Shown here: positions 1 to 64,000 of the stretch, in pieces
Layout: every line of letters starts with the position of its first letter
How positions within the stretch are numbered: the first letter of the stretch is position 1
Assembly: GCA_026419195.1 (NCBI GenBank)
Contig: JANZZV010000001.1
Location: forward strand, 310,001-374,000
DNA length: 64,000 nucleotides
From: Fervidobacterium sp.
Lineage (GTDB): Bacteria > Thermotogota > Thermotogae > Thermotogales > Fervidobacteriaceae
Direction of reading: 5' to 3'
Made by a program: the position numbers and the translations under genes
Notes under the pieces: model-generated
Database searches by the model: none
What the model was told of the DNA's origin: nothing
What the model saw: the letters and a program-made list of their open reading frames with translations, nothing else

Positions 1-2
1 AA

Positions 3-167
3 TTGAGTGAAAAAGAGAAGCTTTTGCTTAGCATGAGGTTTGAGTACGAGCTGTCTCTTAAAGAAATAGCACAAGTTTTTGGAGTCACCGAGTCGAGAAT
101 TTCTCAGCTACTTAGCGTGGTACTCGGAAAATTGAGAGGTTTTTTAAGGGGTGATGAAAGTGGCTGA
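3..167 (+). CDS. fliA: RNA polymerase sigma factor FliA (sigma-28), C-terminal end
   Basis: Partial gene entering from the left edge; 54 residues are readable before the TGA stop at 165-167. The reading contains a helix-turn-helix of the sigma region 4 type (LSLKEIAQVFGVTESRISQL) followed by a basic tail. The TESRISQ wording is typical of sigma-28/FliA rather than SigA, whose motif differs (SigA is present at 51778-52896). FliA directs late flagellar genes. The stop overlaps the start of the next gene, so the following small genes are probably co-transcribed. Frame and fold are seen; assignment to FliA is by family knowledge. Since only region 4 is visible, another sigma-70 family member cannot be fully excluded. 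Confidence 0.82.
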   Translation: MSEKEKLLLSMRFEYELSLKEIAQVFGVTESRISQLLSVVLGKLRGFLRGDESG

Positions 168-471
168 ACCCATAAGTGGAGTACAAAACCAAACGATTAT
201 TTTAAGGGTAAGTCATGAAAACTCACATATGATCAGCATTCAGCAATATTCAGCACAAGCTGCTATTGCTAACAGTGCACAAAGTGTTATGAAAAGAACT
301 GAAAGAGAAATGAACGCCCCAAAAAATGTTAATCAAACAGAAGGAAAAAGAGCGCAAAGCTCCACAGAAGGAAAAAGCCAAGGACAATACTTAGCACAGC
401 AGGGTAGTAAAAAAAGGGAAGAGGTTAAGGCTAAAGCAGAAAGCTCTCATATATTGGATGTGATGGTATGA
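154..471 (+). CDS. Small protein of unknown function downstream of fliA
   Basis: About 105 residues, hydrophilic, rich in Gln, Ser, Lys and Glu. The C-terminal half is low-complexity (QGQYLAQQGSKKREEVKAK) and looks disordered. There is no signal peptide, membrane helix or Cys motif. The start is uncertain among GTG 151, ATG 154 and GTG 160. The purine-rich AAGGGG at about 146-151 is best spaced for GTG 160, and all three overlap the end of fliA. Its stop overlaps the next start (ATGA). Position suggests a flagellar or motility accessory role, but nothing in the sequence proves this. I do not recognise a family. Confidence 0.6.
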   Translation: MKVAEPISGVQNQTIILRVSHENSHMISIQQYSAQAAIANSAQSVMKRTEREMNAPKNVNQTEGKRAQSSTEGKSQGQYLAQQGSKKREEVKAKAESSHILDVMV

Positions 472-956
472 TAGGTTATTTGACTGTCAAAAAGTTAGAA
501 AACAAACATCTTGGCGGCGCGCTTGTTATAAACGACTATGGAATTCCTGTTGAATTCAAGTACTCAGAACCTGTTGTGCCAACTAAGCTACAAGAGATAA
601 TCTACGGAAGTTCCTTGGAGTACTATTTACACGTGGAGATAATTGCAAAGGGACTTGTTCAAAAGATTGAAAATAAGCCTGATGTTTTTTTAGTTCAGGA
701 TCCTGTTTTAATGTTTGACAAAAACATAGTAATGGTAACTTTTCTTCCTCAAGTAGTGCAAGAAAAACGAGAAAACAACGAAGCAATTGTTAACATAACT
801 AATGCAAGCTTGAGGATCACATTTTTTGAAAATGCAAAGTTGGATGAAAGTATAATAAATAAGATAGTGGAATATGCCAATAAGATAGATATAGTTGAAC
901 CATTCGATAGAATTGAAAAGGCACTTGAGTATATATGCGAATCGCAAGAGAAATAA
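468..956 (+). CDS. Hypothetical protein in fliA cluster
   Basis: 162 residues with the composition of a soluble alpha/beta protein (GGALVINDYGIPVEF, then alternating hydrophobic stretches). No membrane helix, nucleotide-binding loop or metal motif is visible. ATG 468 overlaps the preceding stop by four bases, which implies translational coupling, and the next start lies inside its last codons. I do not recognise the family. Location after fliA suggests a Thermotogales-specific gene of the flagellar cluster; this is inference from position only. Confidence 0.65.
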   Translation: MIGYLTVKKLENKHLGGALVINDYGIPVEFKYSEPVVPTKLQEIIYGSSLEYYLHVEIIAKGLVQKIENKPDVFLVQDPVLMFDKNIVMVTFLPQVVQEKRENNEAIVNITNASLRITFFENAKLDESIINKIVEYANKIDIVEPFDRIEKALEYICESQEK

Positions 957-1741
957 TCGAAACTTTAAAAATGGAGTTGGGTCTTCTAAAGTACAAAGGT
1001 GGACATTTGGACCTTCAAACTCAGCAAAGAAAGGTTAATCTGATAACAGAAACTAGAATCGCTGGATTTTCTTTTGGAAGTTTGGTAGTGTCTGGGAGCA
1101 CTTTTTCTGTATCATCTATAAACATTCATTCTGTCGATGAAAGTTTTGAAACCTCTGCGTTATGCAAGATAGCAACATTTGAGAAATTCGAATCGATTAA
1201 TTTGAGCATAAGGAAAGCGAATTTTAGTGAACTTTTGAAAGTTGAGAAAATCACTGTAGAAACTTCCATTATACCTCAAGAACAATACTTTAATTTTCAA
1301 AATGTATGCTTCAAATTATTTTCTAAGCACTCTTTAGAATTGTCTAAATCAATAAATTTCTTTTCTGAGCAAATGTTTATTAATTCCACTAAAATAAGAA
1401 ACTTTGAGTTGATATCGAAAAAAAGGGCAGTAAGATCTAATTTACCTATTGATATTTTATATGCTTATTACGTTCCACATGACTACGTTGAAAGAGACAA
1501 GATCCTCAATGCACTGAATTTTTTTAAAACTAAGTACAACATATCTATGCTCAAGTTCTTCGCTTATTACAAAGATATCCCCATAGAACTTTCAAAGCTG
1601 ATAAGAATAGCGCCTTCGAAAAGACTGCTCATCCAATTTGACAAAGATAAGTTAGAAAATTACTTATCACATAAAAAGATGGGCTTAAGAAATTTACTCG
1701 TCTTTAGGTACGAGGATAAATTTTTATATTATCCCACATAA
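935..1741 (+). CDS. Hypothetical protein, last gene of the fliA cluster
   Basis: 268 residues, soluble-looking, Phe/Ser/Lys rich, with no recognisable motif. ATG 935 overlaps the end of the previous gene by 22 bases. A later in-frame ATG at 971 (MELGLLKYKG) is possible, but neither has a strong ribosome site. The middle (residues 60-160) is beta-like and Ser-rich. No convincing terminator follows; the next 230 bases hold the rnf promoter region. Function unknown. Coding is likely because the frame is long and tightly coupled to its neighbour. Confidence 0.62.
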   Translation: MRIAREIIETLKMELGLLKYKGGHLDLQTQQRKVNLITETRIAGFSFGSLVVSGSTFSVSSINIHSVDESFETSALCKIATFEKFESINLSIRKANFSELLKVEKITVETSIIPQEQYFNFQNVCFKLFSKHSLELSKSINFFSEQMFINSTKIRNFELISKKRAVRSNLPIDILYAYYVPHDYVERDKILNALNFFKTKYNISMLKFFAYYKDIPIELSKLIRIAPSKRLLIQFDKDKLENYLSHKKMGLRNLLVFRYEDKFLYYPT

Positions 1742-1868
1742 TTGTTCTAAACAGTCTTTAATCAGAGCATACAAGGCTTCGTTTTTGGTCTGCTTGTTGC
1801 TATCATAGAATTGAGAATGTCAATTCGTATTACAAGTAAAAATTAACAAATGTTTAACAACAAAACGG

Positions 1869-1896
1869 TTGTGAGATTTTTATTACAATATAAAAT
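1869..1896 (+). promoter_or_regulatory. Candidate promoter for the rnf operon
   Basis: TTGTGA at 1869-1874 and TAAAAT at 1891-1896, spacer 16. The start codon of rnfC lies about 75 bases downstream. A perfect inverted repeat follows immediately, and a direct repeat of TTAACAA lies at 1843-1849 and 1854-1860 just upstream. Pattern match only. Confidence 0.5.
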
Positions 1897-1917
1897 TTAG
1901 ATATACTTTATCTAAAT
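1895..1917. repeat. Perfect inverted repeat at the presumed rnf transcription start
   Basis: ATTTAGATA at 1895-1903, a five-base gap, then TATCTAAAT at 1909-1917. The nine-base arms match perfectly and begin inside the -10 element, so the repeat covers the expected start of transcription. It could be a repressor operator or a hairpin at the 5' end of the rnf mRNA. The arms are seen directly; the role is inferred. Confidence 0.6.
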
Positions 1918-1972
1918 ACATTAGCATCGATGGTTTTATCTATACCGTATGACCGTATGGGAGGTGTGGGAA

Positions 1973-3280
1973 ATGAGGTTATTTACCTTTAAAGGTGGAG
2001 TTCATCCACCTGAAAGGAAACTTACACAAAGTGACGAAATAAAAGAAGCACCATTACCAGAAAAAGTTATCGTTTTTATGCTTCAACATGCTGGTTCACC
2101 AGCTAAACCTATTGTGGAAGTAGGACAGCAGGTGAAAACCGGTCAAGTTATTGGCGAACCCCAGGGCGCTATATCAGCTTACGTGCATTCACCAGTAACT
2201 GGAAAGGTGACAAATATTTCAAAGGTTAACAGCAGCGTTCATGGTATGGCAGTGGAAGCTGTGACAATCGAAAAGACAGCTTCTGACGATTGGGAATTAT
2301 TACCAAAAATAGATTATCTTTCGGCATCGAAAGAGGAATTAATTGAAATTATAAGAAAAGCTGGGGTTGTTGGACTCGGCGGTGCTATGTTTCCAACACA
2401 TATAAAGTTAAATCCTCCAAAACCAGTTAATACTTTAATAATAAATGGTGCGGAGTGTGAACCTTACCTTACAATAGATCACAGAGTTATGATTGAAATG
2501 AACGAAGAAATACTCTTAGGTATACAGATTACTCAAAAGATACTGGGTGTAAAAGATGTCTACATAGGTATCGAAAGTAATAAAAAGGATTGTATTGAAC
2601 TTCTTGAAAAAAAATGGAGTGGTAAAGTCAAGGTTGTTGGATTGAAGACAAAATATCCACAAGGAGCTGAAAAACAGCTGATTAAAGCTATTATTGGCAA
2701 AGAAGTTCCGAGTGGAGGTCTGCCTTCTGATATCGGAGTGGTAGTTCAAAATGTAAGTACCATGGTGGCTATTAAGCAGGCTGTTATAGACAGAAAACCG
2801 TTGATTGAACGAGGGTTAACATTAACAGGTGAAGGCGTAAAAAGGCCCGGGAATTGGTGGGTGAGGATAGGTGCTCCTATCTCTTGGGTTATAAGTGAAC
2901 TTGGTGGAGGATTTTCTGAAGGTTTTGACGAAGTCAAGGTACTCATGGGTGGTCCAATGATGGGAATTCCTGTTTCTTCATTGGATACACCAATATTGAA
3001 GGGAAACAACGGCATAACAGTCATTAGAGAACAAAAACGGGAGTCAACGAACTGTATTAGATGCACTTACTGTGTCCATGTCTGTCCAATGGATCTACAA
3101 CCGTATCTACTCGATATGCTTTCAAGAAAGAAAAAATATGATGAAGCAGCAGAGATTGGTTTACTTGATTGTATTGAATGTGGTTCATGTACATATATAT
3201 GTCCAGCAAATATTGAACATGTTAAGTCAATCAAACTTGCCAAAAAAGTATACCGAACACTAAGAGGTGGTAAGAAATGA
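1973..3280 (+). CDS. rnfC: Rnf electron transport complex subunit C
   Basis: Peripheral subunit of the ion-translocating ferredoxin:NAD+ oxidoreductase; it carries the FMN/NADH-binding and iron-sulfur domains. ATG 1973 is chosen because the ribosome site GGGAGGTG lies just before it and the protein then opens with the RnfC signature FKGGVHPPE. An ATG 24 bases upstream lies before that site. Visible features: a glycine-rich segment near residues 120-130 (GVVGLGGAMFP), an ExxCEPY motif (NGAECEPYLT), and two 4Fe-4S clusters near the C-terminus (CIRCTYCVHVCP and CIECGSCTYICP). At 435 residues it lacks the long C-terminal repeat tail of proteobacterial RnfC. It overlaps rnfD by four bases. Confidence 0.96.
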   Translation: MRLFTFKGGVHPPERKLTQSDEIKEAPLPEKVIVFMLQHAGSPAKPIVEVGQQVKTGQVIGEPQGAISAYVHSPVTGKVTNISKVNSSVHGMAVEAVTIEKTASDDWELLPKIDYLSASKEELIEIIRKAGVVGLGGAMFPTHIKLNPPKPVNTLIINGAECEPYLTIDHRVMIEMNEEILLGIQITQKILGVKDVYIGIESNKKDCIELLEKKWSGKVKVVGLKTKYPQGAEKQLIKAIIGKEVPSGGLPSDIGVVVQNVSTMVAIKQAVIDRKPLIERGLTLTGEGVKRPGNWWVRIGAPISWVISELGGGFSEGFDEVKVLMGGPMMGIPVSSLDTPILKGNNGITVIREQKRESTNCIRCTYCVHVCPMDLQPYLLDMLSRKKKYDEAAEIGLLDCIECGSCTYICPANIEHVKSIKLAKKVYRTLRGGKK

Positions 3281-4254
3281 AGTTGATAACAACAAGTGCT
3301 CCACATGTTAGAACAAATGATTCTACACGTAAGATAATGCTTGATGTCTTAATTGCGCTTGCTCCAGCAGTTGTTGGCGCAATGTATTTCTTTGGATTGT
3401 ATGCGTTGGTATTATCTATAATCGGAATGTTAAGTGCAGAAGCTGTGGAATTGTTTATTATGCGCGTACTTAAAAAAGACAAAAATTTTATTCCCAACGG
3501 AAGTGCTGCGGTTACTGGCCTTTTGCTGGCTCTAAATCTAAGTGTGGCAACTCCTTGGTGGGTTTTGATCATAGGAGTTGTGTTTGCCATAGCAATTGTC
3601 AAACATGCGTTTGGTGGGCTCGGTCAAAATATTTTCAATCCAGCTCTTGCTGCAAGAGTGTTTTTACTTGTTTCTTTTCCGACAGCTATGACAACATGGT
3701 ACAAGCCAATGGCTTCCTTTGGTGGTTGGTATCCTGCCGATACCCAAACAAGTGCTACACCTCTTGCAATACTGAAACTTGAAGGTTTCAGTAAAGTTTT
3801 GGAATCTACAACTTACACTGACCTTTTCTATGGAAACATTGGAGGTTGTATAGGCGAAACAAGTGCTATTTTGCTTTTGATTGGATTTGTATACCTTGTT
3901 CTCAGAAAGCGTATCAAAATTCTTATCCCTTCAACTTACATAGGCACAGTATTAATGATATCTTCCATTTTTAATTCAATCAACCCAGAAAAGTACGGTT
4001 CACCATTATTCCATATACTTGCAGGTGGCTTAATGCTCGGAGCGCTTTACATGGCGACTGATATGGTGACGAGTCCTATGACGCTTAAAGGACAAGCGAT
4101 ATTTGGTGTCGGTTGCGGTTTAATAACAATGATAATAAGATACTTTGGTGGTTATCCTGAAGGGGTATCGCTGTCGATACTTCTTATGAATGCACTTACT
4201 CCTCTTATAGATAGATACACGCAACCTGTAATATTTGGGAGGCGAAATGGATGA
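3277..4254 (+). CDS. rnfD: Rnf electron transport complex subunit D
   Basis: Integral membrane subunit of 325 residues with about nine hydrophobic segments (for example residues 22-58, 75-110, 195-230, 250-290). The segment TQTSATPLAIL near residues 150-160 matches the region where RnfD/NqrB carry a flavin covalently linked to Thr; the linkage is family knowledge. It starts with ATG overlapping the rnfC stop and ends with TGA overlapping the rnfG ATG, typical of a tightly coupled operon. Confidence 0.96.
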   Translation: MKLITTSAPHVRTNDSTRKIMLDVLIALAPAVVGAMYFFGLYALVLSIIGMLSAEAVELFIMRVLKKDKNFIPNGSAAVTGLLLALNLSVATPWWVLIIGVVFAIAIVKHAFGGLGQNIFNPALAARVFLLVSFPTAMTTWYKPMASFGGWYPADTQTSATPLAILKLEGFSKVLESTTYTDLFYGNIGGCIGETSAILLLIGFVYLVLRKRIKILIPSTYIGTVLMISSIFNSINPEKYGSPLFHILAGGLMLGALYMATDMVTSPMTLKGQAIFGVGCGLITMIIRYFGGYPEGVSLSILLMNALTPLIDRYTQPVIFGRRNG

Positions 4255-4940
4255 AAAAAGAAACCCTTAAGGTAAGCCTCACTCTGATGATTTACACACT
4301 TATCGCAGGAATTGCACTCGCACTTGTTTACCAGTTTACAGAAAGTAGAATAGCAGAAGCCGAACTTGAAAATGTGATAAAATCGATGGAGTTTTTGTTG
4401 ACAGATGAGAATGGTAATCAAATCATTGATCCTAAGGAAATAAAAGCTTCAGTAATTTCAAAACGTGCAGAAATGGGTAATGAACTTTACAATGATGGAA
4501 TTGGTAGAGTTATCTCACCAGTTTACCAGTTTAACAATGGTGGAATAAAGTATTATATACTTACAGCAAGTTCCGTTGGCTATGGTGGAAACGTGCTTAC
4601 AATAGCTGCATTTAGACATGATAGTAGCGGAATTGTACTTCACAAGATAAAAGTCATAGAATATTCACAAGAAACCCCTGGACTCGGTGCAAAGATAGCG
4701 GAAAAGAATGTACAAGAAAGGTTCTTTCCAATACCAGAGACTGGTTTAAAGAATGGATTAAGAGTTGATAAAGATGCAGGTAAGCAAAACATTGAGCCTG
4801 ATACTTCCAAAAAAGAAGGAATAGTAAAAGTCTCTGACGTGATGACCGGTGCAACTATTACACCGAGGGCTGTTGTAAATTCTATAAATAGCATGTACAA
4901 ATATCTGACCGAGAAGTACTTACAAGGGGGTGGAAAATAA
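4251..4940 (+). CDS. rnfG: Rnf electron transport complex subunit G, covalent flavoprotein
   Basis: 229 residues: one N-terminal membrane helix (residues 9-28), then an extracytoplasmic FMN-binding domain. Near residues 195-205 lies DVMTGATITPRAVV, matching the flavinylation motif DxxTGAT in which Thr binds FMN through phosphate. EYSQETPGLGAKI near residue 140 is also typical of the FMN-binding domain. Coupled to rnfD and rnfE by overlapping stop/start codons. ApbE, needed to attach the flavin, is not in this window. Confidence 0.96.
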   Translation: MKKETLKVSLTLMIYTLIAGIALALVYQFTESRIAEAELENVIKSMEFLLTDENGNQIIDPKEIKASVISKRAEMGNELYNDGIGRVISPVYQFNNGGIKYYILTASSVGYGGNVLTIAAFRHDSSGIVLHKIKVIEYSQETPGLGAKIAEKNVQERFFPIPETGLKNGLRVDKDAGKQNIEPDTSKKEGIVKVSDVMTGATITPRAVVNSINSMYKYLTEKYLQGGGK

Positions 4941-5584
4941 TGTCATCAAGACTTTCAGAATTTACGAAAGGACTAATAAAAGATAATCCGACGTATGTTC
5001 AGGTACTTGGCATGTGCCCTACCCTTGCAACAACAACAAGTGCAAAGAATGGATTTGGAATGGGTATTGCAGCTACGGCTGTTCTTGTTATGTCAAATGT
5101 TGTAATCTCAGCCATTAGAAAGACTGTCCCAGAAAAGATAAGAATCCCAATTTTTATAACTGTAATAGCAACCTTTGTTACTATCGTTGACCTTCTAATG
5201 CATGCATTCACTTATGATTTGTGGAAAACACTCGGACTTTTCATACCACTTATCGTCGTTAACTGTATCATAATGGGACGTGCAGAGGCTTACGCTTCCA
5301 AACATGGCATAGTTGATTCTCTACTCGACGGACTTGGAATGGGGGCCGGTTTTACTTTGAGTTTGACAGTACTTGGCAGTATTAGAGAACTTCTTGGTAA
5401 TGGAACAATATTTGATATAAGTATTTGGGGTAAGTCATTTAATATGTTTGTTATGATCTTACCTCCCGGTGCTTATCTTACACTTGGGTTACTTGCTGCA
5501 TTGTTTGCTGCTATCTCAATAAAAAGAGAAGAAAAAGCCAAAAAACAATCATCGCAGATTCAAAGGCCAGGTGATACTAAATGA
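4940..5584 (+). CDS. rnfE: Rnf electron transport complex subunit E
   Basis: 214-residue membrane protein with about six helices, paralogous to RnfA. Hallmarks are LGMCPTLATTTSAKNGFGMG near residues 23-42, whose Cys belongs to the conserved CP motif at the membrane iron-sulfur site of the RnfA/E pair, and NCIIMGRAEAYA around residues 108-120. The C-terminus is Lys/Gln-rich and cytoplasmic. It overlaps rnfG by one base and rnfA by four. Confidence 0.96.
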   Translation: MSSRLSEFTKGLIKDNPTYVQVLGMCPTLATTTSAKNGFGMGIAATAVLVMSNVVISAIRKTVPEKIRIPIFITVIATFVTIVDLLMHAFTYDLWKTLGLFIPLIVVNCIIMGRAEAYASKHGIVDSLLDGLGMGAGFTLSLTVLGSIRELLGNGTIFDISIWGKSFNMFVMILPPGAYLTLGLLAALFAAISIKREEKAKKQSSQIQRPGDTK

Positions 5585-6153
5585 AGTTATTTTTGATATT
5601 GTTGTCGGCAATGTTAATTAACAACTACGTATTTATTAGGTTTCTTGGGATATGTCCGTTCCTTGGTGTCTCAAAGAAGGTATCAACAGCTCTTGGTATG
5701 GGGTTTGCAGTTATTTTTGTGCTTGTTATGTCTTCAGCTATCTCCTGGTTACTTGATTTATTGTTAATAGCTTTGAAACTTGAGTTTCTAAGAACTATTG
5801 TTTTCATACTTGTAATAGCAACGTTTGTCCAGTTTGTTGAAATGTTTCTTAAGAAAAACAATCCAAATCTTTACGAAGCACTTGGGATTTATTTGCCACT
5901 GATAACCACAAACTGTATAATACTCGGTATAGCTATAGTTAACAGCTTGTCTAAATACAATCTACTTGAGGCAATATTCAACTCACTTGGTGCCGGAATT
6001 GGTTTTATGATTGCCTTGATAATATTTGCTACGATAAGAGAACGTATGGAACTTTATGATGTTCCAAAACCGTTTCAAAATCTTCCGATTTCTATGATAA
6101 CCGCTTCTTTACTTTCCTTGGCTTTCATGGGATTTCAGGGAATGATAAAATAG
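5581..6153 (+). CDS. rnfA: Rnf electron transport complex subunit A
   Basis: 190-residue membrane protein with six hydrophobic segments. The motifs LLSAMLINNYVFIRFLGICPFLGVSKK near the N-terminus and TTNCIILGIA near residue 105 are the RnfA counterparts of those in RnfE. It starts with ATG overlapping the rnfE stop. It is the last gene of the operon: a terminator begins 20 bases after its stop and no rnfB follows, although rnfB normally closes or opens such clusters. Confidence 0.96.
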   Translation: MKLFLILLSAMLINNYVFIRFLGICPFLGVSKKVSTALGMGFAVIFVLVMSSAISWLLDLLLIALKLEFLRTIVFILVIATFVQFVEMFLKKNNPNLYEALGIYLPLITTNCIILGIAIVNSLSKYNLLEAIFNSLGAGIGFMIALIIFATIRERMELYDVPKPFQNLPISMITASLLSLAFMGFQGMIK

Positions 6154-6173
6154 AAAAATACAAAAACATTACC

Positions 6174-6205
6174 GCCGGGGATATCCACCCTGGCTTTTCT
6201 TCTTT
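6174..6205 (+). terminator. Rho-independent terminator of the rnf operon
   Basis: Seven-base GC-rich stem (6174-6180 with 6188-6194, one G-T pair), seven-base loop, then TTTTCTTCTTT. It separates rnfA from pnp. Confidence 0.88.
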
Positions 6206-6214
6206 AAATTGATG

Positions 6215-6243
6215 TTCAAATGTTATCCTTTATGTGATACAAT
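6215..6243 (+). promoter_or_regulatory. Candidate promoter for pnp
   Basis: TTCAAA at 6215-6220 and TACAAT at 6238-6243, spacer 17, just after the rnf terminator and about 47 bases before the pnp start. Pattern match only. Confidence 0.5.
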
Positions 6244-6290
6244 ATTCTGATAGGCAAAAATATAGAAATTGAATATCTGGAGGTGTATTT

Positions 6291-8372
6291 ATGAAAGAAT
6301 GGAGAAAAAAATTATTTGGAAGGGAACTGGTATTTCAATACGGAAAAGTTGCAAAGCAATCAGCAGGTTCTATATGGGCAAGGTTTGGTGATAGTGTTGT
6401 ATTAGCAACTGTTAACGTTTCAGATAAGACTGTTGAAGGTATCGATTTTGTACCACTTACTGTAGAATTCATGGAAAAGTTTTATGCTGCTGGCAAAATA
6501 CCCGGTGGTTTTGTAAAAAGAGAAAGCAAACCATCTGAAAGTGGTATTCTTTCTTCCAGGTTAATTGATAGACCGATAAGACCACTCTTTCCTAAGAATT
6601 TGAGAAACGAAGTTCAAGTCATTGTTACTGTTCTTTCTGTGGACCCAGACAGTCCAACTGACGTGCTTGGAATCTCAGCTGCTTCATTGGCTCTTAATAT
6701 TTCCAAAATACCATTTGATGGAGTAGCCGCAGGTGTCCAAATTGGTTACGTGGATGGGGAATTCATAGTTTTTCCTACTTCACAACAGCTTGAAAGAAGT
6801 AAAATAGATATCGTTGTTGCAGGAACAAAAGATGCCATAACAATGGTTGAAGGTGAGGCAAAAGAGGTTACCGAAGAAGAGATGTTGCAAGCTCTCATGG
6901 TAGCACATGATGCTATAAAACAACTTGTTTCATTCCAGGAAGAGATAATCCAGGAATTCAATGTAACAAAAATGCCCTTACCACAACCAAATTTCAATGT
7001 GCAGCTTGTAGAGAAATTTGTTGAATACATAGATATGACCGAACTTGAAAAACGAATATTCATGAGAGGTAAACAGGAAAGAGCAGAAATGGCAGATGAG
7101 TATTATGAAAGTATTGCTCAAAAGTTCTTTGAGGAAAACAATATAACGGAAGAAGAGCAGGAAGAATACGAAATTGCTCTCAAAGAAAAGTATGATGAGG
7201 TATCCAAAAAACTGATGAGAAAAATAATCATTGAAAGAGGTATAAGGGCAGATGGTAGAACACCAAAGCAGATAAGACCTATCAGTTGTGAAGTGGGACT
7301 CTTGCCAAGGACACACGGTTCTTCGCTTTTCACACGAGGTGAAACGCAAAGTTTGGGTATCGTAACCTTAGGTTCGCCTGCTGAAGAACAGATAATTGAC
7401 ACCTTAATAGAAGAGGGAACAAAGAGATTCATGCTTCATTATAACTTCCCGCCATTTTCTACAGGAGAAGTTAAACCCTTACGTGGACCAAGTAGAAGAG
7501 AAATTGGACATGGTCATCTTGCAGAACGTGCACTTAAAGCGGTTATACCTTCTGAAGATGAATTTCCATACGTCATACGCGTAGTTTCTGAAATACTTGA
7601 ATCCAACGGTTCTTCATCAATGGCAACAGTCTGCTCAGGTTCACTTGCGTTGATGGATGCCGGTGTACCAATTAAGAAACATGTGGCTGGTGTTGCAATG
7701 GGACTTATTTTAGAAGAAGGCAAAGGTGTTATACTGACTGATATAATCGGGCTTGAAGATCATTGGGGTGATATGGACTTCAAAGTTGCTGGAACAAGGG
7801 ATGGAATCACAGCGTTTCAAATGGATTGCAAGGTTTCAGGTGTGAGTGAAGAGCTACTTAGACAGGCACTTTACCAAGCAAAGGAAGCGAGGATGTTTAT
7901 TTTGGAAAAATTGTATGAAACTATTTCTGAACCAAGGAAAAACCTCTCACCGTACGCGCCGAGGATTAATTGGTTTTACATAGATCCAACAAGATCTGGT
8001 GAACTGATAGGCCCGGGGGGTAAGGTAATTAAGTCCATAATTAAAATGTTTGATGTTGAGATTTCCTTGGATGACGAAACTGGTAAAGTAACTGTGAGCG
8101 GCGTTGACGCAGAAAAAGTACAACGGGCAGTGGAGTATATAAAGAATATGTTCAGGGATGTTGCAATTGGTGATGTGTTCGAAGGACGGATTACCAGGGT
8201 TGAAAATTACGGCGTATTTGTTGAGATTATGCCAGGGAAAATTGGACTTGCTCATGCAAGTAAACTTGGAAATTCAAAGCCCAATTCATTTAAAGTTGGA
8301 GATGTGTTAAAAGTCGAAGTTATAAACATTGATGAGACAGGGAGACTACAATTTAGGAAGGTGGAAAATTAA
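6291..8372 (+). CDS. pnp: Polyribonucleotide nucleotidyltransferase (PNPase)
   Basis: Phosphorolytic 3'-5' exoribonuclease of 693 residues, close to the usual length. Order of domains: RNase PH-like core 1 (about 1-140), helical linker (about 230-300), catalytic RNase PH core 2 (about 315-545; [27 protein letters not shown] and [15 protein letters not shown]), KH domain (about 550-610; [10 protein letters not shown]) and S1 domain (about 620-690; [20 protein letters not shown]). ATG 6291 has the ribosome site GGAGGTG. The following M16 protease gene starts three bases after the stop, a pairing also seen in Firmicutes. Confidence 0.98.
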
Positions 8373-8375
8373 TCA

Positions 8376-9602
8376 ATGATCAAACAAATTACTGATAACG
8401 TGTATTACTACGAAATCCAAGGTGTACGGTCGGTGACAATTGCTTTTATCGTAGGCACCGGTCCTGTTTATGAACCGGAAAATCTATCTGGCATTTCTCA
8501 CTTTATCGAACACGTAGTTTTCAGAAAAACAAAAAAAAGAAACTTAAGACAGATCAAATTGCCGATTGAACAAGTTGGTGGAATACTGAATGCGTGGACT
8601 GATAAGGAAAATACGGTATATTACGCCAAAGTTCCATCAACTTTTTTCAAAACAGCGTTTAATATATTAAGAGAATTGGTCTTCGAACCACTGTTCACAA
8701 GCAGAAACATTGAAATTGAAAGAAAGATCATCCTTCAAGAATACTATTCAGAACAAGAAATACCTGAACAACGGCTGTTCAATAAATTTTTTGAAAATTT
8801 AATAGATGGACCTCATTCAAAACCTATTATCGGAAAAGAGGAAACATTGAAAAGCATAACCTTAGATGACATAGTGCGGTTTCATTCGGAAATGTACACA
8901 CCGTTCAATGTTAAACTGATAATTGCTGGTTACGTTGAGCCAAAGAACTTAAGTGTATTAGAATCGTTGAATTTAACCGATGGATTTAAAACAACAAAAC
9001 ATGAATCAATGCTGAAAGATGGAATAGTTTGTGACAAATTCAGTGAAACTCAGCAAATTCATTTTTTATTTTCTCACGAAGGAGTTTCGTATTCTGATGA
9101 AAATATGCTCTATCCTTTTATGGTATTAAATACTCTACTTGGAAGTGGTATGAGCTCGCTTTTGTTTGAGCACATTAGAGAAAAAAAGGGCCTTGTTTAC
9201 GATATTTCTACAGCAAACATCCAATCAAGAAATTGGGGTGTATTTTCAATATATGCTGCGACTTCGCCTGAAAATGCAGAAAACCTTGTAAAAGAACTCT
9301 TTAACCTTTTGAAAAATTTCAAACTCACCAAGAAGCTGTTTGATTATGGTAAGAAAAGGCTCCTAGGCTCTATTGAACTAATGACCGAGAGCACATCGGC
9401 ACTTACTTCACTTTGTATCCAGTACATAGCGAACGAAGTACAACCGAAAAGTATTGAAGAAATAATCTCTAAAATTCAACAAGTGAGAGAGGAAGACGTT
9501 CAAGAAGCGTTTGAAAAAGTTATAACAGGACAATGGTCATTAACCTATGTAACACCAGCAAAGGAACTGAACATAAGTTATGAAGATTTAAATGTAAAAT
9601 AA
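8376..9602 (+). CDS. M16 family zinc metalloprotease (pitrilysin/insulinase type)
   Basis: 408 residues. The zinc-binding inverted motif HxxEH is present as HFIEH (residues 42-46), followed about 70 residues later by the acidic helix IERKIILQEYYSEQE that supplies the third ligand. The C-terminal half has the second, inactive M16-type domain (GLVYDISTAN with Arg/Tyr region around 265-285). Similar to the YmxG/MlpA-type proteases encoded beside pnp in Bacillus. Soluble, no signal peptide. Probably co-transcribed with pnp; substrate unknown. Confidence 0.93.
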   Translation: MIKQITDNVYYYEIQGVRSVTIAFIVGTGPVYEPENLSGISHFIEHVVFRKTKKRNLRQIKLPIEQVGGILNAWTDKENTVYYAKVPSTFFKTAFNILRELVFEPLFTSRNIEIERKIILQEYYSEQEIPEQRLFNKFFENLIDGPHSKPIIGKEETLKSITLDDIVRFHSEMYTPFNVKLIIAGYVEPKNLSVLESLNLTDGFKTTKHESMLKDGIVCDKFSETQQIHFLFSHEGVSYSDENMLYPFMVLNTLLGSGMSSLLFEHIREKKGLVYDISTANIQSRNWGVFSIYAATSPENAENLVKELFNLLKNFKLTKKLFDYGKKRLLGSIELMTESTSALTSLCIQYIANEVQPKSIEEIISKIQQVREEDVQEAFEKVITGQWSLTYVTPAKELNISYEDLNVK

Positions 9603-9635
9603 ATTTTATACTATACTAAAATGGAGGTGTTGCAC

Positions 9636-11012
9636 TTGTTAACCAATTTTGATGAGTTAACACCAAGACAGATTGTCGAAGAACTTGACAAGTACATAAT
9701 AGGGCAAACCGAGGCGAAAAAAGCAGTCGCAATTGCAATAAGAAATAGAATAAGAAGACAAAGGTTACCTGAAGAATGGAAAAGAGAGGTGGTACCTAAA
9801 AATATTCTCTTGATAGGACCTACCGGTGTTGGAAAAACAGAAATTGCAAGAAGGTTAGCACAAATTTCAGGTTCCCCATTTCTCAAGGTTGAAGCAACAA
9901 AGTTCACGGAAGTTGGCTATGTTGGTAAGAACGTAGATTCTATGATCAGAGATTTGGTAGAAATAGCTGTAAACATGGTTAAACAAGAGAAACTAAAGGA
10001 AGTTGAACCAAAAGTTAAAAAGCTTGTTGAAGAACGTATTCTTGAGGCACTTGTACCAAGTAGAAAGCCAAATGTGCCTTTTGCAAACATATTTGGCTTT
10101 CAACCAGCCCAAGAACAACCTGACGAGTACGAAATAAAAAGAAAAAGGGCAGAACTGCGCAAGAAATTGGAAGATGGCGAGCTTGAAGATATGGAAATAG
10201 AGCTCGATATTGAAATCAGTCAGCCTGGAATAGGATTTGTTGGAATTCCAGACATGGAAGATATGGGCATAGATTTTTCACAAATACTTGGCAACATATT
10301 ACCAAAGCAAAAGAAGAAAAGGCGTATGAAAATTTCCGAGGCAAGAAGAATATTAACACCCATTGAATCTGAGAAGGTAATAGATATGGATGAAGTAATT
10401 CAAAAAGCTCTGAGTTTAGCACAAGAGAGGGGAATCATATTCATAGATGAGCTTGATAAAGTTGCAAGCAGTGGACAAAGTCATGGACCTGATGTGTCAA
10501 GACAAGGCGTTCAAAGAGATTTACTCCCCATAGTAGAGGGCACGACTATAACGACAAGGTACGGACCTGTTAGAACCGATTATATACTATTCATCGGTGC
10601 TGGAGCGTTTCACATGTCGAAACCAACGGACTTAATTCCAGAACTACAAGGCAGGTTTCCAATTCGCGTAGAGCTTGAACCGCTTAAAGAAGATGATTTT
10701 GTAAGAATTTTAACTGAACCAGAGAATGCCTTACTAAAGCAATACAAAGCATTACTTTATACTGAAGGGGTTGAGCTTGAATTCACGCAAGAAGCTATTC
10801 GAGAAATTGCGAAAATTGCCTACAGATTAAATGAAAAAATGGAAAATATAGGGGCTAGAAGATTATACACAGTGGTTGAAAAATTGCTTGAAGATATTAT
10901 GTTCAAGGCTCCTGAAGTGGAAGAGAAGAAAATAGAAATCGATAAAGATTTTGTAGTACAAAAACTTGGAAGTATAATCCAAGATGAGAATCTCTCAGCC
11001 TACATCTTATGA
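9636..11012 (+). CDS. hslU: ATP-dependent protease ATPase subunit HslU (ClpY)
   Basis: AAA+ unfoldase that normally works with the HslV peptidase. TTG 9636 is chosen because GGAGGTG (9622-9628) lies at proper distance and the protein then reads [23 protein letters not shown], as in other HslU proteins; the upstream ATG 9621 lies before that site. Walker A is GPTGVGKTE (residues about 63-70), Walker B is [10 protein letters not shown] (about 265), the I-domain occupies about 105-240, and sensor 2 is [11 protein letters not shown] near the C-terminus. The C-terminus ENLSAYIL resembles the HslU tail that inserts into HslV. Length of 458 residues is normal. No hslV is adjacent. Confidence 0.96.
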
Positions 11013-11045
11013 TCTTTACTTTTCAAAGTGGCAGGGGTGATTTTT

Positions 11046-12356
11046 ATGAAAGGTATAAAGGCTAACAAGATAAAAGAGAGTATCTTAGCTTACTTGTTCT
11101 TACTCCCAGCCCTTGTTGTGCTGTCAATTTTTACATTCTGGCCCATAGGGTTTTCGTTTGTATTGAGCTTTTTTAAATGGGATTTTAGAAACATGCGTAA
11201 TCCATATTTCTACGGACTCGGGAATTATAAGGAAATTCTAAAATTCGATTATCCAGTAAAATTTCCGTTTCACATTGGGCTAATTTATAGTCTTGTTTAT
11301 ATTGCGCTTGCAGTGATATCTGTATTACTGATTTTTAGCTTGTTAAACATAATTAGGAAAAAGAAATTTGAAAAAGGATTTCTTTTTACAACTGTTGTAC
11401 TAATGCTGTATTTTTCTTTAAGAACGGCTATTAATCTTTATTTTGCAATCGCTTTAAACATTATCATTTATATTTCAATAATTCTGGTACTGAAGTTTAG
11501 ATTAATCGATACAAAAATTGTAAATGAACATTTGTGGATTGCTGCGGCAATAGGCATTATTTCGTATATAATTTTCGAGTTCAAATTTCCAGCAGGTTAC
11601 AACAATATCCAGTATGGTATAATTAGTTATTTCATGGACGCATCTGAAAAAAACTTGTTTTTCAAAGCTCTTGTAAACACAACCTATTATGTTATACTTA
11701 CTGTTCCCATTGGTCTAACTTTAGCACTCTTGATAGCTCTTTTGTTAAACAACGAAATAAAATTCAAAGCGGTATTCAGAACAGCATTCTTCATCCCATT
11801 TGTAACATCTTCCGTAGCTGTAGGTTTAATTTGGAAATGGATATACAACGATGACGTGGGATTACTCAATTATATATTCTCAACTGTAGGATTACAACCT
11901 GTAAAGTGGCTAAAAGATGCAAAGTGGACAATACCAACTGTAAGTATAGTGTCAATTTGGAAGAATGTAGGATACAACGCAATGATTTTCTTAGCAGGTT
12001 TACAAAATATCGATACATTCTATTATGAAGCAGCAGAAGTAGACGGTGCAAACAGCTTACAAAAGTTCTTAAAAATTACTTGGCCCTTACTTTCTCCAAC
12101 CACTTTCTTTCTAATAATTGTTTCTGTTATTGGGGCTTTTAAGGTCTTTCAAGAAGTTTTTATCTTATACGATGGATTACCTGGACCTTACGGAAACAGT
12201 GGTATGACAATGGTTTATTATGTTTTTGACCTATTTTACAGGCAACAAAGGATGGGTATAGCAAGTGCCGCTGCCTATTTGTTATTTATAGTTATTCTTG
12301 TATTCACGTTTATACAATATCGCGTTGGCGACAGAGTTGTGGAATACGTGAGCTAA
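11046..12356 (+). CDS. Sugar-type ABC transporter permease, MalF family
   Basis: 436 residues. ATG 11046 follows the ribosome site AGGGGTGA. Helix 1 is at about 12-34. It is followed by an unusual stretch of about four extra hydrophobic segments (about 80-105, 115-140, 143-160, 170-190) before the standard binding-protein-dependent permease domain (about 215-430). The EAA loop that contacts the ATPase reads YYEAAEVDGANSLQKFLKITWPLL. It is one half of an importer with the next gene. No substrate-binding protein or ATPase gene is adjacent, so the substrate cannot be told. The MalF-type layout suggests a sugar. Confidence 0.9.
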   Translation: MKGIKANKIKESILAYLFLLPALVVLSIFTFWPIGFSFVLSFFKWDFRNMRNPYFYGLGNYKEILKFDYPVKFPFHIGLIYSLVYIALAVISVLLIFSLLNIIRKKKFEKGFLFTTVVLMLYFSLRTAINLYFAIALNIIIYISIILVLKFRLIDTKIVNEHLWIAAAIGIISYIIFEFKFPAGYNNIQYGIISYFMDASEKNLFFKALVNTTYYVILTVPIGLTLALLIALLLNNEIKFKAVFRTAFFIPFVTSSVAVGLIWKWIYNDDVGLLNYIFSTVGLQPVKWLKDAKWTIPTVSIVSIWKNVGYNAMIFLAGLQNIDTFYYEAAEVDGANSLQKFLKITWPLLSPTTFFLIIVSVIGAFKVFQEVFILYDGLPGPYGNSGMTMVYYVFDLFYRQQRMGIASAAAYLLFIVILVFTFIQYRVGDRVVEYVS

Positions 12357-12369
12357 AGGGGGGCAAACA

Positions 12370-14535
12370 ATGAAAAGGTTGAGAAAATTAATTATATATA
12401 CACTATTATTAATAGGTACAATCGTTATGATTGCCCCGTTTGCTTGGATGCTTGTAACTTCTTTTAAACTTCCATCTGAAGTAAATTCATGGCCTCCCAA
12501 GTGGACAACAAAGTCGTTCTTAAGTCAAAGAGAAGTTAAAGTTATACCATCAACAGGAACAACATCTTCAGTTAAAGGTTTGAGCTTAAGAGAAGCTTTG
12601 ACCTTTGTTTCAAAGAAAACACATGGACTTGTCCTTTTGGTAAACGATGATCCATTTTACCGTGGCAAATTGACCATACGACTGAAAGGCAAAACCTATG
12701 CGAAGATAGATCCAACTAACTTCTATAATTTTATCAACTCAATAAAACAGCCTACACAGTTTCTCGTAACTGATGATGAGAAAAATAATCCAGAACTTTA
12801 CTTTGAAAAAGTATTGCTAAATTACGTTAGTGGTTCTACACCAGTTTTTAAGAGAGATATTTTCATAGATAGCCTTACAAGTTCTATAGAAACTTTACTC
12901 GACGGAATAGATACAATTCAAACTTTTGGCATAGAAAGAATTCAAAACGAAAATGAAAAAAGTCAATTTATCGCCTTTTTGGATAACAAAGTTGTTGAGT
13001 TACAAGAATTAAAAACAAAAATTCAAAAATTTAAGTCGGGTGAAAGTTTAATATTGAGTATACGTGAACTGGAAGAAATACACAAATTGTTGACAAATTA
13101 CAATTTGCTTTACAGCGGTTCCAACGAAGTTTCTGATAATTACAACAGTGCGATTGCTAATAGCATTTATAAGAATTTTGAGGAAATTGACTTCTTTTTG
13201 AAAATTTATAGTTACTTTGTCAGTGTCCAGAAATTTTTTGTTGACAGAGATATTGTGGCAAAGCCCATGAGTGATCGAGAGAGGATAAACTTATTGATTG
13301 AGAGAACAAAAGATCTTAAAGACCACGAATTAATCAAAAAGATTATATCGAAAAATGGTATGGATAACCTTCTCGATGAATTTGCAAAGGTAATTGATGA
13401 GAATGTTCAAAAGATGCATGGTATTAGTAGTAATGACTTAACAACCTTAAAATCGCTCATCAATGCAATAGTAAACGTGGGGTTTGAGAATAATTTAAAT
13501 GTAGAGGATGAACTAAAAGTATCTTTTAAAAAATTCATGGAAAAATTGGAATCAGTTGTTGGATTCAACCTTACATACACTTCAGCAAAATCTAAATTGG
13601 ATGCGTTTTCTCAAGAATACAAAAGTTCAGACGAATTGTTTAAAACTATCGCTCTAAATATACTCGAACTTCAATCCCTTAGAATGATTTACGAGAATAC
13701 AAAATATGCATGGAAGCTAATTGATGCTCCAAAGTTTGTAAGTGCAGTACTTGTTAAAGAAGGAAAAAATATTGAAATTGTGATGGAAGATGTTAGTCCT
13801 GTATACTTTATGGACGATGGCATAAATAAAGTTCAGGTCAGTTTTTCTACGATGGACATTTTAAAAAATGTGTTTCAAAACTATGCCCTTGCTTGGAATT
13901 CTGCACCATTTGGTAGATATTATTTCAATACGGTCTTTATATCCGTGGTGACGACAATTCTTGAGGTAATAATCTCAGCAATGGCGGCATATGCCTTTTC
14001 TTGGATGAATTTTCCAGGAAAAAGTATTTTGTTCAGTGTTTTTCTTGCTACAATGATGGTACCTGGTGAAGTTTTGCTCGTTCCTAACTTTATTACCATC
14101 ACAAAATTCGGATGGATAGATACGTATTATGCTCTGATAATTCCATGGGTCGTAAGTGTATTTTCAATTTTCTTGATGAGACAACATTTTATGAGTTTGC
14201 CAAGCGAGTTGTTTGACGCAGCAAAAATCGATGGCTGCTCTCATTGGAGGTACTTGTGGCAAATTGTTGTACCGTTGAGTAAGCCTGTCGTAATAACAAG
14301 TGCCCTTTTAAAGTTCGTTGGTAGCTGGAATTCGTTCCTTTGGGTGTTGATAGTCACCAACAGCCCAAAATACCGGACTCTAACTGTTGGACTATCGACG
14401 TTTAGTTCAGAAGTTGGAACACTTTACAATATGTTAATGGCAGCAGCAACCTTCAGTATATTACCTGTTGTGATCATTTTCCTCTTTACACAAAAGTATT
14501 TTGTTAGAGGAATTGCAAGAACAGGACTTAAATAG
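12370..14535 (+). CDS. Sugar-type ABC transporter permease, MalG family, with large extracytoplasmic insertion
   Basis: 721 residues, against about 280 for ordinary MalG-type permeases. Residues 1-45 give the normal helix 1 and loop (MLVTSFKLPSEVNSWPPKW). Residues about 46-500 are an insertion: soluble, Lys/Glu/Asn rich, largely helical or coiled-coil in pattern, no cysteines. The permease then resumes at FQNYALAWNSAPFGRYYFNTVFI (about 502-525) with five helices and the EAA loop LPSELFDAAKIDGCSHWRYLWQIVVPL (610-637). By the topology of MalG the insertion should face outside the membrane. It may serve as a built-in receptor or docking domain, since no binding-protein gene is present; that is inference. 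The frame is open throughout. The first permease lies 13 bases upstream. Confidence 0.9.
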   Translation: MKRLRKLIIYTLLLIGTIVMIAPFAWMLVTSFKLPSEVNSWPPKWTTKSFLSQREVKVIPSTGTTSSVKGLSLREALTFVSKKTHGLVLLVNDDPFYRGKLTIRLKGKTYAKIDPTNFYNFINSIKQPTQFLVTDDEKNNPELYFEKVLLNYVSGSTPVFKRDIFIDSLTSSIETLLDGIDTIQTFGIERIQNENEKSQFIAFLDNKVVELQELKTKIQKFKSGESLILSIRELEEIHKLLTNYNLLYSGSNEVSDNYNSAIANSIYKNFEEIDFFLKIYSYFVSVQKFFVDRDIVAKPMSDRERINLLIERTKDLKDHELIKKIISKNGMDNLLDEFAKVIDENVQKMHGISSNDLTTLKSLINAIVNVGFENNLNVEDELKVSFKKFMEKLESVVGFNLTYTSAKSKLDAFSQEYKSSDELFKTIALNILELQSLRMIYENTKYAWKLIDAPKFVSAVLVKEGKNIEIVMEDVSPVYFMDDGINKVQVSFSTMDILKNVFQNYALAWNSAPFGRYYFNTVFISVVTTILEVIISAMAAYAFSWMNFPGKSILFSVFLATMMVPGEVLLVPNFITITKFGWIDTYYALIIPWVVSVFSIFLMRQHFMSLPSELFDAAKIDGCSHWRYLWQIVVPLSKPVVITSALLKFVGSWNSFLWVLIVTNSPKYRTLTVGLSTFSSEVGTLYNMLMAAATFSILPVVIIFLFTQKYFVRGIARTGLK

Positions 14536-14573
14536 TGCAACTTTTAAAGATAATAACATACGATCTTTATCAT

Positions 14574-14605
14574 GTGCCCATATTTGGGCACTGTTTTTTC
14601 TTTCA
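14574..14605 (+). terminator. Rho-independent terminator after the permease pair
   Basis: Stem GTGCCCA/TGGGCAC (14574-14580 with 14585-14591), loop TATT, then a T-rich tract from 14594. Confidence 0.9.
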
Positions 14606-14682
14606 CTGCTTCACTAAATAACTAGAAAGTGTTAATATAAAATTGCACAAAATATTCCAACAAGCTTGTGGAGGTGATTATC

Positions 14683-15957
14683 ATAGAAAAAAGTAACACC
14701 AGGGAACGTACTCTCAAGCTCTCTGTAATAGAAGGTGCACTTTACACAATAGCGTTTAATGCTACACAAGGATTCGTATATTCAACGTTAGCTCTTTATT
14801 ATGATTTTGATCCTGTGGTGCTTTCTATTGTTGCTGTGCTTCCATCAACTTCACAAATGATTCAGCTTTTTACACCAATGGTTTATCGATTAGTACCATC
14901 CAAAAAGTACGCAATATTCTGGACCTCTTTAATTGCAAGATCTGTGTTTGTGATCATACCTTTGGCGTTGATTATGAACATCAAATCTCACATAATTGTT
15001 GTAATACCATTTATAGTTTTCAACATATTGAACAATGTTGTTGGAAATTTATGGACATCTGCAATGAAAAATATTGTACCGGAAGAAAGAAGAAACACTT
15101 ACTTTGGCTTTCGAAACACGGTTGCCACCTTCGCAGGTTTAAGTGCTTGGATTTTGTATTCATTAATTTTGCAAAACATGGATAGAAAGATTGGTTTAAT
15201 AGTGATCTACTCAGTTTCTTCATTTGTATTTATTCTTACCGCTTATTTTCTATATCTGCATGATATTCCAGATACAAGAGTCATTGACTACAGTATAACA
15301 ACGGTTTTTCAATCTCTGAAAAATCGAAAGTTTTTGAATTTCCTTATCTTTGTATTCATTTGGAATTTCGCAATTCAGTTCGCTGGTCCATTTTTTAGCT
15401 ATTTCGAAGTATCTTATCTTAAAGTTCCTTACTCGTATCTTGGTATTTTGAACATAATTAATTCCCTATTGTCAATGCTTATGTACACATTCTATGGCAA
15501 ATTATCGTCAAAAATTGGTGATAAAAACATGATCAGATATGGTATAACCATCGCTCTTGCTATACCTTTGCTGTATTCTTTAATGACGCCGAGAAACTAC
15601 AGATTTCTACTCCTATTAGATGTAATGATTGCAGCTTTAGCTTGGAGTGCAATAAATTTATCTTACTTCACTTTACTTTTAAAAATAATAGACGAACCCA
15701 GTGAAATATACATATCGATGCATGCAACGATAGCAGGATTGGCATCTTTAATAGCCTCTTACACGGGTGGAAAAACGCTAAGCTTGATAAAAAATTTTCA
15801 ATTTTCAGTCCTCTCCGGTTACAACGTGTTATTTTTAATAGCATTTTTCTTGAGAATTTTTACACTCTACTATTTTACTAAGCTTGACATCGGAGAAAAA
15901 CATAAGAGTATGAGATTCATAGAAATCGCTCAAGTTATCATAACAAGAAGATATTAG
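14683..15957 (+). CDS. Major facilitator superfamily transporter
   Basis: About 425 residues with some twelve hydrophobic segments and a short soluble N-terminus; substrate unknown. The start is odd. A near-perfect ribosome site GGAGGTGAT lies at 14670-14678, but no ATG, GTG or TTG sits at the right distance after it. In frame come ATT 14677, ATC 14680 and ATA 14683. The only upstream standard start, GTG 14668, overlaps the ribosome site itself and lacks its own. I list ATA 14683 as the probable start; GTG 14668 is the alternative. The gene follows a terminator and precedes ribF by about 50 bases. Confidence 0.8.
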
Positions 15958-16007
15958 GTTCTCCAGTTTCTCTTCTTAAATCAACTAATGGTAAGGGAGT
16001 GAAAGAA

Positions 16008-16886
16008 TTGTACTTAACAATCGGTGTATTTGATGGAGTTCACAAAGGTCATGCTAAAATTTTATCAAGATTAAGTCAGTTGGCAGAATTAACCGGAAAG
16101 AAAGTTAAAATATACACGATACTTTACCCTATGGAATATTATGCTGGTCAGTTTGATGGATTAATAACCTCTGTTGAAGACAGGATAGAATTACTCTCTA
16201 TCTACGGTGAAACGGAAATCCTTGAGTTACCAAAGATAAAGGATTTATCACCGCAGGAATTTTTTGAAAGCATAGTTAAAACTTCTAACAAGATAGATGG
16301 AATAATTGTTGGTCACGATTTTCGCTTTGGAAAGCATGGAAGCGGTGATACAGAACTCTTAAAAAAACTATGTGATGAACAAGGTGTCTATATTGAAATC
16401 GTTGAACCTGCTGTAATCGATGGGATAAGGGTTAGTAGTAGTTATATACGAAAACTTCTGAAAGATGGAAATGTAAGCAAGGCCAAGCAATTCTTAGGGA
16501 GAAATTACTCAGTACATGGTACTGTTTATAAAGATAAGCAAATAGGTAGAAAACTTGGGTTCCCAACTGCAAATGTGAAAAGATCCAATCATTTTCTTTT
16601 GGACCCAAAACCTGGTGTTTATGTTGTAAAAGTTTATGTCCCAGAACAGTTTTTCGGATTGATGAATGTCGGGTATAGACCAACTATAGAGAAGACAAAA
16701 AAGATAAAATACGAAGTATATATACTCGATTTCAATAAAGACCTTTACGGTAAGGAAATACGGGTAGAATTTTTGGAATTCTTAAGACCAGAAATTGAAT
16801 TTTCGAGTATTAGTGAGTTAATCAACCAAATGAATGAAGATGTCAAAAATGCTATGGAGGTTATAGATCGATATGAAAGAGACTGA
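16008..16886 (+). CDS. ribF: Bifunctional riboflavin kinase/FAD synthetase
   Basis: Makes FMN from riboflavin and FAD from FMN. The N-terminal nucleotidyltransferase part (about 1-150) has [16 protein letters not shown] with the GxFDGxHxGH motif, and [12 protein letters not shown]. The C-terminal flavokinase part (about 165-290) has [11 protein letters not shown] and PGVYVVKV. The start is probably TTG 16008, eight bases after GGGAG. GTG 15999 overlaps that ribosome site and would add three residues. Length of about 292 residues is normal. The 3' end overlaps nth by 14 bases. Confidence 0.95.
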
Positions 16887-17547
16887 TTGTAGCGATGTTA
16901 ACAAGCAAGCTATCATGATAATTAAATCATTTCCACGAATCCACTCACAAAAAGATCCATTCAAAGTACTTATAGCTACTATTTTGAGTCAAAGAAGCAA
17001 GGATGAAAACACAGAAGTTGCTGCGAAGCAACTTTTTGAAAAATACAAAGATATGTCCGAAATAGCCAAAGCCAATCCAGAAGATTTGTATGATCTAATA
17101 AAGCCAGCAGGTTTATACAAGGAAAAAGCACAAAGGATTGTACTTGTCGCAAACATACTGCTGCAAAAATACAAAGGAAAGGTTCCGGATAGTTTTGAAG
17201 AGCTTATTAAGCTACCAGGTGTAGGTAGAAAGACAGCTAATATAGTCCTTTATGTTAGTTTTGACAAAGAAGCTTTAGCTGTTGATACACATGTACACAG
17301 AATTTCCAACAGAATTGGCTGGGTAGAGACAAAAACACCTGAGCAAACCGAAGACGAATTAAAAAAAATTTTGGCCCCATCTTTGTGGGGACCTATCAAC
17401 GGTTCAATGGTTGAATTTGGGAAAAAAGTATGCAAACCTGTTTCTCCAAAGTGTGAAAAATGTTTCTTAACTGATTGTTGTCGATACTTTAAATCATCCA
17501 AACTGAGCAATAATATTACTTCTTTGAAGAAAAAGCTTGTGCCATGA
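16873..17547 (+). CDS. nth: Endonuclease III, DNA glycosylase/AP lyase
   Basis: Removes oxidised pyrimidines from DNA. 224 residues with the helix-hairpin-helix [13 protein letters not shown] containing the catalytic Lys, followed by [11 protein letters not shown] containing the catalytic Asp. Near the C-terminus the 4Fe-4S cysteines are spaced C-x6-C-x2-C-x5-C ([17 protein letters not shown]). ATG 16873 is preceded by GGAGG inside the end of ribF. Its last 32 bases overlap the 3' end of the convergent fliD gene. Confidence 0.97.
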
Positions 17548-19300
17548 AACTTCCTTGAGCTGATAGCTTTGAAAGTGCGCTTTCAAGATTCGAATATTTT
17601 TGCCAGAGCATCTGTTCCTTTTTTTCCAAATAATCCATCATTGTGACCATTCGCTTTGATAAGATCCTTTTTTCACGTTCGAGCCGACCTGATACACCAG
17701 CAACAATATCGATTTCTCCATTGAATTTTGTAAGTTGATAGCTGTAATCCTTTAATTGTAGCGCTAATCCTTTTTCACCGTCTACTTTTCCAAAGAAATT
17801 CCAAACAGCATCTGAACCGTTATCCTCGATGAACTTTCTTAGTTTGTCTTTATCTAAAGTTATTTTTCCTTTCATTGTATTCATGAATCCTCTTCCAGCA
17901 TCTCCAGATTCTATTCCAAGTTGTGCAAGCAGCTTACCATCTATGCTTTGTGTTAAAAAACCTCTGAATTTATCAAATATCCTTCTCAGGAAAGAATCGC
18001 CTTTTAAAAGCCCTTGAAGCTTCTCTTCTTCACTCATTTGATCTTCTTTTTTACCTGTAACTTTGTTTTCAGTTAGCTTCTTGTACAAAAAATCCGTAAG
18101 TTCATTCCACTTATCAACAAATTCCTGAACTTTGTCAACAATTTTTTCCTTATCAACAGAAACAGTTACAATACTGCTTCCTGTGGAAGAAAGTTCAAGT
18201 GACAAACCACTGTAGCTTATTGTATTTGATTTTGATTCGATAAGCTCAGTATAACCGTTAATTGTGATGTTAACCTTAGCAGTTTGTCCTATTGTAAAAG
18301 TTCCATTCGAAAGTCCGATTGCAGTCAACAAATCGCTATCTCCAGAAATATTTATCAAATTATCACCAGTCGTTTTACTCGTTATCACAAGCCTACCTGA
18401 TTTATCTTCGTAAAATGCTCTTAAGTCAGTTACTGTATTATTTATCTTCGAAATTACATTGGCTAACGTATCTGTTGATTTAAGTGTTATATTTTTTCCA
18501 TTTATATTCAGCGATTTATCATCTGTTATTCCAAAATTTGCAAGTGTTTTGAATTGTGAATAAGCACCGATGTTTCCTGAACTTTCTAATACATAATTAG
18601 CTCCTATTTGTTTTAACGAGGAATCGTTTAACCTAAAAAGGAATGTAAAGTTTCCACTAACATTGGAGATTTGAAAAGCTTTATTTGAATTTATGTTCAA
18701 TTTTCCTGTAGTTGCATCAAACGTTACTGTTACACTTGCACCAAGCGAAGAAAATGCACTTTGCAAGTTATTCACAACATCATTTATTGTATCGTTTGTA
18801 TTAACATTTATAGTAGTTTCATTTGTACCTACTTTTATCTTCACAGTAGAATTTACAGGTGGGTACCTTGTATCTATTTCCGCTATGGTGCTTGACAAGT
18901 TGAAGTTCTTAGCTAACTTTTCTCCTGTGAAGGTGCTGTTTGTTGCAAGGGAGAGAACTTCTACATTGTATGTTCCTTCCTGTGCAACGGCACTTGCCTT
19001 TGCAGTTAATATATTAGAAGAAGACACAGCGTTTTTCGGTATAAGGTTTGCTTGGAGGGAGAAATTACTAAGATAATTATAAAAATCACGAATCTTATCT
19101 GAGACTTTTTGATAAGCCTTTTGTAGGTTATTGTATTGAAGATACTTATCATTCAAACGTTTTAGAGGTATTGCCTCGACTTCGATGAGTTTTTCTATTA
19201 TAGATTGTGTGTCAAGTCCACTAACTGCACCACCTATTTGCATTCTCGAAGGTGACTGATAACGATAATTAATGTTGTTAGCAATTCCTGAAAGGTCCAT
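17516..19300 (-). CDS. fliD: Flagellar filament capping protein FliD (HAP2)
   Basis: 594 residues. The N-terminal region has the FliD pattern GGAVSGLDTQSIIEKLIEVEAIPLKRL with a following helix. The variable middle (about 110-390) is Ser/Thr/Asn-rich and beta-like. The C-terminal part (about 400-594) has VDKVQEFVDKWNELTDFLYKKL and ends in a coiled coil (LEREKRILSKRMVTMMDYLEKKEQML). It caps the growing filament outside the cell and promotes flagellin folding. flaG lies three bases upstream; no fliS follows. It converges on and overlaps nth by 32 bases. Confidence 0.95.
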   Translation of the reverse strand: MDLSGIANNINYRYQSPSRMQIGGAVSGLDTQSIIEKLIEVEAIPLKRLNDKYLQYNNLQKAYQKVSDKIRDFYNYLSNFSLQANLIPKNAVSSSNILTAKASAVAQEGTYNVEVLSLATNSTFTGEKLAKNFNLSSTIAEIDTRYPPVNSTVKIKVGTNETTINVNTNDTINDVVNNLQSAFSSLGASVTVTFDATTGKLNINSNKAFQISNVSGNFTFLFRLNDSSLKQIGANYVLESSGNIGAYSQFKTLANFGITDDKSLNINGKNITLKSTDTLANVISKINNTVTDLRAFYEDKSGRLVITSKTTGDNLINISGDSDLLTAIGLSNGTFTIGQTAKVNITINGYTELIESKSNTISYSGLSLELSSTGSSIVTVSVDKEKIVDKVQEFVDKWNELTDFLYKKLTENKVTGKKEDQMSEEEKLQGLLKGDSFLRRIFDKFRGFLTQSIDGKLLAQLGIESGDAGRGFMNTMKGKITLDKDKLRKFIEDNGSDAVWNFFGKVDGEKGLALQLKDYSYQLTKFNGEIDIVAGVSGRLEREKRILSKRMVTMMDYLEKKEQMLWQKYSNLESALSKLSAQGSFMAQAFSSKK

Positions 19301-19303
19301 TTT

Positions 19304-19678
19304 TCACACCCTCTCGTCCATCAGAACCCCCAACAGTTCCTGTATGTTTTTAGCCAGCTTTACGGCCAATTCCGGGGGAATCTGTCTGATAACCTCCCCT
19401 GTTTCAGGGTCTTTAATTTTTATAACTACCATGTTCGTTTCTCTATCTATTTTGAATTCCGCCTCTCCTCTAAATAATTTCTTCAGCTTTTCAAAGTTTT
19501 CCTTAAATATGTCAATTTCTTCTTCAACTTTTTTCTCCGTCTTCCTAAAATTCTGAATAACATTGGAATTTTGGAATGTTTCTTGATTTGTCTTTTCGAG
19601 ACTTTCAGCTTCCTTTTTCCCCGGCGATGTTACTATAAGTTCATTACCAACAGCTTTAATCCCTTTTACACTGTCCAT
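19304..19678 (-). CDS. flaG: FlaG family flagellar protein
   Basis: 124 residues. The N-terminal 70 are charged and coiled-coil-like. The C-terminal 50 match the FlaG family: FKIDRETNMVVIKIKDPETGEVIRQIPPELAVKLAKNIQELLGVLMDERV. The family is linked to filament length or assembly and usually sits beside fliD, as here. A ribosome site GGAGGGAG precedes the ATG. The stop is three bases from the fliD start. Confidence 0.9.
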   Translation of the reverse strand: MDSVKGIKAVGNELIVTSPGKKEAESLEKTNQETFQNSNVIQNFRKTEKKVEEEIDIFKENFEKLKKLFRGEAEFKIDRETNMVVIKIKDPETGEVIRQIPPELAVKLAKNIQELLGVLMDERV

Positions 19679-19712
19679 ACTACTCCCTCCAAGTTTGAGA
19701 GTATAATATCCC

Positions 19713-20090
19713 TTATTTATTATCGGTGTCTTTTCCCATTTCTTTAATAGAATCTAATAATTTTCCGATTTTTACAGTTGCTTCAATACCTTTGTCTTCT
19801 TTGAAACGCAATTCGGGTGCTATGTACATTCGTATATTTTTTGCCACGTATGTTCTAAAATATCCTTTTTTTCCCTCAAGGTAAGCAACAATTTCTGTTC
19901 TTTTCTTATCATCGCCAAAAACACTCACGTAAATATCGGCGTATCTTTTATCCTTGGAAACTTCTACTCTTGAAATTGTGATCAAAGACCTTATTGGTTC
20001 TATGTATGGATCTTTCATTTCCATTAAAGCTTCCGCTAGTACTTTTCTCAATTCTGACTCCAACATCTTAAGTTTGTACTCTTGTTTCAT
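19713..20090 (-). CDS. rbfA: 30S ribosome-binding factor RbfA
   Basis: 125 residues of the single-domain KH-like RbfA fold, which assists 16S rRNA 5' end maturation and cold adaptation. Typical segments: LESELRKVLAEALMEMKDPYI, LITISRVEVSKDKRYADIYVSVFGD and MYIAPELRFKEDKGIE. ATG 20090 is chosen because GGAGGTG precedes it; an ATG 15 bases upstream lies before that site. The first codons overlap the end of the HDOD gene. Confidence 0.95.
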   Translation of the reverse strand: MKQEYKLKMLESELRKVLAEALMEMKDPYIEPIRSLITISRVEVSKDKRYADIYVSVFGDDKKRTEIVAYLEGKKGYFRTYVAKNIRMYIAPELRFKEDKGIEATVKIGKLLDSIKEMGKDTDNK

Positions 20091-20946
20091 CTTCAACACC
20101 TCCAAATACTATATCTTTCGATTTAGACAAAATTTGTTTCATTTCTTTATACATGGTTTCAAGTCTTGACGGTTTTATTCCAAGCACGTTGAAAATCAAA
20201 GGATCAAGATATGGTTCACCGTAAGATAAAGAAGTTTCGGGTAACAATATGTTTGAAAATACGTTTGCTAAATGCACAATACAAATCATTTCAATATAAG
20301 GTGAATTAGGATTAAGCGACGGCTTTTCGTGCAGTCCTGCAACGGTAACATATTCTTCGGGAAATTTCCAATGTCGTAGTAATTCCTCACCAATCTCCAT
20401 ATGGTTTTCAAAATTATTTTCGTATTCTATTATAAACATCGGTCTTTCCATTTTCTTGCTAACGTTTGCAAGTTCAAATATATAAGCGGGAAGGATAAGA
20501 TCCAAAGCAAGTTTACCAACATCATGCATCATCCCAGCTAAAAAGACTTCTTCACGATTCATGAATCCTACATCTTTTGCAATTTGTTCTGAAAATATAG
20601 CCGTTGCCATAAAATGTGACCAGAGTCTGTCGTGATCAATAAAAGTTGTTTTCGAATGGAGAGCGGAATAAGTAAAAACACTTAACGCCAGATTTCTAAC
20701 AGTTTTAAAACCAACTATCACAACTGCTTCACTTAATTTCGTTATCTTTCTTGGCAGGCCATAATATGCTGAGTTAACCAGTTTTAGTATTTTCGTCGAG
20801 AGTCCAACGTCCATTGAGATTACCTTTTCAAGTTCCTTTGCACTCGTGTTCGGGTTAGATGCAGTAGATATAATTTGTTGAACAACAATATCTGGTGTGG
20901 GAATCTCTGTAATGGAAGAGATTAGTTCTCTAATCATAAATTTCAC
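20068..20946 (-). CDS. HDOD domain protein
   Basis: About 292 residues containing the HD-related output domain (about 10-215: IPTPDIVVQQIISTASNPNTSAKELEKVISMDVGLSTKILKLVNSAYYGLP and MMHDVGKLALDLILP). HDOD proteins are signal-transduction parts linked to motility, competence or stress; most lack HD phosphodiesterase activity. The start may be GTG 20946 or ATG 20937; neither spacing to AGAGG is ideal. It sits between a histidine kinase and rbfA in a dense operon, so it may act with that kinase. That link is inferred from position. Confidence 0.9.
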   Translation of the reverse strand: MKFMIRELISSITEIPTPDIVVQQIISTASNPNTSAKELEKVISMDVGLSTKILKLVNSAYYGLPRKITKLSEAVVIVGFKTVRNLALSVFTYSALHSKTTFIDHDRLWSHFMATAIFSEQIAKDVGFMNREEVFLAGMMHDVGKLALDLILPAYIFELANVSKKMERPMFIIEYENNFENHMEIGEELLRHWKFPEEYVTVAGLHEKPSLNPNSPYIEMICIVHLANVFSNILLPETSLSYGEPYLDPLIFNVLGIKPSRLETMYKEMKQILSKSKDIVFGGVEDETRVQT

Positions 20947-20957
20947 AGCCTCTTTAT

Positions 20958-22358
20958 TTATTCTTTTGGAAGAATTACAATAAATTTAGTATATTTGCCA
21001 AGTTCAGAGTATACTTCTATTTTTCCACCATGCAATTCAACAATTTCTTTTACAATAGAAAGACCCAAGCCTGTTCCTGGCACAGAATACGTTAACTCAT
21101 TATCCACCCTGTAAAATTTTTCAAAGATCTTATCAAGTTTATCTGGAGGAATGCCTATACCATTGTCTTCGACTATTATTCTCACATTGTTAAGTTCATC
21201 ACTTACCTGTATGTTGACGTATTTTTCCGTTTTTGATGGATCTGAGAATTTTATCGCATTGGTTAGCAAATTTACAAATATTTGTTCTACACGCCTTTTG
21301 TCACAATTAATTGTGGTGTCTTGACAATCATATTTTATCTCTACGCCTTTGTCTTCTGCCATCTTAGAAACCGTTGTCATAGCATCAACAATAATTTCGC
21401 ATATTTTAAATGGTTCTTTAAATATCTTCATCGTATGTGATTCAAGTTGTGAAAAATCAAGAAGATCGTTTAGCAACTCTTCAAGACGCAATGATTGACC
21501 GTAAACAATATTTAAGAAATCTTGTATTTCTTCCTGTGACATTGGCATGTTCAGTATAGTTTCAACGTAAGCTTTAATGGCTGCAAGGGGTGTTCTTAAT
21601 TCGTGAGATATATTTGCAATAAAGTTTGTCTTTATTTTATCAACTTCTTTTAATTTCTGGACTTCCTTTTCAGATGTGACGTTTCTTACATTCACCAGTA
21701 TCTTTCGTTCACCAAGTAGCTCCACTTCTTTTGTGGATATACTGAAGAAAAGATTGCTTTCCTCGATTTCAAAGAAACTCTCCTGCATATTGATATGATT
21801 TAAAATCATATCAAGAACCTTAGGCAATTTCTCTATTGTTTCCCTTGCCTTGTTGTTAATAAACTCCAATTCATTTACGTTGTTCAAAATCAATATTCCA
21901 TCGTTTGAAAGGTTTATGATGCTTTCAAAATATTCCCTTGCTCTATCAACAAAATCCAGCAACCTAAGGTTTTCTAAGGTTATTCCTGATAAGTACGCAA
22001 GAAGTTGAACGTAATCTATAATTTCAGCAGTTGGCTCGTTGTTTGTTTTGATAACAATTGTGGCAAGTGACTTTCGTGCTTTAAAGATGGGAATTAGACC
22101 AATGTATCCATTTTCAAGTGGCAAGAAAGTTGGATACAATCGCTCCTCTACCCAATGGATATAGTCAGAAAAAAGTTCGTTTTCAATGTACTCACCTGAA
22201 GGTTCACAATAAATTACTTCTTCTGAACGTAACACATTCAGCACATTTATTTCTATAACTTTTCGTAATATACCTGAGAATGCTGAGTAAAGCGTTTCTT
22301 CATTCGTGACCTTTGATATCTCAAGCATGTACTTTGAAAGAAGTTGTTGAATTTCCAT
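20958..22358 (-). CDS. Soluble sensor histidine kinase
   Basis: 466 residues and no membrane helix, so a cytoplasmic sensor. The N-terminal 1-135 resembles a GAF-type sensor. Residues about 140-230 look like a PAS domain (FESIINLSNDGILILNNVNELEFINNKA). The HisKA domain has its phosphorylatable His at 252 in NISHELRTPLAAIK. The HATPase domain follows with N box (LLTNAIKFSDPS), G1 (VEDNGIGIPPDKL), F box (KIFEKFYRVD) and G2 (GTGLGLSIVKEIVELHGG). No response regulator gene is adjacent; the neighbour is the HDOD gene 12 bases downstream. Signal unknown. Confidence 0.94.
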   Translation of the reverse strand: MEIQQLLSKYMLEISKVTNEETLYSAFSGILRKVIEINVLNVLRSEEVIYCEPSGEYIENELFSDYIHWVEERLYPTFLPLENGYIGLIPIFKARKSLATIVIKTNNEPTAEIIDYVQLLAYLSGITLENLRLLDFVDRAREYFESIINLSNDGILILNNVNELEFINNKARETIEKLPKVLDMILNHINMQESFFEIEESNLFFSISTKEVELLGERKILVNVRNVTSEKEVQKLKEVDKIKTNFIANISHELRTPLAAIKAYVETILNMPMSQEEIQDFLNIVYGQSLRLEELLNDLLDFSQLESHTMKIFKEPFKICEIIVDAMTTVSKMAEDKGVEIKYDCQDTTINCDKRRVEQIFVNLLTNAIKFSDPSKTEKYVNIQVSDELNNVRIIVEDNGIGIPPDKLDKIFEKFYRVDNELTYSVPGTGLGLSIVKEIVELHGGKIEVYSELGKYTKFIVILPKE

Positions 22359-22389
22359 TTTAACACTTCCTTTTTAATCCCTTTTGCTC

Positions 22390-24018
22390 TTACATTTTTT
22401 CAGGTGCGCTGATACCAAGTAATTTTAATCCTTCGGAAAGTACTATTTTCACTCCGAGTGCAAGATTGAGCCTTGCATTGGTTAACTCAGGGTTTTCAGG
22501 ATCGACAACCTTGTACTCTGCATAAAACTTATGAAAGGCAGAGGATAACTGCTCAAGGTAATCTGTAAGATAATGTGGAGATAACTTATCTCTAACTCGT
22601 TCAAGCACATCATCAAAGGATGAAATGAGTTTTATAATTCTCATTTCACTCGGATTTTCCAGAAGTTCGATATTGTCTAATAATGTGAATTTTATTCCTT
22701 TATTTCTGGCATTTTCAAATAAACTTGATATTCTTGCGTGTGCGTATTGTACATAATAAACAGGATTTTCGTTAGTTTGTGATTTGGCAAGCTCAAGATC
22801 AAAATTAAGATGTGTATTAACATCTACCATTGCAAAAAAATAGCGTGTTGCATCTTTGCCCACTTCATCTAATAATTCATCCACCGTTACAAATTCTCCA
22901 GCACGTGTACTCATTTTAACAACTTCGTTTCCACGTTTCAATGTTACAAACTGATGTAATACAAATATTACAAAATCATCAGGTATTTCCAATGCCTTTA
23001 TTGCTGCTTCCATGCGTGGTAAATGTCCATGATGATCACTTCCAAATATGTCAATTGCAACATCATATCCCCGTTTGTATTTTTTGTAATGGTATGCTAT
23101 GTCAGTCAAAAAGTACGTATAGCTTCCATCACTTTTTACAAGTACTTTATCACTTTCGTTGACAAAATCGGAAACTCTGAACCAAATAGCTCCGTCTTGC
23201 TCGTAGATCAATCCCTTACTATCAAGTATGTCGAGAACTTCCTTAACACTTCCATCGTCTATTAAGCTCTTTTCACTGTAGACATTATCGAATTTTGCAC
23301 CTATTTTTTCTAAGGTTGTTTCAAACATCTTTGTAATATTTTCAAGCGCGTATTTTCTAAAAATCTCTTCTACTTCTTCGTTCCAAACACCCTCAAATTC
23401 CTCACCATGTTCTTTCAGAACGGTCTTTGCTATGTCTATTACGTACTCACCACGGTACCCATCTTCTGGAATTTGTTCTTCGTGACCTAGCAATTGCTGA
23501 TAACGCACCCAGACAGATTTAGCTAACAATTTTATTTGTCTACCAGCATCGTTTAAATACATTTCCTTAGTCGTATCATATCCGATATAACTTAGTATGT
23601 TTCCAAGCACGTCTCCGATAACTATTTGCCTTCCATGTCCTACTGTCAACGGACCTGTTGGATTAGCGCTACCATATTCAAGTAACACCTTACCTTTATT
23701 TTTGAACTTCCAAATCTCCTTTGGGTTTCTTAAAAATGCATCAAGAAAGTCTCGATAAAAAGTTTTGGATACCCTAAAATTTATGAACCCAGGGCCTGCT
23801 ACTGTAATTTCTTCAAACATTGGATGCCCTGTAAGTCTTTCTGAGAAAAACTTTGCAACATCTCTTGGAGACTTCTTAAAGTACCTTGAACCAACAAGCG
23901 CAACGTTTGTTGAGAAATCACCAAATTGCTCCTCGGGAATTTCAACAACAAAATCATATTCATATCCTGTTTCCATCAAAAAGCTTCTTAAAAGGCTCTC
24001 TATTTCTCTTCTAATCAT
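22390..24018 (-). CDS. argS: Arginyl-tRNA synthetase
   Basis: Class I synthetase, 542 residues. An N-terminal Arg-tRNA synthetase domain (about 1-85) is followed by the HIGH-like motif in PTGPLTVGHGRQ (residues 125-128), a KMSKS-like motif VVKMSTRAGEFVTVDELL around residue 345, and a C-terminal anticodon-binding DALR domain with an intact AxQYAHARI-type opening (PVYYVQYAHARISSL). ATG 24018 follows GGAGGT. It lies between engB and the histidine kinase gene. Confidence 0.97.
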   Translation of the reverse strand: MIRREIESLLRSFLMETGYEYDFVVEIPEEQFGDFSTNVALVGSRYFKKSPRDVAKFFSERLTGHPMFEEITVAGPGFINFRVSKTFYRDFLDAFLRNPKEIWKFKNKGKVLLEYGSANPTGPLTVGHGRQIVIGDVLGNILSYIGYDTTKEMYLNDAGRQIKLLAKSVWVRYQQLLGHEEQIPEDGYRGEYVIDIAKTVLKEHGEEFEGVWNEEVEEIFRKYALENITKMFETTLEKIGAKFDNVYSEKSLIDDGSVKEVLDILDSKGLIYEQDGAIWFRVSDFVNESDKVLVKSDGSYTYFLTDIAYHYKKYKRGYDVAIDIFGSDHHGHLPRMEAAIKALEIPDDFVIFVLHQFVTLKRGNEVVKMSTRAGEFVTVDELLDEVGKDATRYFFAMVDVNTHLNFDLELAKSQTNENPVYYVQYAHARISSLFENARNKGIKFTLLDNIELLENPSEMRIIKLISSFDDVLERVRDKLSPHYLTDYLEQLSSAFHKFYAEYKVVDPENPELTNARLNLALGVKIVLSEGLKLLGISAPEKM

Positions 24019-24042
24019 GCCAACAAGACCTCCATACGTTGT

Positions 24043-24651
24043 TTATATTTCATTATTGAGTTTTTCAACAATAACATTCCATATCTTGTCTAATCCTTCC
24101 TTAGTGTTAGAAGAACATGGAATAATAACGTCAACACCATACTGTGAAAGGATTTTTTTGAAATATTCTATTTGTTTTGTTTTTTCTGAAGATGCCAATT
24201 TATCAACTTTTGTCAGTACTACAACAGGTTTTAAACCAACAATCTGTACCCATTCGAGCAATTGTTCATCTAATTCCATAAGCTCATGCCTTGAATCTAT
24301 GAGGGTAAAAAGACTTTTCATATTCCATGAACGCTCGTTAAAATATCTTTCGATTATCTTTCGCCAAGCTTCTCTGTCTGCTTTAGAGGTTCGCGCATAA
24401 CCATATCCAGGCAAATCGACAAAATAGAAGCTGTTGTTTATCAAAAAATAATTTAGAGTCCTTGTTTTTCCGGGGTTCTTACTAACAAAGGCAACTTTTT
24501 TCCCAACAAGTGCATTTAGAAGACTTGACTTACCAACGTTTGAACGACCAACAAACGCAAATTCCCCTTTTAAAGGAGGTGGAAACTTATCATCGGTCTT
24601 GGCTATCACTTTTTCGAGCACGACGTTTTCTATCTTTATCGGACTTCGCAT
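24043..24651 (-). CDS. engB: Ribosome biogenesis GTP-binding protein EngB (YsxC/YihA)
   Basis: 202 residues, GTPase involved in 50S assembly. G1 is GRSNVGKSSLLN (35-46), G3 is DLPGYGYA, G4 is TKVDK and G5-like is PCSSNTKEG. ATG 24651 follows GGAGGTGG. Its first 62 bases overlap the 3' end of lon, so both are read from one message. Confidence 0.96.
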   Translation of the reverse strand: MRSPIKIENVVLEKVIAKTDDKFPPPLKGEFAFVGRSNVGKSSLLNALVGKKVAFVSKNPGKTRTLNYFLINNSFYFVDLPGYGYARTSKADREAWRKIIERYFNERSWNMKSLFTLIDSRHELMELDEQLLEWVQIVGLKPVVVLTKVDKLASSEKTKQIEYFKKILSQYGVDVIIPCSSNTKEGLDKIWNVIVEKLNNEI

Positions 24652-27022
24652 CTAAAGCCACCTCCAAGACGTCTTCTATGGATTCTACAAAAATGAAATT
24701 CATTTTTTCTTTTACTTCCTTTGGAACCTTCTCAAGATCAGCGTCATTTTTCTTTGGTAATATGACATTGTATATGCCTTTCCTGTATGCAGCAATGACT
24801 TTTTCCTTTATTCCACCAACCGGTAATACTCTACCTCTTAGTGTTATTTCACCGGTCATCGCTACGTCATTTCTTACAGGTATGTCTTTTACAACTGATA
24901 TCAAAGCAGTGGTTATGGTTATACCTGCACTGGGACCATCTTTTGGAACAGCTCCTTCTGGCACATGTACGTGTATGTCATTTTTCGAAAATTTTTCAGC
25001 ATAACTATCACCAACCAGTTTTCTTACGAGGCTGAGTGCTATTCTTACTGATTCTTTCATAACATCACCGAGTTGACCGGTGATTATTAAACTACCATTT
25101 CCTGGTATTAGTGAAGACTCTATGTAAAGCGTTGTTCCACCATTTGGTGTCCAGGCCAAACCCGTAGCCACGCCAACCATTGGTTTTTCTATTTTGTCTT
25201 CTTCCTTTATCTTACCTGCACCAAGATATTCTCTAACTTTTTCCGCTGTAATGACTACAGTCTTTCCAGATTTTACAAACTCTAAGGTTGCTTTTCTTAC
25301 AACACTTCTCAATTCTCTCTCAAGCTCACGTACACCAGGTTCCATAGTATACTCATTTATAATCTTTTTTATAGCGTTGTCTTTAAATGTAAATATCTTT
25401 TCTTTTTGATCGACAAACTCGGAAGCTATTTTAGGTATAATGTAGTTCTTGGCTATGTGGAACTTTTCAACATCCGTATAACTTGATATATCAATTACTT
25501 CCATTCTATCACGTAATGCTGGTGGAATTGTGTACAAAACATTTGCAGTTGTAATAAACAATACTTCTGACAGATCGAAAGGTAATTCTATGTAATGGTC
25601 CACAAATTCTTTGTTTTGTTCTGGATCCAAGACCTCAAGTAAAGCAGAAGCAGGATCACCTTGAAAACTTATCCCCATTTTATCTATTTCATCAAGCAAA
25701 ATGACAGGATTCTTAACGCCTAATTTTCTTACAAGTTGAATTATTCTACCCGGTAATGCACCAACGTACGTACGCCTGTGACCCCTTATTTCTGCTTCAT
25801 CTCTTAAGCCACCGAGTGACATCCTGCCGAATTTCCTATTCATCGCTCTTGCTATAGACCTTGCAAGCGATGTTTTACCAACTCCTGGTGGGCCTACAAA
25901 ACACACTATCGGTGCTTTGGCTTTATCAGACAATTTTCTTGTTGCAAGATACTCGAGAATCCTCCTTTTTGGCTCTTCCAAACCATAGTGATCTTCTTCA
26001 AGAACTTTCTCTGCGAATTGTATATCTTCTGTATCCTCTGTCTTTTCATACCAAGGTAGGTTCAATATCCAATCTAAGTACGTTCTTACAACCGTTGCCT
26101 CTGGTGCATATGGTGACATTTTTTCAAGACGGTTTAACTCAGCGTGTGCTTTCTCTCTAACAAAGTCTGGATAATTCCCTTTGCTGATTTTTTCTTTTAT
26201 CTCTTTTATTTCAACATCCTCTTCTCCACCAAGCTCGTCACGTATAACCCTTAATTTTTCCCTTAAATAATATTCTCTTTGTGTTTTCTCTATTCGTTCT
26301 TTAACTTTTTGATCAAGTTGTTGTTCAATTTCAAGTAATTCAGTTTCACGAGCAAGTATGTCAAGAATCTTTTCAAGTCTTGAAGCTGGATGCACTACCT
26401 CAAGTAGTTCTTGCTTTTCTTCAATTGAACCAGGACACAAAGAAGCAGCTATATCAGCAAACACATCTGGATTGTCTACGTCTTCAAGCAACATTAATGT
26501 TTCTGGAGGAATCTTACGCGAGTATTGAACGTATTTGTGTAATTCTTCTTTGACCATTCTCATTAAGGCGATCAATCTTTTAGACTTTCCATATCGTGCT
26601 CTTAAAATCTCGATTTCAAACTTGAAAAACTTTTCTCCAACATTCTTAATCCATTTTGCGCGTGTTATTCCTTCGACGAGAACCTTAAAAGTTTCATCCG
26701 GCAATTTCCCAATTTGTATGATTCTCACAATTGTACCTATTTTGTAAAGATCCTTTTCCGTCGGATTTTCTATAGCTGGATCTTTTTGATTAACGACAAA
26801 TAAAAGTTGATTTGTTTTTTCCATAGCTTCTTCAAGAGCCATAAGTGATATTTCGCGACCAACGTAAAATGGTACAACTGTATTTGGAAATATAACCATA
26901 TTACTTCTCATTGCTATAGCAGGCAATTCATTCGGGATAGAGATCTTCTCTTCCCTACTTTTTCTAGCCTCTTTTTCTAACCGTGAGAATTTTTTCTTAG
27001 GCACATTTTCATTATTTGCCAA
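24590..27022 (-). CDS. lon: ATP-dependent protease Lon (LonA type)
   Basis: 810 residues. The N-terminal substrate domain (about 30-240) is followed by a coiled region, the AAA+ domain with Walker A GPPGVGKT at 377-384 and Walker B ILLDEIDK at about 441-448, and the protease domain with the catalytic dyad Ser698 (PKDGPSAG) and Lys741 (GGIKEKV), 43 residues apart as in E. coli Lon. The start is TTG 27022, seven bases after AGGAGGTG. The C-terminus has a basic tail (KDRKRRARKSDSQDR). Cytoplasmic quality-control protease. It abuts tsaE and overlaps engB. Confidence 0.98.
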   Translation of the reverse strand: MANNENVPKKKFSRLEKEARKSREEKISIPNELPAIAMRSNMVIFPNTVVPFYVGREISLMALEEAMEKTNQLLFVVNQKDPAIENPTEKDLYKIGTIVRIIQIGKLPDETFKVLVEGITRAKWIKNVGEKFFKFEIEILRARYGKSKRLIALMRMVKEELHKYVQYSRKIPPETLMLLEDVDNPDVFADIAASLCPGSIEEKQELLEVVHPASRLEKILDILARETELLEIEQQLDQKVKERIEKTQREYYLREKLRVIRDELGGEEDVEIKEIKEKISKGNYPDFVREKAHAELNRLEKMSPYAPEATVVRTYLDWILNLPWYEKTEDTEDIQFAEKVLEEDHYGLEEPKRRILEYLATRKLSDKAKAPIVCFVGPPGVGKTSLARSIARAMNRKFGRMSLGGLRDEAEIRGHRRTYVGALPGRIIQLVRKLGVKNPVILLDEIDKMGISFQGDPASALLEVLDPEQNKEFVDHYIELPFDLSEVLFITTANVLYTIPPALRDRMEVIDISSYTDVEKFHIAKNYIIPKIASEFVDQKEKIFTFKDNAIKKIINEYTMEPGVRELERELRSVVRKATLEFVKSGKTVVITAEKVREYLGAGKIKEEDKIEKPMVGVATGLAWTPNGGTTLYIESSLIPGNGSLIITGQLGDVMKESVRIALSLVRKLVGDSYAEKFSKNDIHVHVPEGAVPKDGPSAGITITTALISVVKDIPVRNDVAMTGEITLRGRVLPVGGIKEKVIAAYRKGIYNVILPKKNDADLEKVPKEVKEKMNFIFVESIEDVLEVALDAKSDKDRKRRARKSDSQDR

Positions 27023-27496
27023 CTATATACACCTCCTGATGATATTTATTCGGTCTTCAGAGGTTATCAATGTTAATCTTCGACGTTTTTCATCAACGTG
27101 TTCAAATCGTATATTGATCGTATCATCATTAAAAAATTCCACTATTAATTCTCCCCATTCGATTATAAATATTCCATCTCGGCTTTCAAGTTCGCCTCCG
27201 AGTACAAAGAAAGCCTCTTCAATTCCATTCAATCTGTAAGCATCTATGTGAAAAATTTTCTTCGTGCAATTATAAACATTCATTAAAGTAAATGTCGGGC
27301 TTGTCACAATTGAAGAACAGCAACCCAGTCCCTTAACAAATCCTCTAACGAAAGTAGTCTTACCAGAACCAATCTCTCCAGATAACAAAAGTATATCACC
27401 TTCATTTAAGCAATTTGCCAACTTTTCACCTAAACCTACTACTTCATCTTCGGTCAAGAGCCCCAATTCAATGAACGGTTTACTGCTTGTTTCCAC
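27023..27496 (-). CDS. tsaE: tRNA threonylcarbamoyladenosine biosynthesis ATPase TsaE (YjeE)
   Basis: 157 residues. The P-loop is GEIGSGKTTFVRGFVKGLG (about 41-59), followed by SPTFTLMNVY and a Walker B-like stretch IFIIEWGEL. TsaE works with TsaB and TsaD to make t6A37 in ANN-reading tRNAs; those partners are not in this window. GTG 27496 is nine bases after GGAGGA and overlaps the end of glpK by 43 bases. Its stop touches the lon start. Confidence 0.94.
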   Translation of the reverse strand: METSSKPFIELGLLTEDEVVGLGEKLANCLNEGDILLLSGEIGSGKTTFVRGFVKGLGCCSSIVTSPTFTLMNVYNCTKKIFHIDAYRLNGIEEAFFVLGGELESRDGIFIIEWGELIVEFFNDDTINIRFEHVDEKRRRLTLITSEDRINIIRRCI

Positions 27497-28899
27497 CTTT
27501 CAAATTCCTCCTTGCGATTTTCCTTTGGAGTAAATATTCTATCTATTTGCCTTATCTCTTTCAGCTTACTTTTATTAACCCATCCCATTGCAATGGCTGC
27601 CAAACTGGCTGCCCCAAGAGCTGTTGTTTCCCTGTTTACTGGTCTCTCAACCACATTTTGAACGGTATCAGATAATATTTGCATAATAAGGTTATTTTTT
27701 GATACTCCTCCATCCACTTTCAGGGTTCTAATACTTATCTTACTTTCTTTTTCCATCAATGTAACAAGCTGTCCAACGGAGAATGCAATTCCCTCAAAAG
27801 CAGCATAGATTACATGTCTTTTATCAGTCCCTGGAGTTAAACCAACGATGAGACCACGAGCAAATGGATCCCAATAAGGTGCTCCAAGTCCAGTTAAAGC
27901 GGGTACAAAATATATTCCTCCGTTGTTTCCAACTTGGAGTGCCAATTCCGTTAGTTCTGAACTATCCTTCGCAAAACCTAAATTCTTTATAAGGTAGTTA
28001 ACCAGGGTTCCAGTTGTAAAAACGCTGCCTTCGATTGCATAGATAATTTCAGCACCTATCTTCCAACCTACAGTGCTAAGTAAATTATGTTGCGATTCAA
28101 TAATCTTTTCCCCAGTGTTCATAAGGATAAAACTACCAGTCCCGAGTGTACACTTAACGTCGCCTGTCTCAAACGCAGTCTGACCAAAAAGTGCTGATTG
28201 CTGGTCACCTACAAGAGCCGCAACAGGTATACCGTCTTGTGTTTCACCAATGTATTGTGCAGTATCAACCACTTCTGGTAAGAAATCTCGTTCAACACCA
28301 AAGAGTTGTAAAAGTTCGTCGTCCCAATCAAGTGTGTGTATGTTAAAAAGCATAGTTCTTGATGCGTTTGAAACATCTGTAACATGTTTACCTGTCAATT
28401 TCCATGCGAGGAAAGAATCTATTGTACCAAATCGCAACGTGCCGTTTTGTGCTGATTTTTTTACATCGTCAACATTATTCAATAACCATTCTATTTTTGT
28501 TGCGGAAAAATATGGATCAACTACAAGTCCCGTTTTTTCCCTTATAGCTCTCCCAAATTCCTTCCTTAGTTCACTTGATCTTTCCGATGTTCTTCTACAT
28601 TGCCATACGATGGCGTTGTAAAGAATTCTTTTTTCCTTCTCATCCCAGGCTACAACTGTTTCTCTTTGGTTTGTGATACCGATGACACGAATCTGGCCAC
28701 CTTTCGCCTGTGCAACTCTCTTACACTCTTCAATTACTTCCGTCACTGTTTGCCAAATTTCTTCTGGATTATGTTCCACCCAACCTTCCTTCGGATATAT
28801 CTGTCTGAATTCTCGTCTGGCTTCGTGTATAATACTGAAATTTTCGTTAAAAAGAATAGCCCTCGTACTTGTTGTCCCTTGGTCTAGTCCTATATACAC
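27454..28899 (-). CDS. glpK: Glycerol kinase
   Basis: Phosphorylates glycerol to sn-glycerol-3-phosphate. FGGY-family kinase of about 481 residues: YIGLDQGTTSTRAILF at the N-terminus, then TNQRETVVAWD, WQCRRTSERS, and the C-terminal signature GVSKNNLIMQILSDTVQNVVERP. GTG 28899 is preferred because GGGGTGAT lies just upstream; GTG 28908 would add three residues. No glpF or glpD is adjacent, and its place among lon, tsaE and replication-related genes is unexpected for a catabolic gene. Confidence 0.97.
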   Translation of the reverse strand: MYIGLDQGTTSTRAILFNENFSIIHEARREFRQIYPKEGWVEHNPEEIWQTVTEVIEECKRVAQAKGGQIRVIGITNQRETVVAWDEKEKRILYNAIVWQCRRTSERSSELRKEFGRAIREKTGLVVDPYFSATKIEWLLNNVDDVKKSAQNGTLRFGTIDSFLAWKLTGKHVTDVSNASRTMLFNIHTLDWDDELLQLFGVERDFLPEVVDTAQYIGETQDGIPVAALVGDQQSALFGQTAFETGDVKCTLGTGSFILMNTGEKIIESQHNLLSTVGWKIGAEIIYAIEGSVFTTGTLVNYLIKNLGFAKDSSELTELALQVGNNGGIYFVPALTGLGAPYWDPFARGLIVGLTPGTDKRHVIYAAFEGIAFSVGQLVTLMEKESKISIRTLKVDGGVSKNNLIMQILSDTVQNVVERPVNRETTALGAASLAAIAMGWVNKSKLKEIRQIDRIFTPKENRKEEFERWKQAVNRSLNWGS

Positions 28900-28914
28900 T
28901 CTTATCACCCCGGT

Positions 28915-29136
28915 TTATTTAAATAACTTAGAGATAATGTTTAGCACCACCGTTAAGATCACACTTAACAAAATCATAGATGTTATAGGTATAATGAGTA
29001 CAAAATTCTTCTTTCTTATCACAATATCACCTGGCAACCATTTTAAATCACTCATCTTCGATATCAGAAACATCGTCAATCCCATTATAATAATCATCGC
29101 TCCGACCATGATCAATAACTTTCCAATTTCCTGCAT
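28915..29136 (-). CDS. DUF2905 small membrane protein
   Basis: 73 residues with two membrane helices (about 3-24 and 44-68) joined by the conserved loop LKWLPGDIVIRKKN, which is characteristic of DUF2905. ATG 29136 is chosen because GGGGGGAGA precedes it and because the family starts there; an upstream extension would read through the end of the PSP1 gene. It overlaps that gene by 89 bases. Function unknown. Confidence 0.85.
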   Translation of the reverse strand: MQEIGKLLIMVGAMIIIMGLTMFLISKMSDLKWLPGDIVIRKKNFVLIIPITSMILLSVILTVVLNIISKLFK

Positions 29137-29944
29137 TTTCTCCCCCCTTAAAATAGGAAAATGGTAATGCAACCATTTCCCCATCGTCTGTTTGGAGAGT
29201 GACTCTTGAAAGAAACACATTTACAGTTATCACCTTAGCAATCTTGCCATCATAATAAATCGTTGACCCTTCGTCTGGAATGTTCTCTAACATTTCTATG
29301 TAAAAGTCGTGTTCGTACATAAGACAACACAGCAGCCTACCACACGGTCCTGTTATCTTAGATGTGTTGATCATCATTTGTTGTCTTTTGGCATGTTTCA
29401 ATGTTATACTGTCAAATTCTCTTAAGAAATACGAACAACAACTTTTCAATCCACACAGTCCCAGTCCTCTTATGAATTTCATCTCATCTCTTACACCTAC
29501 TTGTCTAAGTTCAATCCGCGTTCTAAATTCCTTAGCTATATCTTTTACAAGTTCCCTGAAATCAACACGTGTCTTGGAACTAAAGTAAATGACAAGCTTG
29601 CTTCTATCAAAAATATATTTAGATTGCAGTATTTTCATTGGAAGTCCATGTTTTTTTACCAAATCTATTGTTATTTCCCTTGCACTTTTTGCGATTTGTT
29701 GATTTTCTTCAATTATCCTAAGATCTTCCTCTGTTGCCCTACGCATTATTTGTTTTATCTCATAATCTACATCGTCTATACTTATATCTTTCGGCCCAAG
29801 CAATATTTTACCGTAATCCACTCCAAATTCGCTTAAAACAATAGCGTAATCTCCGTACTTAAATTCTTCTCCATTGTCACCATAGTAGACTATCTTACCC
29901 ATTGGCATTAATTCTACACCATACACCGTTGCTTGAAAACTCAT
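29048..29944 (-). CDS. PSP1 domain protein (YaaT-like)
   Basis: 298 residues. The N-terminal part is beta-rich (TVYGVELMPMGKIVYY...YGDYAIVLSEFGVDYGKIL). The PSP1 core has the conserved cysteines in GLCGLKSCCSYFLREF and GPCGRLLCCLMYEHDFY, typical of YaaT/RicT-type proteins, which in Bacillus act in a Y complex influencing RNA processing and phosphorelay. It follows a DNA polymerase III delta-prime-like gene, the same pairing as holB-yaaT in Bacillus. ATG 29944 follows AGAGGTGAT and overlaps the previous stop. Confidence 0.93.
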   Translation of the reverse strand: MSFQATVYGVELMPMGKIVYYGDNGEEFKYGDYAIVLSEFGVDYGKILLGPKDISIDDVDYEIKQIMRRATEEDLRIIEENQQIAKSAREITIDLVKKHGLPMKILQSKYIFDRSKLVIYFSSKTRVDFRELVKDIAKEFRTRIELRQVGVRDEMKFIRGLGLCGLKSCCSYFLREFDSITLKHAKRQQMMINTSKITGPCGRLLCCLMYEHDFYIEMLENIPDEGSTIYYDGKIAKVITVNVFLSRVTLQTDDGEMVALPFSYFKGGENAGNWKVIDHGRSDDYYNGIDDVSDIEDE

Positions 29945-30741
29945 AGGTTATCACCTCTTAGTCCAAGAAGAAGTACGTGGTAAGTTAATTGATAATTAAA
30001 ATTGGCGAGTTTACTTTTTTGAATTTCATCGCAAATCTTTAAGTATTTTAATTTCTCTCCTTTAGATAAGTCATTCTTTTGAAAAATGTACCAGCTAATA
30101 ACTTTACTGAATATCTTGAGAAATTTAAAATTGTTTATCTTAGATAATTTCCCTGTGAATTTCAAGAACTCATCGAAAGGAAGTGCTTGATACTTATCAA
30201 CTAACGATTTCAATGTTAACGACGCACTAAGTTCATCTATTTCGTCGTTCTGTAAATCATCCTCGCTTAAAACAACATAGTCGCCGTTCTTAATTCTTTC
30301 AAGGTAGTCAAAATTCCAAAAGACAATATGTTTCTCAAAATCACTTAAATCATTCGACAAAGCTGGAAATTTAACATTTATCTTTTGAACCCTGCTCTTT
30401 ATCGTTGGTAGTAAAGAAGCATAGCGAGAAGTCACAAGAATAATAATTCCATATTCAGGAGGTTCTTCAAGAGTTTTGAGAAATGCGTTTGCTGCTTCTT
30501 GTGTCATTTTGTCTGCCTCGAGTATTACAACTGTTTTTTTATCGTTTGCTGACCTGAAATCAAGAAAATCTATAACTTCTCTGATGTCGTCTATGCCTAT
30601 GTTGCTATCAGGCTCGATAATCAAGTTGTTTTCCAAATCTCCACAAATGAACTTCTTTAAAATATGCTTACCATAACTTTTGTTGTGCACAACCAAGCAG
30701 TAGCTTTTTCCAGTCTCAAATTCTATGTTCTTTTCATCCAA
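29941..30741 (-). CDS. holB: DNA polymerase III delta-prime-like subunit
   Basis: About 266 residues. The AAA+ clamp-loader core is recognisable by KKTVVILEADKMTQEAANAFLKTLEEPPEYGIIILVTSRYASLLPTIKSRVQKI. The usual SRC motif reads SRV, the P-loop is degenerate, and no zinc-binding Cys4 module is present, consistent with an ATP-independent delta-prime subunit. The start is unclear: TTG 30741 lies ten bases after GGGGAGGTG, while TTG 30762 lies upstream of that site. It heads the long minus-strand gene series ending with fliD. Confidence 0.85.
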   Translation of the reverse strand: MDEKNIEFETGKSYCLVVHNKSYGKHILKKFICGDLENNLIIEPDSNIGIDDIREVIDFLDFRSANDKKTVVILEADKMTQEAANAFLKTLEEPPEYGIIILVTSRYASLLPTIKSRVQKINVKFPALSNDLSDFEKHIVFWNFDYLERIKNGDYVVLSEDDLQNDEIDELSASLTLKSLVDKYQALPFDEFLKFTGKLSKINNFKFLKIFSKVISWYIFQKNDLSKGEKLKYLKICDEIQKSKLANFNYQLTYHVLLLGLRGDNL

Positions 30742-30794
30742 ACCTTCAAAACACCTCCCCAAAAATACATACCTTTTGCATCGTTTGTAAATTA

Positions 30795-30800
30795 ATTATA
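30795..30800 (-). promoter_or_regulatory. Candidate -10 element of the holB-to-fliD gene series
   Basis: On the minus strand a perfect TATAAT lies about 55 bases upstream of the holB start in an AT-rich divergent region. The -35 side is weak, so confidence is modest. Confidence 0.4.
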
Positions 30801-30824
30801 CCACAATATCTTTTATTATGCATG

Positions 30825-30852
30825 TTGAATATATTTAATTACAGGGTATAAT
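30825..30852 (+). promoter_or_regulatory. Promoter for the HAD phosphatase gene
   Basis: TTGAAT at 30825-30830 and TATAAT at 30847-30852, spacer 16, about 40 bases before the start codon; divergent from the holB promoter. Confidence 0.7.
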
Positions 30853-30895
30853 TGTTGGTGAAGTATTTGTGGAGTTTACTGGGAGGAAGATATTG

Positions 30896-31543
30896 ATGGT
30901 GATAAGGAATATAATATTCGACCTTGGTAGAGTATTAATTGATTGGAGACCATACGAATATATGGTAAAAGAATTCGGTAGCGAAGTAGCTATTTTTTTG
31001 TGGAAAAATGTTTTTGATACGGTTGAGTGGAATCTTATGGACAAAGGTGAAATTACAGAAGAACAACTTTGGAATATGTTCAAAGAAAAGTTTCCAGAGT
31101 ACAAAGAATACATAGAGAAAATGAGCTTGAAGGTACCAGAACTTTTAACGCCAATTTCTGAAAATGTAGAACTACTTATGCCACTTAAGAGAATGGGTTA
31201 TCAATTATACGTACTCTCTAACTTTAGCAGAGGAAACTTTAATTATGTGTACAAAAAATTCGAGTTTTTCAAAATATTCGACGGTATGATAATATCTGGA
31301 TTTGTTAAACAGATTAAACCTGAGGTAGAGATTTATCAGACATTGATATTTAATTTCAACCTAAATCCATTTGAGTCTTTATTTATAGATGATAAAGAGG
31401 AAAACATAAAAACAGCTAAATTCTTTGGTTTCAACGTTATACACCTCCCTGATCATTCTTTGCTCAAGGAACGCTTGGAAAATATCCTTGGTAAGAAAAT
31501 AAATTATACTCACAATGAGTTTACTGAATTGATCTATGAGTAA
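30896..31543 (+). CDS. HAD superfamily hydrolase (YihX-like)
   Basis: About 215 residues. Motif I is IIFDLGRVLIDW, where the second Asp of the usual DxD is Gly, as in the YihX/epoxide-hydrolase-like HAD subgroup. Motif II is VLSNFSRGNF, and motif IV is LFIDDKEENIKTAKFFG with the acidic pair. The cap is helical. Probably a small-molecule phosphatase acting on a sugar phosphate or nucleotide; substrate not known. ATG 30896 is preceded by GGGAGG; TTG 30893 is possible. It overlaps the next gene by eight bases. Confidence 0.88.
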   Translation: MVIRNIIFDLGRVLIDWRPYEYMVKEFGSEVAIFLWKNVFDTVEWNLMDKGEITEEQLWNMFKEKFPEYKEYIEKMSLKVPELLTPISENVELLMPLKRMGYQLYVLSNFSRGNFNYVYKKFEFFKIFDGMIISGFVKQIKPEVEIYQTLIFNFNLNPFESLFIDDKEENIKTAKFFGFNVIHLPDHSLLKERLENILGKKINYTHNEFTELIYE

Positions 31544-32255
31544 ATTTAGCAAAGGAATACTTGAGATTAGTTTAGAGGATGTAAAAATAAAAGTGAAAGT
31601 CATAAAGCAAAAGAGGAACTCTTATAAGATTAAAGTTAGCAATGAAAAAATGTTGTTGTTGATTGTACCACCAAATGCAAAGTCAGGTGACATCATAAAT
31701 GTGTTGCGTATATGTAGTAACTGGATAAAACAATCTTTTGAAAAGTTACAGAGTCAAGAAAAGATCTTTTTTGACAGGTTATTGAATAATAGTTTGAAAG
31801 TTTCCTATCTTGGTGAAGAAATCAACGTACGAATCTCTGAACAGATAAGTTGTCCATTTGTTTTCACAGAGAAAAGTATACTATTACACAAGCGTTATTT
31901 AAACAATGCAAAGAAAATAATTACATATTGCCTAAGAAAAAGGGCAGAGGAATACCTTTCAAGACGTACAGCAGAACTTTCGAAACAAACGGGTTTGTTG
32001 TACAAAAAGGTCGTGGTAAAAAATACTAAAAGTAGATGGGGAAGCTGCTCTCGCAGGGGAATTATTTCGCTAAATTGGAGACTTATAATGGCACCTACTA
32101 ATGTAATAGATTATGTAATAGTTCACGAATTAGCTCATACTATTCAAATGAATCACAGTGAAAATTTTTGGAGAATCGTTGAGTTTTACAAACCAGATTG
32201 GAAAGAAAGTAAAATGTGGTTGAAGAGAAATGCCGAAAAGTTGTTTTCTCTTTAG
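31536..32255 (+). CDS. YgjP-like metal-dependent hydrolase (DUF45/WLM group)
   Basis: 239 residues. The zinc peptidase signature is VIVHELAHTIQMNHSENFW: His197, Glu198 and His201, with a third ligand at His207. The conserved SRWGSCSRRGIISLNWRLIMAP segment lies upstream (about 166-187). These are hallmarks of the YgjP family. The role is uncertain; a link to restriction-modification or nucleotide metabolism is only known by association. ATG 31536 overlaps the preceding stop. The gene ends before a strong shared terminator. Confidence 0.92.
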   Translation: MSKFSKGILEISLEDVKIKVKVIKQKRNSYKIKVSNEKMLLLIVPPNAKSGDIINVLRICSNWIKQSFEKLQSQEKIFFDRLLNNSLKVSYLGEEINVRISEQISCPFVFTEKSILLHKRYLNNAKKIITYCLRKRAEEYLSRRTAELSKQTGLLYKKVVVKNTKSRWGSCSRRGIISLNWRLIMAPTNVIDYVIVHELAHTIQMNHSENFWRIVEFYKPDWKESKMWLKRNAEKLFSL

Positions 32256-32281
32256 CTTGAAGTGGTATTATAAATAAACAT

Positions 32282-32307
32282 GGTCAGCTTTTGAAGCTGA
32301 CCGTTTT
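32282..32307. terminator. Bidirectional terminator between convergent genes
   Basis: Perfect nine-base stem GGTCAGCTT/AAGCTGACC (32282-32290 with 32294-32302), three-base loop, followed by GTTTTTGG on the plus strand. It ends the YgjP-type gene and probably also the aldolase gene from the other side. Confidence 0.85.
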
Positions 32308-32335
32308 TGGCAGTTTCTTGATAACCTTTTTGCGA

Positions 32336-32983
32336 CTATTTTTGCCTGTAAGAAGTTAAATATTTTTCTCTAAGTAGCTTGGCATGTTCTTGGGGTATTA
32401 TTTTCGGGTTTCCCGCCTTTAACGATTCCACGTAGATTTGAGCAGTTTTTTCAGCAACTTGTGTGGCTACAAATGCTTCCTGAAGGTTTTCTCCTACACA
32501 CACAAGTCCATGATTTTGCAAAAACACACAATTATTTTTCCCTAGTGCTTTTGTAGCATTTTTTGCTAACTCCCACGTACCTGGTAGTGCATAATCTGAG
32601 ACTTTCAAACACTCGCCAAGTATCATTACACCATCTTCAACTAAAGGAGGTATTTCATTAGTAATCAAAGAAACTATCGTTGAATAAACCGGGTGAGTAT
32701 GGATAATTGCTCGTACATCTTCACGGCTTTTGTATATTTGTATATGTAATGCTAATTCAGAAGACGGGTTCAAATTTCCGTAAAACTTTTCGCCATTTAA
32801 ATCCACCACGACTATTTCTTCGGGTTTTAAAATATCGTAAGGATAACCAGAAGGTGTGATATAAATGAGTTCATCGTATCTCAAGCTTATATTTCCCCAA
32901 GTACCTTTTGTAAAACCAGCATCAGTAATCAACTTAGCATATTTGACAATTTCTCCTGCGAGCTTATAAGAAAATTCAAACAT
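32336..32983 (-). CDS. Class II aldolase/adducin family protein (FucA-like)
   Basis: 215 residues. Signatures: GTWGNISLR for phosphate binding, PEEIVVVDLNGEKFYGNLNPSSELALH, the metal-binding pair in IIHTHPVYS, and the third metal His in LQNHGLVCVG. The family includes L-fuculose-1-phosphate aldolase and L-ribulose-5-phosphate 4-epimerase; the exact reaction cannot be settled here. ATG 32983 follows GGAGGA. It lies 59 bases downstream of galK on the same strand, so it may belong to the galactoside operon or have its own weak promoter. Confidence 0.88.
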   Translation of the reverse strand: MFEFSYKLAGEIVKYAKLITDAGFTKGTWGNISLRYDELIYITPSGYPYDILKPEEIVVVDLNGEKFYGNLNPSSELALHIQIYKSREDVRAIIHTHPVYSTIVSLITNEIPPLVEDGVMILGECLKVSDYALPGTWELAKNATKALGKNNCVFLQNHGLVCVGENLQEAFVATQVAEKTAQIYVESLKAGNPKIIPQEHAKLLREKYLTSYRQK

Positions 32984-33042
32984 CTCATATCCTCCTGTTT
33001 GTATCTAACTTAATCTTTTAAAACGCCAAAAAATAGATTTTG

Positions 33043-34107
33043 TTATTTTCTAAACACTCCATCACTTGTTTCAACATCCATCAACTTAGGTACTATACCA
33101 TATTTTATTTTGTATTTTTCAGCAACTTTTTCAAATGTACTTTTAAAATCATCCTTTGCAAGAACTATTACACTACCACCGAAGCCTGCACCAACTATTC
33201 TGGCACCAAGTACATTTGGATAATTTTCGAGCTGGTTTATTATGAAGTCAATTTCTTCGCAGGAAACTTCGTAATTTTCTTTTAGACTGTAATGCGACTC
33301 GTACAGATACTTACCAACCAAAGGTAGATTATCAGTTTCCAAAGCAGATAAAGTTTTTAATACTCTTTCATTTTCAGTTACAACATGTAATGCACGTTTT
33401 CTTAAAACAGGATCTAATATCTTGTCGATATCCTCACGAGTAACCTCTCTAAAGCTTTTCCTTCCGAGTGATTCAAGTGCAAGTTCGCATTCTCTCCTTC
33501 GTTTATTATACTCGGATACACCTAACTCATGTTTTATACCAGAATCGATTAAATACAACTTCGTACTATCAAGGTGAAATGGAATGTATTTGTATTCTCT
33601 GGTCATTGTGTCTATGAATAATGCGTGATTTTCTTTAGACAAAGCAACAGCATACTGGTCCATTATGCCGCATCGTACGCCTACAAATTCAACTTCACAT
33701 TCATGGGCAATCATTGCAAGTTCTTCTCTTGGTATTTCATAACCCATGATCTGAGAAATTGCATAACCTGTTCCAACTTCGAGAGCGGCTGAACTTGACA
33801 AACCAGCTCCCATTGGTAAATCAGAATCAATCTTTAAACTGAAAGGTTCTACTTCGTATCCGTGTTCTCTCAATTTCACAATCATACCTATAACATAATC
33901 AGCCCAAGAGTTTGTTTTTTCCGGTTGTAGAAACTCAATACCTCTTTTAGTTTGTTCCGAAAACAACTTGAATTTTTTCGATGATTCAATTTCGATTCTG
34001 ATGTACCTTTTTATTGCAAATGGTAATATGAATCCATCGTTGTAATCAGTGTGCTCTCCTATTAAATTTGCTCTTCCTGGAGAATAAACTATAACCTTCT
34101 CGTTCAT
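33043..34107 (-). CDS. galK: Galactokinase
   Basis: GHMP kinase of 354 residues, first step of the Leloir pathway (galactose to galactose-1-phosphate). The signature GRANLIGEHTDYNDGFILPFAI is at residues about 10-31, and the ATP-binding motif PMGAGLSSSAALE is at about 94-106. Motif 3 is near the C-terminus (GARIVGAGFGGSVI). ATG follows GGAGGTTG and overlaps the galT stop by four bases. Confidence 0.97.
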   Translation of the reverse strand: MNEKVIVYSPGRANLIGEHTDYNDGFILPFAIKRYIRIEIESSKKFKLFSEQTKRGIEFLQPEKTNSWADYVIGMIVKLREHGYEVEPFSLKIDSDLPMGAGLSSSAALEVGTGYAISQIMGYEIPREELAMIAHECEVEFVGVRCGIMDQYAVALSKENHALFIDTMTREYKYIPFHLDSTKLYLIDSGIKHELGVSEYNKRRRECELALESLGRKSFREVTREDIDKILDPVLRKRALHVVTENERVLKTLSALETDNLPLVGKYLYESHYSLKENYEVSCEEIDFIINQLENYPNVLGARIVGAGFGGSVIVLAKDDFKSTFEKVAEKYKIKYGIVPKLMDVETSDGVFRK

Positions 34108-35060
34108 ACAACAACCTCCACATTTCTTAATTCCTTTGCCGCTTCTTCAGGTACCTTAGGATTTATGAAAGCCCAGGTTCCTGTTTCTACACTTGCCATC
34201 CATTTTATCTTGTCTTTGTCCCTCTTAACTGGGTTAAACTCTATATGAAAATGGAATGCATGATTGTACCTTACATCGTTGACTGGTGCTTGGAAAAGCA
34301 TCATCATGTACGGAAACGCTTGTTGAAAAAGCAGATCATATTTCATTGTAACAACTTTTAGGGTTTTTGCCAAGAGGTGTCTTTCCTCGTTTTCAAACTC
34401 GACAATTGTACTTACGTGTCTTTTTGGGTACACATGCACTTCGTAAGGCCACCTTGCGTAAAACGGTACTAAGGCGATAAAACTTTCATTCTCATATATG
34501 ATTCGCTCTTTTAATCTTAGCTCTTGCTCAACTACATCACAAATCCCACATCGACCGTTATTATCAAAATACTCAGAAAGCGCATTAATTTTCACATCTA
34601 TTCTCTTTGGTAAAAACGGGAAGGCATACAGTTGACCATGTGGATGTGGTAAAGTGGCACCAACTTCCCTACCACGATTTTCAAAGATATATACGTACTT
34701 TATAGATGGATACTGCGACAAATCTACATATCTGTCGATCCACATATTGATTAGTTTTTCTATTTGATGAACTGGCATAAGGCTCATCGCACTGTCGTGC
34801 TCAATTGTGTAAACTACCACTTCGCATTGTCCATTTGACTTTTCTTTTTTGAAGATCTCGCTTAAAGATTTCACATCTGGGGCAGATAGTTTCATAGAAG
34901 GAAATTTGTTGTCAAAAGATGCAAGGTCATAAATATCCGAAAATTCATCACCACCAGGACATAAAGGACAAGTATTTACTGGATTCGTTGGTCTTGACTG
35001 TGTATACGCAGAAACAAGTACCCATTCATTAGTGAGTATATTCCATCTTCTTTCCATCAT
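34104..35060 (-). CDS. galT: Galactose-1-phosphate uridylyltransferase
   Basis: 318 residues. The catalytic motif HPHGQ is at 139-143, with the nucleophilic His expected at 141. A zinc-binding CPLC pair (residues 31-34) is present, and a second pair is in CGICD. The C-terminal domain has the conserved FHFHIEFNP. Transfers UMP from UDP-glucose to galactose-1-phosphate. The start may be either of two adjacent ATGs (35060 or 35057) after GGTGAGGA. Coupled to galK and galA by overlaps; galE is not in the window. Confidence 0.97.
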   Translation of the reverse strand: MMERRWNILTNEWVLVSAYTQSRPTNPVNTCPLCPGGDEFSDIYDLASFDNKFPSMKLSAPDVKSLSEIFKKEKSNGQCEVVVYTIEHDSAMSLMPVHQIEKLINMWIDRYVDLSQYPSIKYVYIFENRGREVGATLPHPHGQLYAFPFLPKRIDVKINALSEYFDNNGRCGICDVVEQELRLKERIIYENESFIALVPFYARWPYEVHVYPKRHVSTIVEFENEERHLLAKTLKVVTMKYDLLFQQAFPYMMMLFQAPVNDVRYNHAFHFHIEFNPVKRDKDKIKWMASVETGTWAFINPKVPEEAAKELRNVEVVV

Positions 35061-36742
35061 TTTTCCTCACCTTCCAACTTTATTTTGCTTTCGGTGTAGT
35101 AATTGAACGTTCTACCATCTTCTCTTTTCTCAACATTTTTAACAAGACCTACTCCCTTTTTATCAAGAAAAACATCGAACTTTGCTTGTTTCAAGTCTTT
35201 AATTATTAACTTGTCACATCCATTAATTGCACAACTTGTTATTCTGTATTCACCATCCAATATACCTTCCACTTTAAAAAACCTTTTTCCAAACTTTCTA
35301 TATTCCAAAATAAAATCCCAAAGCTTTTTGTCTATTTCTAATGATAAGTTATCGCTCTGAATTATCATATTATCAAGCAGTAAAGATACATACGCATACA
35401 GCTCTCTATGACAATCGTTAAGTTGTGTATTTTCTTTTCTTAACATCAAACAATCTGGATCATTCCACCAAAGAACATTGTTCATAAAAGCTCTTGTGAG
35501 TACATTTCTAAGTGCATAATAAGCATTTGGATAACCTATATCTGGTCCGTTTGGATCCCAATGGGGTGCTGTGTCTGCACTTATACGCATACCATCAACG
35601 TAACCCACACTTGGCAACAACGGAGCACCACATCCAAGTACAAACGATTCACCAACGGCATGTCTTATAATAGACATTCCCATTCTGTAAGCCTCGACTG
35701 GAGTTACGTCTTTGTACCTCTTACCCTGAATTGCACCAGCGAAGAGAAAGTCAATTTTGAAATAGTCAAATCCTAGCTTTTTTAGCTTGTAAAACAGCTT
35801 ACTTAACCACTCTGCAACGTCTGGATTTGTTGTATCAAGAGCGTATATTTTCTTGTTCCAATTTTCGTAAGCAACGACAGGATTGCCATCGCAATCTTTA
35901 ACAACCCAATCTGGGTGTTGGTTGTAAAGCTTTGAAGTTTCCGCAACACTGAACGGTGCAAGCCATATACCGGGAGTATATCCATATTCTCTTATCTTGG
36001 TCGAAATTATTTCTAGACTTTCAAATTTATCGTTAACTTCCCAGTCACCAATATCTTTTTCCCAAGCATCATCTATTTGGAAAACATCGTAATTGTAATC
36101 TTTTGAAAATGACAAATTTGAACACAGTTTATCGTAATCAAAATCTAAGAAATATTGATACCAACTTGACCAACCAATTAAATTTTTTCGCTTATAGACA
36201 ACTTTATTTTCCCTTGCTATCAAATCAGCATAGTGAGGTAAACCAATATCTGGGTTAGTAAAAAGAATAACAAAAGATTCCAATCTTGTCCAATCATCAA
36301 GAACTTTGCCAAAGTATTTTAACTTTACAACTATAGAATTTTCGTGTATTTCAAAATAAGGATGCCCGAATCTTGATTCAAGGGCACCTATTACGAAATT
36401 ATCAGAGCAAATAAAATAATCGCTAATTAACCTTTCAAAATATACATCAGGCATAATCGAGGCACTGAATCCAAATTTCTGAATCAATTCGCTTGGAAAA
36501 TCCAGTTTGAAATTTTTGTCTATTACTCTTGTGGGTCCCCAAGATTGCCAATTATTTATTAACAGCCTTTCCGGCTTTGGTAAGGAAAAAACTTCTAACT
36601 CATCAAGAACACCTTTTGCTTCGATAACAACCTTGTAACCAAGGTGAATCTTTTCCAGTTGGATTAACAGTTCACTACTATCAGATTTTCTGTAACCTGT
36701 TATTTTTTTCAGTTCTTGGCTATTTAGCGAAGATACAAACAT
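35057..36742 (-). CDS. galA: Alpha-galactosidase, glycoside hydrolase family 36
   Basis: 561 residues and no signal peptide, so intracellular. Releases terminal alpha-galactose from melibiose- or raffinose-type sugars. The (beta/alpha)8 barrel carries the nucleophile Asp331 in YFKIDFLFAG and the acid/base Asp390 in RISADTAPHWDP, in the same relative positions as in the characterised Thermotoga enzyme. Substrate-contact segments are WSSWYQYF and FQIDDAWEKDIGDW. ATG 36742 is chosen because AGGGAG precedes it and the upstream ATG lies inside the lacI-type gene end. Confidence 0.95.
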   Translation of the reverse strand: MFVSSLNSQELKKITGYRKSDSSELLIQLEKIHLGYKVVIEAKGVLDELEVFSLPKPERLLINNWQSWGPTRVIDKNFKLDFPSELIQKFGFSASIMPDVYFERLISDYFICSDNFVIGALESRFGHPYFEIHENSIVVKLKYFGKVLDDWTRLESFVILFTNPDIGLPHYADLIARENKVVYKRKNLIGWSSWYQYFLDFDYDKLCSNLSFSKDYNYDVFQIDDAWEKDIGDWEVNDKFESLEIISTKIREYGYTPGIWLAPFSVAETSKLYNQHPDWVVKDCDGNPVVAYENWNKKIYALDTTNPDVAEWLSKLFYKLKKLGFDYFKIDFLFAGAIQGKRYKDVTPVEAYRMGMSIIRHAVGESFVLGCGAPLLPSVGYVDGMRISADTAPHWDPNGPDIGYPNAYYALRNVLTRAFMNNVLWWNDPDCLMLRKENTQLNDCHRELYAYVSLLLDNMIIQSDNLSLEIDKKLWDFILEYRKFGKRFFKVEGILDGEYRITSCAINGCDKLIIKDLKQAKFDVFLDKKGVGLVKNVEKREDGRTFNYYTESKIKLEGEEK

Positions 36743-36743
36743 C

Positions 36744-37778
<1,035 letters not shown>

Positions 37779-37786
37779 TTATCGCC

Positions 37787-39616
37787 TCACAATTTTTTTA
37801 ATTCGAATGGTGCAAATTCGATTTTCTTGTTGCCCATATAAATTATGTTTTTTGAATTTCTCAAGTTTAACACGTAAACTTCCGAATTTCTCGTTTCAGA
37901 AAACTCAGCGTCTATGCCAACAAACTTTGGATTTAAGGAATAGGAAAGAAGCTTCTTCCAGCCGTCTTCATCTAGAACACCTGTTATGTAAAATCTTCCA
38001 TGTTTTTCTGTAACCAACGGTGAACCGTCCTCGAAGATCCCAATTACATTTGCATCAAAGACTTCAATTTCATCTTTCCAGTATCCTACTTCGATTTTCT
38101 GATTAAATATAAATCCACTACATTTATTGACAGCTCCAAAGTCCATTACTTCTATACCCACTTCTTCTATGAGGCCTTGTGGAGTTCTTTCAACTATCCA
38201 ATTTTGCTCGTCTTTCAAACCTGACATACAAGTTATGTAGACCATTCCTTTGAATTTCTTTATCTTCTCAACAAAAACATTACTGATTTTGAAGGCGTAG
38301 GGAACTATTAAAACTTTGTAGTCCTGGATATCATCGTCATCGAAAACAAAGTCAACATTATAACCCAGCTTTCTTATGGATTTGAATATCTCGACCACAC
38401 TATCCCAATACCTAAACTTTCTATTGACGTGATTTATCCTGTGGATCCATTCATTTTCATAACTAAAATAAACGGCAACCTCTCTCTTAGGCTCCAAAAC
38501 ACCGAGAGTTTCTGATTTAACTCTGTTAAATTCCTCCAGTCTTTTCGTCTTTCTACCAGCGTAATCAACGAGCCCTCCGTGATATTGTTCAGCTCCAAAC
38601 CTTATCTGATCAAACCTAAACGGCATAACACCAAAAGCACCATTGAGAAAACCTTGCTTTATCCACATTCCCAAATATTCTGCTCCATAATTTTCGTTTA
38701 CTTCCCTCCAATTCACACGGCCCGGTTGTTGTTCAATTACCAAAAACGGTGCCTTTTTCAAAGATCGCATTAACGTGTGATTGGCTGATTGTCTCAAAGG
38801 GTCGTAATCAACTGTTGCAATATAATTATCCCAAGATACAAAATCTAAAATTTTCGACATTTTTCTGTAATCTATATCCATGAAATCAACCATAAAATTA
38901 TGTGTGATAGGTTTATCTGAGTATTTTCTGATAATACTTATTTGCAGATTCATAAAATCAATTGAGCTATCAGACATAAACCTATATATATCAAGCATTT
39001 GGTGGGGGTTTTCAAATGTAGGAGTATTTATTGGAAATACAATTTGTTCCCAATCGCTATAAACCTGACTCCAAAACACAGTACCCCAAGATTTGTTCAG
39101 ATTGTCCAAAGTTTTGTACTTATCTTTAAGCCATTGTATGAATGCTCTTCTATCATCTTCATTGAAAGAATAAGTTGTTGAATGACAACCAAACTCGTTA
39201 TCAATCTGCCAAATATCAATTTCTTTCCCATATCTTTTAGCATACTCTTCTGTGATTCTCATTGCGTATTCACGATAAACCTTAGAATTTGTAGAGTAAT
39301 GCCTACGACTTCCAAACTCTCTAAGTTGACCTTTATAATCAACTGGTAAAATTTCTGGATATTTTCTTATAAGCCACGCAGGAGGTGTTGCTGTTGGCGT
39401 TCCAAGTATTATCCTTATGCCATTTTCTTTTAACTTTGAAATTGCCTTATCGAGCACAGAAAAATCGTATGCCCCTTCCTTTGGTTCAACAACGCTCCAT
39501 GCGAATTCACCTATACGTACCCATTCAACTCCATATTTTTTCATTAGCTGAATATGCTCGTCCCAAACGCTTTCATCCCAATGTTCTGGATAGTAGTCTG
39601 AACCATAGATTTCCAT
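37787..39616 (-). CDS. Beta-galactosidase, glycoside hydrolase family 42
   Basis: 609 residues, cytoplasmic. The N-terminus YGSDYYPEHWDESVWDEHIQLMKKYGVEWVRIGEFAWSVVEP is typical of GH42. The acid/base Glu141 is in WQIDNEFGCH and the nucleophile Glu295 is in FLVIEQQPGRVNW, matching Thermus GH42 positions closely. A trimerisation domain (about 370-550) and a small C-terminal beta domain follow. It is the first gene of the galactoside operon; ATG follows GGGGGA. Confidence 0.96.
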   Translation of the reverse strand: MEIYGSDYYPEHWDESVWDEHIQLMKKYGVEWVRIGEFAWSVVEPKEGAYDFSVLDKAISKLKENGIRIILGTPTATPPAWLIRKYPEILPVDYKGQLREFGSRRHYSTNSKVYREYAMRITEEYAKRYGKEIDIWQIDNEFGCHSTTYSFNEDDRRAFIQWLKDKYKTLDNLNKSWGTVFWSQVYSDWEQIVFPINTPTFENPHQMLDIYRFMSDSSIDFMNLQISIIRKYSDKPITHNFMVDFMDIDYRKMSKILDFVSWDNYIATVDYDPLRQSANHTLMRSLKKAPFLVIEQQPGRVNWREVNENYGAEYLGMWIKQGFLNGAFGVMPFRFDQIRFGAEQYHGGLVDYAGRKTKRLEEFNRVKSETLGVLEPKREVAVYFSYENEWIHRINHVNRKFRYWDSVVEIFKSIRKLGYNVDFVFDDDDIQDYKVLIVPYAFKISNVFVEKIKKFKGMVYITCMSGLKDEQNWIVERTPQGLIEEVGIEVMDFGAVNKCSGFIFNQKIEVGYWKDEIEVFDANVIGIFEDGSPLVTEKHGRFYITGVLDEDGWKKLLSYSLNPKFVGIDAEFSETRNSEVYVLNLRNSKNIIYMGNKKIEFAPFELKKL

Positions 39617-39670
39617 ATTTAGTCCCCCTTTGTTAGTTGTTTTTTGCTATAGTTAATTGATTGATTAATA

Positions 39671-39698
39671 ATTGTATTGGTAACGTTACCGGTACAAT
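39671..39698 (-). promoter_or_regulatory. Promoter of the galactoside operon
   Basis: On the minus strand TTGTAC (39692-39697) and TACAAT (39670-39675 region), spacer about 16, lie exactly over the operator palindrome. The GH42 start is about 55 bases downstream. Confidence 0.6.
39672..39697. promoter_or_regulatory. LacI-type operator in the galactoside operon promoter
   Basis: A 26-base palindrome centred between 39684 and 39685. The core GGTAACGTTACC is a perfect 12-base palindrome (39679-39690), and the outer arms TTGTA/TACAA also match, with 11 of 13 positions paired overall. It fills the spacer of the minus-strand promoter. The LacI-type gene in the operon is the obvious candidate regulator. 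Confidence 0.85.
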
Positions 39699-39821
39699 TC
39701 AAGTATAATTAAAGCAAAATGTTTGCAATGTTCAAAATCTGAATATTGTTTAATAATAGCCATTAGAGTTGATTAAATCAAGATCTTTAGTTATTTCTTC
39801 TGCTTTCCTGTAATTCCTTTC

Positions 39822-39849
39822 TTGCGTGATTCTTTATATGTGTTAAAAT
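39822..39849 (+). promoter_or_regulatory. Candidate promoter of the divergent MFS gene
   Basis: TTGCGT at 39822-39827 and TAAAAT at 39844-39849, spacer 16. Transcription would start near 39856-39858, at the proposed ATG itself. Confidence 0.45.
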
Positions 39850-39857
39850 TAGTTCGT

Positions 39858-41102
39858 ATGGCGAAGTATATGAATCCTTATAGAGCGTTGAAAAACAAGC
39901 ATTACAGAAAATTTTGGATAGCTCAGAGCATATCTTTAATTGGTTCTTGGATCGATACCACTCTAAGAGGGTGGGTAGCTGTTAGTTTATTCTCTGAACA
40001 GAAAGCTGCAGGATTCATAGGATTGATTGCCTTTTTAAAAGGATTTCCTTCTGTTTTCTTCTCCCCGGTAGCAGGTGTTATGATAGATTGGTTTGGTTCT
40101 AAGACCATACTGTTTTTTACGCAGTTGATTGATGCTCTCAACGCCTTTGTGATGGCATATCTTGTTTGGAAAGGTCTTCTTTCACCCGTTTTTTTGCTTC
40201 TTTTAAGTTTGGCAATGGGGATTACAAGTGGATTTTACTTGCCTTCAAGGAATACTTTTATTTCCTCTGTGGTAGAAAAGACTTTGTTACCAAATGCATT
40301 AGCGTTGCATTCTATGATATTCAACGTTGCACGTATGGTTGGTCCTACAATAGCAGGGTTCGTTGTCAAATACTATGGTTTACAAGTTGGATTTATAATC
40401 AATGCAATATCGTTTCTTCCTCTTTTGGTTGTGTTGCTAATTATTCCAGAGCAACCAACTGTTCAATCAAATACGAAAAATTCACTGAGAAAATTTTTTG
40501 TGGATCTTGTGGATGGTATCAAATATACCCTCAAAGACAAGAATATAAGTTCTACTTTATTAGGTCTCAGTGTGTATTCTCTTTTTGGTATGCCGTTTGG
40601 AATGCTTATGCAAGCTTTTGTGAAAAGTGTTGTGAAATCAGATATCGTTGGCTACGGTATTATAATGGGGTTCATGGGAATTGGTGCGTTTATAGGTGCT
40701 AATATAGTTGCGGCTATTAATCCTGAACGGTTGATAAAACTTCATGAAGAAATACTATTACTTATAATAGGTCTAAACGTATTTGTTGCAGCTTTGTATC
40801 CGAAACTCACTCCATACAGCGCATTGTTGATAGGTGCTTGCCAATCGTCGTTCTTCAACATAACAAACAGCAGGACACAATTCCTATCACCTTCATCGAT
40901 GAAAGGGAGAATCATGTCACTGTATTCTTTTATAAATACAGGTGGTTCACCACTTGGTACATTCCTCTTAGGTGTACTCGGCAATGTTCTTGGTGTTAGA
41001 AGCTCTTATTTTATTTCCTCGTTCATTTTGCTTTCCTACGCTGTTGGCAAAATTGGTTTAGTCAACCATCCAAAAATGTCAAAGAGCGATCCTGAAAGAT
41101 AA
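39858..41102 (+). CDS. MFS transporter of the EntS/MFS_3 type
   Basis: About 414 residues with twelve predicted membrane helices. The pattern FWIAQSISLIGSWIDTTLRGWV, then SGFYLPSRNTFISSVVEKTLLPNALALHSMIFNVARMVGPTIAGFVV, resembles the MFS_3 group, which includes exporters such as EntS. ATG 39858 gives the usual short N-terminus. It lacks a ribosome site, and a plausible promoter lies just upstream, so the mRNA may be leaderless. ATG 39870 is another possible start. It is divergent from the galactoside operon; substrate unknown, and export is as likely as sugar uptake. Confidence 0.87.
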   Translation: MAKYMNPYRALKNKHYRKFWIAQSISLIGSWIDTTLRGWVAVSLFSEQKAAGFIGLIAFLKGFPSVFFSPVAGVMIDWFGSKTILFFTQLIDALNAFVMAYLVWKGLLSPVFLLLLSLAMGITSGFYLPSRNTFISSVVEKTLLPNALALHSMIFNVARMVGPTIAGFVVKYYGLQVGFIINAISFLPLLVVLLIIPEQPTVQSNTKNSLRKFFVDLVDGIKYTLKDKNISSTLLGLSVYSLFGMPFGMLMQAFVKSVVKSDIVGYGIIMGFMGIGAFIGANIVAAINPERLIKLHEEILLLIIGLNVFVAALYPKLTPYSALLIGACQSSFFNITNSRTQFLSPSSMKGRIMSLYSFINTGGSPLGTFLLGVLGNVLGVRSSYFISSFILLSYAVGKIGLVNHPKMSKSDPER

Positions 41103-41161
41103 ATATGTGAAATTATCTATCCGTTGCTTGCCAAATCTCATTGTGCTATGTTTTGTATGTG

Positions 41162-41191
41162 TTGCATATAAAGCACAACATATGGTATAAT
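41162..41191 (+). promoter_or_regulatory. Promoter of nrdJ with palindromic -10 region
   Basis: TTGCAT at 41162-41167 and TATAAT at 41186-41191, spacer 18. The -10 element is the middle of a perfect palindrome ATGGTAT-A-ATACCAT (41182-41196). A TTGTGCT/AGCACAA pair flanks the region (41141-41147, 41172-41178). Confidence 0.6.
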
Positions 41192-41240
41192 ACCATGGTG
41201 TTTAAAGGTTTTTACATTTAGGAGCTTAGGAGGGGTATTT

Positions 41241-43766
41241 ATGTACTCTGAATTATCTGTCTTAATTGAGCATTGGAAAGGTGTCGAATTATCTAAGAAT
41301 GCCTACAAGATACTCTCAGAGAGGTATTTTTTGAAAAGTGCATCAGGAGATTTTCTTGAAACAAAGTGGGATGATATATGTAGACGTGTTGCAAGGGTTG
41401 TTGCAACTGCAGAACTTGTGAATAACCCTTTGATAAAGGAAAAATCACCAACAGAACAACTTGACACGGTAAAATTTTGGGAATCTATCTTTTTTGACTT
41501 CCTCAAATCACGTATATTTATTCCCAATAGTCCCACCCTTTTTAATTCGGGTATGGGAGTTAGACACGAATTGTTGTGGAAACCGTTAGAACAGATGAGT
41601 TTGGAGGATTATTGGGAAATTTATAACACGAGGAATCACCTTCACATGCTTTCTGCCTGCTTCGTGGTACCAGTTGAGGATAGCATAGAGGGTATTTTCG
41701 AAGCTGTAAAGGAATATGCTCTGATAACCAAAGCTGGAGGAGGTATCGGTAGTAATTTCTCAAGACTTAGACCAAAGGGGAGTTTTGTTGCAGGGACGCA
41801 TGGACAGGCAAGTGGACCAGTATCATTTATGCACGTTTTCAATTCAGCAGTTGGTGTGGTTGAACAGGGTTACAGGCGTAGAGGAGCACTTATGGGTATA
41901 CTAAATATTGACCATCCAGATATAGAAGAGTTTATTACTGCTAAAGAAGGTAACGATGGCGAAAAAGTGTTAAAGTTTTTTAATATATCGGTTGGAATAC
42001 CAATGGAGCGTCAAGAATTGTTGAAACTTTACATGGAAGATGCTGAGATAGAACTTAAACATCCAAAATCTAGTACCGTAAGAAAAATTAAAGTTAAGGA
42101 ATTAATAAATAAGATGGCTAAGAACGCGTGGAAAACTGGTGATCCGGGATTAGCATTCCTTGGTGAGATGAATAAATACTATGCAATGTATCCTGAGATG
42201 GTGATCGAAAGTACAAATCCATGTGGAGAGATAGGTCTTGCACCGTACGAAGCGTGCAACCTTGGATCAATAGATGTTGCTAAATTTTATAAGGATGGAA
42301 AATTCCATTGGAATGCGTTTGCTCAAGCAACAAGGTTGGCTGTAAGGTTTCTTGATAACGTGATAGATGTCAATGTTTTTCCACTCGAGAAAATTACCAG
42401 GGCAGTTAAAGAGAGTAGAAGAATAGGTTTAGGGATAATGGGATTTGCAGACTTACTTTATTTAATGGATATACCTTACAATGAACATGAAGGGAGACAA
42501 TTTGCGGCAGATATGACAGCCTTTATGGCGTTACACGGGCATGACGAATCAAACAAAATTGCCAGAGAAAAAGGAAGCTTTCCTGTTTTTGAAAAGAGTA
42601 GATATTACAAAGAAAATGGCTTTGTTCCATTTGCAATGGGGATGAGTAAATACGACGAAGAATTGAGAGATGTTTTCAGAGAAGCCAAAAGTGGTAAAAG
42701 AAATGTAGCAGTTCTAACTATCGCACCAACTGGTTCGATTTCAAACATAGCTGATACAAGCAGTGGTCTTGAACCAAATTTCTTACTTGCTTATGTACGC
42801 TACATGAACAAACATGACGGTGGCAGGGAGCCTTTGTTCTATGTAAATAGGGTCCTTGAGGAAAAACTTTCACCTCAGATTCTTGAGAAGATCAAAGAGC
42901 GTTTAGTGGAGAAAGGATCGCTCAAAGATCTACCCGAGGTTCCTGAGCATATAAAACGTGTTTTTGTTACTGCTATGGATATATCTCCAATGGATCATTT
43001 GCTCATGCAAGACGCATTTCAAAGATATGTCGATAACAATATATCAAAGACAATAAATATGCCAAATAGTGCCACAGAAGAAGACGTACTTAACATATAC
43101 CTTGAAGCCATGAAGTTAAACATTAGAGGATTAACAATTTACAGAGACGGCTCGTTGCAAACGCAGGTTCTTACAGCTGCAAAAAATCTAAAAACAAAAG
43201 ATGCACCAAAGGTACAATTCTTTTTACTCGATGAAAAACACAAGTTACGACCAAGACCAAGAAAGGAGACGCTTAGAAGCGTTACAAGAAAGTTCAAAAC
43301 AGACACGGGAACCACTTATATTACTGTAAGTTTTGACGATAATGGAGAAGCTGTTGAAATATTCCTTTCTAATGGGACAGAACTTGCGGAGGCCATTGGA
43401 AGACTAAGTTCGATTGCTCTAAGAGCAGGTGTGTCAGCCGAAGAAATACTCGAGCAGCTTAGAAAAGTCAAAGGAACGTACACTCCTGCATTAGCAAAAG
43501 AAATCAAAAGTGCGGTGGATGATTTTGCTGAACTTTGGGGTGAGACACAAATTGGAGAGATAGACACCTTTGTCGTAGATGGTACGGTGAAGACACCCGA
43601 AGAAATTGAAAAGTTTGTGACAGCGAATGGTTTAGAATGGAGCGAAGGATATTACGTTGATGCTGACGGAAATACCTATTGTCCATCGTGTTTGTCAAAG
43701 AACAGCATTTTGAAACAAGAAGGTTGTACAAGTTGTAGAAAATGTGGTTGGAGTAAATGTAGCTGA
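41241..43766 (+). CDS. nrdJ: Ribonucleotide reductase, adenosylcobalamin-dependent (class II)
   Basis: 841 residues. Makes deoxyribonucleotides without oxygen. Class II/NrdJ marks: NSPTLFNSGMG, MLSACFVVPVEDSIEGIF with one redox Cys, GGIGSNFSRLRPKGS, NPCGEIGLAPYEACNLGSID with the thiyl-radical Cys and Glu, and APTGSISNIADTSSGLEP. The C-terminus is a Cys-rich ribbon (YCPSCLSKNSILKQEGCTSCRKCGWSKC), which probably carries the redox-shuttle cysteines and zinc. No NrdB-type partner is adjacent. ATG 41241 follows GGAGGGG. Single-gene unit with promoter and terminator. Confidence 0.96.
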   Translation: MYSELSVLIEHWKGVELSKNAYKILSERYFLKSASGDFLETKWDDICRRVARVVATAELVNNPLIKEKSPTEQLDTVKFWESIFFDFLKSRIFIPNSPTLFNSGMGVRHELLWKPLEQMSLEDYWEIYNTRNHLHMLSACFVVPVEDSIEGIFEAVKEYALITKAGGGIGSNFSRLRPKGSFVAGTHGQASGPVSFMHVFNSAVGVVEQGYRRRGALMGILNIDHPDIEEFITAKEGNDGEKVLKFFNISVGIPMERQELLKLYMEDAEIELKHPKSSTVRKIKVKELINKMAKNAWKTGDPGLAFLGEMNKYYAMYPEMVIESTNPCGEIGLAPYEACNLGSIDVAKFYKDGKFHWNAFAQATRLAVRFLDNVIDVNVFPLEKITRAVKESRRIGLGIMGFADLLYLMDIPYNEHEGRQFAADMTAFMALHGHDESNKIAREKGSFPVFEKSRYYKENGFVPFAMGMSKYDEELRDVFREAKSGKRNVAVLTIAPTGSISNIADTSSGLEPNFLLAYVRYMNKHDGGREPLFYVNRVLEEKLSPQILEKIKERLVEKGSLKDLPEVPEHIKRVFVTAMDISPMDHLLMQDAFQRYVDNNISKTINMPNSATEEDVLNIYLEAMKLNIRGLTIYRDGSLQTQVLTAAKNLKTKDAPKVQFFLLDEKHKLRPRPRKETLRSVTRKFKTDTGTTYITVSFDDNGEAVEIFLSNGTELAEAIGRLSSIALRAGVSAEEILEQLRKVKGTYTPALAKEIKSAVDDFAELWGETQIGEIDTFVVDGTVKTPEEIEKFVTANGLEWSEGYYVDADGNTYCPSCLSKNSILKQEGCTSCRKCGWSKCS

Positions 43767-43805
43767 TCTTATTTGTTGGTGATTTCCAAAAAAGTCATAG
43801 AAAAT

Positions 43806-43840
43806 AAAAAAATGTCCTGACATTTGTCAGGACATTTTTT
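43806..43840. terminator. Bidirectional terminator between nrdJ and rex
   Basis: Nine-base stem TGTCCTGAC/GTCAGGACA (43813-43821 with 43826-43834), loop ATTT, flanked by an A-run on the left and a T-run on the right, so it can act in both directions. Confidence 0.92.
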
Positions 43841-44489
43841 ACACTTTTTCTTCAGTATCTTCTCCATCATAACTTTGAAAGTTTTTTATTATGGAATACG
43901 CAAGTGTCTCAAATGATAAAGTAATGTCAACATCTTCAACAGGCAATTTGCTTTTTAATTTAACAGGAGAGAAATTAACAATGCCTTTGATACCTACACT
44001 TTCTATTTGTTCTACAACTATTTGGGCTGAATTCTCAGGGACAGCGACAACTGCAATTTCTATATTTAGTTCCTCAGTTATTTTTTTAAGTTCATTTATG
44101 TGGGATACCGTAATACCACCGATTTTTTTTCCAACCTTTTCATTGTCGTTGTCAAATATAGCAACTACTCTAAATTTGTGTTTCACCAAACCTGGATAAT
44201 TTGCCAAGGCACTTCCAAGATTCCCAGCACCTATTATCGCTACATTCCATTCCTTGTTAACACCAATTATGTGTGCGATTTCACTAACTAACTTCTTGAC
44301 GTTATAGCCAAGTCCTCTCTTACCAAACTCGCCAAAATACGATAAATCTTTCCTCACTTGACTTGGTTTTATGTTTAAACGGTGTGCAATATCTTGCGAC
44401 GATACAAAATTTACACCCTCGTCTTTGAATCTCAAAAGACACCGATAATATAAACCAAGCCTCTTCACAGTTGGTTTCGGAATTTTCAC
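43839..44489 (-). CDS. rex: Redox-sensing transcriptional repressor Rex
   Basis: 216 residues. The N-terminal winged helix (about 1-80) includes NFVSSQDIAHRLNIKPSQVRKDLSYFGEFGKRGLGY. The Rossmann domain starts at VAIIGAGNLGSAL and binds NAD(H). Rex senses the NADH/NAD+ ratio and represses fermentation and energy genes. GTG 44489 follows GGGGGGA. Its own promoter carries a Rex-like operator (44513-44530), so it is probably self-regulated. Confidence 0.96.
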   Translation of the reverse strand: MKIPKPTVKRLGLYYRCLLRFKDEGVNFVSSQDIAHRLNIKPSQVRKDLSYFGEFGKRGLGYNVKKLVSEIAHIIGVNKEWNVAIIGAGNLGSALANYPGLVKHKFRVVAIFDNDNEKVGKKIGGITVSHINELKKITEELNIEIAVVAVPENSAQIVVEQIESVGIKGIVNFSPVKLKSKLPVEDVDITLSFETLAYSIIKNFQSYDGEDTEEKV

Positions 44490-44512
44490 AAAAGTCCCCC
44501 CTAGGTGTTAAA

Positions 44513-44530
44513 TAGTTAATTTCTTCACAA
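44513..44530. promoter_or_regulatory. Rex-type operator in the rex promoter
   Basis: Minus-strand TTGTGAAGAAATTAACTA matches the TTGTTAA-N4-TTAACAA type Rex motif at 12 of 14 defined positions. It begins at the last base of the -10 element and covers the presumed start site of rex. Confidence 0.65.
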
Positions 44531-44558
44531 TTTTATCATAAATGCGAAAAAGTATCAA
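44530..44558 (-). promoter_or_regulatory. Promoter of rex
   Basis: On the minus strand TTGATA (44553-44558) and TAAAAT (44530-44535), spacer 17, with the Rex-type operator just downstream. Confidence 0.6.
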
Positions 44559-44586
44559 GCACATTACGGAAAAACAAAAAGTTGCA

Positions 44587-45228
44587 TCACAAACCAAGTT
44601 CAAAGGTTGTAAGAATTACCTTTATTCTTTTTGGTTGTCTGAAGGAAGATTCGACAATTAAAAAGTAGTTACATATTCTTTGATCCGATGCACAGTCGTG
44701 GCAGAAACCTGTAGCATTACAAGGTGTTTTTAGTTCAAGTCTTTTTGCATTCATGGGAGATATCATTCTTACGCGTTCTATAGCTTCATCTAAATTTTTT
44801 ACGACCTTATTTACGCTTACGACAAGAATAATGTTCTTAGGACCAAAAGCGATTGCAGCAACACGATTACCATTTCCATCCAGAAAAATTAACTTTCCAT
44901 CTTCAGTTACAGCGTTGGCACTACATAGATAAAAATCAGAAGAAAATGCTGCAATTTCAAGATTTCTCCTTTCTTCTGGAGTTTTTGCTTTAGTTCTATC
45001 AATAAAGTTGTATTTTTCACTTCTAAGCATATCCAAAATACCAGACTCTAAGATACTCAACGAACCTCCTGAAGCAACGGTAGCTCCTTGTGGTATCATT
45101 AAATTTATCAAGTTAATTAAATCTTCTTCACTTTTAGCGATATGAACTTCAAAAGCCCTTTTTTCCAAGGATTTTTTCACTGTCTGTGCAACATGTTCGT
45201 ATTTCCAAGTGTATAGTTCCTCACGCAT
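44587..45228 (-). CDS. LUD domain protein (LutC/YkgG-like, DUF162)
   Basis: 213 residues. The LUD domain includes IPQGATVASGGSLSILESGILDML and AFSSDFYLCSANAVTEDGKLIFLDGNGNRVAAIAFGPKNIILVVSVNKVV. Near the C-terminus is a four-Cys pattern, PCNATGFCHDCASDQRICNYF, that could hold an iron-sulfur cluster or metal. LutA and LutB, partners of lactate oxidation, are absent, so the stand-alone protein may do something else. ATG 45228 follows GGAGGG; an ATG 18 bases upstream lies before that site. Confidence 0.9.
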   Translation of the reverse strand: MREELYTWKYEHVAQTVKKSLEKRAFEVHIAKSEEDLINLINLMIPQGATVASGGSLSILESGILDMLRSEKYNFIDRTKAKTPEERRNLEIAAFSSDFYLCSANAVTEDGKLIFLDGNGNRVAAIAFGPKNIILVVSVNKVVKNLDEAIERVRMISPMNAKRLELKTPCNATGFCHDCASDQRICNYFLIVESSFRQPKRIKVILTTFELGL

Positions 45229-45260
45229 AAAGTTCCCTCCTAACAAAAAGATGATTTCAA

Positions 45261-45291
45261 AAAAAACAAGCGAGACCTTTAACGGTCTCGC
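45261..45291 (-). terminator. Terminator of tRNA-Asp
   Basis: Eight-base stem GCGAGACC/GGTCTCGC (45270-45277 with 45284-45291). On the minus strand a T-rich run follows at 45268-45258. Confidence 0.85.
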
Positions 45292-45302
45292 TATTTAAGT
45301 GT

Positions 45303-45380
45303 TGGCGGGGACGACGAGATTTGAACTCGCGGCCACCGGTGTGACAGACCGGCGTGCTAACCAGGCTGCACCACGTCCCC
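45303..45380 (-). tRNA. tRNA-Asp (GTC)
   Basis: Full cloverleaf on the minus strand. Acceptor stem GGGGACG pairs with CGTCCCC, discriminator G, and the 3' CCA is encoded. Anticodon stem CCGGT/ACCGG with loop CTGTCAC gives anticodon GTC for Asp; the T loop reads TTCAAAT. Standard-length D arm. Confidence 0.97.
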
Positions 45381-45412
45381 GTCTGTTGTCAGTTTGCCAC
45401 TGACCGTGTTAT

Positions 45413-45441
45413 ATTCTGCCACAAGGTGTTTATTTTGTCAA
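45413..45441 (-). promoter_or_regulatory. Promoter of tRNA-Asp
   Basis: On the minus strand a perfect TTGACA (45436-45441) and CAGAAT (45413-45418), spacer 17, about 33 bases upstream of the mature tRNA. Confidence 0.65.
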
Positions 45442-45473
45442 TAGGTGTTTTCAAAATTGCACCTTGTAGTACA

Positions 45474-46652
45474 TCAAATAACGTTGCGGAATAAATCGTT
45501 TAATGTCTCGCGTCTTCTTATTAACTTGGCTTCGAATGAATTGTAAGTTTGAGTTACAAGTATTTCCGCAGGTCTGGGCATAGAGTTATAATTATTTGAC
45601 ATCGCGTAACCATAGGCTCCAACGTCTTCGATCACTAAAAAGCTTCCTTCTTTCGGGATTTTAAGCTTTCTCTCGAGCGCAAGAATATCACCGGACTCGC
45701 AAAGTGGTCCAACTAAGTCCACAATTTCTTCTTCGGGATTGTCGTTGTACGGTTCAAGAACACAAATACGATGATATGCGTTGTACATCGCGGGTCTTAT
45801 TAACACATTTAACCCGCCGTCAACTACTATAAATGTTTTGTACGGTGTTCTTTTTATGTATTCCACTTTTAGAACTAGTATTCCAGCAGGTGCAATGAGA
45901 TATCTACCAAGCTCAAGGATAACTAAATCAAAAGATTTTAAGTAAGGAATTACTTTTTCCTTGTAACTATCGATGTTGAGTTCATCGTCTTTGTAGTTTA
46001 TCCCCCAACCACCACCGATATTTATCTTTGAAAAACCGTATCTTTTTGAAAGTTCAACCACTTTCGAGATAGCTTCTTCAAAAGCTCCTACATGCGTGAT
46101 TTGCGAACCTATGTGTACGTGAAACCCCGATATCTTTAATCGTTTATCTTTCAAGGTCTTTTCAAGTAATTCAAGGTGTACACCAAACTTGTTCTTTTTC
46201 AAACCTGTCGATATGTGTGGATGTGTTTTGGGATCAACATCCGGATTGACTCTGAGAAAAAATTCGGCATTTGTTTGTATATTTGTCCACCTTTCGTATT
46301 CTTCGAGAGAATCGATATTTATATATTTAACTTTTTGTCCAAGGTATTCCATATCTTTTTTTGATTTTCCGTTACCGTTCCAAACGATTTTTCCATCATC
46401 GATACCAGCCATTTTGGAGGCATAATATTCTCCTATTGAAACGATGTCTGTACCGAATCCTTGTTTTCCAAATACTTCAATTATACGCGGGTTATTGTTC
46501 GCCTTACAAGCAAATGTCGGTAAAAAGTTTACACCACTAAAAACATCAGTGACTAAATTAATTCTCTTTAGAATTTCTTCAAATGAATAAATGTATAAAG
46601 GTGTTCCATAAGAGTTTGCAATTTCTTCAACTATTTTTTTTGAAAAAATCAT
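45474..46652 (-). CDS. lysA: Diaminopimelate decarboxylase
   Basis: Last step of lysine synthesis, meso-diaminopimelate to L-lysine. PLP fold III enzyme of 392 residues. The PLP lysine is Lys50 in TFACKANNNP. HVGSQI, the phosphate loop INIGGGWGI, LELGRYLIAPAGILV and PLCESGDIL follow, all typical of LysA. ATG 46652 is chosen because GAGGTG precedes it; GTG 46658 is the alternative. No other lysine genes are nearby. Confidence 0.95.
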   Translation of the reverse strand: MIFSKKIVEEIANSYGTPLYIYSFEEILKRINLVTDVFSGVNFLPTFACKANNNPRIIEVFGKQGFGTDIVSIGEYYASKMAGIDDGKIVWNGNGKSKKDMEYLGQKVKYINIDSLEEYERWTNIQTNAEFFLRVNPDVDPKTHPHISTGLKKNKFGVHLELLEKTLKDKRLKISGFHVHIGSQITHVGAFEEAISKVVELSKRYGFSKINIGGGWGINYKDDELNIDSYKEKVIPYLKSFDLVILELGRYLIAPAGILVLKVEYIKRTPYKTFIVVDGGLNVLIRPAMYNAYHRICVLEPYNDNPEEEIVDLVGPLCESGDILALERKLKIPKEGSFLVIEDVGAYGYAMSNNYNSMPRPAEILVTQTYNSFEAKLIRRRETLNDLFRNVI

Positions 46653-46671
46653 TCGCACACCTCACTAAGAA

Positions 46672-46998
46672 TTACCCTTCAATTTTTTTCAACTTCACAG
46701 CAGTTCCATAAGCTAGGATTTCCGCAGCACTTTGCATAACAGAAGCTGAGCCGAATCTAACACCCACAACAGCATCCGCCCCGAGTTTTTCTGCTTCGGT
46801 AATCATTCTCCTAAGTGCAATATTTCTACTCTCAGTGAGTAGTTCTGTATAACTTTTTATCTCACCACCTGCAATTGTTTTAAAAGCTGCCGCTATGTCT
46901 TTACCAAGATGCTTAGAGTTGACTATGTTACCAGCAACGATTCCAAGAGTTTCGGTAATTTCATAACCTGGGACATAGTCAGTTGTAACCACGATCAT
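46672..46998 (-). CDS. UPF0145/YbjQ family protein
   Basis: 108 residues, full family length: MIVVTTDYVPGYEITETLGIVAGNIVNSKHLGKDI, then LTESRNIALRRMITEAEKLGADAVVGVRFGSASV and AEILAYGTAVKL. The family forms pentameric rings by published structures, but its cellular role is unknown. ATG 46998 follows GGGAGGTG; an extension of 14 codons upstream is not supported. It sits just downstream of the ABC permease gene and upstream of lysA. Confidence 0.92.
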   Translation of the reverse strand: MIVVTTDYVPGYEITETLGIVAGNIVNSKHLGKDIAAAFKTIAGGEIKSYTELLTESRNIALRRMITEAEKLGADAVVGVRFGSASVMQSAAEILAYGTAVKLKKIEG

Positions 46999-47036
46999 AC
47001 CAAACACCTCCCTGTATGAAATAGTTCTAATTTTAA

Positions 47037-47786
47037 TCAAACTTCTTTCTTTAAGAAAATCCCGTATGCTAAAAGTGTTATTATTAATGATAATATTATA
47101 ACTCCAAAGGTGTATTTAAAGTCAATGCTGTTTCTTAGGAAAATACTATTTCCCAGTGCATATGTGTAAGTATTCAAAAATTTCAGAGGTTTTAACATAC
47201 CAGCAACTGTTGTAATTGCAAGTGTAGAAAGTCCAGCAAGTAATGGTTTTACTTGGTCATCAAAGATAACTGAATAAAATAATGTTATACAAAACCAAAG
47301 TAAACCGGCAAACAATGATTGTGTTGTGAACTTTATACCTGCGAGATATTGGTAGTCTTTGTTAAGGGCAAATGAATAGAAGATTGGTAACAATCCGGTG
47401 AAAAGCAAAATGAACCAAAGTGAAATGAGACCTGAAAAAAATTTATTGATGAAAACTTGTTTTCTATTTTTTCTTACAAGTAAGAATGCTATAGTACCGT
47501 TTTCTACTTCCCTGGCAAAAAGTGGAAACGCCATTATAATACCAACTATAGGGACTATTTGTCCGAAGTTTTTGCCGTACCATTGAGAATTTATATAGAA
47601 GTCCCATTCTTTAAGTTTGTTTAGCATACTTGGGGGTAAGAACTTTTCTAACTGTGGGGTGCCAGAGTATCCTTCAAGCATTCTCAATGTAAATTTTTGA
47701 AAAGGTGCAACTATAAAAAACAATACAACCAAAGTAAACAACGTACCAACAATTCTCACTCTCATATCATAAAACTCTTTCCTCAT
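47037..47786 (-). CDS. ABC-2 type transporter permease
   Basis: 249 residues with about six hydrophobic segments and an N-terminal cytoplasmic start (MRKEFYDMRVRIVGTLFTLVVLFF). The segment FAREVENGTIAFLLVRKNRKQVFINKFFSGL is the typical ABC-2 coupling region. It pairs with the ATPase gene immediately upstream and the GntR regulator. Substrate unknown; YtrA-linked systems are often envelope-stress or peptide exporters. ATG follows AGGTGAT. Confidence 0.9.
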   Translation of the reverse strand: MRKEFYDMRVRIVGTLFTLVVLFFIVAPFQKFTLRMLEGYSGTPQLEKFLPPSMLNKLKEWDFYINSQWYGKNFGQIVPIVGIIMAFPLFAREVENGTIAFLLVRKNRKQVFINKFFSGLISLWFILLFTGLLPIFYSFALNKDYQYLAGIKFTTQSLFAGLLWFCITLFYSVIFDDQVKPLLAGLSTLAITTVAGMLKPLKFLNTYTYALGNSIFLRNSIDFKYTFGVIILSLIITLLAYGIFLKKEV

Positions 47787-47788
47787 AA

Positions 47789-48610
47789 CTAATCACCTTC
47801 TCTTGTAACATCTTTTGACGTCTTATCGCTGAGTACAATCGCCTCAAAAATTATGTCAAAATTAACAGGTTCACATTCAAATCCATTCTCTTGTGCCCAT
47901 TTTCTTTTTACTATATATATACTTTCTTTTTCGGTTGTTTTGTACTTGTACCCATCTATGATTTTAGTTTTATCAACACGAATTGCACAGTATTTCTGTT
48001 TTATGTCATCAAGGTATCCAACTTCCAGTATTTTTCCTTTGTTCATTATTGCCACCCTATCTGCTATCTTCTCGACTTCACTTAGAATATGACTGGTATA
48101 TAAAACGGAATTTCTCTCGAGTGGTACAGTACGAATCAGATCTAATATTTGGTTTCTGACTATAGGGTCTAAACCCCAAGTGGGCTCATCAAGTATGTAT
48201 AGTTGTACTTTTTGAGAAAGGACAATAGACATATAAAGTTGCGTCGTTTGTCCGTTCGATAGTTCTCCAACTTTTTCTGATAAGGGTATGGCAAACTTCT
48301 CAACAAATTCAAAACATTTGTTTTTATCAAAATCTTTTGTAATCGAAGCAGTCATTTCAATAAGTTGTTTAACAGTGTAACTTTGGTACAATTCTTTACC
48401 TTCCGGCAAATATCCAACACTTCCATTAAGTATAATTTCTCCACCATCTTTTTTTTTAAGACCAAGAATACACTTAATCGTTGTTGTTTTTCCAGCACCA
48501 TTTGGACCTAACAACGCAAAAATTTCTCCTTCATTGACAGAAAATGAGATACCATCAACTGCTTTTATATTTTTGTAATACTTCTTCAAATCAATCACTT
48601 CAAGTATCAA
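47789..48610 (-). CDS. ABC transporter ATP-binding protein
   Basis: 273 residues. Walker A is LGPNGAGKTTTIKCIL; the signature is ELSNGQTTQLYMSI, where LSNGQ replaces the usual LSGGQ; Walker B is LYILDEPTWGLDP; the H-loop is YTSHILSEVEKIADRV. TTG 48610 is chosen because AAGGAGGTG is spaced for it; an earlier in-frame start at 48652 lies inside the GntR gene and before that site. It forms an exporter with the ABC-2 permease two bases downstream. Confidence 0.94.
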   Translation of the reverse strand: MILEVIDLKKYYKNIKAVDGISFSVNEGEIFALLGPNGAGKTTTIKCILGLKKKDGGEIILNGSVGYLPEGKELYQSYTVKQLIEMTASITKDFDKNKCFEFVEKFAIPLSEKVGELSNGQTTQLYMSIVLSQKVQLYILDEPTWGLDPIVRNQILDLIRTVPLERNSVLYTSHILSEVEKIADRVAIMNKGKILEVGYLDDIKQKYCAIRVDKTKIIDGYKYKTTEKESIYIVKRKWAQENGFECEPVNFDIIFEAIVLSDKTSKDVTREGD

Positions 48611-48635
48611 TTCTGCCACCTCCTTATTTCTATGT

Positions 48636-49001
48636 TTATTTTTGAGCGTCAAATAATAACTCGACGATTCTCAAAATTTGATCTTTTGAAACTCCCACTT
48701 GTTTCAATTTTAGAACAAATTTCTCAAATTCTTCAACCAACTCTAACTTGATCTTGCTGTTTTCTATGTTTGCAACAACGTACCCTTCACCACGCTCTAC
48801 ACGAATTATACCTTCTATTTCAAGTTCTCTGTAAGCCCTTGCAACAGTATTTAAATTCACACCTATATCTTTTGCTAAAGTTCTTATTGAAGGTATAAAT
48901 TCCCCAGGCTTCAGCTCTCCATTTATAACCTTTCCTTTTATGTGTTCTTTTATTTGTAAATACACTGGAATATGTGAATTAAAATCCACACTAAACCACA
49001 T
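48636..49001 (-). CDS. GntR family regulator, YtrA subfamily
   Basis: 121 residues. The N-terminal winged helix has IPVYLQIKEHIKGKVINGELKPGEFIPSIRTLAKDIGVNLNTVARAYRELEIEGIIRVERGEGYVV, followed by only a short helical tail as in YtrA. ATG 49001 follows GAGGTG. It heads the cassette GntR-ATPase-permease. Two nested palindromes lie in its own promoter (49043-49067), pointing to self-regulation. Confidence 0.94.
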   Translation of the reverse strand: MWFSVDFNSHIPVYLQIKEHIKGKVINGELKPGEFIPSIRTLAKDIGVNLNTVARAYRELEIEGIIRVERGEGYVVANIENSKIKLELVEEFEKFVLKLKQVGVSKDQILRIVELLFDAQK

Positions 49002-49042
49002 CCAAACACCTCTTTTTCTTGAGGATAACTCCTTCACTCCCT

Positions 49043-49067
49043 TGTAATATTATACTATTACAGTATA
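49043..49067. promoter_or_regulatory. Probable GntR operator over the promoter
   Basis: Two overlapping inverted repeats: TATACT-N5-AGTATA (49051-49067) and TGTAAT-N8-ATTACA (49043-49062). Both cover the -10 element and spacer, a position where a bound regulator would block transcription. Confidence 0.65.
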
Positions 49068-49076
49068 CATTGTCAA
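49049..49076 (-). promoter_or_regulatory. Promoter of the GntR-ABC cassette
   Basis: On the minus strand a perfect TTGACA (49071-49076) and a perfect TATAAT (49049-49054) with a 16-base spacer, the best promoter match in the window. Confidence 0.85.
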
Positions 49077-49084
49077 TAAGAAAA

Positions 49085-49118
49085 TAAAAATAGGGATGCG
49101 GAACATCCCTATTTTTAC
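49085..49118. terminator. Terminator after the FtsX-type gene
   Basis: Stem AAAAATAGGGATG/CATCCCTATTTTT with loop CGGAA (49099-49103); A/T runs at both sides allow action in either direction. It separates the dnaG-sigA-permease genes from the GntR cassette. Confidence 0.85.
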
Positions 49119-49130
49119 TATTTTTTTGGT

Positions 49131-51758
49131 TTAATCGAACACGCGGAGAGCTTCTGATGGTGGAATTTTTTGTGATATGTTTGCTGGAATTGAAACAAAG
49201 ATTATGGTTAATCCGAACACGCTTAGTAAAGTCATTCCTACCTTCCACAGAGGAATTACAACTTTAAACGATGGTAATAAAGGACTTACAAAGTTTACAA
49301 GATCTCTTATTATTAAGGTACTTGAGAGCAATGCAACTATTGTAGCTATTATAACAACCATAAGTGATTCGTATATAAACATTTTAAATATCACACCGCT
49401 ACTTGAACCTATAGCTCGCAGCATACCTATATGCTTTTTTCTGACGTATACATTTCTGAATGTTATGATAGCCAATCCGGCAAATCCAGCAAAGAAACCA
49501 AGGTAGAACAATTGTAGTGACAATTCCACAAGGTTATCTATAGAAGTGTAAAGCTTTTCTATTTCTCCTGTTATATAAAAAGCACCGTCGAACTTTCTTG
49601 CAACAAATTCCTGAGCCTCCAACGCCAATTTTTTATCCTTTATAATTCCAACATATCCACTAATTGCACCAAAGAATTTTCTATTTCTCCAAATTATAAT
49701 ACCATCCATTGGTAGCAAAGCCTCAACGGGATTGTAGAGACCTTTTATCATAAATTCCTCAGTTATTTTCGGAGATATGCCAGGTAGAACGCCTTTCAAC
49801 GTCAATTTTATATGTTCACCTTTACTGGATTTTGTGATCGTTTGAGAAATATATACGGACTTGTCAGGTATATCTTCCGGCTTGATATATTTAATTTCTT
49901 TCATTAATTTTTCTGATGGTAAAATTAGGTGTTTAAAAATTTTTTCATCAGATACTATGAATGTGTGTTTCGTTTTTTGCCCTGGGAAAGTAACTTCAAC
50001 AAGTTGAACAGGTATCAATGCTTCAAATTTTTTGGCAAATGTTTCATCGTTTAAGTATTTGTAAGAACCAAAGAATGTTTTAAGTGGATTTTCAATAATA
50101 ATGAAATTGTATCCAAACGCACCTTCGTCTTTTTTCGATTCGATATACTTTGATATACTTGTAGGAATCACTGCGCTTATTAATATAAGTATCAAAGTAA
50201 CAGAGTACACTATAAAAATTGCGAAATTCCGATTTTTGTGTTTCTCAATATAGGATATAGCGAGTATTGTAGGGATACTCTTAAATCTTTCAAGAATTTT
50301 TTTTATGTAAGGTAGAAATCCAAAGACAAGATAGATACTACCTACAAGCGAAAATGCTGCACGAATAAGCATATCTTTTGCAGTACCTGTGGACAGCATT
50401 GCAGTGTTAGACAACAGGATAGAAAGACCATAAAAGGATAATATGAGACTATTTCTGTAGATTAATGGCACGATGATAAGTATGCCAAGGAGAAAATATT
50501 TATAAGATATGTTATACAAATATAGCAAGAAAATTAACATCAGAGAACCATAAATAATCTTTTTGAATGTTACTTTCCTTTTTTGTTCTTCTATATCTCT
50601 ACCTGTGTAGAGTATAGAAGGGGAGACGTTAGAAAATTCGATGCTTTTGTACACCAAGATTAAAACAGGCACAAACGCTGCAATAAGTACTGCGTAAAAT
50701 ACACTTTGAGGAGTAATGTAAAATGGTATTTTATCTTGAACGAATGCAAACAATTCATCTTCTCTTCTGAATGAATTTATTTTTTCAAGAAGGTATACGC
50801 CAAATCCAAGTCCTGCTGCAGCACCAACAATTTCAGAGATTATTAGATATATAAAGCCCTCCAAAAATAGTATACTAAACATACTACCTCTTGAATACCC
50901 TATTGCTCTCAAAACCCCAAGGGAACCTTTACGCTCTTCGGTAAGTATTCCATAAAAAGATGCTATGAACAAAAAACTTGAAATTACCGAAAAGCCTGAG
51001 AACCCGATGAACAAATAACCTATTATTTTGCTCAAAGGAGATGTTGCCAACCTATGTTTAACAGCATTGACACGAATCGAACCCTCATATTCCGCAAGTG
51101 TGTGGGCAAAAGTTTTATGAGATTCCACAGGCATGTCGAGTGTCACCAAGTAGACGTTTGGTTCCTTCAAGGTGTAGAGACCAAACTCTTCAAATAAATC
51201 CTCTGGTAAAAATATAGTTCCGTTTCCTGATGCTGTCTCACCGCGGAAGTTAAGTTCTCCTTCGCCAAACGACTGAATTTCCACATTGTATGATCCCTTA
51301 GCGGTTATTATTTCTATCTTCTGACCAATAGCTATGTTAAAAGTTTTAGCAGTATCGTTGCTTATAGTTATACCTGTGACTTTCCGACCTATGTATCGTT
51401 CAAGTTCTTTTGTTACTGCCATTGCATAGAGATCAACGTACTTACCATTAATATTTGCTCGGATTTGTGCGAGTTTCACAGGAACAAAGTCCTTGATTTC
51501 TTTGAAATTTTTTAGAACCTTTCCTATCTTAGAAACGTTAATTGCCTTAGGTAAAAATATTGTATCTGCCTTATCTCTAATCACTAGATCGATCTTACCA
51601 AAGTTTTTGGACAATTTTTGGTTGAGATAATAACTCACAGAATCATTTAAAGAAAGACCACCAACAAGAAGCATGGTGGCCACAAATGTACCGAGTATAG
51701 CTAATAAACTTATTTTCCAGTGCTTCGAAAAGTTACGCAGTGCGATCTTAATTACCAT
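49131..51758 (-). CDS. Large FtsX/MacB-type ABC permease
   Basis: 875 residues. N-terminal helix (about 15-38), a large extracytoplasmic domain (about 40-235), a first FtsX-type helix bundle (about 240-390; EERKGSLGVLRAIGYSRGSMF), central membrane segments (about 400-530), a second outer domain (about 540-740) and a final FtsX-type bundle (about 745-860; VRKKHIGMLRAIGSSSGVIFKM). The double-FtsX layout is that of single-chain exporters of lipids or lipoproteins. No ATPase gene is adjacent. It starts 19 bases after sigA, so may be co-transcribed with it. Substrate unknown. Confidence 0.9.
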   Translation of the reverse strand: MVIKIALRNFSKHWKISLLAILGTFVATMLLVGGLSLNDSVSYYLNQKLSKNFGKIDLVIRDKADTIFLPKAINVSKIGKVLKNFKEIKDFVPVKLAQIRANINGKYVDLYAMAVTKELERYIGRKVTGITISNDTAKTFNIAIGQKIEIITAKGSYNVEIQSFGEGELNFRGETASGNGTIFLPEDLFEEFGLYTLKEPNVYLVTLDMPVESHKTFAHTLAEYEGSIRVNAVKHRLATSPLSKIIGYLFIGFSGFSVISSFLFIASFYGILTEERKGSLGVLRAIGYSRGSMFSILFLEGFIYLIISEIVGAAAGLGFGVYLLEKINSFRREDELFAFVQDKIPFYITPQSVFYAVLIAAFVPVLILVYKSIEFSNVSPSILYTGRDIEEQKRKVTFKKIIYGSLMLIFLLYLYNISYKYFLLGILIIVPLIYRNSLILSFYGLSILLSNTAMLSTGTAKDMLIRAAFSLVGSIYLVFGFLPYIKKILERFKSIPTILAISYIEKHKNRNFAIFIVYSVTLILILISAVIPTSISKYIESKKDEGAFGYNFIIIENPLKTFFGSYKYLNDETFAKKFEALIPVQLVEVTFPGQKTKHTFIVSDEKIFKHLILPSEKLMKEIKYIKPEDIPDKSVYISQTITKSSKGEHIKLTLKGVLPGISPKITEEFMIKGLYNPVEALLPMDGIIIWRNRKFFGAISGYVGIIKDKKLALEAQEFVARKFDGAFYITGEIEKLYTSIDNLVELSLQLFYLGFFAGFAGLAIITFRNVYVRKKHIGMLRAIGSSSGVIFKMFIYESLMVVIIATIVALLSSTLIIRDLVNFVSPLLPSFKVVIPLWKVGMTLLSVFGLTIIFVSIPANISQKIPPSEALRVFD

Positions 51759-51777
51759 ATTCTCATCTCTCTTGATT

Positions 51778-52896
51778 CTAATCTTCTTCGGTGAGCTTTT
51801 GCAATAGCCTGAGGTAACGACTACGCGATGGATGTCTAAGCTTCCTTAAAGCTTTAACTTCTATTTGCCTGATTCTTTCACGAGTAACACCAAAGTACTG
51901 ACCTACTTCTTCAAGTGTTTTTGGTTTACCATCGAGTATACCGTATCGCATTTTAAGTACCATCTTCTCTCTATCGTTCAATGTTTCAAGAAGTTTATCT
52001 ATCTCTTCTTTCATAAGCATTCTTATAGCTTCTTTCTTCGGAGAGCCTATACTTTCATCGGCAACAAAATCTCCCATAGAAGAATCGTCTTCTTCACCGA
52101 CGGGTGTTTCGAGTGAAAGAGTTTCAGGGGCAGCTTGTAAAATTTCCTCAATTTTATCGACAGGTTTTCCAACTTGTTCTGCTATGTACTCTATTGAAGG
52201 TTCTTCACCATGTTCTTGTACGTATTCTCTTTTTATCTTCTGTATCTTATTAATAGTTTCAACCATATGAACAGGTACTCTTATCGTTCTTGCTTGATCT
52301 GCTATTGCCCTTGTGATTGCCTGCCTAATCCACCAAGTTGCGTAAGTTGAAAATTTGTAGCCTTTTGACCAATCAAATTTTTCAACGGCTTTTATAAGTC
52401 CAAGACTTCCCTCTTGGATGAGGTCTAGAAAAGAAAGCCCCTTTCCTAGATATCTTTTTGCCATACTTACAACAAGTCTTAAATTGGATATTATAAGTTC
52501 TTCTTTTGCGTTTCGCTCACCACTTTGAGCACGTTGTGCGAGCCTTCTCTCTTCAGAAGGTGTGAGAAGTCTTATCTTTCCAATATCTCTTAGGTACATC
52601 TTTATTAAGTCTTTTGGTTCTGTACTGTCAAAGATTTCAGGACTTTCCGAAAGGTATGCTTTGACCTCTTCTTCTATACTCAATAAGTCAGTAGTATCTC
52701 TAATTTCTATTTTATTTTTTTCAAGTGTTTCATACACAATATCAAGAAAGTTACTATCGAGTGAGTCTGCGTCTCCAGGTGGGAACGTTCTGTCTATATC
52801 ATCGTATGTGATGTAACCTTTTCTTTTTCCTAAATCAACAAGCTTTTCCAATTTTTTTTGAAGTTCTGTATTCTCCTTTACGACTGTTTTAGACAC
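51778..52896 (-). CDS. sigA: Primary RNA polymerase sigma factor SigA (RpoD)
   Basis: 372 residues. A short region 1 is followed by region 1.2 ([21 protein letters not shown]-type), region 2 ([64 protein letters not shown]), region 3, and region 4 helix-turn-helix [30 protein letters not shown]. Region 2 shows the standard -10-reading residues. GTG 52896 follows GAGGAGGTG. It lies 18 bases after dnaG, the classical dnaG-sigA arrangement. Confidence 0.98.
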
Positions 52897-52914
52897 AAAA
52901 AAACACCTCCTCGT

Positions 52915-54615
52915 TTATAGTGAGGACCTCTTTATTTTTTCCTTTTGCTTTATTAGTTCAATTCGAGCTTTAAGTAAGATCTTCTTTTCATCTTCAGATT
53001 TTGATTTTTTAATTAACTCATCGATTTCCCCTATTCTTTTCTCTAGGCTTCTGATTTCTATGTCTTTCTTTATATATTCAAGGACCTTATCGTCTACATC
53101 CATATCTATCCTTTCAATAGCTTCTTTAACAAATTGCGCCATATCTTTAGACAACTGCTCTAAGGAAACGTTCAAATCTTTTGCTATCAGAAAGAACTCT
53201 TTCGCCTTTCCATCCAGAATATCAGGGTTGAAATTTATGGTTTTAAATATTTCCGGATAGTTATAATAAATGTATATTAGATAATCTTCTGTTGTAGCTA
53301 TTTTTGTCTTCCTATCTTCAGCATGTGAGTTTTTAACTTGATTAGAATAGTCTTTTCTTGTTTTACCGACTTTTTCTTTTGACAATTTCATCATTTCCAT
53401 TAGCTTGTCTTTGTCAACATGAATTACTTTTGCTATTGCTTCGTAAAATTTATCAGTTGATACTGGATTGTAAGAAAAGATACGATTCCAATTCGACAGA
53501 CTTTGTAAAAATGTGTTTATTCCGTTCGGGTTTGACAAATCGTATTTTCTTGATAGTCTTTCTACGACAAAGATCTCTGGACTAATGGATTCTTCAAGAG
53601 CTTTTATTAACTCTTTTGAACCGCTTTTTTGATAAATCTCATCCGCGTCTTTTCCTTCTCGGAAATTTGCAATTGCTACATTAAAACCTTCATTAAGGAT
53701 CATTTCAATGCTTTTTAAAGTTGCCTTTACACCAGCAGCATCATTATCAAATGCCAGCAATATGTTTTTTGTATATTTCTTCAATTTTAAAATATGTGCC
53801 CTTGTTAATGCAGTTCCAAGGGTAGCCACGGTATTTTTGATACCTGCTCTGTGAAATGCAAGTGCATCAAAGTAACCCTCGCATATGACAACATAGTCTA
53901 CATTTTTTATGTACTCGCGTGCCTGATCAAACAAAAAAAGTATCCAGGATTTCTTGAAAATCATAGTATCCTGGGAATTAATGTACTTTGGTACACCTTC
54001 TCCAACCAACCTACCACCAAAAGCTATTATCCTACCATAATCATCTTTTATAGGTATGATTATCCTTCCAGAAAATGGATCAGTGTTGAGAAAACCAAAA
54101 GCTTGGAGATCTTCTTTTGAAATACCTAAGCTTTTAGCTACTTTTTGTGGAAAGTATGAATTTATCGGAGAATATCCAAATTCGTACAACGATATCTCTC
54201 TTTCAGAAAACCCACGTTTGTACAGATATTCTATAACGTTACTTGATTTTCTCAGTGAATTTAAATATTCCTGATGTAGCAATTTGTAAAAAGAATAGTA
54301 CAATCTACGTTTCTCATCTTCTTCGTCTATATCGATATCAACACCTGCTCGTTCAGCTAACTTTTTAACAGCCTCAGTGTAAGATATATTTTCGATTTCC
54401 TGGACAAATTTCACTACATCACCCGAGGCACCGCATCCAAAACAGTGATACATATTTTTAGCTGGGCTTACATAAAAAGATGGCGATGTTTCTAAGTGAA
54501 ACGGGCAAAGGCCCCTGTAATTAGCACCTACTTTTTGCAAATTGACATATTCAGATACGACTTCAACGATGTCGTTTTTTTCTTTCACAAGTTCAATAAT
54601 CTGCCTTTTTATCAT
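52915..54615 (-). CDS. dnaG: DNA primase
   Basis: 566 residues. The N-terminal CHC2 zinc finger has Cys37, His40, Cys58 and Cys61 (CPFH...CFGC). The Toprim core has DYVVICEGYFDALAFHRAGIKNTVATLGTAL and LAFDNDAAG. The C-terminal helical DnaB-binding part is short and Lys-rich. ATG 54615 is chosen for its spacing to GAGATGAT; two in-frame upstream codons precede it. Makes replication primers at the fork. Confidence 0.96.
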   Translation of the reverse strand: MIKRQIIELVKEKNDIVEVVSEYVNLQKVGANYRGLCPFHLETSPSFYVSPAKNMYHCFGCGASGDVVKFVQEIENISYTEAVKKLAERAGVDIDIDEEDEKRRLYYSFYKLLHQEYLNSLRKSSNVIEYLYKRGFSEREISLYEFGYSPINSYFPQKVAKSLGISKEDLQAFGFLNTDPFSGRIIIPIKDDYGRIIAFGGRLVGEGVPKYINSQDTMIFKKSWILFLFDQAREYIKNVDYVVICEGYFDALAFHRAGIKNTVATLGTALTRAHILKLKKYTKNILLAFDNDAAGVKATLKSIEMILNEGFNVAIANFREGKDADEIYQKSGSKELIKALEESISPEIFVVERLSRKYDLSNPNGINTFLQSLSNWNRIFSYNPVSTDKFYEAIAKVIHVDKDKLMEMMKLSKEKVGKTRKDYSNQVKNSHAEDRKTKIATTEDYLIYIYYNYPEIFKTINFNPDILDGKAKEFFLIAKDLNVSLEQLSKDMAQFVKEAIERIDMDVDDKVLEYIKKDIEIRSLEKRIGEIDELIKKSKSEDEKKILLKARIELIKQKEKIKRSSL

Positions 54616-54644
54616 CAAAATCATCTCAACATTTTAAAATTAAA

Positions 54645-54674
54645 GGTAGCAGATGGAATAACCCATCTGCCACC
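54645..54674 (-). terminator. Probable terminator of the ribosomal protein operon
   Basis: Twelve-position stem with one mismatch (54645-54656 with 54663-54674), six-base loop; on the minus strand a T-rich stretch follows. It lies after rpsI and before dnaG, and partial read-through into dnaG is possible. Confidence 0.7.
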
Positions 54675-54715
54675 AAGACGTTGAAGGAAAAATTGAAACA
54701 TTCCAGAGTAGGAAA

Positions 54716-55114
54716 TTAACGTTTGGAGAATTGTGGAGCCCTTCTTGACTTTTTGAGACCGTATTTCTTTCTCTCGACCATCCTTGGGTCTCTTGTGAGA
54801 AATCCTTTGTCTCTCAGCATTTTCCTCAAATCTGGATTATAACTTACAAGTGCTCTTGCTAATCCAAGCCTAACAGCACCTGCTTGACCGTTTTTACCTC
54901 CACCATTTACTCTGATAAGTACATCAAAATTATTTTCAAGACCAAACATCTTAAGAGGTTCTATAGCATGAAGTGTCCATACTTTATTTTCAAAATATTC
55001 ATTAAAATCGCTGTATTGTTTACCATTAATTTCTATTTTACCAGAACCTGGCTTAAGATAAACTCGAGCTGTAGAGGTCTTCCTTCTACCTGTTCCCATG
55101 TAAACATTTGCCAT
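54716..55114 (-). CDS. rpsI: Ribosomal protein S9
   Basis: 132 residues of the 30S subunit. Typical opening [28 protein letters not shown], core [23 protein letters not shown], and basic C-terminal tail ending [17 protein letters not shown], which reaches tRNA in the P site. ATG follows GGGAGGG. Last gene of the operon, 21 bases after rplM. Confidence 0.98.
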
Positions 55115-55135
55115 TTATTTCCCTCCCCTCTTAAC

Positions 55136-55579
55136 TTAAAGCAGTTCAATTTTCTCGGGTTTTTGAGCAGTATGTGGATGATTTTCTCCTGCGTAAACTT
55201 TAAGTCTCTTAAATTGATGTCTTCCGAGTATAGTTTTTGGCATCATTCTTTTAACTGCTAACTCAACAACCCTCTCTGGGTATTTTTCAATTAGTTGCCT
55301 TGCAGTTTGAGATTTCAAACCGCCAGGATAACCGGAATGGTGATAGTAAACTTTCTGATTTAATTTCTTACCTGTTAGTTTTACTTTATCAGCATTTATT
55401 ACAACCACAAAGTTCCCGTTATCAAGGTGTGGAGACCACGTAGGTTCATTTTTACCTTGTAATAAAAGTGCTATTCTTGTGGCTAAACGACCAAGTGGTT
55501 TATCAGTAGCATCCACAAGGTACCATTTTTTCTCTACTTTTGGAAAAGATGTCTTCTGTACAGGAAATGGCCTTGCCAT
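55136..55579 (-). CDS. rplM: Ribosomal protein L13
   Basis: 147 residues of the 50S subunit. Marks: [73 protein letters not shown] and the C-terminal [31 protein letters not shown] follows GGGAGGA. Paired with rpsI as in most bacteria. Confidence 0.98.
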
Positions 55580-55611
55580 TCTTCTTTCCTCCCTTCAACA
55601 ATTCCTATATT

Positions 55612-56136
55612 TTACCCTTCAAAGATCTTTTCAACACGCTTTCTAATGAATGCATTCACAACCGAGTCTATGGAAAACTTAATTGCGTTAAAACCAGCTA
55701 TCCACGGAAGAAGTTTCAAAGTATCTTCAAATGATATTTTCCAATAAACTGGGACAACTATCATATTTAGGAGCATCATTACACCGGTAGCGATAAAAAC
55801 ACCATTTATGTAAGCTATTATCTCAAAAACCCTATTTTTTCGCCATCTGTACGTTAAAACAGTCGGTAAAAGATATGAAGCTCCAGCTACAAAATTCATG
55901 ATGATTCCAACTATATCTGCAGATTTTAATAGATAAAACATCAGATCTTTTATCGCCAAAACCAAGATACCATCTGAAAGTCCGAATATGAACCCAGCTA
56001 AGAGTGGTAAAATGTCACTTGGATCGTATTTTAAAAAATTAACAGCGGGAAATATTGGAAACTCTAAAAACATCAAACCTGTAGCTAAAGCTGACATTAT
56101 ACCAATTGTGGCAATTCTTGTTGTTGATTTTTTCAT
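55612..56136 (-). CDS. ribU: Riboflavin ECF transporter S component, RibU type
   Basis: 174 residues with about five to six membrane helices. The N-terminal segment TRIATIGIMSALATGLMFLEFPIFPAVNFLKYDPSDILPLLAGFIFG matches RibU, including the conserved FLKYDPSD and the alanine-containing helix 1 that contacts the EcfT coupling module. The same position (between rpmA and rplM) holds the structurally characterised RibU of Thermotoga. No FMN riboswitch is seen upstream. EcfA/EcfT are elsewhere. ATG follows GGAGGAAAG. Confidence 0.9.
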   Translation of the reverse strand: MKKSTTRIATIGIMSALATGLMFLEFPIFPAVNFLKYDPSDILPLLAGFIFGLSDGILVLAIKDLMFYLLKSADIVGIIMNFVAGASYLLPTVLTYRWRKNRVFEIIAYINGVFIATGVMMLLNMIVVPVYWKISFEDTLKLLPWIAGFNAIKFSIDSVVNAFIRKRVEKIFEG

Positions 56137-56187
56137 GAATTTGAACTTTCCTCCTGAAAAATCAAGTCTAATTGTAAATTGATAAAT

Positions 56188-56454
56188 TTATTCCTCGACA
56201 ACCACAACATACTTTCTGTTGTTCTTTGTAATAAATTTAACAATACCGTCTTTGAGCGCAAAGAGTGTAAAATCCCTACCCATTCCAACATTTTGACCGG
56301 GCCAAAACTTCGTGCCTCTTTGTCTAATTATTATGTTACCTGCAGCAACCTTCTGACCATCAAAACGTTTTACACCCAAATATTTTGGATTACTGTCTCT
56401 TCCATTTCTTCCTGCACCACTTGCTTTTGCAAAAAGTTGTATGTTAATGCGCAT
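56188..56454 (-). CDS. rpmA: Ribosomal protein L27 with cleavable N-terminal extension
   Basis: 88 residues. It begins [36 protein letters not shown]. The first nine residues (MRINIQLFA) resemble the extension that Prp protease removes in Firmicutes L27; the mature protein would begin KASG, near the peptidyl transferase centre. The third of three consecutive ATGs (56454) has the best spacing to GGAGGTG. The prp gene lies directly upstream. Confidence 0.95.
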
Positions 56455-56755
56455 CATCATTCACCTCCAAATGTATATAGTTTGAAAATTGCTCGGCTAA
56501 ATCTTTCAGTGTTTCCAAAAGTTCTGCTGCAAATCTTTGGGACAATGCACAATTTGGTATGTTCCAAACCTTCAGATATCCATCTTTTATATCTACAAGT
56601 GCTCCCTCTTTTTTTAAAGCCTTTGCTGTATGCTGAGTTACAGTACTCACAGCCGCACATACTATGTCTTTACCTTTTACATTGTATTGTGCATGACCGC
56701 TAATTTGAAATTCTTTAAAAATACCATCTGATACAAAGAACTTGCATTTAATCAT
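56444..56755 (-). CDS. prp: Ribosomal-processing cysteine protease Prp (YsxB)
   Basis: 103 residues. The catalytic pair is visible as His21 (ISGHAQY) and Cys33 ([10 protein letters not shown]), the arrangement known for Prp of Staphylococcus. It cleaves the N-terminal extension of L27, which is encoded next and carries such an extension. It starts right after the rplU stop with weak ribosome site, suggesting coupling, and overlaps rpmA by 11 bases. Confidence 0.93.
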
Positions 56756-56758
56756 AGG

Positions 56759-57079
56759 TCATTTTATTTCAATTTTTTCAATTTTAACAGTGGTGTACCA
56801 CTGTCTATGACCTTTTATTGTTTTGTGTCCTTTTCTTGGTATGAACTGTCCCACAAGGATCTTTCTTGCTCTTGCATGCTCAACAACAGTTCCAGTAACA
56901 ACAACATTTCTTAAGTATGGTTTACCAACTAATACTTTTCCGTCATCAGTTTTCAGCATAACAACTTTGTCAAGCGTTACCTGTTCTCCTTGTGCAACAC
57001 CAGTAATCTTTTCCGTGTGTAAAAGTCCACCAACTTCTACTTTGTACTGTTTTCCTCCACTTTCCACAATAGCGTACAC
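56759..57079 (-). CDS. rplU: Ribosomal protein L21
   Basis: 106 residues of the 50S subunit: [24 protein letters not shown] at the start and [33 protein letters not shown] near the end, which binds 23S rRNA. GTG 57079 is chosen because AGGAGGTG lies before it; GTG 57088 overlaps that site. First gene of the operon, preceded by a structured leader. Confidence 0.97.
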
Positions 57080-57103
57080 AACCTTCACCTCCTATGTTTT
57101 ACA

Positions 57104-57174
57104 GGTACTAAAACACGTAGGTTTAGAGACGTGCGGGGATATCTCTAAACCATTTATAACGCGTTTTATGTACC
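57104..57174 (-). promoter_or_regulatory. Structured 5' leader of the L21 operon
   Basis: Read on the minus strand, an inner perfect ten-base helix (57142-57151 with 57120-57129, arms GGTTTAGAGA/TCTCTAAACC) is enclosed by an outer helix formed by 57161-57174 and 57104-57118 (GGTAC and TAAAAC blocks pair, one bulged base). The rplU ribosome site lies about 14 bases after it. It resembles ribosomal protein autoregulatory leaders such as the L21 leader; membership in a known family needs a covariance search. Confidence 0.7.
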
Positions 57175-57201
57175 TTTTTGTTTCTGTATAGTGCATTCAC
57201 T

Positions 57202-57229
57202 ATTTTACCACTTTGAGATGTTTTGTAAA
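57202..57229 (-). promoter_or_regulatory. Promoter of the ribosomal protein operon
   Basis: On the minus strand TTTACA (57224-57229) and TAAAAT (57202-57207), spacer 16; transcription would begin near 57195, giving a leader of about 115 bases that includes the helix structure. Confidence 0.6.
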
Positions 57230-57351
57230 ATAATTTTCTGTTACTAATCTTTAATTTTATGTTACTTACTCATGAGTTACTGAGATGTCTCGGTGTTTTT
57301 CGAGGTATTACATTTAATATGATGACTTTTTATTGAAAAATATAATTATGT

Positions 57352-57380
57352 TTGATTTTTGTAGAATTATATGTTAAAAT
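57352..57380 (+). promoter_or_regulatory. Promoter of spoVS
   Basis: TTGATT at 57352-57357 and TAAAAT at 57375-57380, spacer 17, about 65 bases before the spoVS start. The 366-base region 57080-57445 holds this, the opposite-strand promoter and the leader; nothing else is seen. Confidence 0.6.
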
Positions 57381-57445
57381 ATAAGCAAGTTACAAAACTA
57401 AAAAATAACCAATTACATCTTTTCAGCACAAGGAGGATAGGTAGT

Positions 57446-57709
57446 ATGGAAATTTTAAAGGTCAGTTCAAAGTCAAACCCAAATAAGGTAGCAGGTGCTA
57501 TTGTTGGTTCACTGAAAAAAAACGGCAGAGTTGAAATTCAAGCCATCGGTGCAGGAGCGGTTAACCAAGCTTCTAAAGCCCTCGCTATAGCAAGGAGATT
57601 TTTGGAACAGGAGAAGCTTGATCTTTATGCAGTTCCAGCGTTCATTGAAATCCAAATAGGTAACGAAGCAAGAACTGGTATCTCATTTAAAGTTTACATG
57701 AAAGAATAA
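57446..57709 (+). CDS. spoVS: SpoVS family protein
   Basis: 87 residues: MEILKVSSKSNPNKVAGAIVGSLKKNGRVEIQAIGAGAVNQASKALAIARRFL, then IPAFIEIQIGNEARTGISFKVYMKE-type ending, the whole Alba-like SpoVS domain. The family is named for Bacillus spore formation but is found widely, including in Thermotogae that do not sporulate; it probably binds nucleic acid. ATG 57446 follows AGGAGGATAG; the frame is open upstream without a suitable start. Confidence 0.95.
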   Translation: MEILKVSSKSNPNKVAGAIVGSLKKNGRVEIQAIGAGAVNQASKALAIARRFLEQEKLDLYAVPAFIEIQIGNEARTGISFKVYMKE

Positions 57710-57756
57710 GAGGAATTTTTTATAGAAGGAATCATAATAATTTGGTTGAGAATTCA

Positions 57757-58026
57757 ATGGAAGGTACAATGGAGGCATTTGCGGAAGAACTAAAAATTAT
57801 AGCAGAGGCTTGTTTGAATGATGAAAGGATACTTGAGATAATAAAAAATATATCGAATATGTCCGAAGAAGAGCGCATCAATTTTAAAAGCAAAGTGCTT
57901 AAATACTTTATGAAAAAAAACTCACCAGAAGACATGGAAGCTTACAACTTTTATAAAATAATTCTCACCGAAAACAACGCAAAGAAAGTAATTGATATTT
58001 ATTACTGTTTTCTTGGAAAAAAGTAG
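57757..58026 (+). CDS. Small hypothetical protein after spoVS
   Basis: About 89 residues, acidic and helical, with no membrane helix or known motif (EAFAEELKIIAEACLNDERILEIIKNISNMSEEERINFKSKVLKYF). The start may be TTG 57742, ATG 57757 or ATG 57769; GGAAGG is best placed for the last. It lies 48 bases after spoVS and before a terminator, so is probably co-transcribed with it. Family not recognised. Confidence 0.65.
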   Translation: MEGTMEAFAEELKIIAEACLNDERILEIIKNISNMSEEERINFKSKVLKYFMKKNSPEDMEAYNFYKIILTENNAKKVIDIYYCFLGKK

Positions 58027-58035
58027 TATAATAAT

Positions 58036-58059
58036 GGTGCCAATTGGGCACCTTTTTTT
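58036..58059 (+). terminator. Rho-independent terminator after the spoVS unit
   Basis: Stem GGTGCC/GGCACC (58036-58041 with 58047-58052), loop AATTG, then seven T residues. Confidence 0.88.
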
Positions 58060-58110
58060 GACAAATTTGTTTTCAAAGATGAAAAATATAAGGAAGAAAG
58101 AGGTGGTAAC

Positions 58111-59025
58111 TTGAAAGTTGGTGGACAAGCTGTTATAGACGGTGTTCTGATGATGGGCAAAAAGATTGTCGTTGCTGTTAGAAAGCACGATGGAAGTGTT
58201 GAAGTTTTGAATTTAGGCGTTTCGAATAACGCAAAAAGATGGATGAAAATTCCATTTTTAAGAGGATTATTTAGTTTGTTTTATTCACTTTATTTTGGTA
58301 TAAAGGCAATAAATTTGAGTGCAGAGATATCGTCTGACGAAAAAATGAAAAAAAGTGAATCGTTTTTTTCTATCTTATTATCTATTGCCCTTGCTATAGG
58401 CTTATTCATAGTGGTACCAGCCTATCTTACACGTTGGTTTGGTTTCAAAGATAATGAAATTTTGTTTTCAATCGTTGATGGTTTTGTAAGACTTGGAATA
58501 TTTTTAGTTTACGTATACATAATTTCATTATTCAAAGACGTTAAAGATGTTTTTAGATATCACGGAGCTGAACACAAAGCAGTTCATGTATACGAACATG
58601 GCGAGGAATTAACTGTTGAAAATGCAAGGAAGTATTCTACAATTCATCCTCGTTGTGGTACGAACTTTGTAATGATTTTTCTTGTAATTGCAATAGTTAT
58701 CCACAGTTTGTTTGGTTTACTCGGACCACTTAACATGCTAAAGAGAATACTTTTAAGGATATTTGTGTTACCTATAATTGCGGGGGTATCGTACGAGCTG
58801 TTGAAAATTTTTGACAAATATCCAAAATTTTTGTTCTTAGCAGCCCCAGGTTTGATTTTACAAAGACTTACCACGGCAGAACCCGATGATTCACAACTTG
58901 AAGTTGCTATCATCTCTCTTAAGCATGCCCTGGAAATTTTCAAGACGTCTGATGTTGACGATTTGAAAAATGAAGAGTATAACACAAACAAAAAGGTAAA
59001 TTACGAAGCCGAGTTTCTTGGTTGA
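58111..59025 (+). CDS. DUF1385 (YqhQ-like) membrane protein
   Basis: 304 residues. The N-terminal GGQAVIDGVLMMGKKIVVAVRKHDG is the family signature, followed by two membrane segments (about 88-112, 126-150), the conserved YHGAEHKAVHVYEHGEELTVENARKYSTIHPRCGTNF with several His and Cys that could bind metal, further helices (about 190-215, 222-245), and a conserved end LTTAEPDDSQLEVAI. Function unknown; metal dependence is an inference. TTG 58111 follows GAGGTGGT. Its last 135 bases overlap the opposite-strand WecA-like gene. Confidence 0.9.
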   Translation: MKVGGQAVIDGVLMMGKKIVVAVRKHDGSVEVLNLGVSNNAKRWMKIPFLRGLFSLFYSLYFGIKAINLSAEISSDEKMKKSESFFSILLSIALAIGLFIVVPAYLTRWFGFKDNEILFSIVDGFVRLGIFLVYVYIISLFKDVKDVFRYHGAEHKAVHVYEHGEELTVENARKYSTIHPRCGTNFVMIFLVIAIVIHSLFGLLGPLNMLKRILLRIFVLPIIAGVSYELLKIFDKYPKFLFLAAPGLILQRLTTAEPDDSQLEVAIISLKHALEIFKTSDVDDLKNEEYNTNKKVNYEAEFLG

Positions 59026-59817
59026 AAGAAAAGAAAAACCACCAGTTAGCAGATAGGCATAAGCCAAAAAGCTTGTTAATCCAAATTTTTCAACACCAAT
59101 ATGATGTAAATGATACCTGTCTGCTTTAAATGGATTCTTTCCAAGTAGCAGCCTCCTCATAAAAGAGGAGGTTATTTCATACAATGGATAACCATAATAA
59201 ACCAAAAACTGTATAAAATTGTACGAGATATTTTGTCTTTTAAAAATTAAATATGCAACCAAAAATGCTCCAGAATCTCCCATAAACAAATATTCCTTGA
59301 GATTAAGAATGAGTAAAAGAAAAAGAATAAACGACAGTGTAAAATCAGAATTTGCGACTGAGTAGATAATGGATATTCCAAGTAAAAGACCATTTATTCC
59401 ATCTACTAAATTGAACGCATTTAAAATTACAACGAAAAAGAATATTGAAAATAGTTTGTCAATTAGTTGATTTCCAAAAAACAAATAAGTGTGATTTGTA
59501 AGAACAAATACCGTACCTGCCACGATTTGAAGTATCAATTTCGTATAGTAAGGTATCTCATATAGATCATCTACTAAACCAATTATGAAAATGAGGTAGA
59601 AGATGGGGTCTAAAAGGGTTTCGGTATTGTAAACTCCCACCTTTGAGGCTGTAAGTACTGTGAGAAACAAAATTGTTCCACCAATCAATGGTACAGGCTT
59701 TTTGTGATTTTTCCTATCGTTAGGATGTTCAACTAAGAAACCCGTTTTCTTTGAGATTATACTTAAGAGTAGAGTGAATATCAGTAATAAAAAAGTTGTT
59801 GTACCAATATTTGTCAA
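58891..59817 (-). CDS. WecA/TagO-like polyprenyl-phosphate sugar-1-phosphate transferase
   Basis: 308 residues, ten or so membrane helices. Family motifs in order: DRKNHKKPVPLIGG, GLVDDLYEIP with the Asp pair for Mg2+, NAFNLVDGINGL, FMGDSGAF and the C-terminal HLHHIG. These mark the MraY/WecA superfamily; MraY proper is the next gene upstream, so this copy probably starts a cell-surface glycan by moving UDP-GlcNAc-type sugar phosphate to undecaprenyl phosphate. TTG 59817 follows GGAGG. It runs into the convergent DUF1385 gene. Confidence 0.9.
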   Translation of the reverse strand: MTNIGTTTFLLLIFTLLLSIISKKTGFLVEHPNDRKNHKKPVPLIGGTILFLTVLTASKVGVYNTETLLDPIFYLIFIIGLVDDLYEIPYYTKLILQIVAGTVFVLTNHTYLFFGNQLIDKLFSIFFFVVILNAFNLVDGINGLLLGISIIYSVANSDFTLSFILFLLLILNLKEYLFMGDSGAFLVAYLIFKRQNISYNFIQFLVYYGYPLYEITSSFMRRLLLGKNPFKADRYHLHHIGVEKFGLTSFLAYAYLLTGGFSFLSTKKLGFVIYLFVCVILFIFQIVNIRRLENFQGMLKRDDSNFKL

Positions 59818-59844
59818 CGGTATTTCCTCCGGATTTTATGTTTT

Positions 59845-60765
59845 CTATTGTTTTAAAAACAAAGATATGTAAAACAAGGATATTGCTATATTCCAAGCGG
59901 TAAACACACCAACAATCTTTTCTTCCTTCCAACCAAGCAATTCGAAATGATGATGTACAGGTGCCATCTTAAAGATTCTTTTACCTCGTAGTTTAAATGA
60001 GCCAACTTGTAAGATAACACTAATTGTTTCAAACAAAAAGATAGGAGTAAAGAAAATTAGCGCAAGCTCTTGTCCTTTCATAAGCGCATACGTGGAAATG
60101 TACGCTCCAAGAGTTAATGAGCCAGTATCTCCCATGAACACTTTTGCTGGTCTTGTATTATACGCCAAGAAGGCAAGAACAGGCATTATTATTACAAATA
60201 TAGCCTTATAATCAACTTCTCCTCGGGCGAAAAATACAAATGGAAACATACTGGATACAAAAACCCAACCTGCTAATCCGTCTATTCCGTCTGTTAGGTT
60301 TGTCGCATTTGAATAACCAGATATAAGAAGCATTACAAAAATGTAGAAAAACCACTTTGGAACTGGCAGACCAAAGATAACACTTTCCCTGTGCTGAAGC
60401 AGCGTGTGAGCGATCCATAAAGAAAATCCAAATTGTAAAAATAGCTTTTGCCAGGCTTTTAAACCAAGTGAACGTTTTTTTACAATGCTAACAAAATCGT
60501 CTAGAAAACCTATAAATCCATAAAACACCAACGTAAGTAAAAGTTCCAAAGGCAACCTTAGGAAAATTCCACCAAGTACTGATAAGGTTATAAAAACTAC
60601 CCCGCCAGCAGTTGGTGTACCTTCTTTGTAATTATGTAGGTCTGGACCTTCTTGTCTAATGTATTGTCCAAGTTTTAGCTTTTTCATGTATGCAATGAAC
60701 TTTGGGAAGATCACTATCCCTGCCAAAAATTCCAAGAATAATACTATAGCACTGTAAATATTCAT
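59845..60765 (-). CDS. mraY: Phospho-N-acetylmuramoyl-pentapeptide transferase
   Basis: 306 residues, ten membrane helices. Transfers phospho-MurNAc-pentapeptide to undecaprenyl phosphate (lipid I). Signatures: GPDLHNYKEGTPTAGGVVF, FIGFLDDFVSIVKKRSLGLKAWQKL, NATNLTDGIDGLA, VFMGDTGSLTLG and the His-rich MAPVHHHFELLGW. ATG 60765 follows GGGGGAAA, 24 bases after murF. Confidence 0.97.
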   Translation of the reverse strand: MNIYSAIVLFLEFLAGIVIFPKFIAYMKKLKLGQYIRQEGPDLHNYKEGTPTAGGVVFITLSVLGGIFLRLPLELLLTLVFYGFIGFLDDFVSIVKKRSLGLKAWQKLFLQFGFSLWIAHTLLQHRESVIFGLPVPKWFFYIFVMLLISGYSNATNLTDGIDGLAGWVFVSSMFPFVFFARGEVDYKAIFVIIMPVLAFLAYNTRPAKVFMGDTGSLTLGAYISTYALMKGQELALIFFTPIFLFETISVILQVGSFKLRGKRIFKMAPVHHHFELLGWKEEKIVGVFTAWNIAISLFYISLFLKQ

Positions 60766-60788
60766 TAATTTTTTCCCCCTTTAATTGT

Positions 60789-62060
60789 TTAGTTTGACAG
60801 TATTTCATCAACCACTTTATCAAGTCCCACAGCACGTGAAGCTTTTAAGTATATAGTTCCATCAAAATGTTTTTTAAGGATTTTTTCTTTTAAAAAATTC
60901 ACTATCTCTGTGCTTTCAGCACTTCTGAAAATAACGTTATTAGAGTTAATGTCTTTAGACTCTTCCTCTTTATCGTAAACAATAACTCCATCAAGATTTT
61001 CAAGTAACTTAGAAAGCTCTGTGTGATAGTACTTTGAATATTCACCAAGTTCTTTCATCGCTCCAACAACTGCATACCTTGGGGATGGAAAATTTTCTAA
61101 AATCTCTTCTATGCCTGTCTTGAACGATTCAAAACTTGCATTGTAAGTATCATCAATCAGGAATCCGTGGTCAATGCTGTGCACGTTAAATCTTCCCTTT
61201 GGCGGTTTAAATTCGAAAAGATTTTTTGGATTAAATATAATATCAAGCATATCCGTAATACCAAATGCAACAAGAACGGATAGTGCCATTGGTTTCGTCC
61301 AATAACCTGGTAATTGATAGTAATATTCCTGGTTTTCGTATTTGAACGTCAGTAATGTTGTCTTTCCATTATACTCCCTGCTTTTGAGCAAATAATCTCC
61401 ACCGCTGATACCAAAATATCTGCATTTTTCACATCTCATTCTCTCATCGTCATAATTTACAAGTGCTCTTTTCGAATTTTCAACAATTTGCCATTTACCT
61501 TTGAAGATCTCCATAACGCTTCCAGCAATACCGATGTGCGCACTTCCAACGTTCAATAAGACACCTATCTCAGGTGGAAAGTATCTACATAGATACTGAA
61601 TATCTCCAACATTTCGTTGAGCCATTTCAAGTACTAATATTTTTTCCCCCTTGTAAGAATTAATAATACAAAGGGGTAATCCTATCTCAGAATTCAAATT
61701 ACCTTCATTTCTAAAAGTAGGAATTTCAGCGTTAAGCACGTTTGCAACTATTTCTTTTGTTGTGGTCTTTCCGTTAGAACCTGTTATACCTATTATTTTT
61801 CCATTTGCCTTTTGAATTATCTTTCCTGCCAATTCATTTAAAAATTCCACGGTGTTGGGCACAATTACTTGATTTTCCACACCAACATTTCTTTCCACAA
61901 GTACGGCAAATGCACCATTCTCGATAGCTTGTCTTGAAAAATCATGACCATCGACACGATTCCCTTTGATAGCTACGAATACATCACCTGGTTTAACTTC
62001 CCTTGAATCTACGACAAACCTATGACCAACTAAATCCGTGAGTTTCAATGCCATCTTCAT
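60789..62060 (-). CDS. murF: UDP-N-acetylmuramoyl-tripeptide--D-alanyl-D-alanine ligase
   Basis: About 423 residues. Mur ligase with a substrate domain (VDSREVKPGDVFVAIKGNRVDGHDF), the P-loop GITGSNGKTTTKEIV, carboxylated Lys and Mg-binding regions (RNEGNLNSEIGLP), and C-terminal domain DDTYNASFESFKTGIEEIL. Adds D-Ala-D-Ala to complete the pentapeptide precursor. Start ATG 62060 is supported by GGAAAG; ATG 62054 is also possible. Confidence 0.96.
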   Translation of the reverse strand: MKMALKLTDLVGHRFVVDSREVKPGDVFVAIKGNRVDGHDFSRQAIENGAFAVLVERNVGVENQVIVPNTVEFLNELAGKIIQKANGKIIGITGSNGKTTTKEIVANVLNAEIPTFRNEGNLNSEIGLPLCIINSYKGEKILVLEMAQRNVGDIQYLCRYFPPEIGVLLNVGSAHIGIAGSVMEIFKGKWQIVENSKRALVNYDDERMRCEKCRYFGISGGDYLLKSREYNGKTTLLTFKYENQEYYYQLPGYWTKPMALSVLVAFGITDMLDIIFNPKNLFEFKPPKGRFNVHSIDHGFLIDDTYNASFESFKTGIEEILENFPSPRYAVVGAMKELGEYSKYYHTELSKLLENLDGVIVYDKEEESKDINSNNVIFRSAESTEIVNFLKEKILKKHFDGTIYLKASRAVGLDKVVDEILSN

Positions 62061-62083
62061 CACACTCTTTCCAATTTTCTCAT

Positions 62084-63577
62084 TTAGTCTTTTGAAGAAT
62101 GGTTCTTGTTTATTTTTGAAAAAATTATATCTAGGGCAACATCTCTATCTTTGAATGGGATTTTCAATGTTTCCGAGAAAAACTGATAAGGTTCATGCCC
62201 TCGGCCGGTTATAAGTACAACATCTCCTCTTGTTGCCAAAGTTATTGCTGTATCAATCGCTTCCTTTCTGTCAAGAACAGTTAAAGACAACGAATTCGGT
62301 TTGATGCCTTTCTCTACCTCTCGTATAATTTCTTCAGGATCCTCGCCTCTTGGGTCATCGGTTGTGAGTATAGCTATATCTGCCAGTTGTGTCACAACTT
62401 CTGCCATCATCGGTCTTTTACCCCTATCTGCCTGTCCGCCAGCACCGTAAACAACAATTATCCTACCTTTCGCAATTTTCCTGGCGCTTTTTATAACCTT
62501 TTCAAGCGCATCTGGCGAATGGGCAAAGTCGATCACAACTTCTATACCAAGTCTTCTTGCTTCAGGTATAGGTTCGAATCTACCCTCAACACCTCGAAAA
62601 GTTGATATGTAACTTATTACTTCGTCAAGTTCGTATCCAATTTCAACAAGTCCAGCTAAAACAAGTGTTACATTAAATGCGTTGTATTCACCTATCATCT
62701 GTGTATAAACTTTTCTTATTCCATGTGGAGTATGCAACATAAACGTTGTACCGTTCCATCCAGTTGTAATGTTTGAGATTTTGTAAGTTGAATCGTCGGT
62801 TGTTCCGTAAGTTACTAATCTCGGAACTTTTTTACCGTTCAAATAATGGAGATAATCTGAATTTACAACCGCTACACCATCTTTTTTCAAAAGATCAAAG
62901 ATATGAATCTTTGAATTTACGTAGTGTTCAAAGGTTGGATGATAATCTAAATGATCTCTTGTAATGTTAGTCAGACCAGCTATATCAAATCGCACAGTCT
63001 CAACTCTACCTTGATCAAGAGAATGAGAAGAAACCTCCATAGAGTAATAACTACCGCCATTTTTATAAGTTTTTGCCATATTGTCTAAGATAGTTACAGC
63101 ATCTGGTGTTGTGTTATGAATATAAAACTTATCACCAAGAATATCGTTCATAACAGTACCTGAAAGACTCCCAGTTAATCCAAACTGTTGCATAATATGA
63201 TGAAATAAATGAGCACAAGTTGTTTTTCCGTTTGTACCCGTAACACCGAAGGTTATCAAATATTTGTACGGATGTTCATAGAATTCGGCAGCTATGTACG
63301 CTTCTGCTAATCGACTGTCGTACACCTGTACATAAGGTAACTTTTCGTTTATTTCTCTCTCAGTTACAAATGCCAATACATTTCCTTCCGAATATAGCTT
63401 CTCAGCAATAGTGTGAGAATCAAATTTAGTACCTTTTCTACATATGAAAATGGAGGCATCTGAAAGCTTATTAGAGTTGTTTGATATAAACTTAACTTCT
63501 GCGTTTTTTAGTTCTTCTGGTAAATTTATCTTAACGATAAATCTTTCGATGGCTTCAAGTAATCTTCCCAGCTTCAA
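62084..63577 (-). CDS. murE: UDP-N-acetylmuramoyl-tripeptide synthetase MurE
   Basis: 497 residues. P-loop GVTGTNGKTTC at 111-121; DHLDYHPTFEHYVNSK; nucleotide region VVYGAGGQADRGKRPMM; and the third-residue-selecting motif DDPRGEDP around residue 405, where meso-diaminopimelate enzymes have DNPR. The closely related Thermotoga maritima MurE is known to add L- and D-lysine, so this enzyme may also incorporate lysine; that is inference. TTG 63577 follows GAGAGGTGA. Heads the murE-murF-mraY unit. Confidence 0.95.
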   Translation of the reverse strand: MKLGRLLEAIERFIVKINLPEELKNAEVKFISNNSNKLSDASIFICRKGTKFDSHTIAEKLYSEGNVLAFVTEREINEKLPYVQVYDSRLAEAYIAAEFYEHPYKYLITFGVTGTNGKTTCAHLFHHIMQQFGLTGSLSGTVMNDILGDKFYIHNTTPDAVTILDNMAKTYKNGGSYYSMEVSSHSLDQGRVETVRFDIAGLTNITRDHLDYHPTFEHYVNSKIHIFDLLKKDGVAVVNSDYLHYLNGKKVPRLVTYGTTDDSTYKISNITTGWNGTTFMLHTPHGIRKVYTQMIGEYNAFNVTLVLAGLVEIGYELDEVISYISTFRGVEGRFEPIPEARRLGIEVVIDFAHSPDALEKVIKSARKIAKGRIIVVYGAGGQADRGKRPMMAEVVTQLADIAILTTDDPRGEDPEEIIREVEKGIKPNSLSLTVLDRKEAIDTAITLATRGDVVLITGRGHEPYQFFSETLKIPFKDRDVALDIIFSKINKNHSSKD

Positions 63578-63627
63578 CGCGCTCACCTCTCTGAAAAAAT
63601 TGGTGAATAACTTTTCAATTCACTGAA

Positions 63628-63655
63628 ATTATAACACCTTAGCAAAATTATTCAA
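63628..63655 (-). promoter_or_regulatory. Promoter of the murE-murF-mraY operon
   Basis: On the minus strand TTGAAT (63650-63655) and a perfect TATAAT (63628-63633), spacer 16, about 50 bases before the murE start. Confidence 0.75.
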
Positions 63656-63661
63656 CTGTAT

Positions 63662-63697
63662 AATAAAACACAAACAAATCCCTCAGTCTAATGAGAG
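63662..63697 (-). terminator. Weak terminator of the glycosyltransferase gene
   Basis: On the minus strand a six-base stem (63692-63697 with 63680-63685, one G-T pair), six-base loop, then a T-rich stretch ATTTGTTTGTGTTTTA. Separates the partial glycosyltransferase gene from the murE promoter. Confidence 0.5.
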
Positions 63698-63744
63698 ATA
63701 TGTTCTAAGTAAACGATGTAACTCTCTATAAAATTCACCATAAA

Positions 63745-64000
63745 TTAAAAAGCACAAGTTTGCCTCAACGCATTCTTGAAAATTTCTATATCGTTTTGCA
63801 AATCTTCTTTTTGAAAGGTAACTTTATTGCTAATTGCATGTTGAATGTTTTCAATGTAAGCTTGTGCAGTCTGCTCCCATGAATACTTTTTTGCTAACAT
63901 AAGAGACTTCGCATTATCAAATTGCTCCAAGCAGACAAAGAGCTTACTTGATATATCTTCCAAATCTTCAGGATCTATTAATAAACCCTCACCATTAGAT
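63745..64000 (-). CDS. Glycosyltransferase (GT4-type), C-terminal end
   Basis: Partial gene cut by the right edge. The frame stays open to base 3999 of the last kilobase (64000 side), reading SNGEGLLIDPEDLEDISSKLFVCLEQFDNAKSLMLAKKYSWEQTAQAYIENIQ, about 84 residues to the stop. The order G-LLIDPED..., then KKYSWEQTAQAY, is the usual C-terminal end of GT-B fold family 4 transferases. Acceptor and donor cannot be told. Confidence 0.75.
   Translation of the reverse strand, partial: SNGEGLLIDPEDLEDISSKLFVCLEQFDNAKSLMLAKKYSWEQTAQAYIENIQHAISNKVTFQKEDLQNDIEIFKNALRQTCAF

Follow-up and report, generated by a model that had tools for sequence, protein, structure and literature searches.

Two adjacent genes, malF* and malG*, were found to encode what would be the two membrane-spanning proteins of a single ABC importer of the CUT1 type, with its remaining parts encoded elsewhere. 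They lie in a 64,000-nucleotide (64-kb) stretch of DNA from Fervidobacterium sp., referred to here as the window. We read the pair as a phylum-specific variant of the CUT1 importer, in which a large insert in MalG* is apparently non-homologous to the inserts of MalG1 and MalG2. Our leading interpretation, to which we give a probability of about 0.55, is that the importer uses an unlinked binding protein (SBP) and a shared ATPase, and that the insert docks, orients or retains the SBP.

MalF* (436 aa; 11046-12356, + strand) and MalG* (721 aa; 12370-14535, + strand) each have a C-terminal BPD_transp_1 core, matched by PF00528 at residues 223-431 (E 7e-15) and 534-716 (E 3e-23), respectively. An alternative upstream GTG start for MalF* is possible at 11028. 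The EAA loop motifs EAAEVDG and ELFDAAKIDG were found, one in each protein; thus, there are two different permease subunits, each with this core and an EAA loop, as in CUT1 importers. The curated NCBIfam models nearest to the cores were UgpA/UgpE, GlcT/GlcU and MalF/MalG, none of them above its cut-off; the permease pair stayed below the curated UgpABCE scores, with 98.7 of 335 bits for UgpA and 143.9 of 297 bits for UgpE. The solved structures closest to MalG* were SugB, AlgM2 and MalG, aligned over residues 500-721 only. Within the 64-kb window, neither an SBP gene nor an ATPase gene lies next to the pair, as the first-pass annotation had stated, and a candidate for each was located elsewhere in the genome.

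Upstream of malF* lies a conserved neighbor, hslU (9621-11012, + strand). The two genes are separated by 33 nt without a terminator-like site on the + strand, and the order hslU-malF*-malG* is kept in two families (f1 and f2). Because of this short gap and the conserved order, the pair is probably part of one longer housekeeping transcription unit together with hslU. The first-pass annotation had a terminator closing the unit, and a terminator-like hairpin (14574-14599, + strand) with a 7-pair stem, 5 GC and an TGTTTTTTCT tail was indeed seen after malG*, but the unit it closes probably extends upstream to hslU. Directly 3' of this hairpin is an MFS-type transporter gene (14668-15957); among the loci read, only those of the genus and its sister genus have it at this position. 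At 8376-11012 in the window, an M16 peptidase gene precedes hslU, without an adjoining hslV; in family f2, in contrast, an HslV-like gene is directly upstream of hslU.

Pfam and hydropathy analysis agreed with the earlier description of a 721-residue MalG-like protein with a normal TM1 and a five-helix EAA core. MalG* showed one TM segment at residues 7-25, the five core helices and no others. Residues 46-500 contain no TM segment, the highest family-mean 19-residue hydropathy value being 0.65. Between the insert and the EAA loop, which is cytoplasmic, there are three helices, and by helix counting the insert is predicted to be outside the membrane; the outward orientation proposed before was, therefore, borne out, and a cytoplasmic placement was not supported. 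MalF* has about ten TM segments, and the four or so extra segments that had been noted after TM1 were found between the canonical TM1 and TM2 (79-97, 111-129, 131-149 and 163-181), both in the sequence and in the family mean. Because these extra segments are even in number, the topology of the MalF* core is unchanged.

The insert itself (MalG* residues 46-496; 12505-13857, + strand) is predicted to be a periplasmic domain with a strand-containing base formed from both ends and a helical arm. AlphaFold2 modeling with 50 homologues gave a mean pLDDT of 89.4 and a pTM of 0.76, which, with the hydropathy profile, upheld the earlier view of a soluble, helix-rich insertion. Strands at both ends with long helices between them were seen in this model and likewise in the full-length MalG* model. 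As the MalG* core was poorly predicted in the latter, the placement of the base over the permease mouth is something that we infer. The C-terminal border lies at about residue 496-500, followed by the canonical 'NY' loop element (N504-Y505); borders were set by eye from the NY motif, automatic pairwise alignment across the insert being too noisy. Searches with the insert alone did not detect a known domain: Foldseek gave no match in PDB structures (best E 0.44) or in BFVD viral models (best E 0.04, probability 0.25), Pfam gave nothing consistent and NCBIfam nothing. PDB sequence profiles provided no accepted match, only weak helical ones (best E 0.007; nucleoporin, apolipophorin), which were dismissed as composition effects. 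With the full MalG* model, the real Foldseek matches were to the permease core only.

Conservation differs within the insert and between the insert and the core. The mean majority fraction was 0.53 and 0.51 at the two ends of the insert, which carry the conserved motifs DDPF-RG and AP-FV, vs 0.36 in the helical middle. Among members of the genus and its sister genus, identity is 49-58% in the MalG* insert compared to 85-93% in the MalG* core, and 37-50% in the four-helix insert of MalF* compared to 89-94% in the MalF* core. Both inserts are fast-evolving additions on slow cores. The MalG* insert also varies in length in the family, from 434 to 530 aa. A 566-aa paralogue, MalG566, has an insert about 150 residues shorter that is homologous to the first half of the MalG* insert (hhalign probability 98.5), which is consistent with a design of a base plus a variable arm. 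MalG566 belongs to a paralogous cassette, SBP-SBP-MalF-MalG(566 aa)-SBP, at L122:1950-8752 (G058:C15), and further second matches of MalF*/MalG like this cassette were seen in G061, G062, G063 and G065.

An insert profile matched 100 of 103 Thermotogota genomes. The match in G047 (E 5e-4, two stops, a 300-residue frame) was counted as spurious, leaving 99 of 103, and conservation at this level across the phylum excludes chance. There is one full-size copy in each of the 99 genomes; extra weak matches in family f5 are mostly of the 566-aa paralogue type. In a scan of genome contigs with a profile built from ten closer sequences, all four loci found were from Thermotogota (those named being Fervidobacterium, Thermosipho and a Thermotogota MAG), which suggests that the insert is absent outside this phylum. 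The best explanation is that the MalF*G* importer is ancestral and single-copy in Thermotogota. The malG* frame was shortened or split in two at L052:9785-11701 (G030), L065:9577-11727 (G015) and L062:8926-11012 (G031).

A candidate for the unlinked SBP came from gene order in genus g7, where an SBP gene stands head-to-head with malF* (loci L044, L045, L046 and L062). We take the g7 genomes to be Thermotoga, in which the T. maritima orthologues would presumably be TM0595, TM0596 and TM0598; nothing on TM0595-TM0598, ligand data included, was found in the literature searched. The source genome encodes an orphan SBP of 420 aa (G000:C1:132992-134254) that is 68% identical to the g7 SBP. It belongs to the SBP_bac_8 and SBP_bac_1 families, that is, to the Family 1/8 SBPs, as suits a candidate partner. 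Its nearest PDB entry is the sugar-binding protein 7c14 (E 1e-43), and its nearest curated model, UgpB, was below cut-off (105.6 of 411 bits). The signal sequence has no lipobox cysteine, and the SBP is apparently secreted rather than a lipoprotein.

Loss of the SBP was compared with loss of the permeases among the 103 genomes. The SBP is absent from eight, MalF* from six and the insert from four. All four genomes without the insert (G025, G047, G082 and G083, from three separate lineages, g9, g17 and g32) also lack MalF* and the SBP. Co-loss of insert and SBP was significant by Fisher's test with all genomes (1.6e-5), with the 82 complete genomes (2.9e-6) and with genera as units (4.7e-4). 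Of the other four genomes without an SBP orthologue, G040, G054 and G102 are incomplete or somewhat contaminated, and G003, which belongs to the same genus, is complete and has an intact MalF*G*, is a real exception. Also in this genus, the MalF* frame is broken in G007 and the SBP of G008 is split at residue 231; importer decay in some strains or sequencing errors could each explain the defects in G003, G007 and G008. SBP identity in the genus is 89-94% vs about 50% for the insert, and this difference gives no hint of a large, tightly co-evolving interface.

The search for an MsmK-type ATPase likewise yielded one candidate in the source genome. Exactly one ATPase (G000:C1:106259-107365) passed the UgpC cut-off, with 520 vs 432 bits; it carries OB_MalK and TOBE domains and has no permease neighbor. 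Its orthologue was found in 96 of 103 genomes, including the four that lost the importer, and in 11 of 14 f11 genomes it is no more than about 9 kb away from malG*. Multitask ATPases have been described (PMC7658222). Retention of the ATPase in importer-less genomes is what a shared ATPase predicts. Since those four genomes kept the ATPase, the co-loss of the SBP is specific and not general genome decay. This orphan MsmK/UgpC-type ATPase most likely serves MalF*G* as well as other sugar importers.

The first-pass annotation had called the arrangement a variant, under-described importer layout. The layout was published in 2008: Noll et al. described Thermotogales MalG1 and MalG2 in which TM1 and TM2 are set apart by a hydrophilic region about 500 residues long that was unlike any known protein and had no known function at publication (PMC2246101). 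MalG* resembles these proteins in being a CUT1 MalG-type subunit with a large TM1-TM2 insert and no ATPase gene in the operon. The earlier view was partly right, since the MalG* insert differs from theirs and sits in a different transporter, and no description of it was found. Comparison with MalG1 of the source genome (804 aa; L001:3547-5961) did not reveal homology of the inserts (hhalign probability 17%, 48 columns, 4% identity). In addition, the MalG* insert precedes the NY element (FQNYALAW), whereas the MalG1 insert follows it (TFQNYIDLL), and MalG1 has MalE and MalF genes linked to it, the MalF being E. coli-like. A third case is an OppC-type permease of the peptide-importer family (823 aa; G000:C13:31279-33750, L002:4279-6750), in which about 550 residues separate TM1 from the core and which has an SBP_bac_5 gene upstream. 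Its insert is unrelated to that of MalG* (hhalign probability 0.3%) and, in sequence, to that of MalG1, and it was present in 18 of 61 relatives, fewer genomes than MalG*. The TM1-loop insert layout is, thus, known and recurrent in Thermotogota, while the MalG* insert and its system appear to be undescribed in the literature searched.

More distant systems also share features with the pair. Like E. coli MalFGK2-MalE, it has a two-permease core with EAA loops, and an SBP and a MalK-type ATPase are candidates here. E. coli MalF has a periplasmic P2 domain of about 180 aa and different make in the equivalent loop, which touches MalE directly (PMC3150292). Here, in contrast, the extra domain of 450 aa is in MalG*, and what MalF* carries in its place is four additional helices. 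Among NCBIfam models and PDB structures, the UgpABCE and SugABC-LpqY CUT1 importers include the closest relatives of the permease cores and of the SBP, but the equivalog cut-offs for permeases and SBP were not reached and the MalG* insert has no counterpart in the solved relatives, the alignment beginning at residue 500.

By analogy with MalF-P2, the insert is most likely a periplasmic scaffold for docking or retention of the SBP. It would extend from MalG's first periplasmic loop, with a conserved base from its two ends above the permease mouth and a variable helical arm reaching outward. The role of the insert would be to dock, orient or retain the SBP, a soluble protein, as P2, an unrelated domain, does in the partner subunit; the base would do the work and the arm would serve as a spacer or catcher. 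The partners would be the SBP and ATPase named above, and the substrate may be an oligosaccharide or glycerol-phosphate-like. Besides the topology, the gene order in g7, the co-loss with the SBP and the retained ATPase, this explanation is favored by the position of MalG566, with its shorter homologous insert, among three SBP genes and by the better conservation of the base compared to the arm. The slow SBP, the fast arm and the G003 exception call for caution on docking.

The main rival is that the arm is a structural element or tether, which spaces or anchors the transporter in the wide periplasm beneath the outer sheath (toga) of Thermotogota, or contacts the sheath or cell wall, in either case without specific SBP contact. 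We consider this tentative and clearly less probable than docking. In one genome, three different permeases carry, at the same loop, helix-rich inserts of 450-550 aa that are unrelated to one another, and this recurrence suggests that the envelope, and not a single ligand, creates the need. The fast arm and variable insert length beside an SBP nearly invariant in the genus also fit a tether. On the other hand, the base with its motifs is conserved and the majority of this genome's permeases have no insert. An improbable alternative is that the insert acts as a platform, for regulation or interaction, that serves a non-SBP periplasmic partner such as an envelope protein or an enzyme. The insert has no known fold or family, and malF*G* sits in a housekeeping gene order rather than among catabolic genes (hslU upstream and, in several families, miaA, hfq, hflX and metK-type genes downstream, named from sequence starts). 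When the co-loss profiles of insert, MalF*, SBP and ATPase were compared, however, the co-lost partner candidate was the SBP.

The first-pass annotation had proposed that the insertion could replace or dock a solute receptor. Replacement, with the insert binding substrate itself, is very unlikely. The lack of an adjoining SBP gene in the window and the pair without an SBP orthologue in G003 would fit it, but there is a candidate cognate SBP that is lost together with MalG*, and other insert-bearing permeases have linked SBPs (MalE1, SBP_bac_5 and the three around MalG566); it was rejected on these two grounds. Furthermore, the insert fold was not SBP-like in Foldseek and had no Pfam SBP match. 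Because the SBP gene is head-to-head with malF* in one genus and absent wherever MalG* is absent, the insert would supplement the SBP and not replace it, and docking is the preferred part of the earlier proposal.

A confidently predicted domain of 450 residues, found in nearly the whole phylum and with no solved match, points to a core transport function that is seemingly unassigned. This analysis names a four-gene set for it (SBP, MalF*, MalG* and a shared ATPase) that is scattered over the genome. MalF*G* is also a natural system for studying the role that extra periplasmic domains have in importers of type I. Why unrelated inserts recur at one loop is a separate question. It is possible, though doubtful at present, that Thermotogota independently, and more than once, built large, helix-rich, new-fold periplasmic domains into this loop of unrelated ABC permeases (MalG*, MalG1 and OppC) that capture or guide free SBPs in a sheath-enclosed periplasm, of which the MalG* domain would be ancestral and phylum-defining.

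Follow-up and report, generated by a model that had tools for sequence, protein, structure and literature searches.

A probable ATA start codon behind a nine-base Shine-Dalgarno sequence in an MFS transporter gene of Fervidobacterium

Where does translation begin in a gene that carries a strong Shine-Dalgarno (SD) sequence and has no canonical start codon in frame at a working distance from it? The question is raised by an MFS transporter gene in a 64-kb window (the whole 64,000-nt stretch of Fervidobacterium DNA that was analysed) of a 2.06 Mb draft genome (2.064 Mb in 118 contigs). The features concerned are the following.

14574..14591, + strand: terminator-like stem-loop followed by a T-run, between the ABC permease and MFS genes
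14668..14676, + strand: two in-frame GTG codons (14668-14670 and 14674-14676) that overlap the SD
14670..14678, + strand: SD, GGAGGTGAT, nine bases of AGAAAGGAGGTGATCC
14683..14685, + strand: proposed start codon ATA, aligned with the ATG of sister-genus genes; GGAGG begins 13 nt before it
14683..15957, + strand: MFS transporter gene (PF07690), 424 codons plus stop, intact

The sequence AGAAAGGAGGTGATCC is what we take to be the complement of the 3′ end of 16S rRNA. Direct reading bore out the nine-base ribosome site that a preliminary description had placed at 14670-14678, as well as its statement that ATT, ATC and ATA (at 14677, 14680 and 14683) are the only codons in frame at a useful distance. 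From the upstream stop, the MFS frame runs AAT TGC ACA AAA TAT TCC AAC AAG CTT GTG (14668) GAG and continues GTG (14674) ATT (14677) ATC (14680) ATA (14683) GAA AAA AGT. The upstream GTG, described earlier as a lone one, is thus one of two: the codon at 14668-14670 has one base in common with the SD, and the codon at 14674-14676 lies inside it. A GTG is probably what automatic annotation would choose here, and its use is unlikely. A downstream canonical start was ruled out; the next in-frame ATG, GTG or TTG is 44 codons past the ATA, within the conserved transporter. A start from another frame was rejected as well: there is no ATG in any frame of 14660-14700, and the out-of-frame TTG at 14666 reaches a TGA three codons later.

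Spacing was counted in nt from the first G of GGAGG up to the start codon's first base. On contig C1, 163 of the 210 SD-led starts had a spacing of 12-14 nt, in a scan confined to 8-18 nt and biased toward 13. A second scan, with no preference for 13, covered 1.107 Mb of the 2.064 Mb and 421 GGAGG words at gene starts; an in-frame ATG stood at 12 nt in 96 cases, at 13 nt in 87 and at 14 nt in 39 (222 in total), and off this mode at 10 nt in 9 cases, at 7 nt in 1 and at 4 nt in 0. In the MFS gene the ATA is 13 nt away, the ATC 10 nt, the ATT 7 nt and the two GTGs 4 and −2 nt.

The presence of GGAGGTGAT in the window is by itself unremarkable (1 found, 0.27 expected; 24 of 100 shuffled sequences have at least one copy). 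What stands above chance is its placement, at the modal distance from the codon aligned with the sister-genus ATG; from the expected rate, the chance of the 9-mer falling within about 30 positions before the conserved N-terminus is roughly 6e-5. Nine copies were counted in 1.107 Mb, and seven have an ATG or GTG, in any frame, 10-16 nt further on. The other two are a copy at C1:130008 with no start codon behind it and the MFS copy, with ATA at 13 nt. One copy reads GGAGGTGATTCTCATG, a layout nearly identical to that of the MFS site. A whole-genome match to the pattern GGAGGTGATNNNNATA returned the MFS site only.

Start codons of nine MFS orthologues were assigned by inspection. G002 was left out of these counts, its best match (28%) being taken as a paralogue. 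From the start counts in general, L119 and L154 (partial), further partial matches in G002, G001 and G004, and the unreadable L125 were excluded. The likely start is ATG in eight orthologues and TTG in one, the nearest (G005, about 70% identity). The two sister-genus orthologues, G013 and G009, open with ATG GAA AAA TTA AAT and ATG GAG AAC CTC ACT and then read DERTLKLS; the gene of the window reads ATA GAA AAA AGT AAC ... RERTLKLS, with (E)RTLKLS as the common core. The ATA at 14683 aligns with the ATG of both genes. This alignment supports the ATA without proving it, because the length of the N-terminus varies among the remaining orthologues; one of the two best-aligning genes, that of G009, probably comes from a metagenome bin, on a contig covered about 2-fold. 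Because its spacing of 13 nt agrees with the 12-14 nt mode and it aligns with the sister-genus ATG, the ATA appears clearly the best of the three near-cognate candidates. The earlier proposal of an ATA or ATC start holds for a non-standard start, which is well supported, with ATA as the best choice; ATC, at 10 nt, is a poor one. We consider ATA 14683 the probable start of the MFS gene in this Fervidobacterium species, and the simplest reading is that the ATA probably arose by one transition from an ancestral ATG, itself deduced from the relatives.

The infC gene served as an internal control. In E. coli, infC starts with AUU and is autoregulated. Its conserved start in the genus is ATT in all 7 readable genes among nine genomes, a count that leaves out G002 (start unreadable) and G004 (no infC match). 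In the genome studied here the ATT is 14 nt from GGAGG in AGGAGGGTG and the next canonical codon is 31 codons on; the layout is the same as that of the MFS gene, with a GTG inside the SD. In G003, G007 and G008, an in-frame TAG overlaps the SD by its first G, and the stretch from that stop to the ATT is free of ATG, GTG and TTG. In another family (f2), infC has ATA in three genomes (G020, G022 and G024) and ATC in a fourth (G026). Because infC uses ATT in 7 of 7 readable Fervidobacterium genomes, the machinery for near-cognate starts is present in the genus.

We then surveyed 989 gene frames, in 1.107 of the 2.064 Mb, for SDs with no canonical start behind them. A strong SD was found in 469 frames; a canonical start followed at 9-17 nt in 417, there was none in range in 2, and other codons occupied the position in 50. 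The codons in these 50 are of many types and include five further ATA cases, all of which have canonical codons in frame ahead of the ATA; most of the 50 were judged to be SD-like words inside genes or to have a canonical start just out of range, and they are not put forward as near-cognate starts. A strict filter left 15 SD hits in 14 frames, eight with GGAGG and seven without. Six of the eight GGAGG-type orphan SDs have ATA, ATT, ATC or CTG at 12-15 nt. The remaining two have, respectively, AAA with a second SD-like word and a TTG behind it, and an ATG at only 6 nt with an ACG at 12 nt; the latter gene (G000:C3:148003) may be mutL, which its N-terminus resembles. None of the seven hits without GGAGG has one of these four codons at 11-15 nt (one has AAG and one AGG). 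The chance of six in eight is p about 7e-4, taking 0.095 as the background for each codon and allowing two codons to each SD, a post hoc value that is indicative only because the GGAGG split and the four codons were chosen after seeing the list.

The six genes are those for the MFS transporter (ATA), infC (ATT), a radical SAM protein (ATT), prmA (CTG), an LPG_synthase_TM protein (CTG) and an alpha/beta hydrolase (ATC). In the radical SAM gene (L147:1504-1506; G000:C1:267141), the ATT lies 15 nt from GGAGG in AAGGAGGTG, and the first in-frame ATG, GTG or TTG is 71 codons in; the ATT recurs in 6 of 6 readable relatives from the genus and its sister genus, and it lies within a 40-nt overlap with the upstream gene. 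The prmA gene (L123:1501-1503; G000:C3:204841) has an apparent CTG start behind ATGAGGAGGG that seems to overlap the stop of the upstream gene. All 8 relatives that a shared word brought up have this CTG (L127 being counted by DNA only), and in four of them (L126, L130, L131 and L132) a TTG follows three codons later; the CTG would be compelling only where no TTG is nearby, that is, in this genome and in G005, G007 and G001. Conservation of both starts is partly forced by the overlap with upstream genes.

The LPG_synthase_TM gene (L111:1501-1503; G000:C1:130475) has CTG behind AAAGGAGG and a TTG six codons after it; at the CTG position, TTG stands in 7 of 7 readable relatives, a one-step difference like that of ATA for ATG in the MFS gene. 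For the alpha/beta hydrolase gene (L135:2431-2433, minus strand; G000:C4:85993), the possible ATC is 12 nt from GGAGG; six of the eight relatives shown have ATG, at varying positions, and the case for an ATC start appears weak.

Could the ATA be a base-call error or a strain polymorphism, the real or common allele being ATG at 14683-14685 in an ordinary gene? A single base change would turn the codon into a perfect canonical start, the assembly is a draft in 118 contigs, and the species is represented by a single genome, with the nearest orthologue of the gene about 70% identical. Against an error, near-cognate starts at other genes of this genome are found again in other species and so cannot be errors, and a draft assembly normally carries far fewer errors than one per start codon. 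We regard this explanation as unlikely, while giving it real weight.

Loss of the start codon could also mean that the MFS gene is at the onset of decay and effectively off, as the lack of a canonical start and the absence of the ATA from relatives would allow. The gene, however, keeps a nine-base SD and is free of stops over its 424 codons up to the frame stop at 15955-15957. Its product matches Pfam PF07690 with 44.2 bits (curated cut-off 33.4, E 1.5e-11) and belongs to that family. Differences to the nearest orthologue over 422 codons are 0.291, 0.104 and 0.573 at first, second and third codon positions. Because of these differences we take the gene to be maintained, with a pattern of purifying selection as read from sequence, and decay is very unlikely.

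Translation from GTG 14674 or 14668, SD-independent or leaderless, would give a protein beginning MII... or MEVII..., and the two GTGs are the only canonical in-frame codons near the N-terminus. Their positions relative to GGAGG argue against such use, as do genes with the same word. In 119 frames with GGAGGTG, a canonical start follows at 9-17 nt in 117, the two exceptions being the MFS and radical SAM genes; the MFS gene is the only one of the 119 with just SD-overlapping GTGs as canonical codons. The GTG of GGAGGTG is itself in frame in 39 words, and because a canonical start also follows in 38 of them, all save the MFS gene, genes do not rely on the GTG of their own SD. Moreover, the analogous GTG of infC is absent in G003, G007 and G008, which retain the ATT. 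A GTG start is hardly credible on this evidence. A start at ATC 14680 or ATT 14677 can be all but set aside, since both codons are near-cognate and in frame but have spacings at which the scan found an in-frame ATG 9 times and once, against 222 at 12-14 nt, and the sister-genus ATG aligns with the ATA.

The ATA is probably a genuine, species-specific and weak near-cognate start of a known kind (AUA or AUU, as in Staphylococcus and Listeria). The nine-base SD at optimal spacing would position the 30S subunit with its P site over AUA, where initiator fMet-tRNA could pair with two of the three bases in spite of the mismatch at the third position; the protein would still begin with Met. Initiation factor IF3 discriminates against near-cognate start codons in E. 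coli. Here it would let a fraction of the complexes through, with output well below the AUG level. Initiation at the ATA, its efficiency and the IF3 step are inferred, the last from E. coli. The change from ATG to ATA in this lineage may have been tolerated, or selected as a static cut in transporter synthesis. A rare start codon is an uncommon and already known way to keep protein production low.

Known cases offer several parallels. In a study of S. aureus (PMC13009471), infC, ccpN and citZ are given as starting with AUA and cvfC1 with AUU; infC, cvfC1 and ccpN are described as having extended SDs. AUA and AUU reporters there reached about 10% of the AUG level in poor medium, and ccpN up to 30% in rich medium (PMC13009471). 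There, initiation was established by ribosome profiling and reporters, whereas the MFS ATA is proposed from sequence. The codons of cvfC1 and ccpN are conserved beyond the species, while the AUA of citZ, found in one strain lineage, is the closer parallel to the MFS gene (PMC13009471). As in the MFS gene, the SD of infC is followed by AUA, AUU or AUC at normal spacing; unlike the MFS gene, infC encodes an initiation factor and its near-cognate start is widespread, whereas the MFS ATA is confined to one species and no obvious reason exists for a transporter to be under IF3 feedback.

In Listeria, a report (PMC13068326) describes an ATG-to-ATA change in rsbW that lowered translation without abolishing it and that can be selected, together with fixed non-canonical starts in six conserved genes. 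The rsbW change is the same single-base step as that proposed for the MFS gene; the rsbW mutants came from laboratory selection and have a phenotype, while the MFS substitution is presumed natural. Thermotoga maritima, which like Fervidobacterium belongs to the Thermotogota, is reported to have strong SDs (PMC3636130), and strong SDs may ease tolerance of near-cognate codons. A search of one open-access library, over titles and the starts of abstracts, gave no report of near-cognate starts in Fervidobacterium among the matches listed.

The preliminary description had linked the non-standard start to translational control, and static low output is the most that this suggestion retains. An Rfam search of 14400-16100 gave no match at E<=1, and RNA folding of 14640-14760 was unremarkable (z −0.52). 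ATA, ATT or ATC occurs at the presumed start in none of the nine orthologues, which is not the pattern of a conserved regulatory start of the infC or ccpN type; in the genus sample of nine genomes, one per species, the ATA was seen in one genome. These searches turned up neither a known RNA element nor a marked structure, so the ATA would act as a static dimmer and not a regulated one, and active regulation is putative at most. Translational coupling between the permease gene and the MFS start was considered and is unlikely, because the terminator-like stem-loop intervenes; the gap from the permease stop to the ATA is 147 nt. Coupling may help the radical SAM and prmA starts, and the MFS gene is without such help.

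Usual gene finders allow only ATG, GTG and TTG, and would annotate the MFS protein with a false N-terminus encoded by the ribosome site of its gene. The MFS ATA is modest by itself, and its significance is slightly raised by the near-cognate companions in the genome. Up to five companions among 989 frames suggest near-cognate starts in roughly 0.5% of Fervidobacterium genes, which could be found by seeking SDs with no canonical start, and a phylum with strong SDs makes it testable how SD strength buys freedom in the start codon. It is a long shot that these genes form an IF3-linked translational set, in which near-cognate genes with strong SDs would shift their output with the level of IF3 or initiator tRNA; such a set would comprise infC, the radical SAM gene, prmA, an LPG_synthase_TM-type membrane protein gene and the MFS gene, and perhaps the alpha/beta hydrolase gene.

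Several observations concern the surroundings. A scan for sigma-70-like promoters in 14480-14800 found 0, with 0.9 expected in shuffled sequences. Elsewhere in the genome, an N run inside a long frame of L098 (about G000:C3:209800) is an assembly gap or a masked stretch; the frame itself has, to our impression, a flagellar look. The MFS gene lies between an ABC permease gene (12370-14535) upstream and ribF (15999-16886) downstream; the permease gene precedes the MFS orthologue in 9 of 9 loci and ribF follows in 8 of 9; in the remaining locus the contig stops first. The ABC permease gene has 721 codons with its Pfam permease domain confined to 534-716, and the C-terminal 400 to 480 residues are about 68-74% identical in nine relatives. 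In ribF, an SD-like GGGAGTG overlaps the first GTG, at 15999, and TTG 16008 is the likelier start (15999-16010); similarity begins at the residue of TTG 16008 in five of eight relatives and at the GTG in the other three.
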